Assembly: GCF_905475395.1 (NCBI RefSeq)
Contig: NC_058337.1
Span: 87,476,368 to 87,540,367, forward strand
DNA from: Chrysoperla carnea
Lineage: Eukaryota > Arthropoda > Insecta > Neuroptera > Chrysopidae
Direction of reading: 5' to 3'
DNA length: 64,000 nt
In this document: one piece after another, positions 1-64,000 of the stretch
Layout of the letters: each line of letters opens with the position of its first letter
Position numbering within the stretch: position 1 is the first letter of the stretch
Translations under genes and position numbers: made by a program
Notes under the pieces: model-generated
Seen by the model: the letters and a program-made list of their open reading frames with translations, nothing else
Told to the model about the DNA's origin: nothing
Databases searched by the model: none

Positions 1-388
1 GAACTCAATTCGCTACTGGTGAGCTTGCAAGAAAAGTGTAAACACTTAGAAAATGATAAAGTGAAAATTACCACAGTAAATTCAGCATATACAGGCCATT
101 TTTCGATATCATAATATCCTTACGAGATATTTGTCCGTATTCTTACATATATTCAGTATATTTCTATAATAAAGAGGTGAAGTTTGATACATTTCTCAGC
201 ACCCTTTTTGCATTATATTATGGATAGTAAATAAATTCATTAATTCTATTTAATTAAAATTGCTAGTTTAAAAAAAATAAAAAAATTTTGTTTATTTTCA
301 GCATTTAATGAACGCAGCTGCATTTAAAGCACGTACAATATCCCGTGGAAAAAATCGTGATAAAAGATCAGTTGTTATGTCCAGTTAA
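1..388 (+). CDS. 3' end of an unidentified coiled-coil protein gene (partial)
   Basis: The window opens inside a reading frame. Bases 1-75 read ELNSLLVSLQEKCKHLENDK and then VKITT, a charged, leucine-spaced stretch typical of a coiled coil. A donor (GTAAAT) follows at 76. An acceptor after TTTATTTTCAG at 300-301 leads into a terminal exon, 302-388, that continues in the same phase and reads HLMNAAAFKARTISRGKNRD and then KRSVVMSS before TAA at 386-388. The basic, serine-rich tail is uncharged by coiled-coil standards and looks like a disordered end. Only about 53 residues are visible, so I cannot name the family. AATAAA-like signals lie near 527-545. The gene runs in the same direction as the SPRTN gene that follows. 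Confidence 0.6.
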
Positions 389-1870
389 AAAAAATTTTAT
401 TTTCAATTCTCTGCATTATGATTTGTTAATTTCAATACATTACTACATAATATTTTGATTACTGCAAGATAGATAATCTTATCCTACTCTCTCTTCTCTT
501 CATATTGATAAAGATATGTGGATCAATTTAAATAAAATAAATAAATGTTTTTATGTATATAAAATAACCGTACATATTTAATAATATTATACTGTATCAA
601 TCAATTGAAATAAATTTATAATTATATTTATTTTTCTATTTATGAATTAAATTAAATTAGATAAATTTCGTTTACCAAAACAATATTTAAATAACAAGAA
701 TGAAAAACAAATATTGTCATTTTGTTTGATTGTTTTTAAGTTTGTTTTTTTTTTCTTTGTTTGTATTGTTAAAAATTACGTTTAGTTGTTTGTTGTATTT
801 GTATAAATATCTTATTATAGTGACTTAATTATTGTAAATATTTTAGTTGAATAAAGTATTCAAAACAACTTATGCTTTTAAAAAATTAATGCTTATGATT
901 TTGGAAATCCTGTTGCCCATTCATTTATTTTTAGATAATTGGAAGGAATTGAGGTAGGTCACACATCAAATATCCTAAGAAGGGCAAGTTCAAAAATTAA
1001 GTTTACAAGTTAATTTTTGAAAGTTTTCCAAAATGTTTTATGGCCTTTAAAGTGGCCTGTAAAAGGGATCCAATTTAAATCGGTAGATAGAGTCTTCCTT
1101 ATCATTTTGCCAGGAATGTAATGAATGAAATGAACGTAATAAAAATTAATTTAATTATCAAAAAACTCGACTGCGTTAAATAAAAACTGAAAAGAAAAAA
1201 CTAGACCAGTTTACATAACGAATTGTTTTTTTATTAACGTATTTCTACGTCGCGTCGAAAATCCTCCTTTTTTCTAATATCTATCTAATGACACTTGGGT
1301 TTTTAAGACGAATTTAATAATTTGAAGCCGTTTGAAGGTACGAGATAATAAAGAAATTTATAAATATATAAACACACACAAGATATGCACGAAAAACGCG
1401 CCGAAACCATCCAGTCGTTTGAAAGATACAAAATTTACAAAAAAAAAATTCATACATGCATACGTACAAGATACGGGTGAAAAACATAACCACTTCTTGG
1501 CAGTCGGGTAATAATACTCTGTAAACTGCTGCTGTATCATCACTATTGTATCTATACATTAAAATTTCTATGATGACATATGACATAGTGTGTTTTATTT
1601 TTATTGTTTTAACACAGGAATAGATTCAACGTTAAATACTGTGATAATTATGTATTTTCAAAGGATGATTAGTTAAAATTGCAAATAGAGAATATTTTAA
1701 ACTTCCCGGTGTATGCGCTTTTTGCTTTTTCATTTTACACCGGTGCGACATTCAAATTACGCCTTATTTTTAAACAGTCGAAAGTTTGCCTGACAGTTCA
1801 AAATTTTAAATTATTCAAAACATTTGTACAAACTTGTTTCTAGAAAAATAACATTTAAAAAAAATTTGTG
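389..1870. other. Intergenic, AT-rich, no gene seen
   Basis: This stretch lies between the coiled-coil gene end and SPRTN. It holds AATAAA-type signals at about 527-545 that fit the end of the upstream gene, and homopolymer runs. The minus-strand reading frame near 1314-1586 is rich in F, Y and C, has no homology I recognise, and looks like chance in AT-rich DNA. Confidence 0.5.
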
Positions 1871-4800
1871 ATGGAAGTATTCGTAAATGCTTATTGAATA
1901 TTTACCCTACAATTTCAATAATAATTGGAAATGGAGGTTTGATTTTATTAATAAACTTATATAGTTATGTTTTTATTCAAATTATTATATATTTGTTTTA
2001 GCGAAATTCTTCAGCAAAATCGCGTATTTCTAAGAGAAGAAAAAGTAAAAGGGGGAAAGGTAAGGTCAATAATACCTACGAAAATTTTTTATGGTTTATT
2101 TTTTGAATTTTTTACCAGGTAAGAAAAATAACGAAAATTTAATTGATTCTTCATGGGAAGTAATACATCCAGATCCTCCGAATATTTATACGTTGTTTGT
2201 TAACTTTGATAAACAATTTTTTTGGAACAAATTAAGAGCTGTAAATGTAGTGTGGAGTAAAAGAATGACATCGTAAGTTGCAATTTGTAAGAGCTCCATA
2301 GTTATTACACTAATAACATGTTTGTTTTAGATGTGCTGGTACATGTACTTTTAAGCGGCGCATAGGAGAATGTACAGTTAGATTAAGCGAACCTTTATTG
2401 AAATTAAGACCTAGGAAAGATTTAATTCAAACTCTGTTGGTATGCAAATGATAATTTAGTTTTTTTTTGTTCAAAAGTCTATTTTAAACTTATAATCTAA
2501 ACGTTGGCCGTAAAAGCATTCAACTCATAGTTACCGTGAAAGTAGATCATATTTTAAGATTCAATAGTAAAAGTAGAAATGTCGTTAGTTGTGTGATGGG
2601 AGTGGTGACAAAGTAAAAAAACATTTCATTACGAACATACCTACTTTATGATATTAAAGCCGATTAATTATTCGATGGGGGAAGAGCTTTGAAAATATAC
2701 TAACTGGAATTTGGCAACAGAGTGAGAATCACCTCTCAAAGAAGATTGAGAAGGATAATTAATGCGAGAGCATGATTATTAATGCGCATGCCTTAATATA
2801 CAATTAATATAATATCATGGCGCGTATTTACAACATAATAATTGCCATTTAATAAGTATTATTTAATTAATAAATTTTATTAACCTGTGATACATATTCT
2901 ACTTTAAAATATTCCTTGCAAATAAAACAATATCTAACCATTTTTTAATTTAATTAATACGTAATTGGAGATATAATCGCAGTCAGAACTGGTTGAAATC
3001 AGCAGACAAAAATTGTTTAAAACTATAATTACAACTTTGTCTTTTGATATTAATTTCGAATTGAATATGAGTTAAGTAGGCCAATCAAAAATTAAACGGA
3101 AATGAAAATTATTTTTCCACCTCTCGCATTAGACAACCAACCACATTTCTACTTACTTACTATTGAATGCTTAAATATAAACCACTCTGATAAAAAAGTA
3201 GAATTCATGAATGGTAAATTTCGAATTTGCCATATTATTTCAAGCGCTTTTGACTGCTAAACGCTGACAATTCCTATAAAATGTTGGCAAAACAGTCTCT
3301 TTTCATTTGAAAGAAGAATTCAAGAAATGTATCCCTGAATTATTTTAAGGAAGAATATGTTCCTTTATTTTGAAACTTTTTTATCAGGGCTGTCGCGGTA
3401 TCTATGAGTTAAGTATTCTTACAACCAACGCTTACACTGGTATGTTTTAGCATGAAATGATTCATGCTTACTTATTTCTTACACGCAATGATTGGCACAG
3501 AGAAGGTCATGGGCCTGAATTTCACAAGCACATGTATCGTATTAATAATAAAACTGGAATAAATATTACGGTAAGTATGCTTTGGTATCAATTTCATATT
3601 TTATGTGGCAGGATACAGTTTCTACATTTCTTTACTTATCGACTTTAAAAAAGAAAAAGGAGTGATTTTTTTATTGTTTTATATGAAAGATTAGACCTAT
3701 AAAAGGAATAGAATCAAAGCTCAAACAGAATTTAAGGTATCATTTATTAAAAAAAATTATAGTTTTATTTGTCAAATTCGAATAATAATAGCTTTGTCTT
3801 CGCTCTAAGCATCAGTTTCACAGATAATATTCACACGGCATTTCAGTTCTCAACATGACAAATTTTAATTTTTACACCGGTTTAATAATTCCGGCTTAAG
3901 TGATAGTGGTAAACTTGTTAACTGATAAGTTTTACGCTAAAATGATAAAGCTTTTAGCTCTCTAGCTCAATCGCAAATCTAAACTTTTGAATAACAACGT
4001 TTTTTAGGCGATTTTCGAAAATTTTACATTGCTGTAATTTCTAAACCAGTTGATATATATATATATAATATCAAATTCTGAAATGGTCAGGAAACTCTCA
4101 TGTTGATTTGATATGGATCCATTTTAGGAATGGTGTATTAATTAAGCATTTTTTTAGGTTTATCATAATTTCCACGATGAAGTACGACTATATAAAACTC
4201 ATTGGTGGCGATGTAACGGCCCTTGTCAGTATCGACATCCATTTTATGGGTGGATCAAACGGGCTACAAATCGAGCTCCAGGTCCTTATGATCATTGGTG
4301 GTTAAGGCATCAATGTACTTGCAATGGTACTTTCATAAAAAAAAGAGAACCTGATAAAACATTGAAAAATCCAGGTAAAATAGTTTATTTAATATCTATA
4401 GTTTATTTAATTAATTATAATCTATTAATTTTTATTATTGTTTAAAGGTGATTTTTCAACAAAGTCTGTACCAGTAACAAATATACGACAATATTTACAT
4501 AACTTAAATTCAAATCAAGTTCCAATTCATACAATCGCTGATTTATCAACATATTATAAAAATTTACATCAAAAAACAAATTCTAATTCATTACAAATTA
4601 ATAATTCCAATTCATTTTCGGAAAGTCTAAATTCAAGTGACGATGAATTGTTGAATGAGACTGTGAAAACTATAGATAATCGAAACGAACATCAATTAGT
4701 TAATGTTCGTAATTTTTGGGCAAATAATTATCCTGTAAATGGAAGTTCCAAACGGCCTGTCTCGGAACTTGCACTCAATAATTCAAAAAAATCAAGAAGT

Positions 4801-5325
4801 GAAGACACCAACTTTGATGAAATTTGCACTTATAGCAGCGATACTAAACTAGTTGAAGTATCAATAACTATGGAAAATGTTTATAAAAACGTTTGTGACT
4901 TTTGGACAAATAAATATCCTGATAAAAATAAAAAAGGACACACTTCAGACCAGAAAAATGAAAGTGTTGTGTTAATTGATAGTCAAGATAGTGATGCCGA
5001 TAGCGATGTGATCGAAATTGTGAATGAGATACCTGTTATTGATTTATGCGTAGATGAGGACACTATTTGCCCTATTTGTAGCAAATCAGTTGAAACATCT
5101 GAATTTAACAAACATATCGATTCATGCTTAGCATTTAGTTTTAATGATAATTTTGAGGAGCTTGACGATCCAACAACAAATAATAAGTCGCCACACAAAG
5201 AAATTAATTGTTTCGTTTGTAATAAGTTAGTAAATGAAACACTATTAAATGTTCACTTAGAAACTTGTATGGCAGATGTTTTTGAGGATGAAATTATTGA
5301 TCCTGAAAATAATAATGAATTCTAA
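1871..5325 (+). CDS. SPRTN: SprT-like DNA-protein crosslink metalloprotease Spartan
   Basis: Spartan is a DNA-dependent protease that cuts proteins crosslinked to DNA during replication (Drosophila maternal haploid). Exons: a tentative start at 1871-1882, then 2002-2059, 2119-2272, 2331-2439, 3451-3570, 4158-4374 and 4448-5325. Phases join cleanly to about 515 residues (human 489). The SprT domain begins near SSWEVIHPDP and has LRPRKDLIQTLL, the zinc protease motif HEMIH (about 112-116) and EGHGPEF. A zinc-ribbon-like segment follows (HWWRCNGPC, HWWLRHQCTC). The long last exon is low-complexity, then has acidic hydrophobic patches (VVLIDSQDSD, VIEIV, VIDLCVDEDT) resembling SUMO-interacting motifs. 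Two C-x2-C...H-x3-C ubiquitin-binding UBZ4-like fingers end the protein (about 431-450 and 478-497); vertebrate SPRTN has one. The start is uncertain: ATG 1871 with donor GTAAAT, or ATG 1931 with donor GTTTGA. Confidence 0.92.
2440..3450. other. SPRTN intron, no internal gene
   Basis: This 1 kb intron separates the exon ending IQTLL from the exon that starts with the catalytic HEMIH. It has a good donor (GTATGC) and acceptor (TATGTTTTAG). I see no repeat or coding feature inside it. Confidence 0.6.
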
Positions 5326-6651
5326 AATTAAATGGCCATTCCTACTTCCCCGAATAGATCAAGAGTCAAAGAAATTGATGATATCAAAATATCAAATACT
5401 GTCAAATATCGTAAAATAAAATTTTCAAAATGTATTTTTTAGACGAATCAAACATTTCCATAAAAAAAATTATCCAACGCGTTTGCTATGTTTGATGAAC
5501 TGTTTGATAGAGTAAGGAGCCTTTTAGTTACCGTATAATTTCTGTTAAAGGTAGTATAGCAGTATCGAAAGATATTTAAAAGATATAATTAATTAAAATT
5601 ATGCCAAGTTACATGGACTCTTTTGACTGTCTCTGTTTAGTAACGTCGAAAATTGATGGTTTGTGAAAAATTAGCACAGTTTATCTCAAAAAAAAGGAGA
5701 TCTAAAAAGTAGTTCTATATTCAATAGAACTTAATAGAAGTAAATCTTTCAAACGTACACTGAAAAAATTCTAAACCCTATAATTTTTATTATCATAATC
5801 TAGTTTCTATCGTTGTTGTTAATCGAAAATATTAAAACGTATTATGCGCACAAATTTGAATTGTGTAAAATTCCTTAGATTATATATAACGCGCTTATAA
5901 TTAAATGCCATCAAATATTAATATATATTATAAATATATTAATATTTATAAGTTTTATTTTATTCTCAAACAAAAGTTTTTTTAGTCAACTGAGTTTTTA
6001 AAAATGTTTTTATCTACGCTCGTGAGATAATTACTACTTAGCCTACTCATTTAGCGTGGGTAAATATACCGCACGCTATTTCAACCAATCAGATTAGCTA
6101 AATTACTGTCAAAATCTAAAATAACAAGTTACCTTAGTAACTTATTTAATAACTATTCAAAAATGATAGCTGATTTGATTATCTTTTTTCCGTCTCGATA
6201 CTGCTATACTATTTATTTCTTTATTATTTATTTTTTTGGATTGTGATATTATTATAATTATTATAAAACAAATTTTATTTTTATAAAGAAAAATAAATAA
6301 GATTTTTAAAGAATAATAAATAAGTTCAGTTAAGCCTGTTTTCCGCATTTGGTACTGTTATTTCAGGTTATTTTAGATAATTTTCAAGTTGACAAGCATG
6401 CGTATCTAGGTCAACGTCTCGGGGAGGGTAATTTTGGAATATTCTGTCCTATGCTAACTGACCATATAGCAGTATTACATATATGATCTTTTCCTTATTA
6501 TTTATTTTACGCGCTTCTTATTACTTTTGGTTAAATATTTCTTTGCGCATGTCTTTAAAACAAAACATTTTATAACTTAACTAATTAATCAAAAATTCTT
6601 TTTTTTTTAAATTTCTTTGTTTTTTGAAATTTTTATTCCTCAAAAAACCGA
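5326..6651. other. Intergenic between SPRTN and a coiled-coil gene
   Basis: AT-rich spacer with an AATAAA at about 5416 that could end SPRTN transcripts. The minus-strand frame at 6157-6348 is I/K/N-rich and looks like chance. No repeat family was recognised here. Confidence 0.5.
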
Positions 6652-9600
6652 ATGAAAATGGAGAATAATAAAAATCAGAATAAACATTTTGGTAATGAAA
6701 TGTCCTTAAAAAAATTTGAAAGAACATATAAAGAATTGGTTTATGAATTAAATTGGAAACGCGTAATAATTTTTTTTTTGCTTTTTATTAAAAATTCTAA
6801 TGATTTTATAAACTTATCAATTTTATTTTAAAGCATTTAGTAACCAAGTATGAACAAGATTTACAAAATGCATTATTAAAACAACGTGAATTAGAAAGAG
6901 ATTTCGATACTGAACGAAAACTATTAGAGCAAAAAATTCAGGAAGTAGAAACTTTAAAAAAAAAATTAGGATCTATAGAAAAAGAATGTTATGAAACATC
7001 TGAAAAAGCATCCAGGACCTCTGTTCACTTGGAAATAGTTGTATGTAATTATTTATTTATTAATTCAATCGTTGTTAGGAATATCTATAACGTATACTGC
7101 GAGGCGATTCCCTACAGGTTGGTCCTACATTTACATTTGAAGCCCAGCGCGATCGAGATCGAGAACATTATACATATTAGAATTTCTTAAAAGAAAGTAT
7201 GACAAGTACACAACCAGAAATTTTTATAATGTGTTATCAAAAACAAAACTTATAGCTATCTGCTTAGTGCTGCTATCTAGGAAAAAACTTAGTACCGCCA
7301 TGCCACATCGAAAAAGACTAAAAATAGTTTAGCATAAAAAAAATTAAAAAACTTAACATAGTTTAGCTTAAACTAAGTTTAGCTTTCTTTCTCAAGATTG
7401 AGTTTGACAGTACCGTGTATTTAAATTTGTATTCAACTATCGAATAGATTTTACAATTTAAAATAATTGCATAAAATTTTGAAAAAACCATAATTGATGA
7501 TTATATTCACCAGCCATTATGGATATTTAGTTGTTTATTAGGTACCATGGTTGTATTAAAAATTAGGTTAGGCCGGTAGGGAATAACTTTGAGTATGTAT
7601 ATTAGAGATTTGAGACTCTATTGACGCTGGACATTACCATTACATTAACTCAATTTTTATAACATGTATATATGAAATATATCAAGGTATACTAAATTTA
7701 GTCCCAAGTTTGTAATGCTTAAAAATATCGTAGTATCAATATTTTTAAGTGTTACAAATTTGGGACTAAAGTTAATATACTATGTAGGTATATTTCATAT
7801 ATACATGGTATAAAAAGCAGGCATGGGTTGAGAAGGCTACTTAAAACTCTCAGACATTTGGACATACAGCTGTGCAGAATAATTCTGTGCAAAAGTGGGC
7901 AGGAACGATCCAGTCTAACTTCCAAAAAATATGTCCCATACTTACTTTCTAAGTTATTCAGAAGTCCGAATGTCAATATCCATATTTGTAACGTAAAAAA
8001 TTAACGCACTTCTCATAAATACATTCGCACAGTGATAAAAAAGCTAAAAAAGCTATCATGCTTTTAAAAGGGGGCTTTTTCATTTTTAAAAACCAATTCT
8101 TTACTTCGAAAACAGTGTAGTGTCATGGCGTCTTGAATGACATCACATCTTGCATACATTTCTGTGTATTTAAGTTATAAGCAGTTGCGACTAAGTAACC
8201 TGCTTCGTTCTGTTAAAATGTAATGTTGCTTACATAGCATATCACATGGCGTGACGTAATACTTTCACAAAACATCTGATTGGTGTTTGCCATCACTTTA
8301 TTATTTTAAAAAATAATAATAATCTTTATTCTTTATAAAAATAATTTTGTGTTTTGCTATCTACATCTCATGATTAATCATTAGAAACTTTTATCCAACC
8401 GATTTATTCTTAGTAGATTTATTCTTAGTCTTCGAAGCGCTTTCGTTTTTCACTTGTGCATCCTTAAGTTATGAATTTCCTAAGGCCCGTCCAATGCTCA
8501 CCTACGGTAAATAAAGAGCTTCTGTCCAATGTCATGCTTCTACAGCCACCGATTTGGATTTGTACATTGCCATTCAGTGTATCATTGTCAGATACTTATT
8601 AAGTGGAAGCTATTTGTAGGAGAAAGAAAATAAATTATTACAAGCACAAAACTATAAGTTGAATGCAGAAAACACATCAAAAACAAGTAAAATTGAAGAA
8701 CTTGAAAATCGTATACAATGTTTATTGCAGTGTGAAAAAGATCTAAATGATAATTTAATCTCATTTCGTCAAACCATTACAAATCTTGATAGGTAAAATT
8801 TTATGATTGTGATATTTAGTCGTGTCATTTTAGCATTTCATAGAGAATTTTTTTGTACCTCAACCTATCGAGCCACCTTTTTTCTTTTTTTAAATGTTCA
8901 GGATTGTCCATATATTAGAATCTACATCTAACTTTTTGCCGCTAGAAAGTTTTGGTTTTTGCTATGGACCCAATAGAATTTAGTTAATCATTAGAATCCA
9001 TTTATGAGGTGATTTTTGAAAATTTAAAAACCTTGAAAATATGGGCCAGAAACGTATACTCGGGGATTTTTGGGGTCTCTGATCACTATTCCGAAGTTAG
9101 AATGTAGATGTACTCCCCTGTTCTGGGGTTATTCGCCCCCACTGATCCAAAACAGCAGTATTCTGTAAATATTCGTCAAAATGGGCCAAAAAAATATACT
9201 CGGGAGTTTTTGGGGTCACTAATCACGAATCCGAAAGTATAATGGGGATATACTCCCCCCTTTTTAGGGTTTTTCGCCCTTCGTTGACCTAACAATGCAA
9301 TTTTCTGTAAATATTCAATTTGGATCAGCAGGGTGAATTACCCCGGAGGGAAGTAGTATATCGAAATTCTGACTTCAGAATAAGGATCAGCGATCCCAAA
9401 AACCCCCAAATGTACGTTTCTGGCCCATTTTGTTGCATATTTTCAAGGTTTTGAAGTTTTCAAAAATTACCTATTATATAGGTAATAATGGGCTTTTTTG
9501 GCCCATAGCAATGGCCAAACTTTCTAGCGGCAAGAAGTTAGATGTAGATTTTGATATATGGATCTCCCTGAACATTAAAAAAAAAACTGGCCCGATAGGT

Positions 9601-11647
9601 TGAGGTACATAAAAATTCTTCATTTTGCCTTTTTTGATCTAAAATGATTCGTCTAATTGTTTGAATAAATGAATATTCCAAACGTGCAAATTTTATATAC
9701 TATACAGATATTCGGAACAAATAAAAATCGACCATGATAGAATAAGAAAATTGGTAAATAGTAAAGAAGAGTCCCTAAAAAAATTAGAAATAAGTTCGAA
9801 TCTAAGATGCTCAACATATTTACAAGCTCGAGCTGAAGTTGATAAACTCCAAAATGAGTGTAATTTGTTAAAAGGTATTATTAGTACAATTAAACTAAAA
9901 TTCTAAAAGGAAAAAATTAATGCATCTTTGAAATTTTCCACAGTTGTTTATTTGGTTTTAAAAACTTCGTAAAAAAAAGTCGACCTATCAGTGGCGTACC
10001 TAACCGCCATTTTTGGGGGATAGTTGGGGGGTCTTAATCAGTTTTTTACAAATTAAAAAATAAAAATGAATTAAATAAAAAAAAATACAAAAAAAGGTTC
10101 AACTAAAAGTGTGTGCACATACTTCAGCTAGAGCAAAAAAATTTCATTTTAAAATTGGTATATTTCAGCCAATTTTGAAGCTAGACAGTCGAAAAAAAAA
10201 ACGAAAATGTCCAAAAATACTTCAGCAAACTCTACTTGAACTTTTTATTTATTTACTACATATTTTTTTTTTGTAATTTGTAAAAAATTGATTAAAACCC
10301 TCAACTACTCCACAAAAATGACTGTTGGGTCGGCCCCTGAGAGGTCGACTTTTTTTCGTTTATTTATACCTATTTTGAGTGGGATAACAGTATTTGTTTC
10401 GTAAAGTTTAGCTTTGTGGTACCAATTGTTCTTAATTTTTTTCCATTAATTACATTTTAGCTGAGTTAGATGAAGAACGATTGAAAACAGCAAATAAAAC
10501 TAATTTGAAATCCGATAATTACTCTAAAAATGTCATTGCAGAGGTAAGTTCATGTAGAACCACGGTAGGTTAATGGTACATCTTACCATATGACAAACCG
10601 ATAGTTTTCAAGTACAAGATGAAAGATTAATTTTCTTTTAACAAAATGCTAGTTTTTATTTATTAACTTTTCATCCGGAAGGAAATAATCCGATATACGT
10701 GAAGGGGTATGTATGTCAATTGGACCTTGGGTCTGTAGAACCCATTTTGTAAACCGTTAGAGATAGAACAAAAGTATAAAAAATGTTTTTTATATAAAAA
10801 TAAACAACTTTTGTTTGAAACATTTTTTTCGTAAACATCACTGTTTACCCGTGAGAGCGCATATTAGGAGAAAACTTTGGTATCTAATTTTTCCAAAACT
10901 ATAAAAGATAGAGAGCTATCAATTTGTGGGTAGCTTCAACTAGTGGTCTTGTGAAACATTTTTGAAAAACGAAAAAAAATTCTAGAAAATGCCTTCGAAA
11001 ATTTTCGTAATTTCCAAAAGTTTCGAAATTTTTGAAAACCAAATAAATGGCGGCCGAAGGGCTGCCATAGTCTTGTTGATTTTTTAAATTTTTCTAATTT
11101 ATAAAAAAAATCATGCAAGCACTGACATTCAACACTTTCTATACAGGGTATTTCAATAATTAACTCAGTCAATTATTGAAAATGCGAGTTTCAATGCTGA
11201 ACCTGGAAACTAGACAATTTCAGTCAATGGGCAAAAACCTAGTGATAAACGCGGACGTATCTACGGGCAGTTAATATATTTTCTATATAACTTGCATTGA
11301 AAATGTGAATTTTAATGCCCGTTGAGCCAACCGAAACTAGATAATTTCAGATTACTTGATTATTACTGCATTCTGCGGGCAGAAAGCTATCTTATGGAGG
11401 CGTTGAAAATCTATCAAAAATTTTCATTTTTTAATATTATAAATATGTAATAACTTTGCTTTTTGTTTCATTTAACTTTTAGTTGAATTTAGTATCAGAG
11501 TTACGTGAGGATTTACAAGCTGAACGTTCTATAAGTGCGAAATTAAATGAAGTTATTGATCATTTAACAAAAGAATTGTTAAAAGTACATCAGCAAAAAA
11601 ATATGGTACAAGATAAAATGACCATTGGTACGCAAACCGATTCATAA
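6652..11647 (+). CDS. Coiled-coil protein with a C-terminal LC8-type TQT motif
   Basis: Six exons join in phase into 301 residues: 6652-6762, 6834-7040, 8620-8792, 9708-9874, 10461-10543 and 11483-11647 (906 bases with stop). ATG 6652 is followed two codons later by another in-frame ATG (MKMENNK), so either may start. Nearly the whole protein is heptad-like and charged (for example RDFDTERKLLEQKIQEVETL and VIAELNLVSELREDLQAERS), with no signal peptide or membrane segment. The end reads MTIGTQTDS. TQT is the anchor of peptides that bind dynein light chain LC8, so a centrosomal, axonemal or motor-adaptor role is a reasonable inference, not shown. I cannot name the ortholog. Introns are heavily loaded with inverted-repeat elements. 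Confidence 0.82.
7662..7808. repeat. Head-to-head inverted pair of the GTCTGTC-family end
   Basis: Left arm 7662-7727 and right arm 7739-7808 are near-perfect reverse complements across an 11-base centre. Each arm contains TTTAGTCCCAAGTTTGTAA or its complement, the conserved end of the dispersed family whose fullest copy lies at 23098-23660. It looks like two element ends joined head to head, inside an intron of the coiled-coil gene. Confidence 0.8.
8844..9620. repeat. Large foldback element with internal tandem units
   Basis: The outer arms are inverted copies: GTACCTCAACCTATCG on the left (about 8853) and CGATAGGTTGAGGTAC on the right (about 9593). Inversion continues inward through the TTGCCGCTAGAAAG segment and the GGGCCAGAAACGTA segment, about 300 bases per side. 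The middle has a unit of roughly 165-170 bases repeated with divergence (TTTTTGGGGTC...CTCCCC...TTCTGTAAATATTC). No coding frame is present. This is a non-autonomous foldback or MITE in an intron of the coiled-coil gene. Confidence 0.8.
9971..10356. mobile_element. MITE with about 95-base inverted arms
   Basis: The left end AAAAAAAAGTCGACC and the right end GGTCGACTTTTTTT are complementary, and the match continues inward for about 95 bases (CATTTTTGGGGGATAGTTG against its diverged complement). TTCGT occurs immediately outside the left end (9966-9970) and at the right end (10355-10359), so it may be a target duplication, partly overlapping the terminal T run. No coding content. Confidence 0.75.
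10690..11185 (+). repeat. Dispersed GTCTGTC-family fragment
   Basis: It shares long blocks with 23098-23660, including AACAACTTTTGTTTGAAACA, the CATCACTGTTTACCCGTGAG block and GGGTATTTCAATAATTAACT. The CTGTC-rich head is missing. It lies in the last intron of the coiled-coil gene. The minus-strand frame at 10936-11172 falls inside it and is not a gene. Confidence 0.7.
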
Positions 11648-11754
11648 ATTTGATTAATTTTTAATGTAAATTAATTTTTTTAACTTAAATAAAATTCATA
11701 CCTATAAAAAACAGTTTCTTTTTTACTTACACAAAAACTCAAAAATTTGATTTG

Positions 11755-12040
11755 CAGGGCCGTATTGGTATAGGTGTAATTTTGATGTAGGCGTTCATAA
11801 AGTCACAGATCATTAGTCTATTTTCGGTTGTCTGTCTGTCAACACGATGACTCAAAAACATATATAGTCGAAAATAAGGCACAAATTATATATAGTACAT
11901 ACGTGTTATATGGGAATATCAGTTATGTGTGTGTGACATGTATGCATGTGTGGCTATCTGAGGGGCTATCTTTTTTTACTTTCATGACGTAAAAAAAACA
12001 AACGATTGCGTAATCAACTCTGTTTATACATGGTATTTCA
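11755..12040 (+). repeat. Dispersed GTCTGTC-family copy
   Basis: It carries the GGTATAGG lead, TTGTCTGTCTGTC, CACGATGACTCAAAAAC, and then the ATGGGAATATCAGTTATGTG and GTAATCAACTCT blocks. It is shortened relative to the copy at 23098, lacking the central AACAACTTTTG block. Confidence 0.7.
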
Positions 12041-12280
12041 AAAAAAACTTTTTCTAAGGAACATAGGATTGAAAGCTATTTTTGGAATAAATTGCAGGAG
12101 TTATGTACACCAAAACATGGTGGTATCGATGAGAAGAAAGAAGCTATTTTGTTTTAAAACGCCCCCATCATATTTATATTATTATTTTTCATCTGCCTTT
12201 TCAACTTTCCATCTACCCGTGATGTATCTTTTATATAGGGAAGTACTTGGGGTGTAAAGTTTTATTTGATATTATAATCA

Positions 12281-13101
12281 GGGGAAAGTGGTCTATAATG
12301 ATCCCTAAGGAGAAAATGACCCCACGTTGTTTTAAGTAAACTATTAAAGCCTTCTAGTATATTTATCGATATAAAGTTTCCGCGCGATCAAATTATTCGT
12401 TCAATTAAAACTTATCACTATGTATAAGCTAATTTGTGTTTCGTAGCAAAAATATTAATTTTACTGCTTATGATTTATGGTAAGACAAATTTCAACGTAA
12501 AATTTCTTTTTTTGTATTAGTTTTTGCCGGCTGGCTGTTTTAACTCTTGGCTTTTGTTGATTTTTAATAACATTATAACACATTTTCATAGTCGTATAAT
12601 AAATTTTAAGGTCAGTTTTATGACGAAATTCAAATATGTCGTTTACGGGTAAAATAATAATTTTTATATAGGCTAAAATGATCTCTATTTTGTGTGTAAA
12701 ATTATAATAGATAAAATGATCCCCGATCATGTAACGGGTCTTTAATGCGTTGATTTAGATGAATTTACCAGTGATTTTTATTTTCATACTAATCGTTGAT
12801 GCAATGTGAAAGAAAAGTTAATATTTTATGTGAACTGTTTGATAAAAAATGCAATAGGATCATTTTACCCACTATCCTTTACAAGATCGGTCAAAACGAT
12901 CCCTTTTGAGAAATATTGAATAGTTCTAAAAATTTGAACAGATTAAAAGAAATTTACATACCAACATTGCAATATTTGAATAAAGATTTCGAAAATATTT
13001 CGACGTTGTATATACATATGTCGAATAGTTATGTACATATATGTCGAATGGCTATAAATTACATGTTTTCTTAGGGGGATTATTTTAGACCACCTTACCC
13101 T
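12281..13101. mobile_element. Non-autonomous TIR element with repeated GATCC motifs
   Basis: The left end GGGGAAAGTGGTCTATAATG matches the reverse complement of the right end (AGGGTAAGGTGGTCTAAAAT) over about 36 bases with some mismatches. Inside, short AAAATGATC(C)C-like motifs recur on both strands (about 12330, 12675, 12715, 12855, 12897), a pattern like transposase-binding subterminal repeats. No transposase frame was recognised and the family is not assigned. Confidence 0.6.
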
Positions 13102-13894
13102 ACCATTCATTGAGATATTATATGTTATCAATTAAACCAAAAACTATCCAATTTATTAGTCATATTAAAAAATTAGTCTTTAAATACATCTACGCACGTC
13201 CAAATTTTAATATTTAAAAAAAATTCCATGATTTATTAAAAATTATAATTTTTCCTTATAAAAATAGTCTACTTATATACAAGAAAGGTATTTCCCCAAA
13301 CACTGAGTGCAGTTTCAATTTAAAAAGAATCACAATCAGCTACTAGGAATAAATATAAATACAAAATTTGGAAATTCCTACCATTATAATATTAATTCTT
13401 TATGTATAAAAACATACCTTGATATTGCTTTTACTTTTAGTTAAAAGAATATCGTGAAGTGTTTTGGTTTTGCATTTTGTTTGCGTTTATTCTTTTTTGC
13501 CAGGATATATTGTTGGTTAATTGTTTTACAAAATAAATACCTAATTGTAATTGAAGGTAAGAGAGTTTTTAAAATTATATTATTCAATAATGAATGGGTT
13601 TATTAATAATTTAATCGCAAGGTCAACTACTAAATTATTCCTTATTATTTTTGTTATTTGATCGGATATTTATTTATTGTTAATTAAAAGCCTTTAGTAT
13701 TAATTTTGTAATAATATTTTATAAAAACAATGTAAAAATTAAAATTGCATTTATAACGGTTCAATAATTTAATTATTTAATTACCATTGTCTTTGAAAAG
13801 AGTTTCTTAATTATTTAACTTATTATGTACATACGAAAATATGCAAAATTTTGAAAAAAATCGTTTTTTGGTACTAAAATCTTTTCTGGTAGCT

Positions 13895-14590
13895 ATTGTC
13901 AAGGGCGTCGCTAGCCGATGGCAAAGAAAGGGGCAAGTTGCTTTGTGGAGAATGAGAAATGAATGAATTGTAGACGGTACAAGTAAAAATATAGTAGATA
14001 AAACACAAAAATTTATTTTTATTTTAAAATTAGACCTATTTACCATTAATTTATCCGAAAACAATCGTGGATCTAGAGTTAAATTTAGGGGGGTCACGGA
14101 CACTGAAATCCGGATTTATACTGGTGAGAACCGTGGATTTTTTCCCCCTGTAATCGTATGAAAATTTTGATATAGGTGTTCATTAATTAACCTAATTAGT
14201 TCAATTCCGTTTGTCTGTCGATAACTCAAATGATAACTCAACTCGATAACTCAAAACACGATAACTCAAAAACGAAAAGAAATATCAAGCTGAATTTTTT
14301 TATATCGTGCTCAGGACCCAAAAAGTGAGTTTGAGTTTGTAAATTGGCAACATGGGTCCATTGTTTCTTGTAAACTGCAAGAGGAAGAACAAAAGTTTAA
14401 AGGTAAAATTGTTTCATATAAAAAAGTAAACAACTTTTGTTTGAAACATTTTAATTGAAATTTTGAATTCAGTAAAATTTCACTTTTTTAAAACAAGTGG
14501 GTGCTTTGAATCCTTTTTGTGAATCTCTAGAAGGGGCAGCTGCCCCTACCTGTTCTTCCTCCCTTTGGTGACACTTATGGCTATTGTGTT
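13895..14590. repeat. Probable degenerate element bounded by AAGGGCGTCGCTAGC
   Basis: The block starts with AAGGGCGTCGCTAGC at 13901 and ends with GC-richer sequence (GGGGCAGCTGCCCCTACC) near 14534. A GTCTGTC-family copy (14150-14470) lies inside. The beginning resembles 51401 (AAGGGCGTAGTCAGC), so they may be related. Boundaries are approximate. Confidence 0.4.
14150..14470 (+). repeat. Dispersed GTCTGTC-family copy
   Basis: It has AAAATTTTGATATAGGTGTT, a short TTTGTCTGTCG, several local duplications of GATAACTCAA, then AAACGAAAAGAAATATCAAG and AACAACTTTTGTTTGAAACA. The GATAACTCAA stutter at about 14220-14275 is specific to this copy. Confidence 0.7.
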
Positions 14591-14599
14591 GCTACGGAG

Positions 14600-16480
14600 C
14601 CTTATTATGTTTTTATTAAATACAATGTCATTTAATAAATTTGGTGCCAATGCTAATCAAATAGGTACATTTCCTTACGAAATTCTTAGCAAATTTTTTG
14701 TAATTCTCAATGAAATAATCGGATAATAATTTTAATGAATTTTGTTTTGACTATTTCGTTTGAGTTTATCTTACCTACAAGTTAATGCGATGTGAATAAT
14801 CCATAAGACTTGGAAGACTTAAAAATTAACATTCAACGTGAAATTTAGACCCGAGAACTAATGCGTTATTAAAATCAATATCAGCCTTTTGAATTGTTAG
14901 CAATAAAAAAGAATTAAAAGATTAAAAATGGTTAATCATCTTTGATTTCATACACCTCTTACAAAACATTCAAATCTTGTCCAAATCTTCGGTTATATAA
15001 TATCATTTTGTTTCATAAAATGGTATATAACCGAGGTTTTCTACGAAGTTTAATTTGTAAGAGTTTTAAATAAAATACCTAATGAATAATTTATATAAAC
15101 CCAAACACTCTGTAGAAGAGAAAAAATAGGATTGAATAAAATAAAATACTAACTTATGAATTAAGTATGAAGTTGAAAAGAATCATTGACGTAGAAAACC
15201 TCTAGCATTAAAAGCATTGCTATCTTGTATACCGAATGTCTTTTATTATATTTGTTCTTATATTACTGCTAGTTTGTTGAGAAATGGTTTAAACTAGGAA
15301 TAAATTGTAATCGCAAGCAAAGTTTTTGGTTTGACTTTTTCCTAATTTTTTGTTTTTGTTTTTTGTTTTGTTTTTTTTTTTTTTTTTTATAAAAGTGAAA
15401 GAATAGATGACAAAATTTGAAATAAAAATTAAAATCAATCGACAAATACAAATATACAAGCAATTAAAGTATTTTATTTACCTGTATCTTGCAAAATAAT
15501 CTTTTAATACGTATAGTCTCTGTGGTGCTTACAAGTTATGACGTCACCATGTGCTAATTTCCTCTCTTTCTTTATGTATATTTTAATTCGTCATATTTTT
15601 ACTCGACTGCGCGACGCAAAGGAGTCATAATGTATTTATCAGTCTCTTATATGTGTGTCTTTGTGGCACACTAGAATCTAAACGCGATTTTGATCTTATG
15701 TCAATCGATTTGTCTTAATCTTGAGAAGGTCACTCAAGATATGGCAGTAATGAAAATTTAATATAGCTACGACCATATGTTAAATGAGGTATCATTGATA
15801 TTGAATTGCAAATTCTAACTAAAAAGTGTAAAATACTAAAAATAAATTTAAAAAATCAAAAAGCTGACTGTGTTAAATAAAAACATGGCGAATGTAGTTA
15901 CATGGCGACTTTAATAGTTGGGACCCATTAAAACCTAAACCGGCTCAAATCTACCTAATCATGAGAACTTGCCTTTTTACCAGTTTTTATTCAACGAAGT
16001 CGATTTTTTTGATTTTTTAAATTTTTGTTGTTGTAGTTTTTGATGCCATCCAAAAAATTCTTCCACACAATCTTTTGACTCGATAACGAACGTCAACAGA
16101 AGCGATAAAAAAAACTTTAGTCAAATATTATTTTACTTCAGAAATAAATCGGTTTTCTATGTTTTGGAGAGGCAAGACCCCGACGACCCTTTCCAAAATT
16201 TGTGCTTGTTTTAAATATATACATCCAAGAAGATGATGTATGTGATTTTAATATAAAACTAGAAAAAATTGAGTAGGGGCGTATATGTTGAATATGTAAA
16301 CATTTTAAAAACGATCGGTATACATATACTTGCGAGCTTTCTATTTATATTAGAAATAGACTATAGATTACTTGAATAATATAATAAATTATCCAGAACT
16401 TGTTAAAATTTACGAACAATTTATATTATTCTGTGACGGATCATCAAAAATTATATGTAGTAAAAAGTCATTGGGTGTAA
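14600..16480. other. Gene-free AT-rich stretch with an imperfect hairpin
   Basis: An inverted repeat is centred at about 15012: GGTTATATAATATCATTTTG (14991-15010) pairs with 15015-15032, with outer CTCTTACAAA/TTTGTAAGAG arms. A T26-like run lies at about 15369-15390. No gene recognised. Confidence 0.5.
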
Positions 16481-16584
16481 AATATGAGAAATACTGTCTG
16501 TTTGTTGGGTACAAATATTTTATTTGAAAATGAAGATATCATCAAGGCAACAGGGGTTGAAGCTCCAGGGCCTCCACAAAAGAG

Positions 16585-16726
16585 GGGCCTCCACAAGAGA
16601 TTGTTAAAGTTATCCGTCCTTAGCATTAAAAGTGATTTACTTCAGGAGCTGGATTTTACCGAAATTATTAATGATTTTATGACGAAAAATCTCGCAAAAT
16701 TCCATTTGTCTATCAATATAATTTAA
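16585..16726 (+). pseudogene. hAT transposase C-terminal fragment
   Basis: The open frame from about 16585 reads RLLKLSVLSIKSDLLQELDF and then TEIINDFMTKNLAK. This resembles the C-terminal dimerisation region of ZMYM1/TTF-type hAT transposases (RL..L..LSIE..L...LDF..II..FA...ARK). Only this short piece remains and nothing upstream continues it. It is a plain DNA-transposon fossil, separate from and in the opposite orientation to the one at 59604-60300. The family assignment is by eye. Confidence 0.5.
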
Positions 16727-18015
16727 TTGGGTATTTCTTGTATTTTACGATATCCACGTATGTTTGTTGACAGGACTGTGTTTGAATACCTAATTGAAAC
16801 ATTCTAAAAATGATAATTATTTATCATGTTTGAAAAAAAAAATTAGGGGCCCCCGACATTTAATACCCTAGGGTCTCCACACCCTTAAATCCGTACCTGA
16901 TTAAATGCTTTTTATTTAAATGGAATTTTTACCTTTTGATGTCTTTAAACACATGAAAAATTTACAAAAAAGGCAGTAAGAGGAACCGGGGAGTCGATAC
17001 TCAAAAAATCTTCATTAACCCAATGTTCAGAGTTTATAGCCATCTAACTCAACTTTGGTGGGGCTGTAAAGGTACGCTAAATTTTAAAAACTACCAAAAA
17101 AACATAGTTTTTGACATAAAAAGAGGGTAAAGATGTTGGAAATTTGATAACTCCCAAAGGCGGTTTCTCTAAATTAACTTAACAGACAAATAGAGTTTCA
17201 ACAATCTACCTCAATTTGGAAAGCCTTCACTTTAATAACATCTAACCGCCTAGTAACGACCCTAGTTACCGAATTTAATATTATTTTAACCAAAGAATAC
17301 TGCTGGAGAAGCTCTAAAGTACAAACAAATAGCCCCAGAAATCGTGTAAGTGTTACATACCTACGCCTATATTTTCCAAATAATTATAATTAAAAATATG
17401 GTGAAGCGTTTTAAATTTGTTTTTTTCTTGCCATCGCTTCCACCATATTTCGCCATAAGTTTTTTAGTCTTAAATAAAAATTTTTAAAAAAAATTTTTTA
17501 ATAGAAAATTGCTGGGTATTCTTTTTTCTTTGATTAAAATTTTTTGAATAGCTTAATAATTTTTCATAGATACAATAAAATACGGAAAGAAAAAATCTAT
17601 TTTTTATAATATCAAGCTTTTTATTTTTTTAAAGTTAAATTGTAAATAGAATGCTGTTAACTTGTCTCCTGTTTCTGATTACATCCGTTTCTAGTGAGTA
17701 TAATATGTATACAGGATGTCAAAACGACCATATCCCTACTTTCAATAGAATTTAAACTTTTTATGTTTAATAAAGGTTATACTCATATTCGAATAAACGA
17801 GTAAACTATGTTGAAGTTTTCTACGAAAATTAACCTATATGATTATCGATCTAATGAATTCGGTAGCTTGAATTTTTATGTATTTTATCGAAGATTAGCA
17901 GAAAAATTTATATTTTTATACCTTGCATTTAGTAGTAGTATAAAAAACTTAGTTTAACATGTACCTCTTAGAAATTTCGATGGCAGAAATAAAATTTGGT
18001 ATAGGTCTTCGTAAA
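16727..18015. other. Gene-free stretch with degenerate repeat traces
   Basis: At 17430-17500 there is a partial copy (ATCGCTTCCACCATATTT, TTTTTTAGTCTT) of the inverted-repeat family seen at 19275-19735. GGGGCCCCCGACATTTAATA at about 16847 is GC-rich for the region. No gene recognised. Confidence 0.45.
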
Positions 18016-18019
18016 ATCT

Positions 18020-18200
18020 TTTCCTATTCGGACGCGGTTTTCCTAGGGTAGCGGGCTCAATTCCCGCCGTACTAACCAAAATTTATTTAATTAATAGTTT
18101 TGATGGGCAAGTACATGGTATATGTATGAAGGAGGTGCACTCCGTCTCTCCATTTATTTATGGTTAAAAATGATGATCATAAATGGAGCAGTAAAATGTT
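18020..18200 (+). repeat. SINE-like tRNA-derived remnant
   Basis: GCGGGCTCAATTCCCGCCG at about 18050 resembles a tRNA T-arm/B-box (GGTTCAATTCC). It is followed by an unrelated body and not by an acceptor stem, as in tRNA-derived SINEs. No clean A box or target duplication was found. Confidence 0.35.
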
Positions 18201-18224
18201 AGATTAAACTTAACTTTTTCAATT

Positions 18225-18375
18225 AAAAAAAATATATATATCTATTCTAATGTATGCGAAAATGAGCTATATTGCTCTACAGTTTCATTCAAATCCATTC
18301 TGTAGTTTTTGCGTGAAAGCATAACAAACAAACAAACAAATATCCTTACTTTCACATTTATTATATAATAGGGAT
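18225..18375 (-). repeat. Short dispersed element, TTTGTTTG/CGTGAAAGC family
   Basis: On the minus strand it reads TGTGAAAGTAAGG, the TTTGTTTGTTTGTT tract, GCTTTCACGCAAAAACTAC and TTTGAATGAAACTGTAGAGC. The same string of blocks recurs at 22300-22440, 34020-34135 and 62750-62850. The layout resembles insect Helitron-like or other non-autonomous repeats. The class is not established. Confidence 0.6.
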
Positions 18376-19274
18376 TATCAGATACTTTTTGAGTACTGTA
18401 CTGTCCCTATACCATACCAGCATTGAAATAAATGCATATATCATTATTATAAGATTAAATTACCGAAAATTGAGCACTATTTTAATTGTTCCGTAAATCG
18501 AAGAATAACTATTCTGGAACATTCTGTATATGTACATGTATATATAATATGGGTGATGGTAGAATTAACTCAAAAGAAGTGAGTCGTAAATGGAGTTGAA
18601 TGAGTAAGTGAGTGCTCTTGAATGGATGGATACTTGTGCAATAATATTTATGTCAGTGTAACATAAAGGAGAAAATTGGTGTGTTATATATTATTATTAT
18701 ATGTGAATTGGTGACTGCTATGATCGATTGTAGTTATAGTACTAACAGTCCGGAGTTTGAGCCCCACTCTCTCTCTTTCTCTTATCAATGTTGTATTATT
18801 ATTATATCATGTACTATACTTATACTATTTAATTATACCTATATATACTTTTATTTTATATAATACTGGGTGATTCTTAGATCAATTATTGGAATTCGTA
18901 CGCATTTTTTACAAAATAATATGCTAGTACAGCCCGGTCTGGTTTTTCAACGGGATAATTAGGAGAAAAACAGAAGGTTTTAAGAAAAAATACTTTGGAA
19001 AAAATTGGAGTGAATATTAAGTTATTTGAAAAAATTGGAAAAGTGTTAAAAAATCGATTTTATACAAAAAAAGGCGGAAAAAGTATTTTAATAAAAGACA
19101 AAAAAAAGAAGATTGTAACGCTAACGAAATTATCGTAGGTAGTTCGTAAGATTTTATTCTATACTTTACACTGGACCAATGGGACCTTTTATCTAAGTGT
19201 TAGAGTTTTAGACAAAGGGCGAATAATTACTGACTTAACTCTTAATAAAAACCTAGCTTACAGATTAATCTAGT
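18376..19274. other. Gene-free stretch
   Basis: It contains a degenerate B-box-like GAGTTTGAGCCCCACTC at about 18755 followed by a short CT-rich microsatellite, possibly another SINE scrap. No gene recognised. Confidence 0.4.
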
Positions 19275-19735
19275 TAGTTTGGATGACAATACATAGTAAG
19301 GTGGCATCCTGATTTTCCTATCGCTTCCACCATATTTGATATATATACAGTTTTTTAGTCTTTAATAAAAAATTTCAGTAAAAAAGCTTTTATTGTACTT
19401 AAAGTAGAAAATAATTTTATCTATGAGTCACTTATACCCGACTGTTTGTAAAAGTTTGATTCGCTTAGTTAAAAATACAAAAAATGAATCAGAACGCCTC
19501 GTCTACTTCACATGCCGGGTATGAGTGACTTATAGATAAAATTATTTTCTACTTTTTAGTACAATAGAAGCTTGTCCCTTAAAAAGTATTTTATATTAAA
19601 ATTTTTTTATTATATTAAAATATTTTATATTAAAATTTAAAAAAAGACTAAAAAACTTGTATATATATCAAATATGGTGGAAGCGATGGGAAAATCAGGA
19701 CGCCACAATCTTACTTTGCATTGTTATCCAAACTA
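19275..19735. repeat. Inverted-repeat element, TTCCACCATATTTGATATAT family
   Basis: The left end TAGTTTGGATGACAATAC pairs with the right-end complement TAGTTTGGATAACAATGC. Inversion runs inward through TATCGCTTCCACCATATTTG (left) and CAAATATGGTGGAAGCGATG (right), then through TAGAAAATAATTTTATCTAT, to a loop near 19500. Arms are about 190 bases with an AT-rich insertion in the right arm. Related scraps lie at 17430-17500 and 21465. It continues on the right into TTTCAGCTCGATCGGAGACC, another common repeat-like tract. Confidence 0.75.
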
Positions 19736-19967
19736 AATGTGCATGCAAAATTTCAGCTCGATCGGAGACCGGGAAGTGGATTAAATTTGACTTGCAAGAT
19801 TTGATTACAGGCAGACAAAGGGACAAAACTAAATAAAAGCTTGTAAAAATGGTATTTTTCAATAACTCTGTACGCTAGTTACGTACATGTATATTATTCT
19901 ATATAATATACTTGATATATAAAATACGTTATATATTTATATATGTATTATATACGCTTAAAAGAGC

Positions 19968-20180
19968 TTTTATATAAAGCCCGCAATCACAGTCCATGTC
20001 ACTTGCATTATAGTCTTTGAACAATTCACAGTGATATTTTATAATGTTTGATGTTTTAACTATATAAATACAACATATAATACGTATATAATAGTCAAGA
20101 TAGAGATAAAATATTAAATCAACAGGCTACATTTATTTATAATAGAGATAAATTTGATAAAGCTCTTTCACTGAGTACTG
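19968..20180 (+). promoter_or_regulatory. Speculative upstream promoter or leader exon for Ddc
   Basis: Ddc coding begins right after an acceptor (28741), so a non-coding first exon must lie upstream. TTTATATAAAGCCCGC at 19969-19984 is the best TATA-like box I see with mixed, less AT-rich sequence after it (ATCACAGTCCATGTCACTTG), and GTAG|GTATTA near 20205 could be a donor. This is only a candidate about 8.7 kb away; other positions are possible. Confidence 0.2.
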
Positions 20181-22299
20181 ATCGTGTCATACTTGAATTA
20201 GTAGGTATTATTTAATAACACATAACTAACTAACTCCTACTTTTCAATTTTAATATTTAAATGATTAGTTTTTATTATTAAAGAAACAAATTAATTTATT
20301 TATACTTTGTTGTTAAACAAATATAGTTAATTAAACTTGCACAGGTGTGTTTATTTAAAATTTAATAATATATATTAATTAAAAACTTTATTTTTATATA
20401 AATCAAAGTGTTTAAAGTTTAAATTGAATATTAATTTAATTTTTAATTTGTGAGTAATTGTTTTAAAATTAGATTTATTTTAAATATTTGCAAGTTTTTT
20501 TTTTGTAACTTTAAGATTAATTAATTATTAAATCATAATTTTATCTTATCTTAAGTATTTAATTACTATGAATGTCAAATTCGTTTATAGTATTTATATT
20601 TTTTTTTGGATAATTTTATACAAGGATTATTTAGAAAACTAAAATTTCTTTAAATTTTTTTAAGGAAATTGTGTATCTATATCATTTAATATTTAATGGT
20701 TTAAATTTTAAAATGCTGTAAAAAATCAAAAAACGAATTTTGCCTTATAAACAAAATCCGGATAGTAAAAAAAACAATGAAAGAGGCAGTATATGTTTTC
20801 TATTTCTATAAAAACAAAAAGAAATAATAAGCTGAAATTTTACGAACATATTCTGGAGCCAAAATATGATTAGGCTCTATAAAATCGACATTTTTTTACT
20901 AATGAAAAAGATAGGGAAATACTTCATAGTAAAAGTGTTATTTTTTAAAATTCCTTTTTGTGATGAAAAGTGGAACCGAAAATTCATTCATCTATCCCCT
21001 ATTTGACCAAAAAAGTTGAATATTATATGGTTATATTGAGTCAGGGAATTTAATTCCGTGTGAATATCGTTTATAAATGGATTCTGATTTTTCCGTTCTG
21101 ATCTGCATTATTTTTAATATGTAAATAAGTTAAAATAATTAGATACAGAAATTGCAATTGTAATTCGTGCTAGTAGCTGTATTGAAAACCACTCCTTGAA
21201 AATAGAAGACAAAAAGAATGATGTACGTTATATAATAATATATCAGCAAAAAATAGTCATTTACAATTACTTTGCAATTAAATTTTAATAAGCCTGCAAA
21301 TTTCTAAAAAAAAAAAAAAAAAATTGAATAAAAATTATCTACGGCTTTTTCACAATTTTCCATACGATCGGTATTAAAAGAGTAAGGATACTATGATTCG
21401 CGCCATAAATGTAGCACAAATTGCTTCAATGGAGCTAAATGATATGTTATATAAAGTAATTTTGGTGGAAGCGTTGGGAAAAATTTTATCTGTCAGTACA
21501 TAAAAAACTTCGATATTTAGATGCTTCGTTAATTATAAAATCTTAATAACAATAAGGGATCTGCTCGTAGTAAATAACACAAATAAGAATTCGCTAAGTA
21601 GGTATTGTCATTTATTTGAAATCGCTCTTCCAAAAAAAATCCAAAAAAATTTACTATTTATAATAAGGATAGGTATTTGTTAATCTTATATAATTGCATT
21701 AATTTCCGATATTATTATTGACAAACATCTATAGTGAAGTAATTCTAATATCAAAAGTATTTTAAAAGTTGATTAATCTTTTAAAAAGATAACTTGAACC
21801 GATTTTTAATTCTTTATGAAATCTTTTTTAAACCTGAAATTTCGCAATTTTACAAAAAATTTGCAATGGAGTCACAAGCTTCGTACTGGAATGTTTGCTA
21901 ATTGTTTTAAACATAAAACATAGTGTCTCTATATATCAAATTTCAATGCTCTATAGAAAATTGAGAGAATATTCTATAAAATCTTGGTTGAAATTTGCTT
22001 GAAAATTTCCTAATTTTAACTGAAGGAATAATTAAGAATACCTGTAAGGATTGATAATACCTATTAATAATTTTATAAAAAAAATCTAACTAAAACAACG
22101 TATAATTACTAATTTGTTAATAATTTTTATCCCGTGTCATTAAAGAGTTATGAAATTAAAGTTTAGTAGTCCCTTTTACTTTCTAAAAACTTTTACTAAC
22201 TAAACTGTCAATTGTTATGATGCAGTTGATGTAGAAATACATTAAAAGAAATTTTTTAAATAAAATAAAATTTTATCGATGAGGGTCGTAAATAAAATA

Positions 22300-22760
22300 T
22301 AAATCTCTATCTCTATATATTATGAATGCGAAAGTAAGCATTTTTGTTTGTTTGTTTGTTTGGTACGCTTTCACGTTAAAACTAGCGAATGGTTTTTAAT
22401 GAAACTGTACAGCAATGTAGCTCATACTTATAATAACACATGAGGTATAATTTATAAACATATACATTACCATAAATTACAGATTTCTGTAAAAGTAGTC
22501 ATTTGACATTACCATAAATTACAAATTTCTGTAAAAATAGTCAATATAAAATATTTCACGGCCATCTTTCCTTATATACTCAGTGAATAATTACGATTAT
22601 TATACATTTTAAAAGAATAGAAAACCATACATATATTTTACCTGTGTAAAACAATCCTTACCATTATTTCGAGTGTTATAGAAAGGGGATAAGCAGGAGC
22701 AATTTTTACTTATCTTTAATTTTAAACACAGCGAAGCGAGTGGGTATCACTCTAGTAGGG
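22300..22760 (+). repeat. TTTGTTTG/CTTTCACG family copy
   Basis: ATGCGAAAGTAAGC, a TTTG microsatellite, GGTACGCTTTCACG and AATGAAACTGTACAGCAATG match the minus-strand reading of 18225-18375. The far end has CAGCGAAGCGAGTGGGTATC (about 22730), the GCGAAGCGGGCGGGTA-type terminus common to such insect repeats. Confidence 0.6.
22464..22545 (+). repeat. 42-base tandem duplication
   Basis: ACATTACCATAAATTACAGA begins at 22464 and recurs at 22506 with few changes. The two copies are adjacent and lie inside the short element at 22300-22760. Confidence 0.8.
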
Positions 22761-23097
22761 TGTATATATTCGAATTCTTTAACTCGTGAAAAGTTTGAAA
22801 CGATACTGTTGAAAAAAAAAAGAAAATTATATCAATAAATATATATATCTCTTTTTAAATGGGATTGTTAAGTGAGAATTCATGTCGAATGTAACAGTTG
22901 AATACGTATCTAATTGGTTCAATTTAATAAAAAGAAAACATCAAGAAATATAAGTCTTGAAATCTACGTTGATATCTTAGAACCATATATCTGTTTTTTA
23001 TTTCTTTTCTTTTTAAATTTACTCTTGCAAAATTTTCACTCATAATTTTATCTTTTATACGGGGTGTTACACAGCTTATATTTCATTATTTTATCCA

Positions 23098-23660
23098 TTT
23101 TTATACCATATATGTATATGAAATATACAAAGGTATACTAAGTTTAGCTCCAAGTTTGTAACACTTAAAATTATTGACGCTATGAACAAAATTTTGGTAT
23201 AGGTGGTCACCTAATTAGTCTATTTCTGGTTGTCTGTCTGTCTGTCTGTCGTCTGTCTGTCGCCTGTCCGTCTGTCATCACGATAACTCAAAAACGAAAA
23301 GAGATATCAAGCTGAAATTTTTATAGTGTGCTCAGGGCGTAAAAAGTGAGGTCGAGTTCGTAAGTGAGCAACATAGGTTAATTGGATCTTGGGTCCGTAG
23401 GACCCATCTTGTAAACTATTAGAAATAAAATAAAAGTTTAAATATAAAAAATGTCCCTTATCAAAAAATAAACAACTTTTGTTTGAAACATTTTTTTGTA
23501 AACATCACTGTTTACCCGTGAGAGCGCAAATCGTATAGTATGTATTATATGGGAATATCAGTTATATATGTGTGACATGTATGTATGTGTAATGTGATAG
23601 AGTAATCAACACTTTCTTTACATGGTATTTCAATAATTAACTCTGTCAATTGTTTGTTTT
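23098..23660 (+). repeat. Longest copy of the dispersed GTCTGTC family
   Basis: Order of blocks: ATATGTATATGAAATATAC, TTTAGCTCCAAGTTTGTAAC, the ATTTTGGTATAGGTGGTC block, a GTCTGTC array (23228-23277), ATCACGATAACTCAAAAACG, AGATATCAAGCTGAAATTTT, TTGGGTCCGTAGGACCCATC, AACAACTTTTGTTTGAAACA, CATCACTGTTTACCCGTGAG and GGTATTTCAATAATTAACTC. No frame encodes a protein I recognise. Other copies in the window lie on both strands. Confidence 0.75.
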
Positions 23661-26600
23661 CACTTGAATTAAAAGTCGATTATCCTATATGTATTTGGAT
23701 ATCGTATCTTTTTGTATGCGATTTTTAATGGGAATATATCCATCGCGTAAAATAAGAATTAAGTGCATTTTCTAAACTTTTAGTTAGTTTCATCTGATAG
23801 ACTTCTGGAAGTGGGATTTTTTTATTGGAAATTTCCTCCTTTTTACCAATGAATCTTTTTTTTAAATATTAATATTTTAGGAAATATTGGCGAAAAATGA
23901 AATTCCTTTTTTTCATCTTTAATTGTTTATAGCTTTAGAAATGCTTCTGGTACATTTTTGTAGACATCATTTCGAATCCAACGAGACTCGACTAATAATT
24001 GATTTTGCTATTTTACTTTTTTTTTGACTAAATTAAAAAATAGTTTTTTTTATCCAAAACAGTATTAGATTCAAAATGGCATAAGTTTGTTTATCGAGGT
24101 TAGCTTGTTTAATAAAATTTTTTAATTTATTTTGATTGAAAACATTATTTAAATATTATTTTTATGAATATTTAAAAGAACGCTTTGGATGAAAGTTTTC
24201 AAGGACAATTATTAATTATAATAAAATTAGATAATAATTATATACTTTTATGAAAATTTAATTTTTTTTTTTGCGTAAATCTTCATTCTAAACACTTGAT
24301 GTGTACCATTTTTATAAATTAACCTTCTAGAATTTTAACATTCAATTTTAATGACCTATATATTTTATGATTTATTTATTCAATGTTACATGCTATGATA
24401 AAATTGTGAACGGTAAAAATATGGCCTCGCTAAAGACTGAATTCCATTGGGAGAAGGATCTAATATTGTATATTTACATCTAAGCTATCTGTGTTGTGAA
24501 CATACTTTTAAGTCAATTTTTAACAAACCGTGATGGATATTACCCTTAGAACACAGACCAATAAATTTCTGATAATTAAATAATTTATTGAGAAATTATT
24601 GTTTAATATATAACAATTTTATTTTGTATAAGCGAAAACTTTCGTTGAGAAATTTTAAAATTTATGTTGTAGGACATTAAAATGGTATTTATTTTTGTTA
24701 ATATTGGATTTACAGAAAATATAATCAATAATCGAGTATCAAGTATAGTAAAATTTATTTTCTACAGCTTCGCTTTCGAATATTAACCGAGAAATTCCAA
24801 TTTTTAAAAAATTTTCGCTTTTTAGAACCTAAAACAAATTATTGAATCCAAATCAAAAACTGACTTAATAATAATTACTAAAATGTGAAGTTAATTAAAG
24901 GTTTTGAACATATAGAACCCAGTTTTCGTTCTCATTCAGTTGAAATATGCTTGAAACTCGATAAATAAATTTAATCGAGGAAATTGCTTTAAGCGAAAAA
25001 TGTTAGTTTCAAAGGCACACATCTTATACTGGCATTAACTTCGATCTAAGTTTTAAGGTTTAATTAAAACCTCACTCTGATTCATAACTGACAAATATTA
25101 GATGAACGCTTCAAATTAGAAAGTTGTTCTTTATGAATACGCAAACAAAATTTTTTGTTTGAAACATTTTTCTGTAAACTGAATAGTTTAGACAGTAATT
25201 GGTAGCAAAAATCTAACTTTTTGTGCGTTTGTTCATTCAATTTGAACAAAAATGGCCTTTATAGAAAAACCTTTATAGAAACCACTTTTATTGGATTTAT
25301 TGTGAAATTTTATTCGGAGAGTGACCGATTTTGCAGAAACAATTATACGAAATAACAATTTTGATACGAAAAAACAATTTTGGGTAAAACTTTTCAGTTC
25401 ACTTTTGCCTAAACTGTACGGTTTGCGGAAAAATTTGATTAAAAAATGTTACTTTTTTAACAACTTCAATAACAACTTTTTAATTTCAAGTGTTCATCTA
25501 TCGATTACCAGTTATGGAGTAGATTGAGCTTTTCATTGAGCTTAAAAATGTAGGTCAACTTTACCTACATCCCCAACATTTTTCACTTGAAGCATTTTTA
25601 TCGATAAATGCTATTATTCCAGTTTAAAGCATCTGTCAACTTAAAAATCACTCTGTATATTTTTGAGAAAAACAAGAGATAATTTTTCTGTGAAAAGGAT
25701 GATTAATTAATGCATTTACAAGAAAATATTTGAGACTGTTATCCAAGAATACGATACTAATATAATAGATAAATCTTTTCCAATCTTTTACCATTTATAC
25801 ATGAATGCTGCATGTTCTTCTTATCGGGATTTTTGTCAGAAATAAAGGATAAAAGAATAATTAAGCAGTCATTAAATTATTTATTTATCAACGACGATTT
25901 AATGTAATTCACCTTACGACGATTTAATTAATCCACCTTGATTTGCACATTCCATAGGTAAGCCAGGAAATGATTTAAAGGTATATATTTTAAACGGTAT
26001 CAAAGAATAGGTACTCGGTCACAAGAAAATTACTGTGAGTCTAACTATTAAAGTGTCCTAGTTTTTAAGGTTTTACTTAAAAAAATTTAAAGGTTTAATA
26101 CAATTTAGTGTGCATTTATTTTAATGTAATTGAATATTTATGTTTGCCCTTGTTCCTTGACCGCGATTGCTATTAAATCTGTTACAATTTTAAAATTACT
26201 TACTCTAGTCTAGTCTCAAGGGTATAAAATATTTCCTATACTATTTATTAGTCAACATAAAAATGAGTTTAAATAGTACTAGGAACTGTCAATAGTCATA
26301 GCAGTTGAATAGGATCTGAATAAAAAAATTTACAACAAACTTTATTCAAAACAATACCCAAGAGCGTATTAGCTTATATTTGAGATTGTGGTTTTTAATT
26401 TCGAAGAAAAATAGTTTCACCTACTGTTAGTTCGAAGAAAAGTTCGAAAAGTAGATAAGAGTAAATTTTTACGGAATTACCTAAAAAAAAACTATTAAAG
26501 CTCCAGTCCCGTCACATGAGGCACCAAGCTAACGCACATTTTAAACATGTATATTCGACGTTTTTTAGAATTATGAGTTAAATAATGAATACATTGTGCT

Positions 26601-28740
26601 TAAGAATGTTTGGGAGCATGTGTATATTGAAAGGCAAGCAAGTTAGGGTCGCTATCGTCCTTTGGACCTGGATTTACCACTGATTTAGTTGGGCAATTAT
26701 ATCTTTATGCCAAAATATTTTTCAATTTTTGAAATGTTTTGGAAAAAATTTTTAATTTGCCCTCCTTCCTGGACTAAAAGCACGGTATTCCCATTTTTGG
26801 GAGACATATGAAAATGCTACAAAATGAATGAAAATTTAGTAAGATGCTCTTTAGTTAATGTAATGCTAAATCTATGGTAAGAATTTTAAAATGATTCACT
26901 TACCCATTTAAAAGTTATTGTAGGAAAACTGTAATTTTAGATGTTCTAATTTTCTTGGTAATATAGTCATATCTTTAAATAATAATAGATATTATTTTTC
27001 CAAATTAATGATAAGAAAATTACCAACTTTAGAAGAAGCTTCAAGAAAAGCTCAAACAGTATAAATAATTATATTTCTAGGAAACTTCGCGTTTTCCTTA
27101 CATATTAATCCATATTTAGTTTGAAGTTTACATTAAGTTTTTTATTTGGATGCTTTAGAAAAAAATGATATCTGAATATTAGATATCAAAGCTATTACAT
27201 CTGCAGGAATATTCAAGGAATACTTCTTATTATGTATAAAATACCTATATAAATAAAAAGAATTCCCAGGTGATATTGTAAAATAAGAACGAAGGGTATT
27301 ATAATATTCTTATAAGTGAAGTACTAGAAAGTTGAATGGTCATGCATTTAATTTTTGTTTTAAATTCACAATATTCATAATATTATGAAATAATTTGGAA
27401 CAGTTATTATTACCAAATAATAACATTTTTACAAGGTCATTTTATTTTCATTAATAAGTCAAATGAATTCTAATTATTTTGTCTAATTATTATCTATTTT
27501 TAATTTTATTGTATAATAATAGAAAATAATTTTATTGTGTATGGTCATTGTCTTGAATCCGTAGGTCAATTAAATATACTTTTCAATAAGATTCTTCTTT
27601 GTCTTGACTTAAATTTAATTTTGCTTACAAAATCTATATTTTTAGATTTATATATAAGCTACTGAAAGGTAATAGTTTTGTATTGCCTTCTGTAAATTGT
27701 TTTTAATAAAAAATTTAAGGAAGCCAACTTTTTCCAATCGACTTATACATGGTCAATTTTGCTGCTACGTAGTTAAAGAATAACTCTTATAAGGGAAGGC
27801 ATCGAATTGTCAAATAATCTTTATAAATTTTGATGTCAATAGACTTTCTTTATAGTGGAGGCGTTGGACAATGATATAGTCGCGATTGACCGTCGAGTAT
27901 TCCTCTATTGCTCAGACTTGGATAAATATAACTTGGATTCATTGAATATCTGTATTCTTATTAAATGTAAGGGTTCTTTGGGCAATGGCCAAAAATGTTG
28001 CCCTAAGTTTCTTCAGCTAATTCTGATACAATAAAATACAAATACCTACAATTTCAACTGAGGAGAAAAATTCCACGCAAATCTTTTTATCGATCCTATA
28101 TGCTTAAGAATTCGATGTTATTTGAGAAAGCGTATGAATCAGGATTTGAAAATTATACGTTTGGTAGGAAATATATTTGTGAAATTCAAAAGCATAAACT
28201 TTTTCAACATTTTTCGTCATGTCTAAGATTCAATTCACAAAAATATTTTGACCTTTCTATCAATTTGCCGCCTCCAAAATTTGAGGCCTAGGGCCATGAC
28301 TCAAGTGGCCCAATATGTAAATCCAGGCCTGTTTGTTAGTGTTTCGAAAAAATTTAGTTTAACTCTCATTTTAATTTGCATTATATTCATTAATATTATA
28401 AAGTTCCTTACTATTATAACACCTTTTAGAAAAATATTTTATTTTATATAAAGAGAACTCTGTAATATTTGAAAAAATATTTTATAAAAATGTTTCTAAT
28501 TAATTTTATTTCAATTAGTTTTTTGTGGTAATTGTTCGATATTTTCCTTTATTTACTATACCAAAGAGGGGATAAAATCTTTTTAATAACTGAAATCAAT
28601 ATTACAATTGTAATATGTATTTTATTGTTTACTTTTAGTATAAATTTTCCTCAAGGGGATTTCTTTTTTTATGTTTGTTTAAAAAAATATGTATACACTA
28701 TATTTAATTGAAAAATGTTAAATATTAACTTTTGTTGCAG
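23661..28740. other. Long gene-free stretch, probably the first Ddc intron
   Basis: About 5 kb of AT-rich DNA with no recognised exon. It includes a degenerate repeat at 26640-26790 that is similar to 30121-30340. The short open frames here (25321-25527, 28100-28451, 28715-28897) show no family resemblance, and the last one overlaps Ddc exon 1 in another frame. Confidence 0.5.
26640..26790 (+). repeat. Degenerate repeat shared with Ddc intron 1
   Basis: ACCACTGATTTAGTTGG, TTTATGCCAAAATA and TTGCCCTCCTTCCTGGACTA recur in the same order at 30180-30330 (ATCATTGATTTGGTTGG, TTTATGCCAAAATA, TTGCCTTCCCCCCAACTA). Class unknown. Confidence 0.5.
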
Positions 28741-31700
28741 GATTTACATAAGACATAAAAAATGGAAGTTGAACAATTCAAAGAATTCGCCAAGGAAATG
28801 GTCGATTATATTGCAAAATATTTGGAAAACATTCGAGACAGGTACGAAAAAAAATTTTATTTTTGAATTGTTTAATATTGAGTTTTCCACGAATTAGCCA
28901 TTTATTTGTATTGCCATTTCGGTTGACCAACTAATACACATCCTGAATTTTATAAACTTAAAAAGTACAGAAAATGAGAAAAAGATAATAAGGACTAGTT
29001 CCCACTAAAGAACGATGGAAAATTTATTCATCGCAAATGTAGACTGTTTTAATTTGTATAACAATTGCAGGTAGTTCAATGCTCTTTTATTTAAGCAGGG
29101 TAATGTCTATCAGCTTATACGACTGCAGCACTTGTATAGCCTTTGATTGCCAAAGTATTACTCAAATGGGAATATGCGAAAGATGAATATTTTGAATGCC
29201 CAATTTTTATTAATACACCTTAGCTCTTTTACAAAATACTTTCAAATTTTGTTAAAATAAAAAAGCTAAGTTTTTTTCGAAAATTCTCAATAAATATTCA
29301 ATTGCAAAATAATTTTGTTGGGTCCAGTAAGGTACATTTTGTAAAAAATGTTTAGATACATTGTTTTTAAAACATTTTCTTGGCATTTACTTTGATGATT
29401 ATATGGTCTTAGAGACGGTATCAGCTCAATTTCACCTATCTGATAAACAGATGAGACATATTTTTTATTAGATTTTGTTGATTTTTAAACACTCCTCATA
29501 GTTTCATATAATATTGATTTCGATTAGTTAACAGATCTACACCGATCTGTAAACTAATCGATGGGTATCACAAAAAAGATAATTTAATTACGAAAATAAT
29601 GGTATAGGCTTGCCTAATAAAAATTCATAAAAAATATGTCTCATATGGTTACCAGATGGGTGAAAATCGATCTTATACCGTCTAACAATTTCTTAGCAAT
29701 AACCATACTCGAGTTTACAAAATATTAGTAGATTTTAAACATATGTTTATTGGCTAATATTTAGACGAAGTCTAGATAGGTATACCTTTCACGAAACGTT
29801 AAAATTAAAAACTCATTAACGACTTAAATAGGTTAATTCATAATATATGTTTAGAATCATTTAGAATGGTTAACCCTGACCAACAATGTCCTAGTAACTT
29901 GGTGTTATATTGTTAAGAGAAAGTTTTTTGTTTCATAAAGTCAAAGATATATTCTGTAATATTATAATATTATTACCTATATTTGCCAACAATTTAAAGG
30001 TCGCGATTTTAAGTTACAGATTATGCGACTATATAATATACAGAGTGTATAACCATGAGAGTAACTAAAATTGATACCCCAAAAAGATAAAGGTATTATT
30101 TCCTTAGATGAATGTTTTCACTTTATATCGATTCATGGGCATACTGAGGTGAAGTGGGCATACAGTTAGGAGCAGTTGCCTTCCCTCCCTGAACCAAGAT
30201 TTATCATTGATTTGGTTGGCGAGTATGTGTTTATGCCAAAATACTTAATTAAATATATTTTTAGGCAAAAATATCTTATTTGCCTTCCCCCCAACTAAAA
30301 ATTTCTATTCTGCCTCCCTTGGGTCAAAAGCTAAGAATATTGACACTTAAGGATATATTTTAATATCTATGTGTCTTTTAAGATAATATTTAGATAATAT
30401 TTTGCTTTCTAGACGTGTATTACCAACTGTCGAACCAGGATATTTGCGACCATTGATCCCTAATGAAGCTCCACAAGAACCAGATCAATGGCAAGATGTT
30501 ATGGCCGATATTGAACGTGTTATTATGCCAGGTGTAAGTTGAATCTTTATACATAAATCGAACTTGATAGGCTCAAAAAGAGCCTTTTATTTTTTGCAAT
30601 GAAGACAATACAAATATTGTATTCCATAATTTTTTTTTTAGTTTTACCTATTCCCGGTATTTAGAAGTCCTTATATTTACACTTAACATGTAGTTCCAAA
30701 AACGTTGGGCAAATAGGAAACAAAATATTTGATAAAATTGATTTTCGTACCTTTCAGTTTGAATACCCCAAGACTCTTTGTATCGAATGAGAAGAAACTT
30801 GGAAGAATAGGAAGAATTCTTCTGAAGTTTTTGCCTCAATCAATATATTTGGAGAAAGTTTCTTAGTTTTACTGATCAGGCAATCCTGTAATATCTTCTT
30901 ACATTACATTCTTCAGATTTCCGCATAGGACTGAAGATATAATATTTTAACAACTTGAGATTTTTAAACGTAGATTATCATTTTAGGTAACACACTGGCA
31001 TTCTCCACGTTTCCATGCATATTTCCCCACAGCAAATTCTTATCCAGCAATTGTTGCTGATATGCTTAGTGCAGCAATTGGGTGTATTGGATTTACATGG
31101 GTAAGTAGCACTTAACAACAAATTATGATTAAAATTTTGTTTATTTGTAAATTTTTGTTTATAGATTGCAAGCCCAGCATGCACTGAATTAGAAGTAGTA
31201 ACTTTAGATTGGTTAGGAAAAATGTTAGATTTACCCGAGGAATTTTTAGCCTGTTCTGGTGGAAAAGGTGGTGGTGTTATTCAAGGCACTGCAAGTGAAG
31301 CAACTTTAGTCGCGTTGCTTGGTGCTAAAGCACGCGCAATTAATCGATGTAAAGAAGCAAATCCACAAATGACTGATAATGATATTACAGCAAAACTTGT
31401 TGCATATGCGTCAAGTAAGTAACAATAATGTTTTATTTAAATTAATTATTTTAATAGAATTAAAGAAATTCACTTTTGGCCTTGTTTAAGTAATTGCACA
31501 AATAGTGTTAAGAAAGTGTATTTAATCAATTTCAATGAATAATAACATCCTGTAAGTTTGTCTATTCTATAATATTAACTATTATTTTTTAGTATTTTTA
31601 GCAAATAAAAATACATTAGCCTTTCTTAACAATTTCGTAGACCAAAAATTAAAAAAAAGTATATTATAAGGATAAAGGGCTCTAGGTACATATGAATGCT

Positions 31701-33486
31701 TGAAAATTTCGAAACTTACTTCAATATTATAGATCAGATATTTTCATCACATAAAATTAATAGTATACTAACATAATAATTAATAGTATGTCAGATATTT
31801 CATCTTGTCAAATAGTCATCCATTGTACGAACAGTCTAACTCTAAAACATCAGCCATCTAGTTCGTTAAATGTTGTATTCGATGCTACGGCTGAATATAA
31901 TTCAAGCTTCTAGTTGAAGGCTGCTAGTTATACTAAGCTAGTTGGCTGCGACATATACATTTCGTTTACAAAGTAATTATTATTATGATAAGTATAGTAT
32001 ACTATTATCGAAGATAATAAAGGATGTTTCGAAATAAATTTCGATTTTTGCCCCAATTTCTTAGATCAGTTTTTTGTATTTTATAATTACGTATTTCAAC
32101 TACCAAGTGCCATCAACAGTATGAATTAGCTAATCGTAATTACTCTTATTATGTATGTTACTCGTTGCTAATTTGGTGCAGTCCGCAAACGTAACAGACT
32201 GCTATATCTAAAATATAACAATCATCAGCAAGAATTTTTACTACAAGCATATTTACTAGGTCGAAATTTGCAAAATACGCAGATTCTAAAATTAATCTTA
32301 TTTTAAATAGTTACAAATTAAAACCTTTATATTCTTTATTACAGAACAATCACATTCTTCGGTTGAACGAGCTGGTCTTTTAGGTGGTGTTACACTAAGA
32401 TCTATCCCAACAGATGAACATTTCAAAATGTGCCCTGAAAAGCTACAAGAAATCATTGCCGAAGACAAAAAGAATGGTCTCATACCGTTTTATGTAAGTT
32501 AATTTTTGAATGTTATATCGGAACCAGAAATTAAACATTCCTTTTAATTTTCTATACCAATCAAATTTTTTTACGATTGATATTCTTGGTTTTCCTTTGA
32601 GTTTTTCTTCGAGAATAATTTTTTTTTATTTGCTTATTCTATTTCAAATTCCTTTTGTGATAATCGTCCTTGCGTAACTTATGAAGCTCTGCCTAATATT
32701 TAATTTCTAAGCTTTCATAATTTATATTCTAGATTTAGAGAATAATATAAATGAAAATTTTAGGTTGTGGGTACTCTTGGTACAACTTCAACATGTGCAT
32801 TCGATCCAATCGACAAAATTGGTGAAATTTGTCAAAAAGAAAAAATATGGTTACACGTTGATGCCGCTTACGCAGGTTCAGCATTTATTTGTCCCGAAAA
32901 TCGTTACTTAATGAAAGGTGTTCATTTAGCTGATTCCTTCAATTTTAATCCTCACAAATGGATGTTGGTTAATTTTGATTGCTCAGCAATGTGGTTGAAA
33001 GAACCTGGTTGGGTAGTTGATGCATTCAATGTAGATCCACTATATTTAAAACATGACCAACAAGGTTCAGCACCGGATTATCGCCATTGGCAAATACCTC
33101 TTGGTCGTCGTTTCCGATCACTAAAATTGTGGTTCACCTTACGTTTATTTGGTGTAGAAAATTTACAAGCACATATTCGTAAACATATTGCATTAGCTCA
33201 TGATTTTGAGGCATTAGTGAAAGCAGATGATCGGTTCGAAATTGTTGGTGATGTTCTTATGGGCTTAGTTTGTTTCCGTCTCAAACAGAGTAACGAAATT
33301 AATGAGAAATTATTGAAAAAAATTAATGAACGTGGTATTATTCATTTAGTACCCTCAAAAATTGGTGATGTATACTTTTTACGTATGGCTGTTTGCTCTC
33401 GATATACAGAGCAAGAAGATATTCAATTGTCCTGGAGAGAAGTGGTAGCTGCAACTCAAGATGTTTTAGGGTGTGCAAATAAGTAA
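28741..33486 (+). CDS. Ddc: Aromatic L-amino acid (DOPA) decarboxylase
   Basis: This PLP enzyme decarboxylates DOPA to dopamine and 5-HTP to serotonin, in neurons and in cuticle-forming epidermis. Coding exons are 28762-28841, 30413-30533, 30987-31100, 31165-31414, 32345-32493 and 32764-33486, giving 478 residues, usual for the family. Phases join throughout. The start [20 protein letters not shown] is the canonical N-terminus; the exon begins at acceptor 28741 with a 21-base leader. PLP-binding lysine K303 is in NFNPHKW. H192 (SHSSVERA) and loop Y332 (DPLYLK) are the residues expected in a true decarboxylase, whereas Asn at 192 marks insect DOPA-aldehyde synthases. [18 protein letters not shown] is typical. 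AATAAA lies at 33532-33537. No damage was seen. Confidence 0.97.
30121..30340 (+). repeat. Degenerate repeat in Ddc intron 1
   Basis: It matches blocks of 26640-26790 in the same order and orientation. It lies just upstream of Ddc exon 2 (30413) and contains no coding sequence. Confidence 0.5.
31415..32344. other. Ddc intron 4, nothing recognised
   Basis: This 930-base intron interrupts the codon for K189, three residues before H192. It is AT-rich and I see no repeat or regulatory motif I can support. Confidence 0.6.
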
Positions 33487-34019
33487 TGTTGTTTGCCTGT
33501 TTATCGAAATTCATTGCCAAATGTATAAAAAAATAAATCGAAAATCATTCAACGTAAATTAGGAAATTTAAGTGTTTGTGTGTTGTGAGTAGTAGTAGTT
33601 TTCAGAGCTTCAACCCGATTGAAAATTTTGTTTTTACAAAGGAATCGCAGTAAAAGTGCAGTAAATCCTGTTTATCAAATTTTTTGGGAATGTTACAACC
33701 ATGATGCATATAAAAAAAATGATGTCAGCTTTTCTACACAGAATCTGTTGCAGCATTGTTGAAAATACATTAATGCTTTTTCACGCAGAGCCTGAATTTT
33801 CTGTAAGAAGGCGTGTACTTTAAGATAATATGTTCTTTTAAGAGCATCAACACATGTCATGCTTTTTTCTAAAAATATACAGTTTATGATTTTAAAATAA
33901 ATGTATAATTAGCATGATACTCGCCCGCTTACCTGGACAATTTTCATTTTTAGAAGTAAAGACCACCACGTTATAGCTAATGCTAAAATTTTATAAACTA
34001 TAGCTTATGTGTTATTCTG

Positions 34020-34135
34020 ATGAAAGAGCTATATTATTGAAAATTATTAAAATCCATTCAGTAGTTTTTGCGTGAAAGCGTAACGAACAAACAAATCAAC
34101 TTACTTTCACATTTATGGTATAGGGATGTTATTAA
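34020..34135 (-). repeat. TTTGTTTG/CGTGAAAGC family fragment
   Basis: AAATCCATTCAGTAGTTTTT and GCGTGAAAGCGTAACGAACA followed by ACTTACTTTCACATTTATGG match the element at 18225-18375 in the same orientation. Confidence 0.6.
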
Positions 34136-34451
34136 CGATAATTGGCTATTGATCGGTTTGAAGCTTCTATTAATAAATGTATATAAATATACCAATTTTA
34201 TTTTAATTTATTCTTATAAAAATGTTTTTGTCAGATTTGTGACGATTTTATATTAAATGAATTTTTTTATTGTATATTTTTGCCAATTTTTTAATACCAT
34301 GTTTAGCTTTTTTTTACTGCTGGAAAAATACAAATAATCAAGTGCATTATATACTTATATTGTAGGCAAAAATCGTAATTTTTGCCAAAAAAAAACTTAA
34401 TTGAATAAGAGAATTTAATTTATATATGAGATAAGTTTCCGTTAGGTATCT

Positions 34452-34544
34452 TCCTAAATACAATGCTGCCTATCACGGTTTGTTTTCGTCATAACATAAA
34501 AACGACAAAATCATGATAGGCAACATTATGTCATGTATTTAGGT
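34452..34544. repeat. Foldback of about 93 bases
   Basis: CCTAAATACAATGCTGCCTA on the left pairs with TAGGCAACATTATGTCATGT and ATTTAGG on the right, with a small bulge. An inner TTTTCGTC/AACGACAAAA pair extends the stem. It is probably the remains of a small MITE. Confidence 0.65.
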
Positions 34545-35611
34545 ACAGAAGCATTGTTGTAAAAATATAATGTATATTTAAAAAATATTAATATTATTTT
34601 ATTATAAAAATGTAATTATTTTTCTTTAATTTAACAATTTATATTTAACCAACATTAAGAAAAATAGCGAAAGCTTTTAATAATCTGACAAAGATTCGTG
34701 TATTAACTGAAACCTGGATAAGCGAGAGTTAAAGAGGGATTGGAAATGCTTTTTTAACCTTTTCTCACTTGTTTTTTTAATATTTGTACTTTTAAAGAAG
34801 CGGGGGAATATAATAATAATTAATATTCATTTAGTTAAAAAAAATATATTTATTTTAAAAATTATTTTATTTATATTAAAAATATATTAATATTTATCTC
34901 CTTCGAATATTGAAATAATAAAAAAATCGCGTTGCTTGTGTGTTTAAAGACTCTTCCATTATTGGATAAGTAACCACAAGAACAAAAAGTAGCCATAAGC
35001 GCACAATTTTTTATCGCTTTAAGGTTTAAGATGAAAGGCAGTTATCAGATGATGTCGCTTATTCAGGTTCTATATAAAATTTAAAGTGATGAATAAATAT
35101 TATTACAAAACGTTAAAAATGGAACAAAAACTGATTGTTGATAAATTATAAATTTTATTAACTCGTTTAAATTGGGAATTAATAAAATTGACCATTATTA
35201 ATTCGTTTATTTTAGGGACTAATAAAATTGACCAAAATTTAAATAATAATTATAGATGGACCAAAATTGTATTAAAAATGTTATATTTATGTATCAATGA
35301 TATCTATATTATACAGATGTTGGAAAACAGTATTATTAAAATCAAATAAAATATGAATGCGTTTTTAATATTATTGAGTCCTGAAATCCCAGTGACTTAG
35401 TTATCACTTCTATCCCCAAAGGTTGCACTCACAATTACGTAGTTTACACTTGAGATGTAATGAAATATATTATGGCAGCTTAGCTGGGTTACAATAGGAG
35501 GATATTATTTCATGAATAAGGTAGGTATTATCCGAATTTTTTTTAAATAGGTTCCTAATACAACACGGAAGTCAGCAACCGGTCACGCTTGAAGTTCACA
35601 GATATTATGCA

Positions 35612-35860
35612 CTCATCAGCTCAGTGTCCATGGTGCAAAGGTGCAACTGACTTTACTCGTTTGACTACTGACTGGGAGGTTGCGGGTTCGAATCCAGCCT
35701 GCGGCAGTGTGAGCAATTATAATTAATGGGGCGATAAATTGATCACACTGTGGTCGCTTGGATAAGAACGAAGTAACCTACTCCACCCACATCATAAAAT
35801 AATTTAATTGTATATATGAATGTAGTTTAAAATAAATAAAGATTAAAAATAATGATGTGG
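35612..35860 (+). mobile_element. tRNA-derived SINE
   Basis: GCGGGTTCGAATCCAGCCTG at about 35686 contains a perfect RNA polymerase III B box (GGTTCGAATCC). An A-box-like TGGTGCAAAGGTGC lies about 50 bases upstream (35632). A non-tRNA body follows, then AATAAAGATTAAAAATAATG near the 3' end. CACCCACATCAT (about 35785) and ATGATGTGGGT (about 35853) form an inverted pair near the tail. No target duplication was resolved. It is not a functional tRNA, because there is no matching acceptor stem. Confidence 0.7.
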
Positions 35861-36180
35861 GTAGGCTCTGTTATTGACGGGTGTCTAAAAAACGGAAGTT
35901 AAACTACATTATGTTTCCTGGTGGATCATTTCACCCCAAAATTATTTACATATTACATATTACCTATATCTCCATTTAAATAAAATAGCCATAACATACC
36001 ACAAGCAAGAACTTGGATTTGGATTTTTTTTAAAAATCAATATTATAATTTTACAATCCATAATAACAATGTACAGCAAATAGTGTATTTTTGTTTTTAT
36101 GGAGCTTAAAATAATTTGTATACAAACTTTTAGTCGTTATTCAAGTTCTTTTAGTGTGATAACTACTACTATCTCTTCGA

Positions 36181-36248
36181 TAGTCCTTCGGCCGCCGGCC
36201 TGGCTGAAGCCTTCGGCATTGGAGCTCGCTGCGCTTGCATTCAGCTCT
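36181..36248. other. GC-rich island in AT-rich spacer
   Basis: TCCTTCGGCCGCCGGCCTGG followed by CTGAAGCCTTCGGCATTGGA and GCTCGCTGCGCTTGCATTCA is far more GC-rich than anything nearby. It contains repeated CCTTCGGC and AGCTC/GAGCT-type inverted words. It looks like a fragment of a repeat of different composition rather than a promoter island. Confidence 0.5.
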
Positions 36249-36550
36249 AATAAATACCTATTCACAATACCTGAATATTAATAAATAATACCTCGATACT
36301 ATTCAAATACCTGTTCACAATTCTTGATAAATATGGTGGGAGCGCAAATAAATCCTACATTATATGGTAAAGGGTAAATATATACGATGACAGAAATAAA
36401 AAAGTATAACAATTTAAACAGTAGAATTTTTTTTTTAAACTCGAACTTGGAATACCAAAAATTTGAGACAGAAAATACAGGAACAAAATAATTATATACA
36501 TTAGTCATTTTTTATTGCAAAGGGTCCACAAAATATTCGAAGCATGAAAA

Positions 36551-38049
36551 TCAAAGCAACCAAATATCTGTTGAGCCAGTATAATTTTCAGTAAATTGTA
36601 TAATACGTTCAGCTTCACGAATTCCACTTAATCGAGCGCCATGAACAGTCGAAAAATGACCTATGCATGTAGCTTCCCCAGCAAATAATAAAATTGGGGG
36701 AATGGGCTCACATATTCCAGGTATGGGTGATGTAAGACTATTTCTATGCTCCATTTTACTTTCTAATGCCATAAAACTGTAAGCACCTAAAAAATATGGA
36801 TTTGTGCCCCATTTTGAACGTACTAGATTTTTAGGCATAGGAAAGCTAGGATCATTCGAAAATTGTCGCAGTAGATGAGTAATACCTTCAGCAACATCCT
36901 TGTTTGAACACATTTCCATTTCAATAGCTTCTTTACCAGAAATCCAAGCGCATATCACGTGATTACTACCTGCTACTTGTTCCACAGTTGTTACACCTTT
37001 AGTCCAATCCATACGATCTTGAAATTCATCTGGTGACCAAGCAAATTTTATCTCACTTTCTTCCCAAATCCATGATGGCCGATCATATTCTAAATAAATT
37101 TTATCAACAACACCAAAGCCAAGTTTGTTAATTGCTTCAACTTTTTCGGATGGCAGTTGGGGAGCAAACATTGTATCCATATTTTTTTTCAATACTCCTA
37201 ACGATACAGTAATTATTACATAATCAGCTGGAATTTCTTCCCCATCAGCGCAATGAACTATTGCCCGAATGTTTTCACTTTGATTCCAAGTTATAGTTTT
37301 CACAGGCTTACGATATTGTACAGAATCTTCAGGTAATTCACGAAGTAATGGTGCAATTATATTCACGTATCCAAATGGCACAGGTATATTTCCACCAGGG
37401 ATTGGCATAATACTTCCAAAATGACTTGGACTTACTAAAGTTAAATCCTCTCCACATCGATTCTTTAACAGGTGTACTAAACTGTTTAATACTTTTTCGG
37501 CATCATAGCGTTTTTCTTCGGGAAAATTATATAATTCTTGTTTAATTCGTAAACCAAGAAATTCAAGTAAATTACAATTTGGAAAATTTGTTCCTAATGA
37601 AAATAACGAAGTTGCTTCTTGTTGAATTTGTTGAAAAACCTTATATGCACTAATACATATGTCCAAATTGATTATTTTTCCTTCGCTTGTACAAAACAGG
37701 CCACAATTTGGAGATTTTGAACGTGGTAAAGGTGGCTTTAACAACCCTTCTTGACATGCTAAATTAAAAATTGGATTTTCAGAACATCCCCCTTCAATAT
37801 GATGTGCTCCCATTTCTGTGACCACATCACCTAGCCATTTTGAATGAATTCTTCCACCGGGACTAGAAAAATAAAACTAATTTTTAAATTAAAGTCTTTA
37901 TAATAAGTAATAGAGATATACCGGTCAGTAGCTTCTAAAATAATAAAATTTTTGATACCACCACGCGCTAAATGTTGTGCAGCCGATAAACCAGCAATTC
38001 CAGCTCCAATTATGACAACAATGGGGTCGGGTATACAAGGATTAACCAT
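36551..38049 (-). CDS. FAD-dependent polyamine oxidase (PAOX/SMOX family)
   Basis: The enzyme oxidises spermine or N1-acetylated polyamines, releasing H2O2 and an aldehyde. Two coding exons, 38049-37922 and 37862-36551, join in phase (EATDR|PGGRI) to 479 residues. The N-terminus has the FAD Rossmann motif VVIIGAGIAGLSAAQHLA and the acidic ILEATD end of the second strand, then PGGRIHSKWLGD. Later motifs are GFGVVDKIYLEYDRPSW, SKWGTNPYFLGAYSF and GEATCIGHFSTVHGARLSG, the FAD-binding C-terminal signature. The end IWLL lacks a peroxisomal SRL/PRL-type tripeptide, which suggests a cytosolic location. ATG 38049 is the only in-frame ATG before the FAD motif. The frame stays open upstream to an acceptor-like TTATTAG (exon edge 38128), so an upstream leader exon may add residues. 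It converges with Ddc. Confidence 0.93.
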
Positions 38050-39600
38050 TGAAGATTCAAGAGTAGAATAGTCTGCATATTTGGGTATTATTTGTCGTTG
38101 CAATTGGGATATTGTTGTTGAGATAAATCTAATAAAATGAATTTAAATTAATTACTTATCGTACTAGTGATAGCCTAAAATCAGTACATTCATAATGCGG
38201 TTAATCAAACTACTTATTTTAACCTATGTTTATGAACAGGGGAATACACTTTTAACAGGGTGCCAATTAAAAAGTGCCCGCTTCTACTTTACTCTCTACT
38301 TTAGTAATAGATATTTCTACTTTACTCTTTCTTAATATGTATTATTCCATACGTGGTTTTTGAAAATAAAATTGACATTATACCTACCTATATTTTACGT
38401 TATTTAAAATAATTCTTGGTACTTTAAAAAGATTCATATTCATAATGCAGATTCATTTTTCTCCTCAGACTTTATCACTTGTATTAATTTTATATATTCT
38501 TAAGAATTTAAAAATAATGATATTACCAGAAAATAATAATGTGTACTTGTTAAATTAAAAGTGGGCTTCATATAAAAACTGTCAAAAATTATGGGTCGAA
38601 AGTTGTGTTGTAGTTCGAGATCCAAAAACCCAAATTTAATGCTAATAAGTCTCTCTTAACATAGGAAGGCTACATTGAAATTATAATTCCAGTCCTAGAT
38701 AACATATGGCCTTGGACGATATAAAATATTAATATCACTTGTCGTTTTATAATACACGATACCCTCAGCGACGTAGTAATCATAGGGCTAGGTAGTGGAG
38801 TGCACCTGGGTCCCGAAGCCCATAGGGCCCCCAAAGCTTTGGTAAAAAAGGAGCAATCAGCTCCCGAAGCTAGCAAACCTCGAGTCTGCTCACAATAATT
38901 TTTCTTTTATAATGTTAAAAAACATTAAAAATAACAGAACTCTTAATTTAAGACTTTCAACATATACGCCTTTCAACATATAAGTGTCTTTTATTTTATT
39001 TGAATGTTTTTCTAAAATCCAGTTTGAACTGTCAAATGACGGATTATAGAAACTATAATACCTTCTTACGTAGAAATATTTCAGACGAAAGACTTAAAAG
39101 TCTTACAAATGCAAAAGAAGAGTTTTAATTAATAAAAATTTTTAATTAATTTGGGTTATTACAAGGGCTACCATGAACTGGGGGCGGGGTTTATTACAAG
39201 AGCTATTATGAAAAATTAAAGCGCGGAAGAGATAGTCAATTTGACTGGGAACTTTGTTTCAAATCTTTTTTCTCCTTTATTGAACTCATCTGTAAAATAA
39301 ATATTTTATATCGTCATGTGTATCGCTGTTTGGACCGTGGAAAGATGGGCTGGGGTCCCGCTTTTTTACTCTATGCACCGGGGCTTTTGTCCACCTAGCT
39401 ACGTCACTGGATATTCTCCTCTAACAGAGCGGATATTATAATTCCTCGATATTCGATAGATAAATATGATAAATAGGTTGTATCAGCTTTAAAGTAATCA
39501 TTAAATGATTCGAGATGTGTGTAGTTCACTGGGTTGGTTTTCATACTGTTCGAAGTCCCTAAGTAGTAATAAAATGCCATTATAATATCCTTTATAATAA
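38050..39600. other. Spacer between TAT 3' end and polyamine oxidase start
   Basis: It holds a possible transposon remnant at 38765-39410 and otherwise AT-rich sequence. It should contain the polyamine oxidase promoter or 5' leader, but I see no clear core motif. Confidence 0.5.
38765..39410. repeat. Degenerate element with GC-rich inverted ends
   Basis: CAGCGACGTAG at the left (38764) and CTACGTCACTG at the right (39399-39409) are complementary with one mismatch. Further in, GTGCACCTGGGTCCCG (left) loosely mirrors GGGGTCCCGC...GCACCGGGGC (right), next to GTAAAAAA and TTTTTTAC. These GC-rich ends contrast with an AT-rich interior. A decayed non-autonomous DNA element is likely. Confidence 0.45.
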
Positions 39601-39605
39601 AATCT

Positions 39606-39611
39606 TTATTA
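39606..39611 (-). terminator. Polyadenylation signal for TAT
   Basis: TTTATT on the plus strand gives AATAAA on the minus strand, about 58 bases beyond the TAT stop codon (39669-39671). Confidence 0.6.
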
Positions 39612-39668
39612 ACACTCGTATTTAATATGTAAATACTAAAAACTTAAAGATAAAACATTTGGATTTAC

Positions 39669-42600
39669 TTAAAAACTATTATCCAAATCTCGTATTGTAT
39701 TAATCTCCTTTAATCTATAGTGCTTTGTACAAAATTCATTTATTCGTTCACAAGCTTCTTTCAATAGTTCTGTAGGAACAGTCAAGACTAGTCGCATATA
39801 ACCAGGATAATTAAAACACTGCAAAAATTAAAAATTATTTTAAAATAAAACTTTTGGGAAATTACAATTATAGTAGGTACTTACTTCTCCTGGTAGACAG
39901 AAAACTGATTGTTCAGCCACTAATTGTTCAACAAATTCACGACCATTTAATAAATCTGTAAAATAGTTCATTTCTATACCGACCATCATATACATTGCAC
40001 CTTGAGGCATTATTGGTTTCAAGCCTGTTGTTCTACTTAATAAGTCGTAACACAGTTTTGCATTTTCCTAGAAAACAATTTAAAATGTCTTATTTACCTG
40101 TACAAAAATTACAGCGTTTATCTAAAATTTATCACGCAGCTATATAATTGATGATTCACAAAGGAGGATTAGCTTTGATTTTAGCGCAAAAGTACAGTCA
40201 GTATATTAAAGTAGTAGAGAATAAAGACAGCATATGTTTGTATTTTATATGATATAAATTGCCAATTAAATTTTTTTGGTAATAATTTTGCGTTTAGGTC
40301 ACTCCGCCACACTATGAAATTACACATCCTCTGTTTAAGTGCTCTGTTATTGGATGTATTTTTTATTAATTTATCTATTTTTTATTAATTGATTCGGTTA
40401 ATTATCTCGGAAATTAGGCCTCAGTTTCAAACTTAGAAAATAACTTTTTCTTTCTTTTTTTTGCTTATTCAGGAAGTGAAGAGGGCTGCAGTCAATTATA
40501 GAACACCGTGTGTTTGTTATATATAGGTACCTTTTTACCGATAACATAGATACAATTTGTATCCACTTACATATAAAAATGATGTTAAATCCGTATAAAA
40601 TGTCTCCAAAGTATTTGTTAAAATATCTGGTAGTGCACCTTGTATAATTGTGTTTGCACCATTGATACGTTGTGCCACTGATTGTAAACTTTTTCGTACT
40701 TCACAATTAAATAAATTATTACGATCATGGATGACAATCCATCCTAAACGCCAACCAGGTACTAAATAACGTTTTGAGAGTCCACTACACGACAATATTG
40801 GCACATTTTCCGATAATGTTGCCATTGACACGAATTTTTCATTTGGAAATACAATATGTTCATATATTTCATCAGCAATTATTGGTACATAGTTACGTTC
40901 AGCAATAGTTATTATATCACGTAAATGTTCTTCTGAATATACCGATCCACATGGATTTGACGGATTTATGACAACAATAGCTGTTGTATTATTGTCAATT
41001 TGTAATTCAAGATCAATAAGATCGATTTCCCATCCTTTCGAAGGCTGTAACAAACAAATTTGACAATTTAAGAAACTCTTTTGCAAATCTAATATTTCTT
41101 AAAAATTATTATAATAAAAAAGCATAAAAAATTAAATTCGGAAAGGGACATTTTTTCAATTACATAAAATTAAAAACTTTCTTGTATACATCAGTCTTTA
41201 AAACATCTATTCCTTCCTATCAGTCTTTAAAACATCATCCATGCGATCCTACAAGGACCAATCTGAGTTAGCCACGCATACTTAGTACATAGTACGCCCG
41301 ATTTACTTGTGAACAAATCTTGCTTATATCCAATCATTGTACGAATCCCACAATTCTTATTTTATTGTACTCGATTCCCTCGCAAGATGGTCTAGACTCC
41401 TTAGTTCTCAGTGTGGTCTTTGTCCTTGGATCCGTATCCGAGAAAGTTCACCCCATGTAGAAATTGCATTTTCCTAAAAGGTTCAAGGAGGTTCTTTGGA
41501 AATTTTAATTTTTCCTATTTTCCTGTTTAAGTTATTCCACAAAGAATGAAAAAAAACACACCCTTCTAGCGTATCTGTGAGTGATTCAGTCTGCCAATCA
41601 ATACTTCATTTATTTAAATTATTATGGATGCCGTAATTGAGCTGTACAATGGAACACCGAAAATTGAAATCTTGAAAATTCTGGGTTTTGCGGCTACCAT
41701 ATTGATTAGTTTGTGACCTAAACTACCTGATACCACAATTTGTTTAAATCAATTCAGATGTTTTTGATCTGCAGTGGAACAATTAAAAGGTCACTCTCAG
41801 GGATGTAAAACACATCCATTCTCTGTTGAAACCTCACAGCTTTCTAACATCGACCCAACCATACAAATAAGGTAATTTTGGTTTTTTTTCCAAATTTGAG
41901 AAGTGGAGGTGGTGGCTGTTTTGAAAAATTTTTAATTTTCTCATTTTTGCCGTAACTAAGTAATTTCACGCCGAATGAAAAATCTTCGAATTTTTCTAAC
42001 AGTTTAAGTAATTTTAATGCGATTCTATTATAGGAAATATGAACACTTGGAGGCACGAGCAAAAGAGCATAATAAACGAATATACTTACGATTAAATTGT
42101 AATATCGAATTTCGATACCTAAACCACCAGCTAGAGTACTATACACATCAAATCCTGGTCGAGGCACCAAAATATTTTTATCCCGTTCTCCCAAGACATT
42201 AATACATAATTCTAGCGCACCACTACAACCACTGCACAAGATCACATCATTGGACGTAATTGAAGTACCATTTATTTTATTTGAATACGCTGCGACTGAT
42301 TCACGGGCTGCACCATGTCCTGTACTTGGAGCATAACCATTATATTGAAATGAGTCCAGCGATTTTTTAATAGCAGTCACAACTTCTGGTGGACATTTTA
42401 AATTCCCGAAAGTTGTTGGATCACCTAAAATATAAATGAAATGTTTTTTTTTTTTTTTTTGAATTTAAAAACTCTAATACGAATATTTTCGCTGCTTTAA
42501 TATTTATGTCGGGATTTAAGTAAGGGCAAGGTAGGTATAGGCGATAACGCGGCAATCTAAACTAAAAGAATCAATGATTCTCTGAGTTAATCAATGATTC

Positions 42601-45600
42601 TCCAAATTAATCAATGATTCTCTAAATGAATCATGAATTATCTTTGGTTCTTCAAATAAAGCAATGATTCACTAAGAGTATCAATGATTTGCTAAAATAA
42701 TCAATGATATTCTAAATAAGACAATAATTCACCAAATGAATCATTAATTCTTTTAGTGAATCAATGATTCACTAACTGGCTCATCCGAATTTTTACTTGA
42801 CAAAAACGAAAAAAGAAGTTGATTTGTTTTTATTTTTATATCGATATTTTAAAGCAAAACAGGAGCAAAAACAAAATTCAATGTAAAATACAGAAAATCT
42901 GCTTTTTAGTCATATTTTTTTCGATAACATTGCCTCTAATGTAAACGCGGAGGGGTGCGGTGTGTTATACATCCGTTTCATAATGGAAATTGGTATTCTG
43001 TTTTAGCGAAGAGGATGGTTGATATTTGTAACATTATTTTGCTCAAATCTTAAATGAAAAAAAAAATAATAATTTAGATACGCAAATTTTCTATTTTATT
43101 GAAAATTAAATACAAGCAAAAATTTCATAAACAAAGTTAATTTATGGGTACAAGTTTTATTATTCAAATTAATTTATTATTATTAATATGCAATGTTGTT
43201 TTTAAGTCATTTATTATTATTTGATAGAAAAAAATAATATTTATGTAATATAATAATTTTCTAGAATATTAAACAGATAAACAAAATTTTTCGCAAGTTT
43301 ATGTCCGTAAATAAGAAAGGTCAATAAGGAAAATAGACTATCCTCAAAATTCTTTAATATAAGTATATTCTAGAGCTCCAGGAGTTATTACTTTCAGTTC
43401 GTGAAAAAAAACTCTTTTAGACCGAAAGATTCAAAATTTATCTATTATTTTATAAAATAAAATAAACAACGTATGCTTTATAGATTATCTGTAGCTTTAC
43501 AGATGTTCTTTTCTAGGAACAGTTTGCACATTTTCCTATAAAAAGACCATTAATTACCCAAAAAATGAGTGTTTGAAAATATTTGAGACTTACGTTTCAA
43601 ATTTTGTTAGAAATGTTAGAACCTTAGATGAAAATTAAGTGTAAAATTTTTCAATATATATCATAATTTTTGAAATATTGATGCCTAAGGATTTAGACAA
43701 AATCACTTATATAGAATAAATAACACACAAATCCTCTTAATTTGATCACTTTAAATGTATTTTATGGAAAACGATTGCAGCTTGTTATAATTTTCTTTAT
43801 AGGAAAATATTTGCCATGCTTTTTACTAATGAATATTAGTTTTCCAAATTAATCTTAAGAAAGTAAGCATTGTTACATAACAAAGCATACTTTTAAAAAC
43901 ACTTCAATAAAAACGCAAACTTTAACAGCGCAAATATATAAATTTAACACCGTATTACCCTATAACACCGCGGCGTATTAAAAATTTTACATTTTTATAA
44001 TGGGCATTAACGGGGTGCATATACACGATGTAAAGATGATCCTAGAAAATGTGAATTTTTGGGAACGTCTTTAAGTGTGCAAAGTTTTATAATTATCTCA
44101 TACTTTTTTCTAATGATAAGTTAATTTTTCAATTTTTAATAGTACAGTCGCAACGGAGCTAGATAAGAAAACCGTATTGAACGTGCAATTTTTTTAATTC
44201 TTCATCCACATCCAAATCAAATTTTGAAATTAAAGAACCTGAAAATCTATGACATCCAGAAAATGAAGGTTTCTAAACAAAAGTTTTAGCTGTTTTGATG
44301 GCCTTAGAAATTATATTTTCCATTTTTCTGATTTGAAATTTATGTTCTGTGGGAAGTATATTTATAAGTATAGGTATTGCGACAAAATTTATTGGTTTAA
44401 TTTTTAATTGTAAAATGAGTTCCCTTACTTATTAATCCTTTCATCGATACACAGGAATTTAAATAGACAGGAAGAAAAAATATGGAAGTAGGTTTCTACT
44501 ATCTCATATTGATTGAACTTCATTAGAACTTCAGCAACAGTTACACTGACAATCAACATCTAATACAAAGTTTGCATATTCATTGTTGTCAACTTTCTTC
44601 GTTCGAAAACAAGGAATTTGATCTAAGCCAAAGATATGATTAATTGATTGATAAATCGGATGTCTATGGATTTATTGCCCTAAGGTTAATTCTATTAATA
44701 ATTAAAATAGAAAACTCGAAAATAATATGCAACTCGATTATAATAAATAATACATGATACATATTTAACCCAGAGGGTATTCGACAAGAGATGAAGAGGA
44801 TAAATTTCCGTAAATTTGACATAAAATTTGTAATCAGCGTCCCCAAAACTCCTACGATTCAATTTTGGGGTGAATTACTTAGATTTTCGAATTTTGTTCG
44901 CATTTTTGGATTTTGGCTGCACTTTGATTGGCCCAAGTTAGTCCTCAGTATTTTGACCTGCTGGTTACAAAAAGAGATCTTATTGATTATGTGTTGCTAA
45001 GTCAGTATTATTCAATATGCATAAATACAGATAAATATACGTATAATAAATTATACACAAATTTAGTATACAAAATATAAAAAAATTTTCCATTTTGTAG
45101 GTTTTTTTTTATACATTTAGGCAAAAGCATACCATAAACATATTTTTAAGAAATTTTGTGGAATTTGTAATAATTTTATAGACTTATGTCTTAACATGTG
45201 TCTTTAACTCTCCAACATTATATAGAAATACTAGTTGACCCCGCCAGAATAAGCATAAATTAAGTATACAAAAAGGAGTAATACTGGTTTTTTTTTGTAA
45301 AAAATGGTCTTTATCACACTGAAAAATATTTTTATTAAACGCATTAGATTTGAATAAACAAATTAATTTTAAACTTTCATCTTTAAGTAATGCATATGAA
45401 TATATTATATAGCATCTGCTGTGCTTTGCAGCTTCGCACCTACAACATAGATTGTGACAAAACACAAAGCTTTATAGTGTTTATGAAAATGATGCAAGGT
45501 AGAAAGGCGAAGAAACTTATGTAGCATTTTAATCTATATACTTAAATATCTCGTTTTGTGGTTAACCAATCAAAAAATAACTTCAACAAAAATTGCAGAG

Positions 45601-47696
45601 TTCGATGAGGGACATCATGTTCTGACGTCAGATTGGACTTAGTTCTTCGGGTTGCTTTAATAGCCAATTTAGATCTTAAAAGGATAAGAGATAGCATAAC
45701 ACTTTCAATTAGAAAGTTGATATCTTCATAAAAAAAACTAACAATTTTTGATTAAAACATTTTTAAGAACGTTAGCTTTTGGAGGAAATGCTACTTTAAA
45801 AAATATGCCATTATTGCATTTAATAGAGAGAAAACTTAAAGTTTATCGATAATTGCAGATCAAAGTCATGGACACAGGCGAATGTCCTCTATTGCCCTTG
45901 ACAACTTTTACCTAAAGCATTTTTCCGTAATTACCGTGTTTTCGTTTGATTAAATGCAATAACGGCATATTTTTAAGTCGTATTTCCTCCGAAAACTAAC
46001 GTTTTTCAAAAAAAATGTTTAAATCCATATTTGTTTTTTATGAGGGATCACTTTCTAATTAAAAGTGTTATTCTATCTTTTACCGTTTAGCATCTAAATT
46101 GGCTATTAAACGAACGCGAAGAACTAGGCCCAATCGGATGTCAGCTCATGATGTCCTCCATCAAACTCTGCAACTTTTGGTTATTTTTTTATTGGTTAGT
46201 AACAAAACGAGATAATAAGGTATATGGATTAAAATGGCCCACTATATATATAAGTTTTCATAAGGTATTGTAACGAAAATGATTGCTTAAAATATCTGAA
46301 TGAATGAGTTTCTATAGTGACAGTAAAATAAATTTAAAGTATAACTGATGAAATTGTTTGATGAACTGCGAACGTAACATTTCCTCGTAGTCAAATTCTA
46401 GAGAGTTTTTCGAAATTTTCGAGGAAAAATTGGCCTTTTTTTAACTTATTTTATTTATAAATTAATACATTGATATTCAAAACTGTCTACATAGGGTATT
46501 TCAACAATTAATTCAATTGATTATTTTCACTTGTTTATACCTACCAAATAAAACCAAAATATCAAAACGCTAGGTCTCTGCGAAAAATTAAGGCATAACA
46601 TTTCTTATCCTTTCAACCCTCGGTACAAAGTGGTGAGCATTAGATTCAAAAACTATCAAATTCAAGCTATTGAACTATTTGAGATCCAGATTCGACCATT
46701 TCTCAGCAAATTTCGGTAAAATTAATTGTGAAAACCGAAGAAATATCAAACTTTTACATTTAATTTATGAAACACACTTGTTAAAAATTATCGAATATGT
46801 TGTAGGCCTTATATTTAATTTTACAGGCGAAAAATATTTGTGGACCCAAGACCAATTGACCTATGTTGCTCATTTACGAACTCGACCTCACTTTTTTATT
46901 TCATGAGCATGCTATAAAAATTTCAACTTGGTATCTTTTTTCGTTTTTGAGCTATCGTGTTGACAGGCAGACGGGCAGACAGACGGACAGATAGGCAAAC
47001 AGACAACCGAAAATGAACTAATTAGATGATTTTATGAACAACTATATCAAAATTTTTTTCGTTGCGTCAATATTTTCAAGCGTTACAAACTTGGGACTAA
47101 ACTTAGTATACCTTGTATATTTTATATACATGCGGTATAATAACTATTTTAATAATTTAATTTTAAAATTAGAAAATGTACCTATTACAGAGCATAAAAT
47201 TTTAATAAATTTGGACAGCTTTTATTCGCTAATGTTTTTAATTCAAATAATGGTTCCTATACTAAAGGGTTTATTTCGAATTTTCTAGATATTGATGAAT
47301 CATAGAATTCGTTAGCCAAAAATTTCATTTTTTCATAATTTATTTTTATATTTGTTAATTATACGAAATAAATTAAGGAATATTTTTAATTGAAATTATA
47401 GATATTAGGGATTTTTGACGAAGAAAACTTTAATATATATTCAAAATTTTATTAAGTACTGGAGCTTTTTTTAAGAAGAATTGCAAACATTTACTACAAA
47501 ATAATTTAAGCTAAAAAAATGATATGCACTTACCAATAGATAATGGAATTAATTGTTTGTCAGGATTTGGTTCAATTTGTAAATTTTCAATAATAGCACG
47601 AATCGAATTTTTTGTTAATTTTGAAAATTGCGATGATGAGATTTTCCACTCAGTCTTTCGACAAGTTTTATTTTCGATATATTGATTTTGTAGCAT
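39669..47696 (-). CDS. TAT: Tyrosine aminotransferase
   Basis: TAT is a PLP class I aminotransferase that converts tyrosine and 2-oxoglutarate to 4-hydroxyphenylpyruvate and glutamate. Exons on the minus strand are 47696-47534, 42424-42090, 41044-40571, 40067-39885 and 39818-39669, totalling 434 residues (human 454). All phases close. Landmarks in order: IEPNPDKQLIPLSIGDP, YNGYAPSTGHGAARESVA, LCSGCSGALELCINVL, INPSNPCGSVYS, ADEIY (D224, Y227) and SCSGLSKRYLVPGWRLGW, where K257 should hold PLP. Then come PQGAMYMMVGIEM, VAEQSVFCLPGE and YMRLVLTVP with the substrate-carboxylate arginine. The chosen ATG (MLQNQYIENK) gives a shorter N-terminus than mammals; the frame is open for a few codons upstream without another ATG. 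Intron 1 is 5.1 kb and full of repeats. Confidence 0.95.
41045..42089. other. TAT intron 2, no gene
   Basis: This intron has a short direct repeat, TCAGTCTTTAAAACATC (about 41190 and 41221), and mixed-composition DNA at 41260-41480 of unknown origin. No coding sequence was seen. Confidence 0.5.
42566..42782 (+). repeat. Degenerate minisatellite, about 20-base unit
   Basis: Ten or so imperfect copies of ATCAATGATTCTCTAAATGA run head to tail (TCAATGATTCTCTGAGTTAA, TCAATGATTCTCCAAATTAA and so on), decaying toward the right. It lies in TAT intron 1, about 140 bases from exon 2. No coding frame. Confidence 0.85.
42783..45523. other. TAT intron 1, left part
   Basis: AT-rich with no gene recognised. 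TACTAGTTGACCCCGCCAGA at about 45228 looks like the end of a short dispersed element of the kind seen at 62640-62885, and GCTGTGCTTTGCAGCTTCGC at about 45418 may be its other end. The small frames at 44791-45000 and 45184-45465 are not supported. Confidence 0.45.
45524..46237. repeat. 714-base foldback element with about 330-base arms
   Basis: Left end GCATTTTAATCTATATACTT pairs with the right-end complement GCCATTTTAATCCATATACC. Complementarity continues through ATATCTCGTTTTGTGG, the GCAGAGTT(C/T)GATG block, TTTAATAGCCAATTTAGAT, AATTAGAAAGT, GGAGGAAAT and ATGCCRTTATTGCATTTAAT into a loop near 45850-45940. No coding frame. It lies in TAT intron 1. Size and arm length fit a foldback MITE. Confidence 0.85.
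46380..47145. repeat. Two oppositely oriented GTCTGTC-family pieces
   Basis: At 46480-46540 the tail (GGGTATTTCAACAATTAATT) reads on the plus strand. At 46840-47145 the head reads on the minus strand (GACAGGCAGACGGGCAGACA, CGTTACAAACTTGGGACTAA, GTATATTTTATATACATGCGG). The pieces face each other, which suggests rearrangement or two insertions. It lies in TAT intron 1. Confidence 0.65.
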
Positions 47697-50080
47697 TGCC
47701 ACCAAACAGCTTTTTTAAAAAAAATTTTTCAATAAAATTAATAATTCGCATATACTCAATCTTGGTTCCAAGTTTGAAAACTTTTAAATTGTAATTTTTC
47801 CGCACAATATATTTTTATATAACTTTGTTTATTTTCTTACGACTTATGAGTCGTATTTACATTTGTTATCTAAAAATTCTACCGAAGACTATTGGATGCT
47901 GGAGGCAGAGATTTCTTGTTTATGACCTTGCTTTGTAGCTAAAGATTAACTAGTTATTCTCAAAATTGTTTGTTATTATAGGCATATGAATATTTTCATT
48001 TGCATTTTATTCCGGCACTTCTCTTTCTATCCGTTTCAAAACATAAACCTACTTAATACGTGAAACAAAATAAAAATGGATTTTAAGAATTAAAAGTTAA
48101 ACCCCTGGAAGGCTTAATAAATTTTACTTTGTGTATTGTACAGAGTGTACAAAAAATTCTTTAATTTCTACTCTTACTGAAACCGAAACACCAATTGAGA
48201 GTTAACAACTACCCAGATAAAAGATTAAATTAGAACTAGGACCAGTTGTGTACTGTGTGATTTTTAAGAACAGGCTCGCTATTAGAATATCTATTTTTTT
48301 TAAAGAAAAAAAAATTTTTATTTTTTGATTTGTTTTAAGCAAAAAAGTACTCTTGTGATATTTTATCTAGACGCTTAATTTTCCATTTCCAAATTCATTC
48401 TTGAAAAATTAAAAATGCAATATTCGTTTTTAGAAAAATATGTCATTTTTTCTATCTCTGAGGGAGTTCGTTTAGCTAACGTAGTTCCTGAACTACGAAT
48501 TTTTTCTAAATGAGTCGGTACATCACAAACAATTTCGTATATTTCAGGAGAGCCCAATGCTTCAGCTCAGTAAACACCAAGAAGCCAGTCAAACTGGCTT
48601 CATGTAAACAAACCTATTTTTTTTTCAAGCCTCTATTAAGGATGTATGAGCATGACAACAATGTTTGATTTAAAGGCTCAAAATTTGTTTGTAGGTAGTC
48701 TTTTACTCAAAGAATATGTGGTTAAAATTTCAGCTTAGGTATCCGTGCAAATTTTTAAGAAAATAGTCATTAAAAATCGATATAAAATACATTGGCTCTT
48801 ATGGAGGAATCTCAAAAAACGACATATTTTGGAAGTTTTTGATAATTTTCATTTGGAATGAATGAAAACAAATTTAAAAAAATCTTTTTAATAGAAAGTA
48901 AACATATTAGCAATGAATTAGAAAAGAAAAAAACTAAGTGTCACCGTCCATATAAGGGATGTAAGAGCAGGATAGATTAAGGGTTGAAATTATTGTTATC
49001 TTATTTTCAACTTTGATGATGAATTTTGTTATAACTTCATGAATGTAGACGAAAAATAAGAATAAAATTTTTCGATATGTGTCTTGGTTTTCGAAATATC
49101 GAAAGCTAAATAATTAAACAAAATTTTCAATTTTCGATATTTTGAAAATTAAGCCAGATATCGAAAAATTTTATTCTTACTTTTCGTCTTATATCGTCAA
49201 GTAATAATATAAATTTATCATCAAAATTGAAAATATCTATTTTTAAATTTGTACCCCACTACCATGCTCATACATCCTTAAGTCAGTAAAGAAACATCAA
49301 AGCTGCAGTATTTCAAGTCAGCAAGGTCAGACAGAATGGTCTATTTTAAACCCCTGATTAACAAAGAGGGGTGCTCTTTGTATTTGTGTTTTTCTGTGGC
49401 TTGAAAAACTCAACGGATGAACCGATTGTTTTTATTTTTTTTTTAAGATAATTTGATCGAGAAATTTTTCTTAGAAAGAATGCTAAATAACTTCAAAATC
49501 GTTCATTATTTTCTATTCTACCCATTGGAATATTTATTCAGAAAGCTTAGAACAACAACATCAAAAATTTCTGACAGTTTAGCTGGGAGTCATTTTCCAT
49601 TAGGTTTAATTTTAGGGAACTATAAATTTGCAAAATATACTAATAAAACTTTTACTGCGAGCGCATTTAAACTGCACTTACTGAGCTTTAGCCATGCTTT
49701 AGCGCAATAGAAGATATTTTTTTATTTTAGTATTTTTTTTTTTTTAAGAATAGAGAATTATGTTTATTTTGAATTTATAAATTAAAAAAAAATTGTATTG
49801 TTAGCAAAATGCTATTTAAGAATTGGACACACTTTACGATTTCAAATTACGACTATTCAAAATAATAAATGTTTTGTAGTGCCATCTATTAAAATTAAGT
49901 CAAAGCTTTGAATAAATAATGACAATCGACTACTTCCCGAACTAAAATATGTATGTCATTCTACCATATCCTTCTGTCACTCTGTTAGTTATAACTGGTT
50001 GTAACCTAACAAAGTTATATTTATTAATTTTAGTTACGATTTAATTTTAAATAAATAAAACAGTTTATTATTGCAATAAA
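47697..50080. other. Spacer between divergent TAT and EMC4
   Basis: This should contain both promoters. It holds an inverted-repeat element at 48636-49281. No clear TATA or Inr pair can be defended. Open frames at 48375-48557 and 49453-49710 show no recognisable family. Confidence 0.5.
48636..49281. repeat. Inverted-end element with a nested foldback half
   Basis: TTAAGGATGTATGAGCATG at 48636 and CATGCTCATACATCCTTAA at 49263-49281 are perfect terminal inverted repeats. A third diverged copy of the end, AAGGGATGTAAGAGCAGG, lies at 48954. From there to 49281 the sequence is itself a foldback (ATAAAATTTTTCGATAT against ATATCGAAAAATTTTAT). One element may have inserted next to or into another. 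No coding frame. Confidence 0.75.
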
Positions 50081-50673
50081 ATGACAGTTTCGAAAACATC
50101 TAATAAACGTAACAAATGGGCGTTAGAATTTTTCCAACGGTACGTTTATTGATTTAACTTACATTACCGTCTTTTATATTACTTATGTATTTATTGAATT
50201 TTAGAAATAAGGATCGAAGTTCGTTCAATGAATTAAGTTCACCACCAGGCTATAGTACAGCTGCAAGTTTAGCGCATAGTGAAGTATCAAAAGACTCGGA
50301 TCCAAATCATTTAATCATAAAAAAATCATGGGATCTTGCATTAGGACCACTGAAGCAAGTTCCAATGAACTTATTCATTATGTACATGGCTGGAAATTCA
50401 ATTTCTATCTTTCCAATGATGATGGTTGGTATGTTATTTGTGCGCCCGTTGAAAGCTCTTTTTACCACTCAGGCAACATTTAAAATGGTCGAAGTTGGAA
50501 GCGCTGCTGGTCAAAAATTAGTGTATATATTGGGGAACATTGTAAATATTGGTTTAGCGTTGTATAAATGTCAGAGTATGGGATTATTGCCTACACATGC
50601 TAGTGATTGGCTTGCATTTATTGAGCCACAAACAAGAATGGAATATTCTGGAGGTGGATTTACATTATTATAA
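50081..50673 (+). CDS. EMC4: ER membrane protein complex subunit 4
   Basis: EMC4 is a membrane subunit of the ER membrane complex, which inserts tail-anchored and multi-pass proteins. Exons 50081-50139 and 50205-50673 join in phase (FFQR|NKD) to 175 residues (human 183). The start [18 protein letters not shown] is short, basic and soluble. PPGYS follows and then the conserved core [20 protein letters not shown]. Hydrophobic segments are at about 80-105 ([19 protein letters not shown]) and 127-145 ([20 protein letters not shown]). The C-terminus is [12 protein letters not shown], a typical EMC4 end. It converges with the STMP1-like gene 95 bases downstream. AATAAA lies at 50729-50734. Confidence 0.95.
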
Positions 50674-50728
50674 GTGTTTTTTTTTTACATAAATCAATTG
50701 TTTTATTTAATTTTTATGTACATCTCTA

Positions 50729-50741
50729 AATAAATTTTATT
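50729..50741. terminator. Back-to-back polyadenylation hexamers for EMC4 and STMP1
   Basis: AATAAATTTTATT contains AATAAA on the plus strand (50729-50734, 55 bases past the EMC4 stop) and AATAAA on the minus strand (50736-50741, about 28 bases past the STMP1 stop). Each hexamer is placed to serve one of the two convergent genes, so their transcripts should overlap slightly. Confidence 0.6.
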
Positions 50742-50768
50742 TAAATTTCATTGGTTTCATTGTGCAAT

Positions 50769-52857
50769 TCATTCCCTCTTCTTTTTATTTTGTTCTAAAA
50801 ATTCGGTGAACTTCTCCCATAACTTCTGTGGATCATCCACTGGCGGTACCTGAAAACAATATTAATCAATCAAACGATTTAAACTATACTTAGCTGTAAG
50901 GGTCATGTCTTACTTTTGTCCTTTAACTTCACATTAATATCGCGAGTATTTAGGAACGTTAGACCCTAACCAGTGCAAAAATTAAAATTATTGCAAATAA
51001 AAAGTTCTAATCTCCGTCCTCCTTTTTTGATTTACAGTTACCATTAAGTATTTCACACATAACATCGTAAAATAAATCCAAAGGTCTTTTAACCTCGTAA
51101 TTAATCTAATAGGAAATTTTATAACAGAATTTAATCAAATATTTCATAATAAAGTGAATGGATTTTATATTTAGACGCTAGTACTCCTGAGTTTTTAGCT
51201 TAAGTATTAAAGCTAAGCTAAATTATTATTACACTGTAATCTTCCAAAATGTGTGAAAGGCAATGATAGGGGTCGAAATAACTTCTATTGGGTAAAAAAT
51301 AGTTAACTTATTGGAAATAATAGCTTACAAAGGATATAATTTTGCTTTGGTATCTAATAAATGACAATCATAAATCAAATTATCCTATAACGCAACAATC
51401 AAGGGCGTAGTCAGCAATTCAGTCGGGGAGGAGGGACAGGATGGAATAGAAAATTTAGAGTTGCAAAACTTAAATGGTTTTATAATTGAAAAAAATACAC
51501 TCGAATCCGCACTTCTTGGATTCATGTCAAGCGCCCTACCAAATTTTTATTTTTATTAAATTTTTTCGAATCCTTAGCGGGCAGCTTTGCCTTCCTGCCC
51601 TCTCCCTTTTTGACGTCCTTGGGAGCAATATAATTCCATACAATAGAGTTCATTTTTATTTATAGATTTTCTTATAAAAGCGATTGAAGTTTCTTGAACT
51701 TAAATTAATTTGTGATATGAAATATCGTAATAACAATTTGACTTCGATCATTCGCAAATCGAAGTCTAATAAGAGGAATGGAGAATTTAAAATCATAGAT
51801 GATATCGTTTTTGTTTTGAATATGTAAATTTTTCCTTAAAACGACGGAACATTAGTATTAAAATATGACGTCATGATTAACTTCAACTAGAATATTAGCT
51901 CCAAAATACACTTCAGAAACCATTGATAAATACCAATTTCGACCCTGAATCTAAAGTAAAATTAATCTACCTATTAATGTTGTGTTCATTGATTAATTTC
52001 ATTATAAAAGGTCTAAAATATTTTTCTTTTGAATAGGGAATTCTAAATAAAATTAGAATGGATGTCCGTTTTTGTTACTATAACAAAAAGGATAATAATA
52101 GAATAACAAAGCTAAAAAATTTTTTGTCCAACACTCAATTTAATAGTATTCGTCATGCGACAAACTTAAAAAGTCAATTTTCGTTAACATCTTGTTTTTT
52201 ATCGGACAAAACGATGTTATCTTCTCTTATTATTCATTAATTTTAAGCAGCTAATGGAGATTAAATACGTTGAAGTATTCCATTTCATAACTGTATTAAA
52301 CTTACGTTATGGAGATCGTAATGGAGATACTGCGTCCAATTTCTTTCAGTTTTTTAAACAATTAAATACTTACATTATAAGTTTGTTGAATATAAACACC
52401 AGTATAAACCCCTGCACCAAAAATCACCTTTAAAAGAAACAATACATCAAATATTAAGATAAATCAAATTACTTTCCGATTCACAATCTTATCTATCTAA
52501 AGACTTCAAACGTTTATGCTTACAACAATCATTATATGTTCCCATTTTGGAATGAAGCTATTTATCAATAACGATAGTTGTATTTTTCAATTTACTTTGT
52601 AAAATAACAAATTTTAAACAAATATTTTAAATTCGTTATTTAATACATACATTTGAATTAGTAAAAAATGTATTTTTAAATTCTCCCTTAACCTAAAACT
52701 TTTTTCAAAAATTTAAAAATCATGTATTACAAAATTAAATTTTTTCGTTTTTAAATAAAATCGTTATAAGATACTTGAAATGAACTGCCCAATTTTTAAT
52801 TTTAAGATCCATATTTCAGGATTATTACTAAAAAAGACTTACCAGTGCTTTCAACAT
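50769..52857 (-). CDS. STMP1: STMP1/Sloth-like mitochondrial microprotein, 49 residues
   Basis: Three tiny coding exons on the minus strand: 52857-52843 (MLKAL), 52427-52374 (VIFGAGVYTGVYIQQTYN) and 50849-50769 (VPPVDDPQKLWEKFTEFLEQ then NKKKRE). All junctions are phase 0 with GTAAGT-type donors. The layout matches human STMP1 (47 residues): Met-Leu, one hydrophobic segment with small residues (G-x-Y-x-G-x-Y), Q-x-Y-x-x-P, an amphipathic helix with KL-x-E, and a lysine-rich tail. STMP1 and its fly relatives Sloth1/Sloth2 are inner-mitochondrial-membrane peptides supporting respiratory complex III. Unlike the fly locus, where two such peptides share one transcript, I see only one here. The family match was made by eye; the gene structure is clean. 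Confidence 0.85.
50850..52373. other. STMP1-like gene intron 2 with an element remnant
   Basis: This 1.5 kb intron is ten times the length of the coding sequence. It contains the element at 51399-51622. The plus-strand frame at 52058-52240 has no family resemblance. Confidence 0.55.
51399..51622. repeat. Small element with AAGGGCGT / GACGTCCTT ends
   Basis: TCAAGGGCGTAGTCAGC at the left and TTTTTGACGTCCTTGGGAG at the right form a short imperfect inverted pair. Just inside are GGGGAGGAGGGACAGG (left) and CTTCCTGCCCTCTCCC (right), also roughly complementary. The left end resembles that at 13901. Confidence 0.5.
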
Positions 52858-55800
52858 TATGTCAACTTATTAATTTACACTCGCAAAAGGTTTATAAAAT
52901 TATAATCTGAAATTCTTATAATATTTTGACTTTTAAACCATATCATCATCTTTGGTAGATATTCTCAATTCGGCGCATGGTTTATGTGAAACATTATTTC
53001 AAATTATATATCCTACAACAAAGAATTTAATAAAAGTTATCCAAATAAAATAATATATATAATTTTTTTTTTGAGTTTTTATGTATTTTTTGAATCCTTA
53101 ATTACCATGAAGATAACTTCTACAGGGTGTGCATACTATATATCTATGTTGAATTAGGAATATTGGAATTAAATAAGTTGAATTTTTTCGTATACCTATT
53201 AGGTATATAGGTACCCTAATGAGGGCTAAAAGTAGGGGCGGACTTGCAGGAAACGTCCCACCTAGCCCAGATTCGTCTAGCAAAGAATTAAGCGGCCACG
53301 CACTTCGATCTTTGGCAGACGTATTTGTTAGTTTTTTCTTGACTCTGGACAACGTAGCCTGTCCCTGAAATGTTTTTATAAACAATTTAATGAAATTTGA
53401 ATTGAGAATTCAATATTCGACCACTTAAATTACTTGGATTTTCTAAAAGTGTAAAATATATTTATAATACCGGACCTTAGAATTCTGATTTCTAGCAAAT
53501 TATTATTAGGCCGAAAAGGTATTGTATTTTTTTAACAAAATTAATGAAATTTTCTCAGGTTACGTATTAATTGGTGAAATATACTAACAATTTTTTTATG
53601 ATTATGTATGGACGAGCTTAATAAAACCTAAAAACTAGTTCGTATAGTGCTTGATTAAGCTCAATTTTTTTTATCAGTTTTAATACTTGAATGGAATAGC
53701 CATACTTTTTTGTTACACACTGTATCTATACTAATTAAAACTTTTCGGTTTACTGATTTTTTCATATAATCTTTCCACTATATGCACTAAATTGCTAAAT
53801 TTTCATGAAAATGTTGTATGTTTCAAATACCACTAGACCTGCCAAATAAGATCTGCTATAAGTACCTACTACAAACAATAAAATATTTCCCCGGCGGTAA
53901 AAGTAGCTTATGTTAGATTTCAGCCTCATAGCGACGCCGTTGAACTTCACTAAGCTTTAAGTCTCTAAAACTCCAGTTATCAGGTGCTCAAAAATTCAAC
54001 TGCGAATAATTGGTCTTATTTTAGCGTAAAAAGAGTATAATGGGTAAAGAACACAATTATACAAACTGACATTGAGAAATATTAATAGATATTTAAATTT
54101 TTTTGGTATAGTGGACCAACGATCTTAGATAAGATGAATGTAGGTGTTAAAGTATATGATAATAGAATAGAATTTTGCTGAATATATTTTTGAATCATCA
54201 TCTCTCTTAAATGATATTTGAATGTCCTTCTACTGGATAGAATTCATATATTCAGTCGGAGTAAAACACAATTTGATAATATATAAGATTGTTCTAATAA
54301 GGAAATGAAACATTATCACGTAGATACACCACTATCTCAAATATCTGACAACGTACAATGAGTTAAGTAGGCTTAATAGTGTTACATTTAACCATGAATC
54401 ATTTTCGTGTTTAACCTTCATGTACATACAATAGGGATGTTCAGAATTCTCACTAAACGGGCAGAAAAGTTAAGTTGGATTTTGAAAATCTTTAGTAGTA
54501 TGCATATACTATGCACGTATGAACGTTTAAAATTCCTGATTAAACAAAGAAGAAGATATAGTTTAGTGTCGTCATTGCACGGTATCACCATAGAAATCAC
54601 TTTGGGAGTAAAAAGAGATGGGCAACAATCTTTGAATGCTAATTATTACATCTTCGTTTTTTATCATATTTAATTTTCATATTTTATTATGGTGTCAAGT
54701 CTAGTTAATATTTTTATGGGTAATATTTCAAATTCGACCTCAGACTACAACCGTATTGGTTTCATATATGTAACTAGCACTCCAGGCAAACAAGTCTTTT
54801 AAGCAAACTTCTCGTCATCGGCTTCTATTCTCGACTGCTCGTTTCAAATTTTCAATTCCTACTTCTGCCAGCACTTTTCTTTAGGCTCTTTCTAACGAAA
54901 ATGTAAATAGATTTGTAATACAAGATTCAATATAATACAAGTGACATCAAGAATCTTTGTGTGATCTTCTTTCCCGAAAATCCGCTACATCGTTAGTAGT
55001 CGAAATATTTCGTATGGACAGGAAAAATAAGCTAGAGAAGTAATGTATCAGATTTTTATTCTTTTATACCATGTTTCAATACAATTTATGAATTTATGAA
55101 GGTGTCTTGAGTATTTAATACAAAAATTTTGAGTATTATTTTACTACAGTTACGTTAGAGTTACTATTATAAGATCATACTACAGGATCAGTACCTAATT
55201 TAAACAAGCGTGCTTTAGTGTAGGAGCTAGCCTTTGTTACATATGCAGTAATAATGCTCCAGGTTTTGTTACAGAGCTTTGTTAAACACTTATAAGACAC
55301 ATATGGTAGTCTAAACAAACATTAGTGATTTGGTCCAGATTTCAAGCATATTTAAAATTTGCGGCCAAGCTTTTCCAAATTTTCTGATTTGAATGCCATT
55401 TTTAAAGATGGCGATCAAATGACCAGGACTTGGACTACATGATTAACGGTTTTCAGAGTAGTATATGCATGAGGTGTTTATTAAACACAAAGTCTTGCAA
55501 CAAACCTTAAGGTAAATATTACTGCGTGCGTATACATGGTACTCTGACTATTGCCTGTATCCGATACTATAAGCAAGAACATATATATTAAGGACGTAAA
55601 ACTAGATTGGAGAGGGTAGCAGGATAAAAGGCACCTGTTTGGTCGATTCGGTCGTTGCGTATTTTCTACTGCTCATCAGGCAGGTCTTTTGTTTTCAATA
55701 AATTGAACAATTTCAATTGTCTTCTATCAACTAAACAGCCTAATGAGCAGTACAAAGTACGCAACGACCGATGATTAGACCCGCCTACATAGGCGCCTCA

Positions 55801-56300
55801 AATTCAGCCACAGGCTATTATAGCTCGACAAAGGAGGTATCATGTTCTTTATATACATGTTCTTGACTATAAGGTAATATATACTTTCATAGTACAGAGC
55901 TATTCGAAAATCGTTTTATAGCCTATTTTTTAAAGTCAGCAAATTTTGTCAATTGCCAAGTAATAAACACTGCTAGAGTAAGTTATCAGTTTTACTAATA
56001 CTTCGGGTAAGTGAAATCCGACCTTTTGAGTCGCAAAAACTACCAAGAGTAATAACAAACACTATAGTATTATATTTTATCTTTTATAAAAGTTAAACTT
56101 TGATATAAAAAAAAATAAATAAAACTGGATTAAGAAATAAATAAATTCTATTTTTACTTCATGGGTTTCGTCTTTGTTGAATAAAAGCTCATTAAAAAAA
56201 ACAATCATAAAAACTATAATAATGTACAAAAACAATAATTCATAGTAGATCAATAACAATATTATCACAATATAATTTTGAATTACATATTTATAAACAT
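52858..56300. other. Gene-free stretch
   Basis: Should contain the STMP1-like promoter just right of 52857. At 53230-53370 a GC-richer block (AGTAGGGGCGGACTTGCAGG, ACGTCCCACCTAGCCCAG) looks like a repeat fragment of unknown class. A foldback lies at 55591-55800. No coding exon recognised. Confidence 0.5.
55591..55800. repeat. Foldback element, GGAGAGGGTAGCAG family
   Basis: GGTCGTTGCGTATTTTCTAC with TGCTCATCAGGCA (left) pairs with TGCCTAATGAGCAG-like sequence and AAAGTACGCAACGACC (right). The end TGGAGAGGGTAGCAG and the TACTGCTCATCAG word recur at 58674-58755, a second copy of half of the element. Confidence 0.7.
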
Positions 56301-58490
56301 CTCAGACATGCCAACATAACTTTTGATCGGGCCACGTTGGCAACACTGCGATTAAGATTTAAGAGACAACTCTTTCCGAAGATAATAAGAAACGATAATA
56401 ATCGAAATTATGGTAGTGATTACATGTTTATTGTTATGATTGAATAATAAGTATCAACAATGTAAATTAGAATATGTAAACTGCAGTATATAGGGTGCGA
56501 TGTCTTTTAGATCGTTTTTATAGTGCATAAATTATAATAAATTTTTCCATAGAATCCCAGTTTTCGTAATAGCCTTGGTCTTATTGTAATGTATATCAAA
56601 TTTTAAGGATTTATCGTCCCACATTTTTGCCGTTTCGGGCTTGTGCCCGGTTCGCCTTTCCCGGAATCGAACGCAAATAATAACTCAACGGTTTCAAATT
56701 TTAAATATTACGCAAATTTTGATAATTTGATAAATGTAGTTTATTTGCTTTCAATATTTGTTATTTTAAACATTTTCAATATTTTCCAACATTACCTACT
56801 AGAGCGGGTATTGATTCATTTCGTCCATCGAGAATTGATAACTGCATTTTTGTCACTTGAAAACAACTTTAGAGTTCCGAGTGACGAAATAGTCTCTAGT
56901 TCAAAAACGAACCAAAATATGCCTCACCCAATATGTATATAAATTATCCATTCCAATTAATAAATCACAAAGTACTTAGATTATTAAACAAATATGTATT
57001 TTTTGTGATATAAATTACAATGGTAGCTACTTGTGACTATATAACCAAGACAGCTATGAGGGAGGAAAACCACAAATTTTCTTCCAAAAACATGGAGTCA
57101 GCATGCAATTTGTAATCAGTAACTAATAAAATTTCCTGATTAGGATTTATAAAGCCAAAATATTATTTTTTAGCTGCAGTATTTTCGGGGGTAAAATGGG
57201 GATTTATTTCCCCTTATCTTTCTTAGGAAAGTGGTATGCCTGAAGGGAAAGTTTTGAGATTAAAAGAATATCCAGTTAGTATTGAACTAAATCTGGTGGA
57301 ATTTATGAGAAACATATAAATATCGATTTCATTTCTATGCAAATTTTTCCAACTCTTCGATTTGAGATGATTAGAATTAAATAGCGGTTATACAAACACA
57401 ATATAGATATTATAAAGTTTCATTACCAATCTGTCGTCCATTCATTAAAGTCAATACAAAAGCGAGGTAAGTATTTAGAGCATTTTTTTGAGCATATATT
57501 ATACTGTTTTGTATGTCAATTACAACACACACATATAGCATCAACTAAACTATACAATAATCATTACAAGTTGACTATAACAATTGACTTTACTCAATTA
57601 TTCTGTTGTTGAATACCATGTGTAATCAATCAATCAATCTTACTAGGCACAACGAAACTCTAAAACTGAACATAATGCAGTTTGAGAATTCTTAATTTTG
57701 GGGTCCCTTATTATTGCAGACCTGAAAATAGGAGATAAGATACATTTAGAATTGAGGAAAGCTTTAAAGTGCAGGTCGTAATGACTCACGAGAGCGGAAT
57801 ATTTTAAGATAAAATTTTTTCGTTAGAGTCAATGAAGTTTTAGGAAACCTCTGCCACCAAGTTGCAATTTGCAAAATGGTGTAGTTACGATCACAACCTC
57901 GGAGAGAGGGGGTTGGGAAGGTATGTTACAAATAAAAAGTTCAATGATATACCTAGCCGAAAGATATGCTGCCAAAAAACAACTTATACACCTTATATAA
58001 AGTGAACTCCTGGTCTATGTTTATACCGATTGTTCTATCAATTAAAAAGACATGAAAATGATCATCGGCTTTGAGAATTGTTTCCTGGAAAACTATTAAC
58101 TTAAAAGAAGTCTCAGAACATTTTTTGTGTACTTTGACCTAAAAACTTTGAAAATATTTTTAGTGGATAAACAAATGTGTGTCTGGATTTAATAAAGAAT
58201 ATATACTAGGTACTTAGTTTAAAAAATACAATGTATTAAAAAACTCCATCCAAATATTTTGGCTAGGCTCAAGACTGAATATACACAATACCAAAGTTGA
58301 ATATTCAATATTTGGAGAAGAATGTCAATCTTGAGGTTTCACCCCCGAAAAATAAATGCAAACAAAAACATATACTATGTGAAAAGCAAAATCAAATAAA
58401 AAGAAGTTTTCATTTAGAACGCGTGCGGAACATAAAAAATTGGGCTTTTCTCTCCAGATAAACCTTACTTAAAAAAAAAAAAGTTTATTG
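56301..58490. other. Gene-free stretch
   Basis: The plus-strand open frame at 56643-56942 (99 residues, one hydrophobic segment) has no recognised relatives or splice context and is left uncalled. An ATCA microsatellite lies at about 57627-57640. Nothing else supported. Confidence 0.4.
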
Positions 58491-58499
58491 CATTAATTT

Positions 58500-58624
58500 A
58501 AAGAGCGTTAAATTATTGTATAAAAAAGGTCTATAAAAATTTAGAATTTTGAACAGAAATCACATAAAGAGCGTTAAATTATTGTATAAAAAAGGGCTAT
58601 AAAAATTTAGAATTTTGAACAGAA
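58500..58624 (+). repeat. 66-base tandem duplication
   Basis: AAAGAGCGTTAAATTATTGT at 58500 recurs at 58566, and both copies run on to TTTAGAATTTTGAACAGAA with a single visible mismatch (GGT/GGG) plus a short linker. High identity suggests a recent event. Confidence 0.9.
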
Positions 58625-58657
58625 CACGATTGAAGAGTTGCATATGTTTTTGGATGT

Positions 58658-58758
58658 TTAAGACACAAACTCGAGTGGAGAGGGTAGCAGACAAAAACGC
58701 GCCTATCTGAGCGAGATTAAGGTCTTTGCATAGATACTTTGTACTGCTCATCAGAAAA
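58658..58758 (+). repeat. Partial copy of the GGAGAGGGTAGCAG family
   Basis: It shares AGTGGAGAGGGTAGCAG and the TTTGTACTGCTCATCAG word with the foldback at 55591-55800, with a similar GACAAAAACGCGCCT segment between. Confidence 0.6.
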
Positions 58759-58968
58759 ACCAACGAAATTTTTTAGAAAATCAGTGATGGCAAATGAAGT
58801 GAAGGTTATAGCACAATCTATCTATTTAAAATTTAAATTTCCCAGCGAAGCGGGTGGTCAACAGCTAATCTTCCATAAAATTATACTCTCTTGTTAGCCT
58901 TATACTTTTTTAAGTTGTAATTAACTCACGCCCCATTGAAAATTCAAACAAATTCGGAATTCCTAAAC

Positions 58969-58999
58969 CGTTTAGTTATGCCATCGGCATAACTAAACG
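58969..58999. repeat. Perfect 14-base hairpin
   Basis: CGTTTAGTTATGCC (58969-58982) and GGCATAACTAAACG (58986-58999) are exact complements with an ATC loop. No T tract or gene end adjoins it. Confidence 0.9.
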
Positions 59000-59603
59000 A
59001 TTGATACAATATGATATCTTAGTTATTCAAAAACACTCGCTGTTGCCAAAGGCAAACATCCATTGAGATGTAAATTTTTATACCAAAAATTGAATACGTT
59101 ATTAAATCGACTAGTACTAGTAGATGTATTAGCTAATATATTGTCAGATTGGGTAGTAGACTCGAAGTAATTACGTGGTAAGTTTATTACATTTACACAG
59201 GGTATATAAACATAATAAATAGGTATTATGTTTATAATATGCTGTAGAATCACTTGTTGGTTGAGGATGTTCTCATATTATGAATGAAATCATTAATATC
59301 CGGTGTCCCTCCCACAGTAGCCTTGTCCACTCCTGCATTTGTGTATTATTTTACAAACCTTTTTTTAAAGTTTACTTACTGGATTCAGCTGGAATGGACA
59401 TTCAAAATAATGTCTATTCTATAGTATACTTTTATAATAGATGTGGTACTGCTGTTTCAATTTATTTAAGAATTACAATAAGCATGCCTGGTAACACCCG
59501 TGCACGACTTTCTAAACTTTTTAAACATAAATATTTTTTTCCCAGAAATCCAATCCAAGACATTCGTCGTTCTAAAAGTTTATGACAACTAAAAATGCTT
59601 TAA

Positions 59604-60300
59604 TTATATCGAAGGTTTGAGAGAGGTTAACGTGTTTTGTAATACACAACAGCAAAATAAGCCCCAAGCGTCATATATGTAGTTTATTTTTCTAGCTTTT
59701 TTGTCAGCAAACCCTCTAATAGGACTGGCAAAATCTAGGTTTTCTGCAATTTTATTTTCAATGGAGTAGTTAATAATGTTTGCCAAATTAGTTAATCTTG
59801 TTTGAGACATTGTAGATCGTCGCAAGTGTACGTTTTTATCCACTTTAGTTTAGAAATCTGCGTTTTGATAGGTGTTGCCTGACTGTCTTCGAGTGAGTGT
59901 TGCAAACCTAAAACTGTATCGCACAACAAATCTCCATCAATACCATATTTAAAATAAACCGTTAACTTTTCTTGCAGTACAGAACAATGTCGCATTAATT
60001 ATTCTTTATTTTGATTATTTTTTATGTTAAACAAGAAATCCCACGTACAAAGTCTTGCATCTGTTGAAATCTTTCTTTTATAGATATAAGCACGGAGTTC
60101 AAAAGAGCATTAAGAAACTCGCCTTTAAAATGTTTTTTTGGAGTTATTAGTTCATCAGTAGCCTGTTCACCTGGTCTACGTTTAATACGTTTTAAACGCG
60201 TTTATGGTTTCAAAATGGGTTGGTATCAAGTTCGGATGCTAATTCAATTGCTTTTACAATAGCTTATTCGAAACATGCTTGTAATACGCGAATTAATACG
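59604..60300 (-). pseudogene. Broken hAT transposase (ZMYM1/TTF type)
   Basis: On the minus strand, from right to left, the sequence encodes AIELASELDTNPF (about 60255-60215), RPGEQATDELITPKKHFKG with EFLNALLNSVLISIKERFQQ (about 60180-60070), then RHCSVLQEKLTVYFKYGIDG and DLLCDTVLGLQ (59992-59900). It ends with RLTNLANIINYSIENKIAEN and LDFASPIRGFADKKARKI (59800-59690). These match, in order, the C-terminal half of hAT transposases of the ZMYM1/TTF-domain type: a core segment, then the C-terminal dimerisation region. The pieces lie in different frames separated by stops, so it is dead. The N-terminal zinc finger and RNase-H aspartates are not visible here. Terminal inverted repeats were not located. 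Confidence 0.65.
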
Positions 60301-62035
60301 CTGAATTTAGTTTTCCTTTGATCGTTAGGTATTCAAATTAAGTGGCTAAGTTGGCATTGCAAGCACGGCGTCCTGAAAAACCCGGTGTCCCCGATCTGAT
60401 ACCGAAATGATTTATTTCAATATTTTGACAAGTATATTAAAAAATTACATTAAAATTATTTTAGGATATTGAATTTGTACGTGATTATGTTATACACAAA
60501 GTTTAATTCCAAGGTCATATAAGAACCCCCTTCAAAAATACTAACAAGAACATTTTTGCAAATTATTCTATAAAGAATAAAAACTGTTCAGAACTTTCTA
60601 TACAAAACATATAATATTCATATATCTTCGCACAATACGATATCTAAAAACAAATTATGTAAAGGGTTTATTTTACTGAATGAATAAAAAAGTAAATTGA
60701 AGCCATATTCGGTACATTTTCCCTGAGTTACGCAGCGCCCTGGCAAAAGCAACTATACCAACTCTATCCTTAGCTAATTCCATTTTCCAGTTTTGATACG
60801 TATGGCATATGGGTTTATCCATTTTATTAAAGTTAAGTGTTTGTACCTATATTTTTTACGACTATTTACCTCCCCGATTCACAGTTATGGAACAAGGTAG
60901 CCCTTAGTTCGCCGTTGATAATAAATGTCATTTGCTTCTGAAAATATTTTTTTCTCAAAATGCTGGAAGCGTTGTGAACATGTAATGACTTATAAAATTT
61001 ATACATTTAAGCAAAAAGTTAGTAATGCTTCAAGATTGACTTTTTCCAAACGGAGTACCTGTTGAAGGGAGGAAATGGACTGACATGCTGAAAATCTGTT
61101 CTTAACAAATCGATTGCTCTTTAGAAACTTAAAAATATTTTAGAATGGATGCTCAACTTAAATCCAAAAACAGAGAAGCATACTGATGGAGGTAAAGATA
61201 TATGAACGAAATAGAATGTTCCAGAAAATTTTGAAGCTTTCGAGAAATTTTAAATTTTTCAGAAAACTTTAAAGAGAACAGTATCTAAATGTTCAAAATG
61301 GAAATTTAAACGATAAAAAGCCGTTTTAAAAAACATGAAATAATGTTTTAGTCATTGACGTTAGAGTTATAAAGTCAATGGTTTTAGTAGAAAGAAAACC
61401 AATTTTTTTTCGATTTATCTTTCTTAAAGAAGGTTGATATTTAAAATACGACTGATATTTTAAAATTTCCGTTTTTCAGGCGTCGTTTTCGAATAAAATT
61501 TTGGAGTGAAACATTGCCCCTATAGAATTCATTCATATTCAGAGGTAAAAAGCGTCTTTGTAATGAGAATATTAAAAGGATATAGAGACTTCTTGTTCAC
61601 CTATATATTTAAACATTTAGAAATACACTGAACAAAACTTGAAATAATTTATAATGGACTGGACTTATCCTCTAAAAACATTTTGAATATAATTCATTCC
61701 ATACCGAATTAATATTAAGTATAATACTTATAATATAATAATGTACCTAATAAGGGGGAATTAATCGTTTGTCGTCATTTTACCTTCAAACGCCGTTAAT
61801 CTATTTAGTGTTGTAACGGATTGTTACAATACTACCACTGAGTATAACACTATATACGTATAAACTCTAGTTATTTAGTTGATGTTAACTTCGAATATAT
61901 ATTATTGTTACAAAAGCTTTCGATTTCGACTTCATTCACTATAATAAAGATCTTTTCTAGTAATTTATTTTAATTCAGTGAAGTAGTGATTTTTTGTGTT
62001 TATTTTTTTGTGTGTTTTTTGTGAATTTCGATAAA
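60301..62035. other. Upstream region of the Na/K-ATPase beta gene
   Basis: No exon recognised. The last 100 bases before the start codon should include the 5' UTR. AATTCAGTGAAG at 61974-61985 resembles an insect initiator (TCAGT), with no TATA box at the right distance. A T/G-rich leader precedes the ATG at 62036. Confidence 0.4.
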
Positions 62036-62180
62036 ATGACGGGCAGTATTAAACCAGAAATTAAAGACAATTATTCATTTTATTTAAGACCTGAAGAGAG
62101 AAGTTCATGGCAAACGTTTAGAGAATTCTTATGGGATCCAAAAGAGAAAAAAGTTTTTGGGCGGACAGGATCCAGTTGGT
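62036..62180 (+). CDS. nrv: Na+/K+-ATPase beta subunit (nervana), first coding exon
   Basis: The beta subunit is a single-pass type II membrane glycoprotein that stabilises and delivers the Na/K pump alpha subunit. This exon encodes the 48-residue cytoplasmic N-terminus: MTGSIKPEIKDNYSFYLRPE, ERSSWQTFREFLWDPKEKKV and FGRTGSSW. The S/T-W-x-x-F-x-E-F-x-W...FxGRTGxSW pattern is diagnostic of insect nervana proteins. ATG 62036 follows ATAAA with a T-rich leader; the frame is open upstream but with no ATG. The donor GTAAGT at 62181 follows one base of the next codon. The membrane segment and the ectodomain with its three disulfides must lie beyond 64000, so the gene is incomplete in this window. 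Confidence 0.93.
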
Positions 62181-64000
62181 GTAAGTTTTACATTATTACT
62201 TAAATTTTGTTCTTGTTGTATTTAAGTTTCTGTTGTGGCTTTATTAGCTTTTTACAAACACAACACGGAGTTTTGTATGAGTATTGAAAATTTTTTTGCA
62301 AATTTGTTTCTTGGTTTTTTTAAGAGATCGATGAGATATACAAAAGCCCATAGATTATAGATAAAAAATTGGTATTTTATGTTATGAAAACCTGCTAGTT
62401 TTAAATGTAGTCGTTTCAGTGCGAAAGCACTTTTGGTATTTAATTTTGTTTAATTGCAGAGATTATGTATACCAAATTTTAGGGTAGATCAACCTAAGAT
62501 TTTTTGCACTCGCTAAAAAATGGCACTTTATTCATGAATCCCTTAAGAAAATCCAAAGATCCAAATAGACATGATGTAGATTATATATGAAAAAGAAAAT
62601 AATAATTCATCAAGATAAAAAAAAGCTCATATATGGTACTAGCAATAACCCGCCCGCTGCGCTGGGCGATCTCATTTATAACAACATGAATAAAACTCTA
62701 TATAAGTATATGTTACTTTTTATTATGAAATGATAACCTACTAGATTAATAACCCGCTTCTTTGGGTTTAAAAGTATATGGATGTTATATTCTGACGTAT
62801 GAGCTACATTATTGTAAAGTTTCATTAGAATCCATACAGTAGTTTCCGAAATCGTCCAGCGAAGGGGGCGGGTATTTGCTAGCATCTTTATAAATTATAT
62901 TCTATGTTATATTCTGACGTACCTATGAGCTATACATTATTGTAAAATATCATTAAAATCCAATCAGTAGTTTTCGATTAGGGATGCTAGCTTGTAATTT
63001 ATAGCCTTCCTTGACCAATGGGCTGCAAAACTTTTTTTGTGAATATAAAGATATATACTTGATACTGATTAGAAAATTTATTTATGAATTTTATACATTA
63101 CTAGATGACCTCGTGAACTTCGTTTCACCCACAATTTATTTGATAAGCGATTATTAATATTAATTAACCTGATACTCCAATTCATTAATAGCTATAGGTA
63201 CTATGTTTAGCCCACCCGCTCACCCAAAATTCTAGAGACTCCATTGAGCTTTATCAAGTTCAGAATTTGATAGTTTAGCTAATTTCTCCCAAACAAAAAT
63301 TCAAATAAAATTAGAAAATAAGAAAAAAATGTTTCAAATATATATGTCAGCGTAAGATTGTATTTTCCGTCAGATTGTAAAGGGGTTACAGAAAATTTCA
63401 AATTCCGAATCCAAATTCCATTCCAAACAGCGATAGATCAACACCTACATTAACAAAAATCAGCTCATTGCCTTATCTTTTGTTGATTTGGGTCGAGTTA
63501 GAACGACTTGAGATAGTTTTTGACCTATTTTTGGGAATATAAATTTACAATTTTTCTAGTTAGTTTACAATCTGACAGAAATTAAATCTTACATTAACAT
63601 ATCTAATAAATATCGCAATATAATTTTATAATTTAAAGCAAAAAAACAGGTTTTTATTTTATTTTATAGGTATAATACATCCCTTTATAGAAAAATAAAA
63701 ATAAGGTTCACACCTGCTTATGGTATAGTTTTACCCCCAGTTTGATAGCTTGTTCAAAGTAAAATAAAAGAAGAGTACAGTAATCGCGAAAAAATTCAGA
63801 AAAATAGGCCCACAAAATGTTTAGCGTCTGATATAATACAAAATTATTAATTGTTATAATAATATTTTCACGTAATATTTTCTGTATTGTTTAAATTATT
63901 AATTGCATTTAGCTTGTTGTTATTTATTTTTGTATTTTTTAATCTTTAAAGGGGGATCAAGAAAATCGATTTAAATAATTCTCATGAGTCTCATTTCACC
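62181..64000. other. First intron of nervana (continues past window)
   Basis: No second exon was found up to 64000. It carries short dispersed repeats at 62635-62885 and 62890-62997 and another terminus-like piece at about 63100-63135 (CTAGATGACCTCGTGAACTT). Remaining sequence is AT-rich without recognised content. Confidence 0.6.
62635..62997. repeat. Short dispersed elements with GCGAAGCGGGCGGGTA-type ends
   Basis: TAGCAATAACCCGCCCGCTG (about 62640) and GAAGGGGGCGGGTATTTGCT (about 62862) are inverted ends. A nested end, ACTAGATTAATAACCCGCTT, starts at about 62739. The block GACGTATGAGCTACATTATT is repeated, slightly changed, at 62912-62940 along with AAATCCAATCAGTAGTTTTC. Two or three overlapping insertions of one family are likely. 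Related to 18225-18375, 22300-22760 and 34020-34135. Confidence 0.65.

Follow-up and report, generated by a model that had tools for sequence, protein, structure and literature searches.

Predicted gene structure at the locus

Three short coding exons lie on the minus strand next to the gene EMC4 in the 64,000-nt stretch of Chrysoperla carnea DNA that was analysed (the window, whose numbering is used here), and together they make up a predicted gene referred to below as STMP1; it covers 87,527,136-87,529,224 of FR997754.1. Coding exon 1 (52843..52857, 15 nt) begins with an ATG, encodes MLKAL and ends at a phase-0 GTAAGT donor; an in-frame stop codon is present immediately upstream of the ATG. 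Coding exon 2 (52374..52427, 54 nt) encodes VIFGAGVYTGVYIQQTYN, which carries the hydrophobic segment, and coding exon 3 (50769..50849, 81 nt including the TGA stop) encodes VPPVDDPQKLWEKFTEFLEQNKKKRE. Each of the three exons occurs only once on the minus strand of the window, and when joined they translate to 49 residues followed by a stop (MLKALVIFGAGVYTGVYIQQTYNVPPVDDPQKLWEKFTEFLEQNKKKRE). The peptide begins directly at its hydrophobic segment without a long N-terminal extension; among 15-residue windows, the hydropathy peak is at residues 4–18 (mean 1.82). The C-terminus is lysine-rich (...EQNKKKRE), which is a feature of STMP1.

The two putative introns are phase 0 and are placed after codons 5 and 23. 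Intron 1 (52428..52842, minus strand, 415 bp; GTAAGT...AAAG) and intron 2 (50850..52373, minus strand, 1524 bp; GTAAGT...TTTTCAG) are predicted to be spliced at acceptors that read ...TTTTAAAG and ...TTGTTTTCAG, with ends AAAG and CAG, respectively. Both donors are GTAAGT and account for two of the four copies of this hexamer in 3,001 bases of the minus strand; under a dinucleotide model, the probability of AAGT following a GT is approximately 0.005 per GT.

The 3' coding part of EMC4 is an open frame on the plus strand (50158..50673) that matches PF06417 with an E-value of 7.9e-46. EMC4 and STMP1 are convergent, with 95 bp (50674-50768) between their stop codons. Two AATAAA poly(A) signals of STMP1, identified as matches to the consensus (50702..50741, minus strand; first bases 50741 and 50707), begin 27 and 61 bases downstream of its stop codon, and an AATAAA is present on the EMC4 strand at 50729. 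Because AATAAA motifs of both strands are located inside the 95-bp gap, the 3' ends of EMC4 and STMP1 probably overlap. The original prediction had placed three phase-0 exons of 15, 54, and 81 bases, encoding 49 residues, in the 3' flank of EMC4; the exact positions, the translation, and the identity of the neighbour bear this out.

An mRNA of 539 nt was modelled from an assumed 300-nt 5' leader, the three exons, and a tail extending to 50680. The longest other ATG-started open reading frame in this modelled transcript is only 24 residues, and the STMP1 gene therefore looks monocistronic.

Family assignment and copies in the genome

Compared with Pfam, the spliced 49-residue peptide scored 43.1 bits (E = 3.4e-11) against family PF15054 (DUF4535), whose curated cut-off is 28.3 bits, and the match spans 44 of the 45 profile positions. 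PF15054 was the sole Pfam family matched by the peptide at E up to 1, and there was no NCBIfam match at the same limit. Exons 1 and 2 together scored 21.3 bits against PF15054, exons 2 and 3 together scored 42.2 bits, and exon 3 alone gave no match. None of four shuffles of the whole peptide and none of three shuffles of exons 1 and 2 matched the family, and in all three shuffles of exon 3 the score dropped to 16.7–18.9 bits, the match that was left consisting only of the exon 1 and 2 stretch. The partial-exon scores and the shuffles give good support to exons 2 and 3, neither of which can be spared, and the match of the three-exon peptide is not due to chance. A search of solved structures by sequence returned five weak matches, all of them to unrelated chains, of which the best (E = 0.0068) was to Crooked neck-like protein.

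The human STMP1 sequence used for comparison scored 39.6 bits against PF15054 (E = 4.2e-10) at profile positions 2–45, the positions that the lacewing peptide also covers, so PF15054 does hold STMP1. In an ungapped comparison, 10 of the first 25 residues of the lacewing peptide are identical to this human STMP1 sequence (M1, L2, L5, F8, G11, G15, Y17, Q20, Y22, and P25). The local score between the two is 56, a value reached by none of 5000 shuffles, the highest of which scored 53. PMC13303939 reports STMP1 across land plants and metazoans and describes it as a factor in complex III assembly. Given this reported distribution and the PF15054 match, the locus is most likely an ordinary lacewing STMP1 ortholog, and the STMP1 identity claimed at the outset is upheld by the score above the curated cut-off, the match of human STMP1 to the family, and the STMP1 layout of the peptide.

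Exon 1 is the weakest and least certain exon of the model, contributing just 0.9 bit to the PF15054 score. Its support rests on the splice consensus, the ML start, and the comparison with the human STMP1 sequence. Between 60 bases above exon 2 and position 58000, it is the sole phase-0 candidate with a GTRAGT donor and an ATG within 40 codons; a laxer GTRAG donor gives four candidates over the same range.

Copies of the gene were sought in the 559-Mb genome. A six-frame PF15054 search scored 14 candidates, and exon 2 tops the 10 that were listed, with 24.6 bits (E = 0.014), a lone-exon score that falls below the cut-off of 28.3. None of the 10 listed matches passes that cut-off, and the runner-up contains a stop. 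A genome search for paralogs of the peptide found none, as both scored candidates were the STMP1 locus itself. At the sensitivity used, no second STMP1 copy was found.

A weak PF15054-like stretch, YLAQTYKIPSISKNLE, which is YLAQTYKIPSI-like, was recorded on chromosome 4 (C4; 56645146-56645223, minus strand; 18.7 bits, E = 1.0). No hydrophobic segment was seen beside it, and as a second STMP1 it is probably a chance match.

The locus might instead be a decayed or unexpressed STMP1 copy. We consider this improbable, because the open frame, the two GTAAGT donors, the acceptors, and the poly(A) signals are all intact and no other convincing copy was found in the genome that could serve as the working one.

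Distinction from STREMI and from the Sloth peptides

STREMI is the product of the SLC35A4 uORF. The conserved uORF carries PF15054 (PMC4383229), and in its C-terminal part STREMI resembles STMP1 (PMC13303939), two points that would suit a reading of the lacewing locus as a relative of this vertebrate product. However, STREMI homologs are reported in vertebrates alone, as described in PMC13303939, the lacewing open reading frame starts at the hydrophobic segment and has no N-terminal extension, and the adjoining gene, 95 bp off, is EMC4 on the opposite strand. A relationship of this kind is thus very unlikely.

The genome was also searched with PF15114 and PF14990, which we take to be the families of Sloth1/SMIM4 and Sloth2/C12orf73, respectively. 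PF15114 gave six matches at E up to 1, one of them strong, one just above the cut-off, and four below; the strong match is on the minus strand of C4 (16305664-16305810, E = 9.6e-23). PF14990 gave a single match, also on the minus strand of C4 (16305027-16305158, E = 1.9e-18). At this place lies a bicistronic Sloth1/Sloth2 pair (C4:16303527-16306658, minus strand, positions 1456-2293 therein). The Sloth1 counterpart has 76 residues and is encoded by two exons with a 429-bp intron (GTAAGT...CAG); one base separates its TAA stop from the ATG of the 58-residue Sloth2 counterpart, whereas the Drosophila proteins have 79 and 61 residues and a five-base gap (PMC9681215). When compared with Pfam, the Sloth1 counterpart matched PF15114 (1.2e-34) and the Sloth2 counterpart matched PF14990 (1.6e-21); neither matched PF15054. 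The stretch YYLDKWPGKRTLG in the Sloth1 counterpart is similar to RRLLDSWPGKKRFGC, which PMC9681215 gives as the epitope of the Sloth1 antibody, and the identification of the pair follows from family, gene order, and size together with this epitope-like stretch. On C2, a PF15114 match of 27.5 bits against a cut-off of 27 (80306296-80306448, minus strand) has three stops inside; it is not convincing as a Sloth1 copy and is possibly a decayed Sloth1-like sequence, possibly a chance match.

The 49-residue STMP1 peptide matched neither PF15114 nor PF14990 at E up to 1. Of the description of the locus as STMP1/Sloth-like, the STMP1 part is therefore retained on the strength of PF15054, and the Sloth part is dropped, as the Sloth1 and Sloth2 families are PF15114 and PF14990. 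The original prediction had further suggested that the locus may show the single-gene state of the Drosophila two-peptide transcript, and this is refuted because the lacewing has kept both Sloth genes as a bicistronic pair elsewhere in its genome. Despite a similar size, a single hydrophobic segment, and the complex III role reported for both the Sloth and STMP1 groups (PMC9681215, PMC13303939), the least credible of the readings is one that takes the locus for a complex III peptide of the Sloth1/Sloth2 type whose single-gene state is either ancestral or derived, given the differing Pfam families and the intact pair on C4 of the same genome. STMP1 and bicistronic Sloth1/Sloth2 coexist in one insect, and for that reason STMP1 and Sloth peptides should be kept as separate groups. 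The Drosophila orthologs of SMIM4 and C12orf73 are Sloth1 and Sloth2, respectively (PMC9681215), and the name STMP1 has no occurrence in the main text of that paper.

Proposed role and comparison with known systems

Taking the evidence as a whole, we give a probability of roughly 85% to the reading of the locus as a monocistronic three-exon ortholog of STMP1 (mitolamban, Mm47; PF15054) encoding a 49-residue membrane microprotein with an inner-membrane, complex III mechanism. Judged by its sequence, the N-terminal hydrophobic segment (approximately residues 4–18, with G11xxxG15) would be imported without a cleaved presequence; as in its relatives, it would be inserted in the inner mitochondrial membrane. 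The inserted segment may pack against respiratory complex III during assembly, and the predicted Q-x-Y-x-x-P turn and charged C-terminal helix would sit at the membrane surface. By analogy with its relatives, the gene is expected to be spliced and expressed, and its product probably spans the inner membrane once and aids complex III assembly. Association of STMP1 with the inner membrane and complex III is summarised in PMC12190854. The function of STMP1 is disputed, with the outer membrane, the intermembrane space, and the inner membrane all proposed as locations and with roles in fission and complex IV (PMC12455275).

The lacewing finding is real and ordinary; STMP1 is already known from plants and animals, and the finding raises no new biological question. 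What it supplies is an insect STMP1 gene model, of a kind that small-exon annotation could easily miss. The available part of PMC12455275 contains no insect STMP1, and a literature search found no paper combining STMP1, Drosophila, and insect. The C. carnea assembly inChrCarn1.1 has an NCBI RefSeq annotation (PMC10116181). We suggest, tentatively and with considerable doubt, that STMP1 is lacking from the public annotation of the lacewing, that the micro-exon layout (a 15-nt first coding exon, with codons 5 and 23 each followed by a phase-0 intron) comes from the insect-vertebrate ancestor, and that insects have a standing set of complex III microproteins made up of STMP1 and the two Sloth peptides.

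Among known systems, Sloth1 (SMIM4) and Sloth2 (C12orf73/BRAWNIN) are likewise small mitochondrial peptides that cross the membrane once and have been linked to complex III (PMC9681215), but they differ from lacewing STMP1 in belonging to other Pfam families and in being bicistronic and located on C4. STREMI (SLC35A4-MP) is a uORF product of 102-103 residues (PMC4383229, PMC12190854), in contrast to the 49 residues of the lacewing peptide. STMP1 itself is the closest in likeness. The pattern G-x3-G-x-Y-x2-Q-x-Y-x2-P is common to the lacewing peptide and the human STMP1 sequence compared with it, and STMP1 features are also seen in the short N-terminus, the N-terminal hydrophobic segment, the lysine-rich tail, and the very early first intron. 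In the alignment with this human sequence, the lacewing peptide is longer by three residues ahead of the KL-x-E helix, and its 49 residues compare with 47 in the mouse (PMC9932084). In the mouse STMP1 knock-out, GFP was joined at residue 7 and took the place of the whole of exon 3 and the greater part of exon 2, a description that gives the mouse gene three exons or more (PMC9932084). The design agrees with an intron before codon 7 and fits, but does not prove, a first intron shared between the mouse and lacewing genes.
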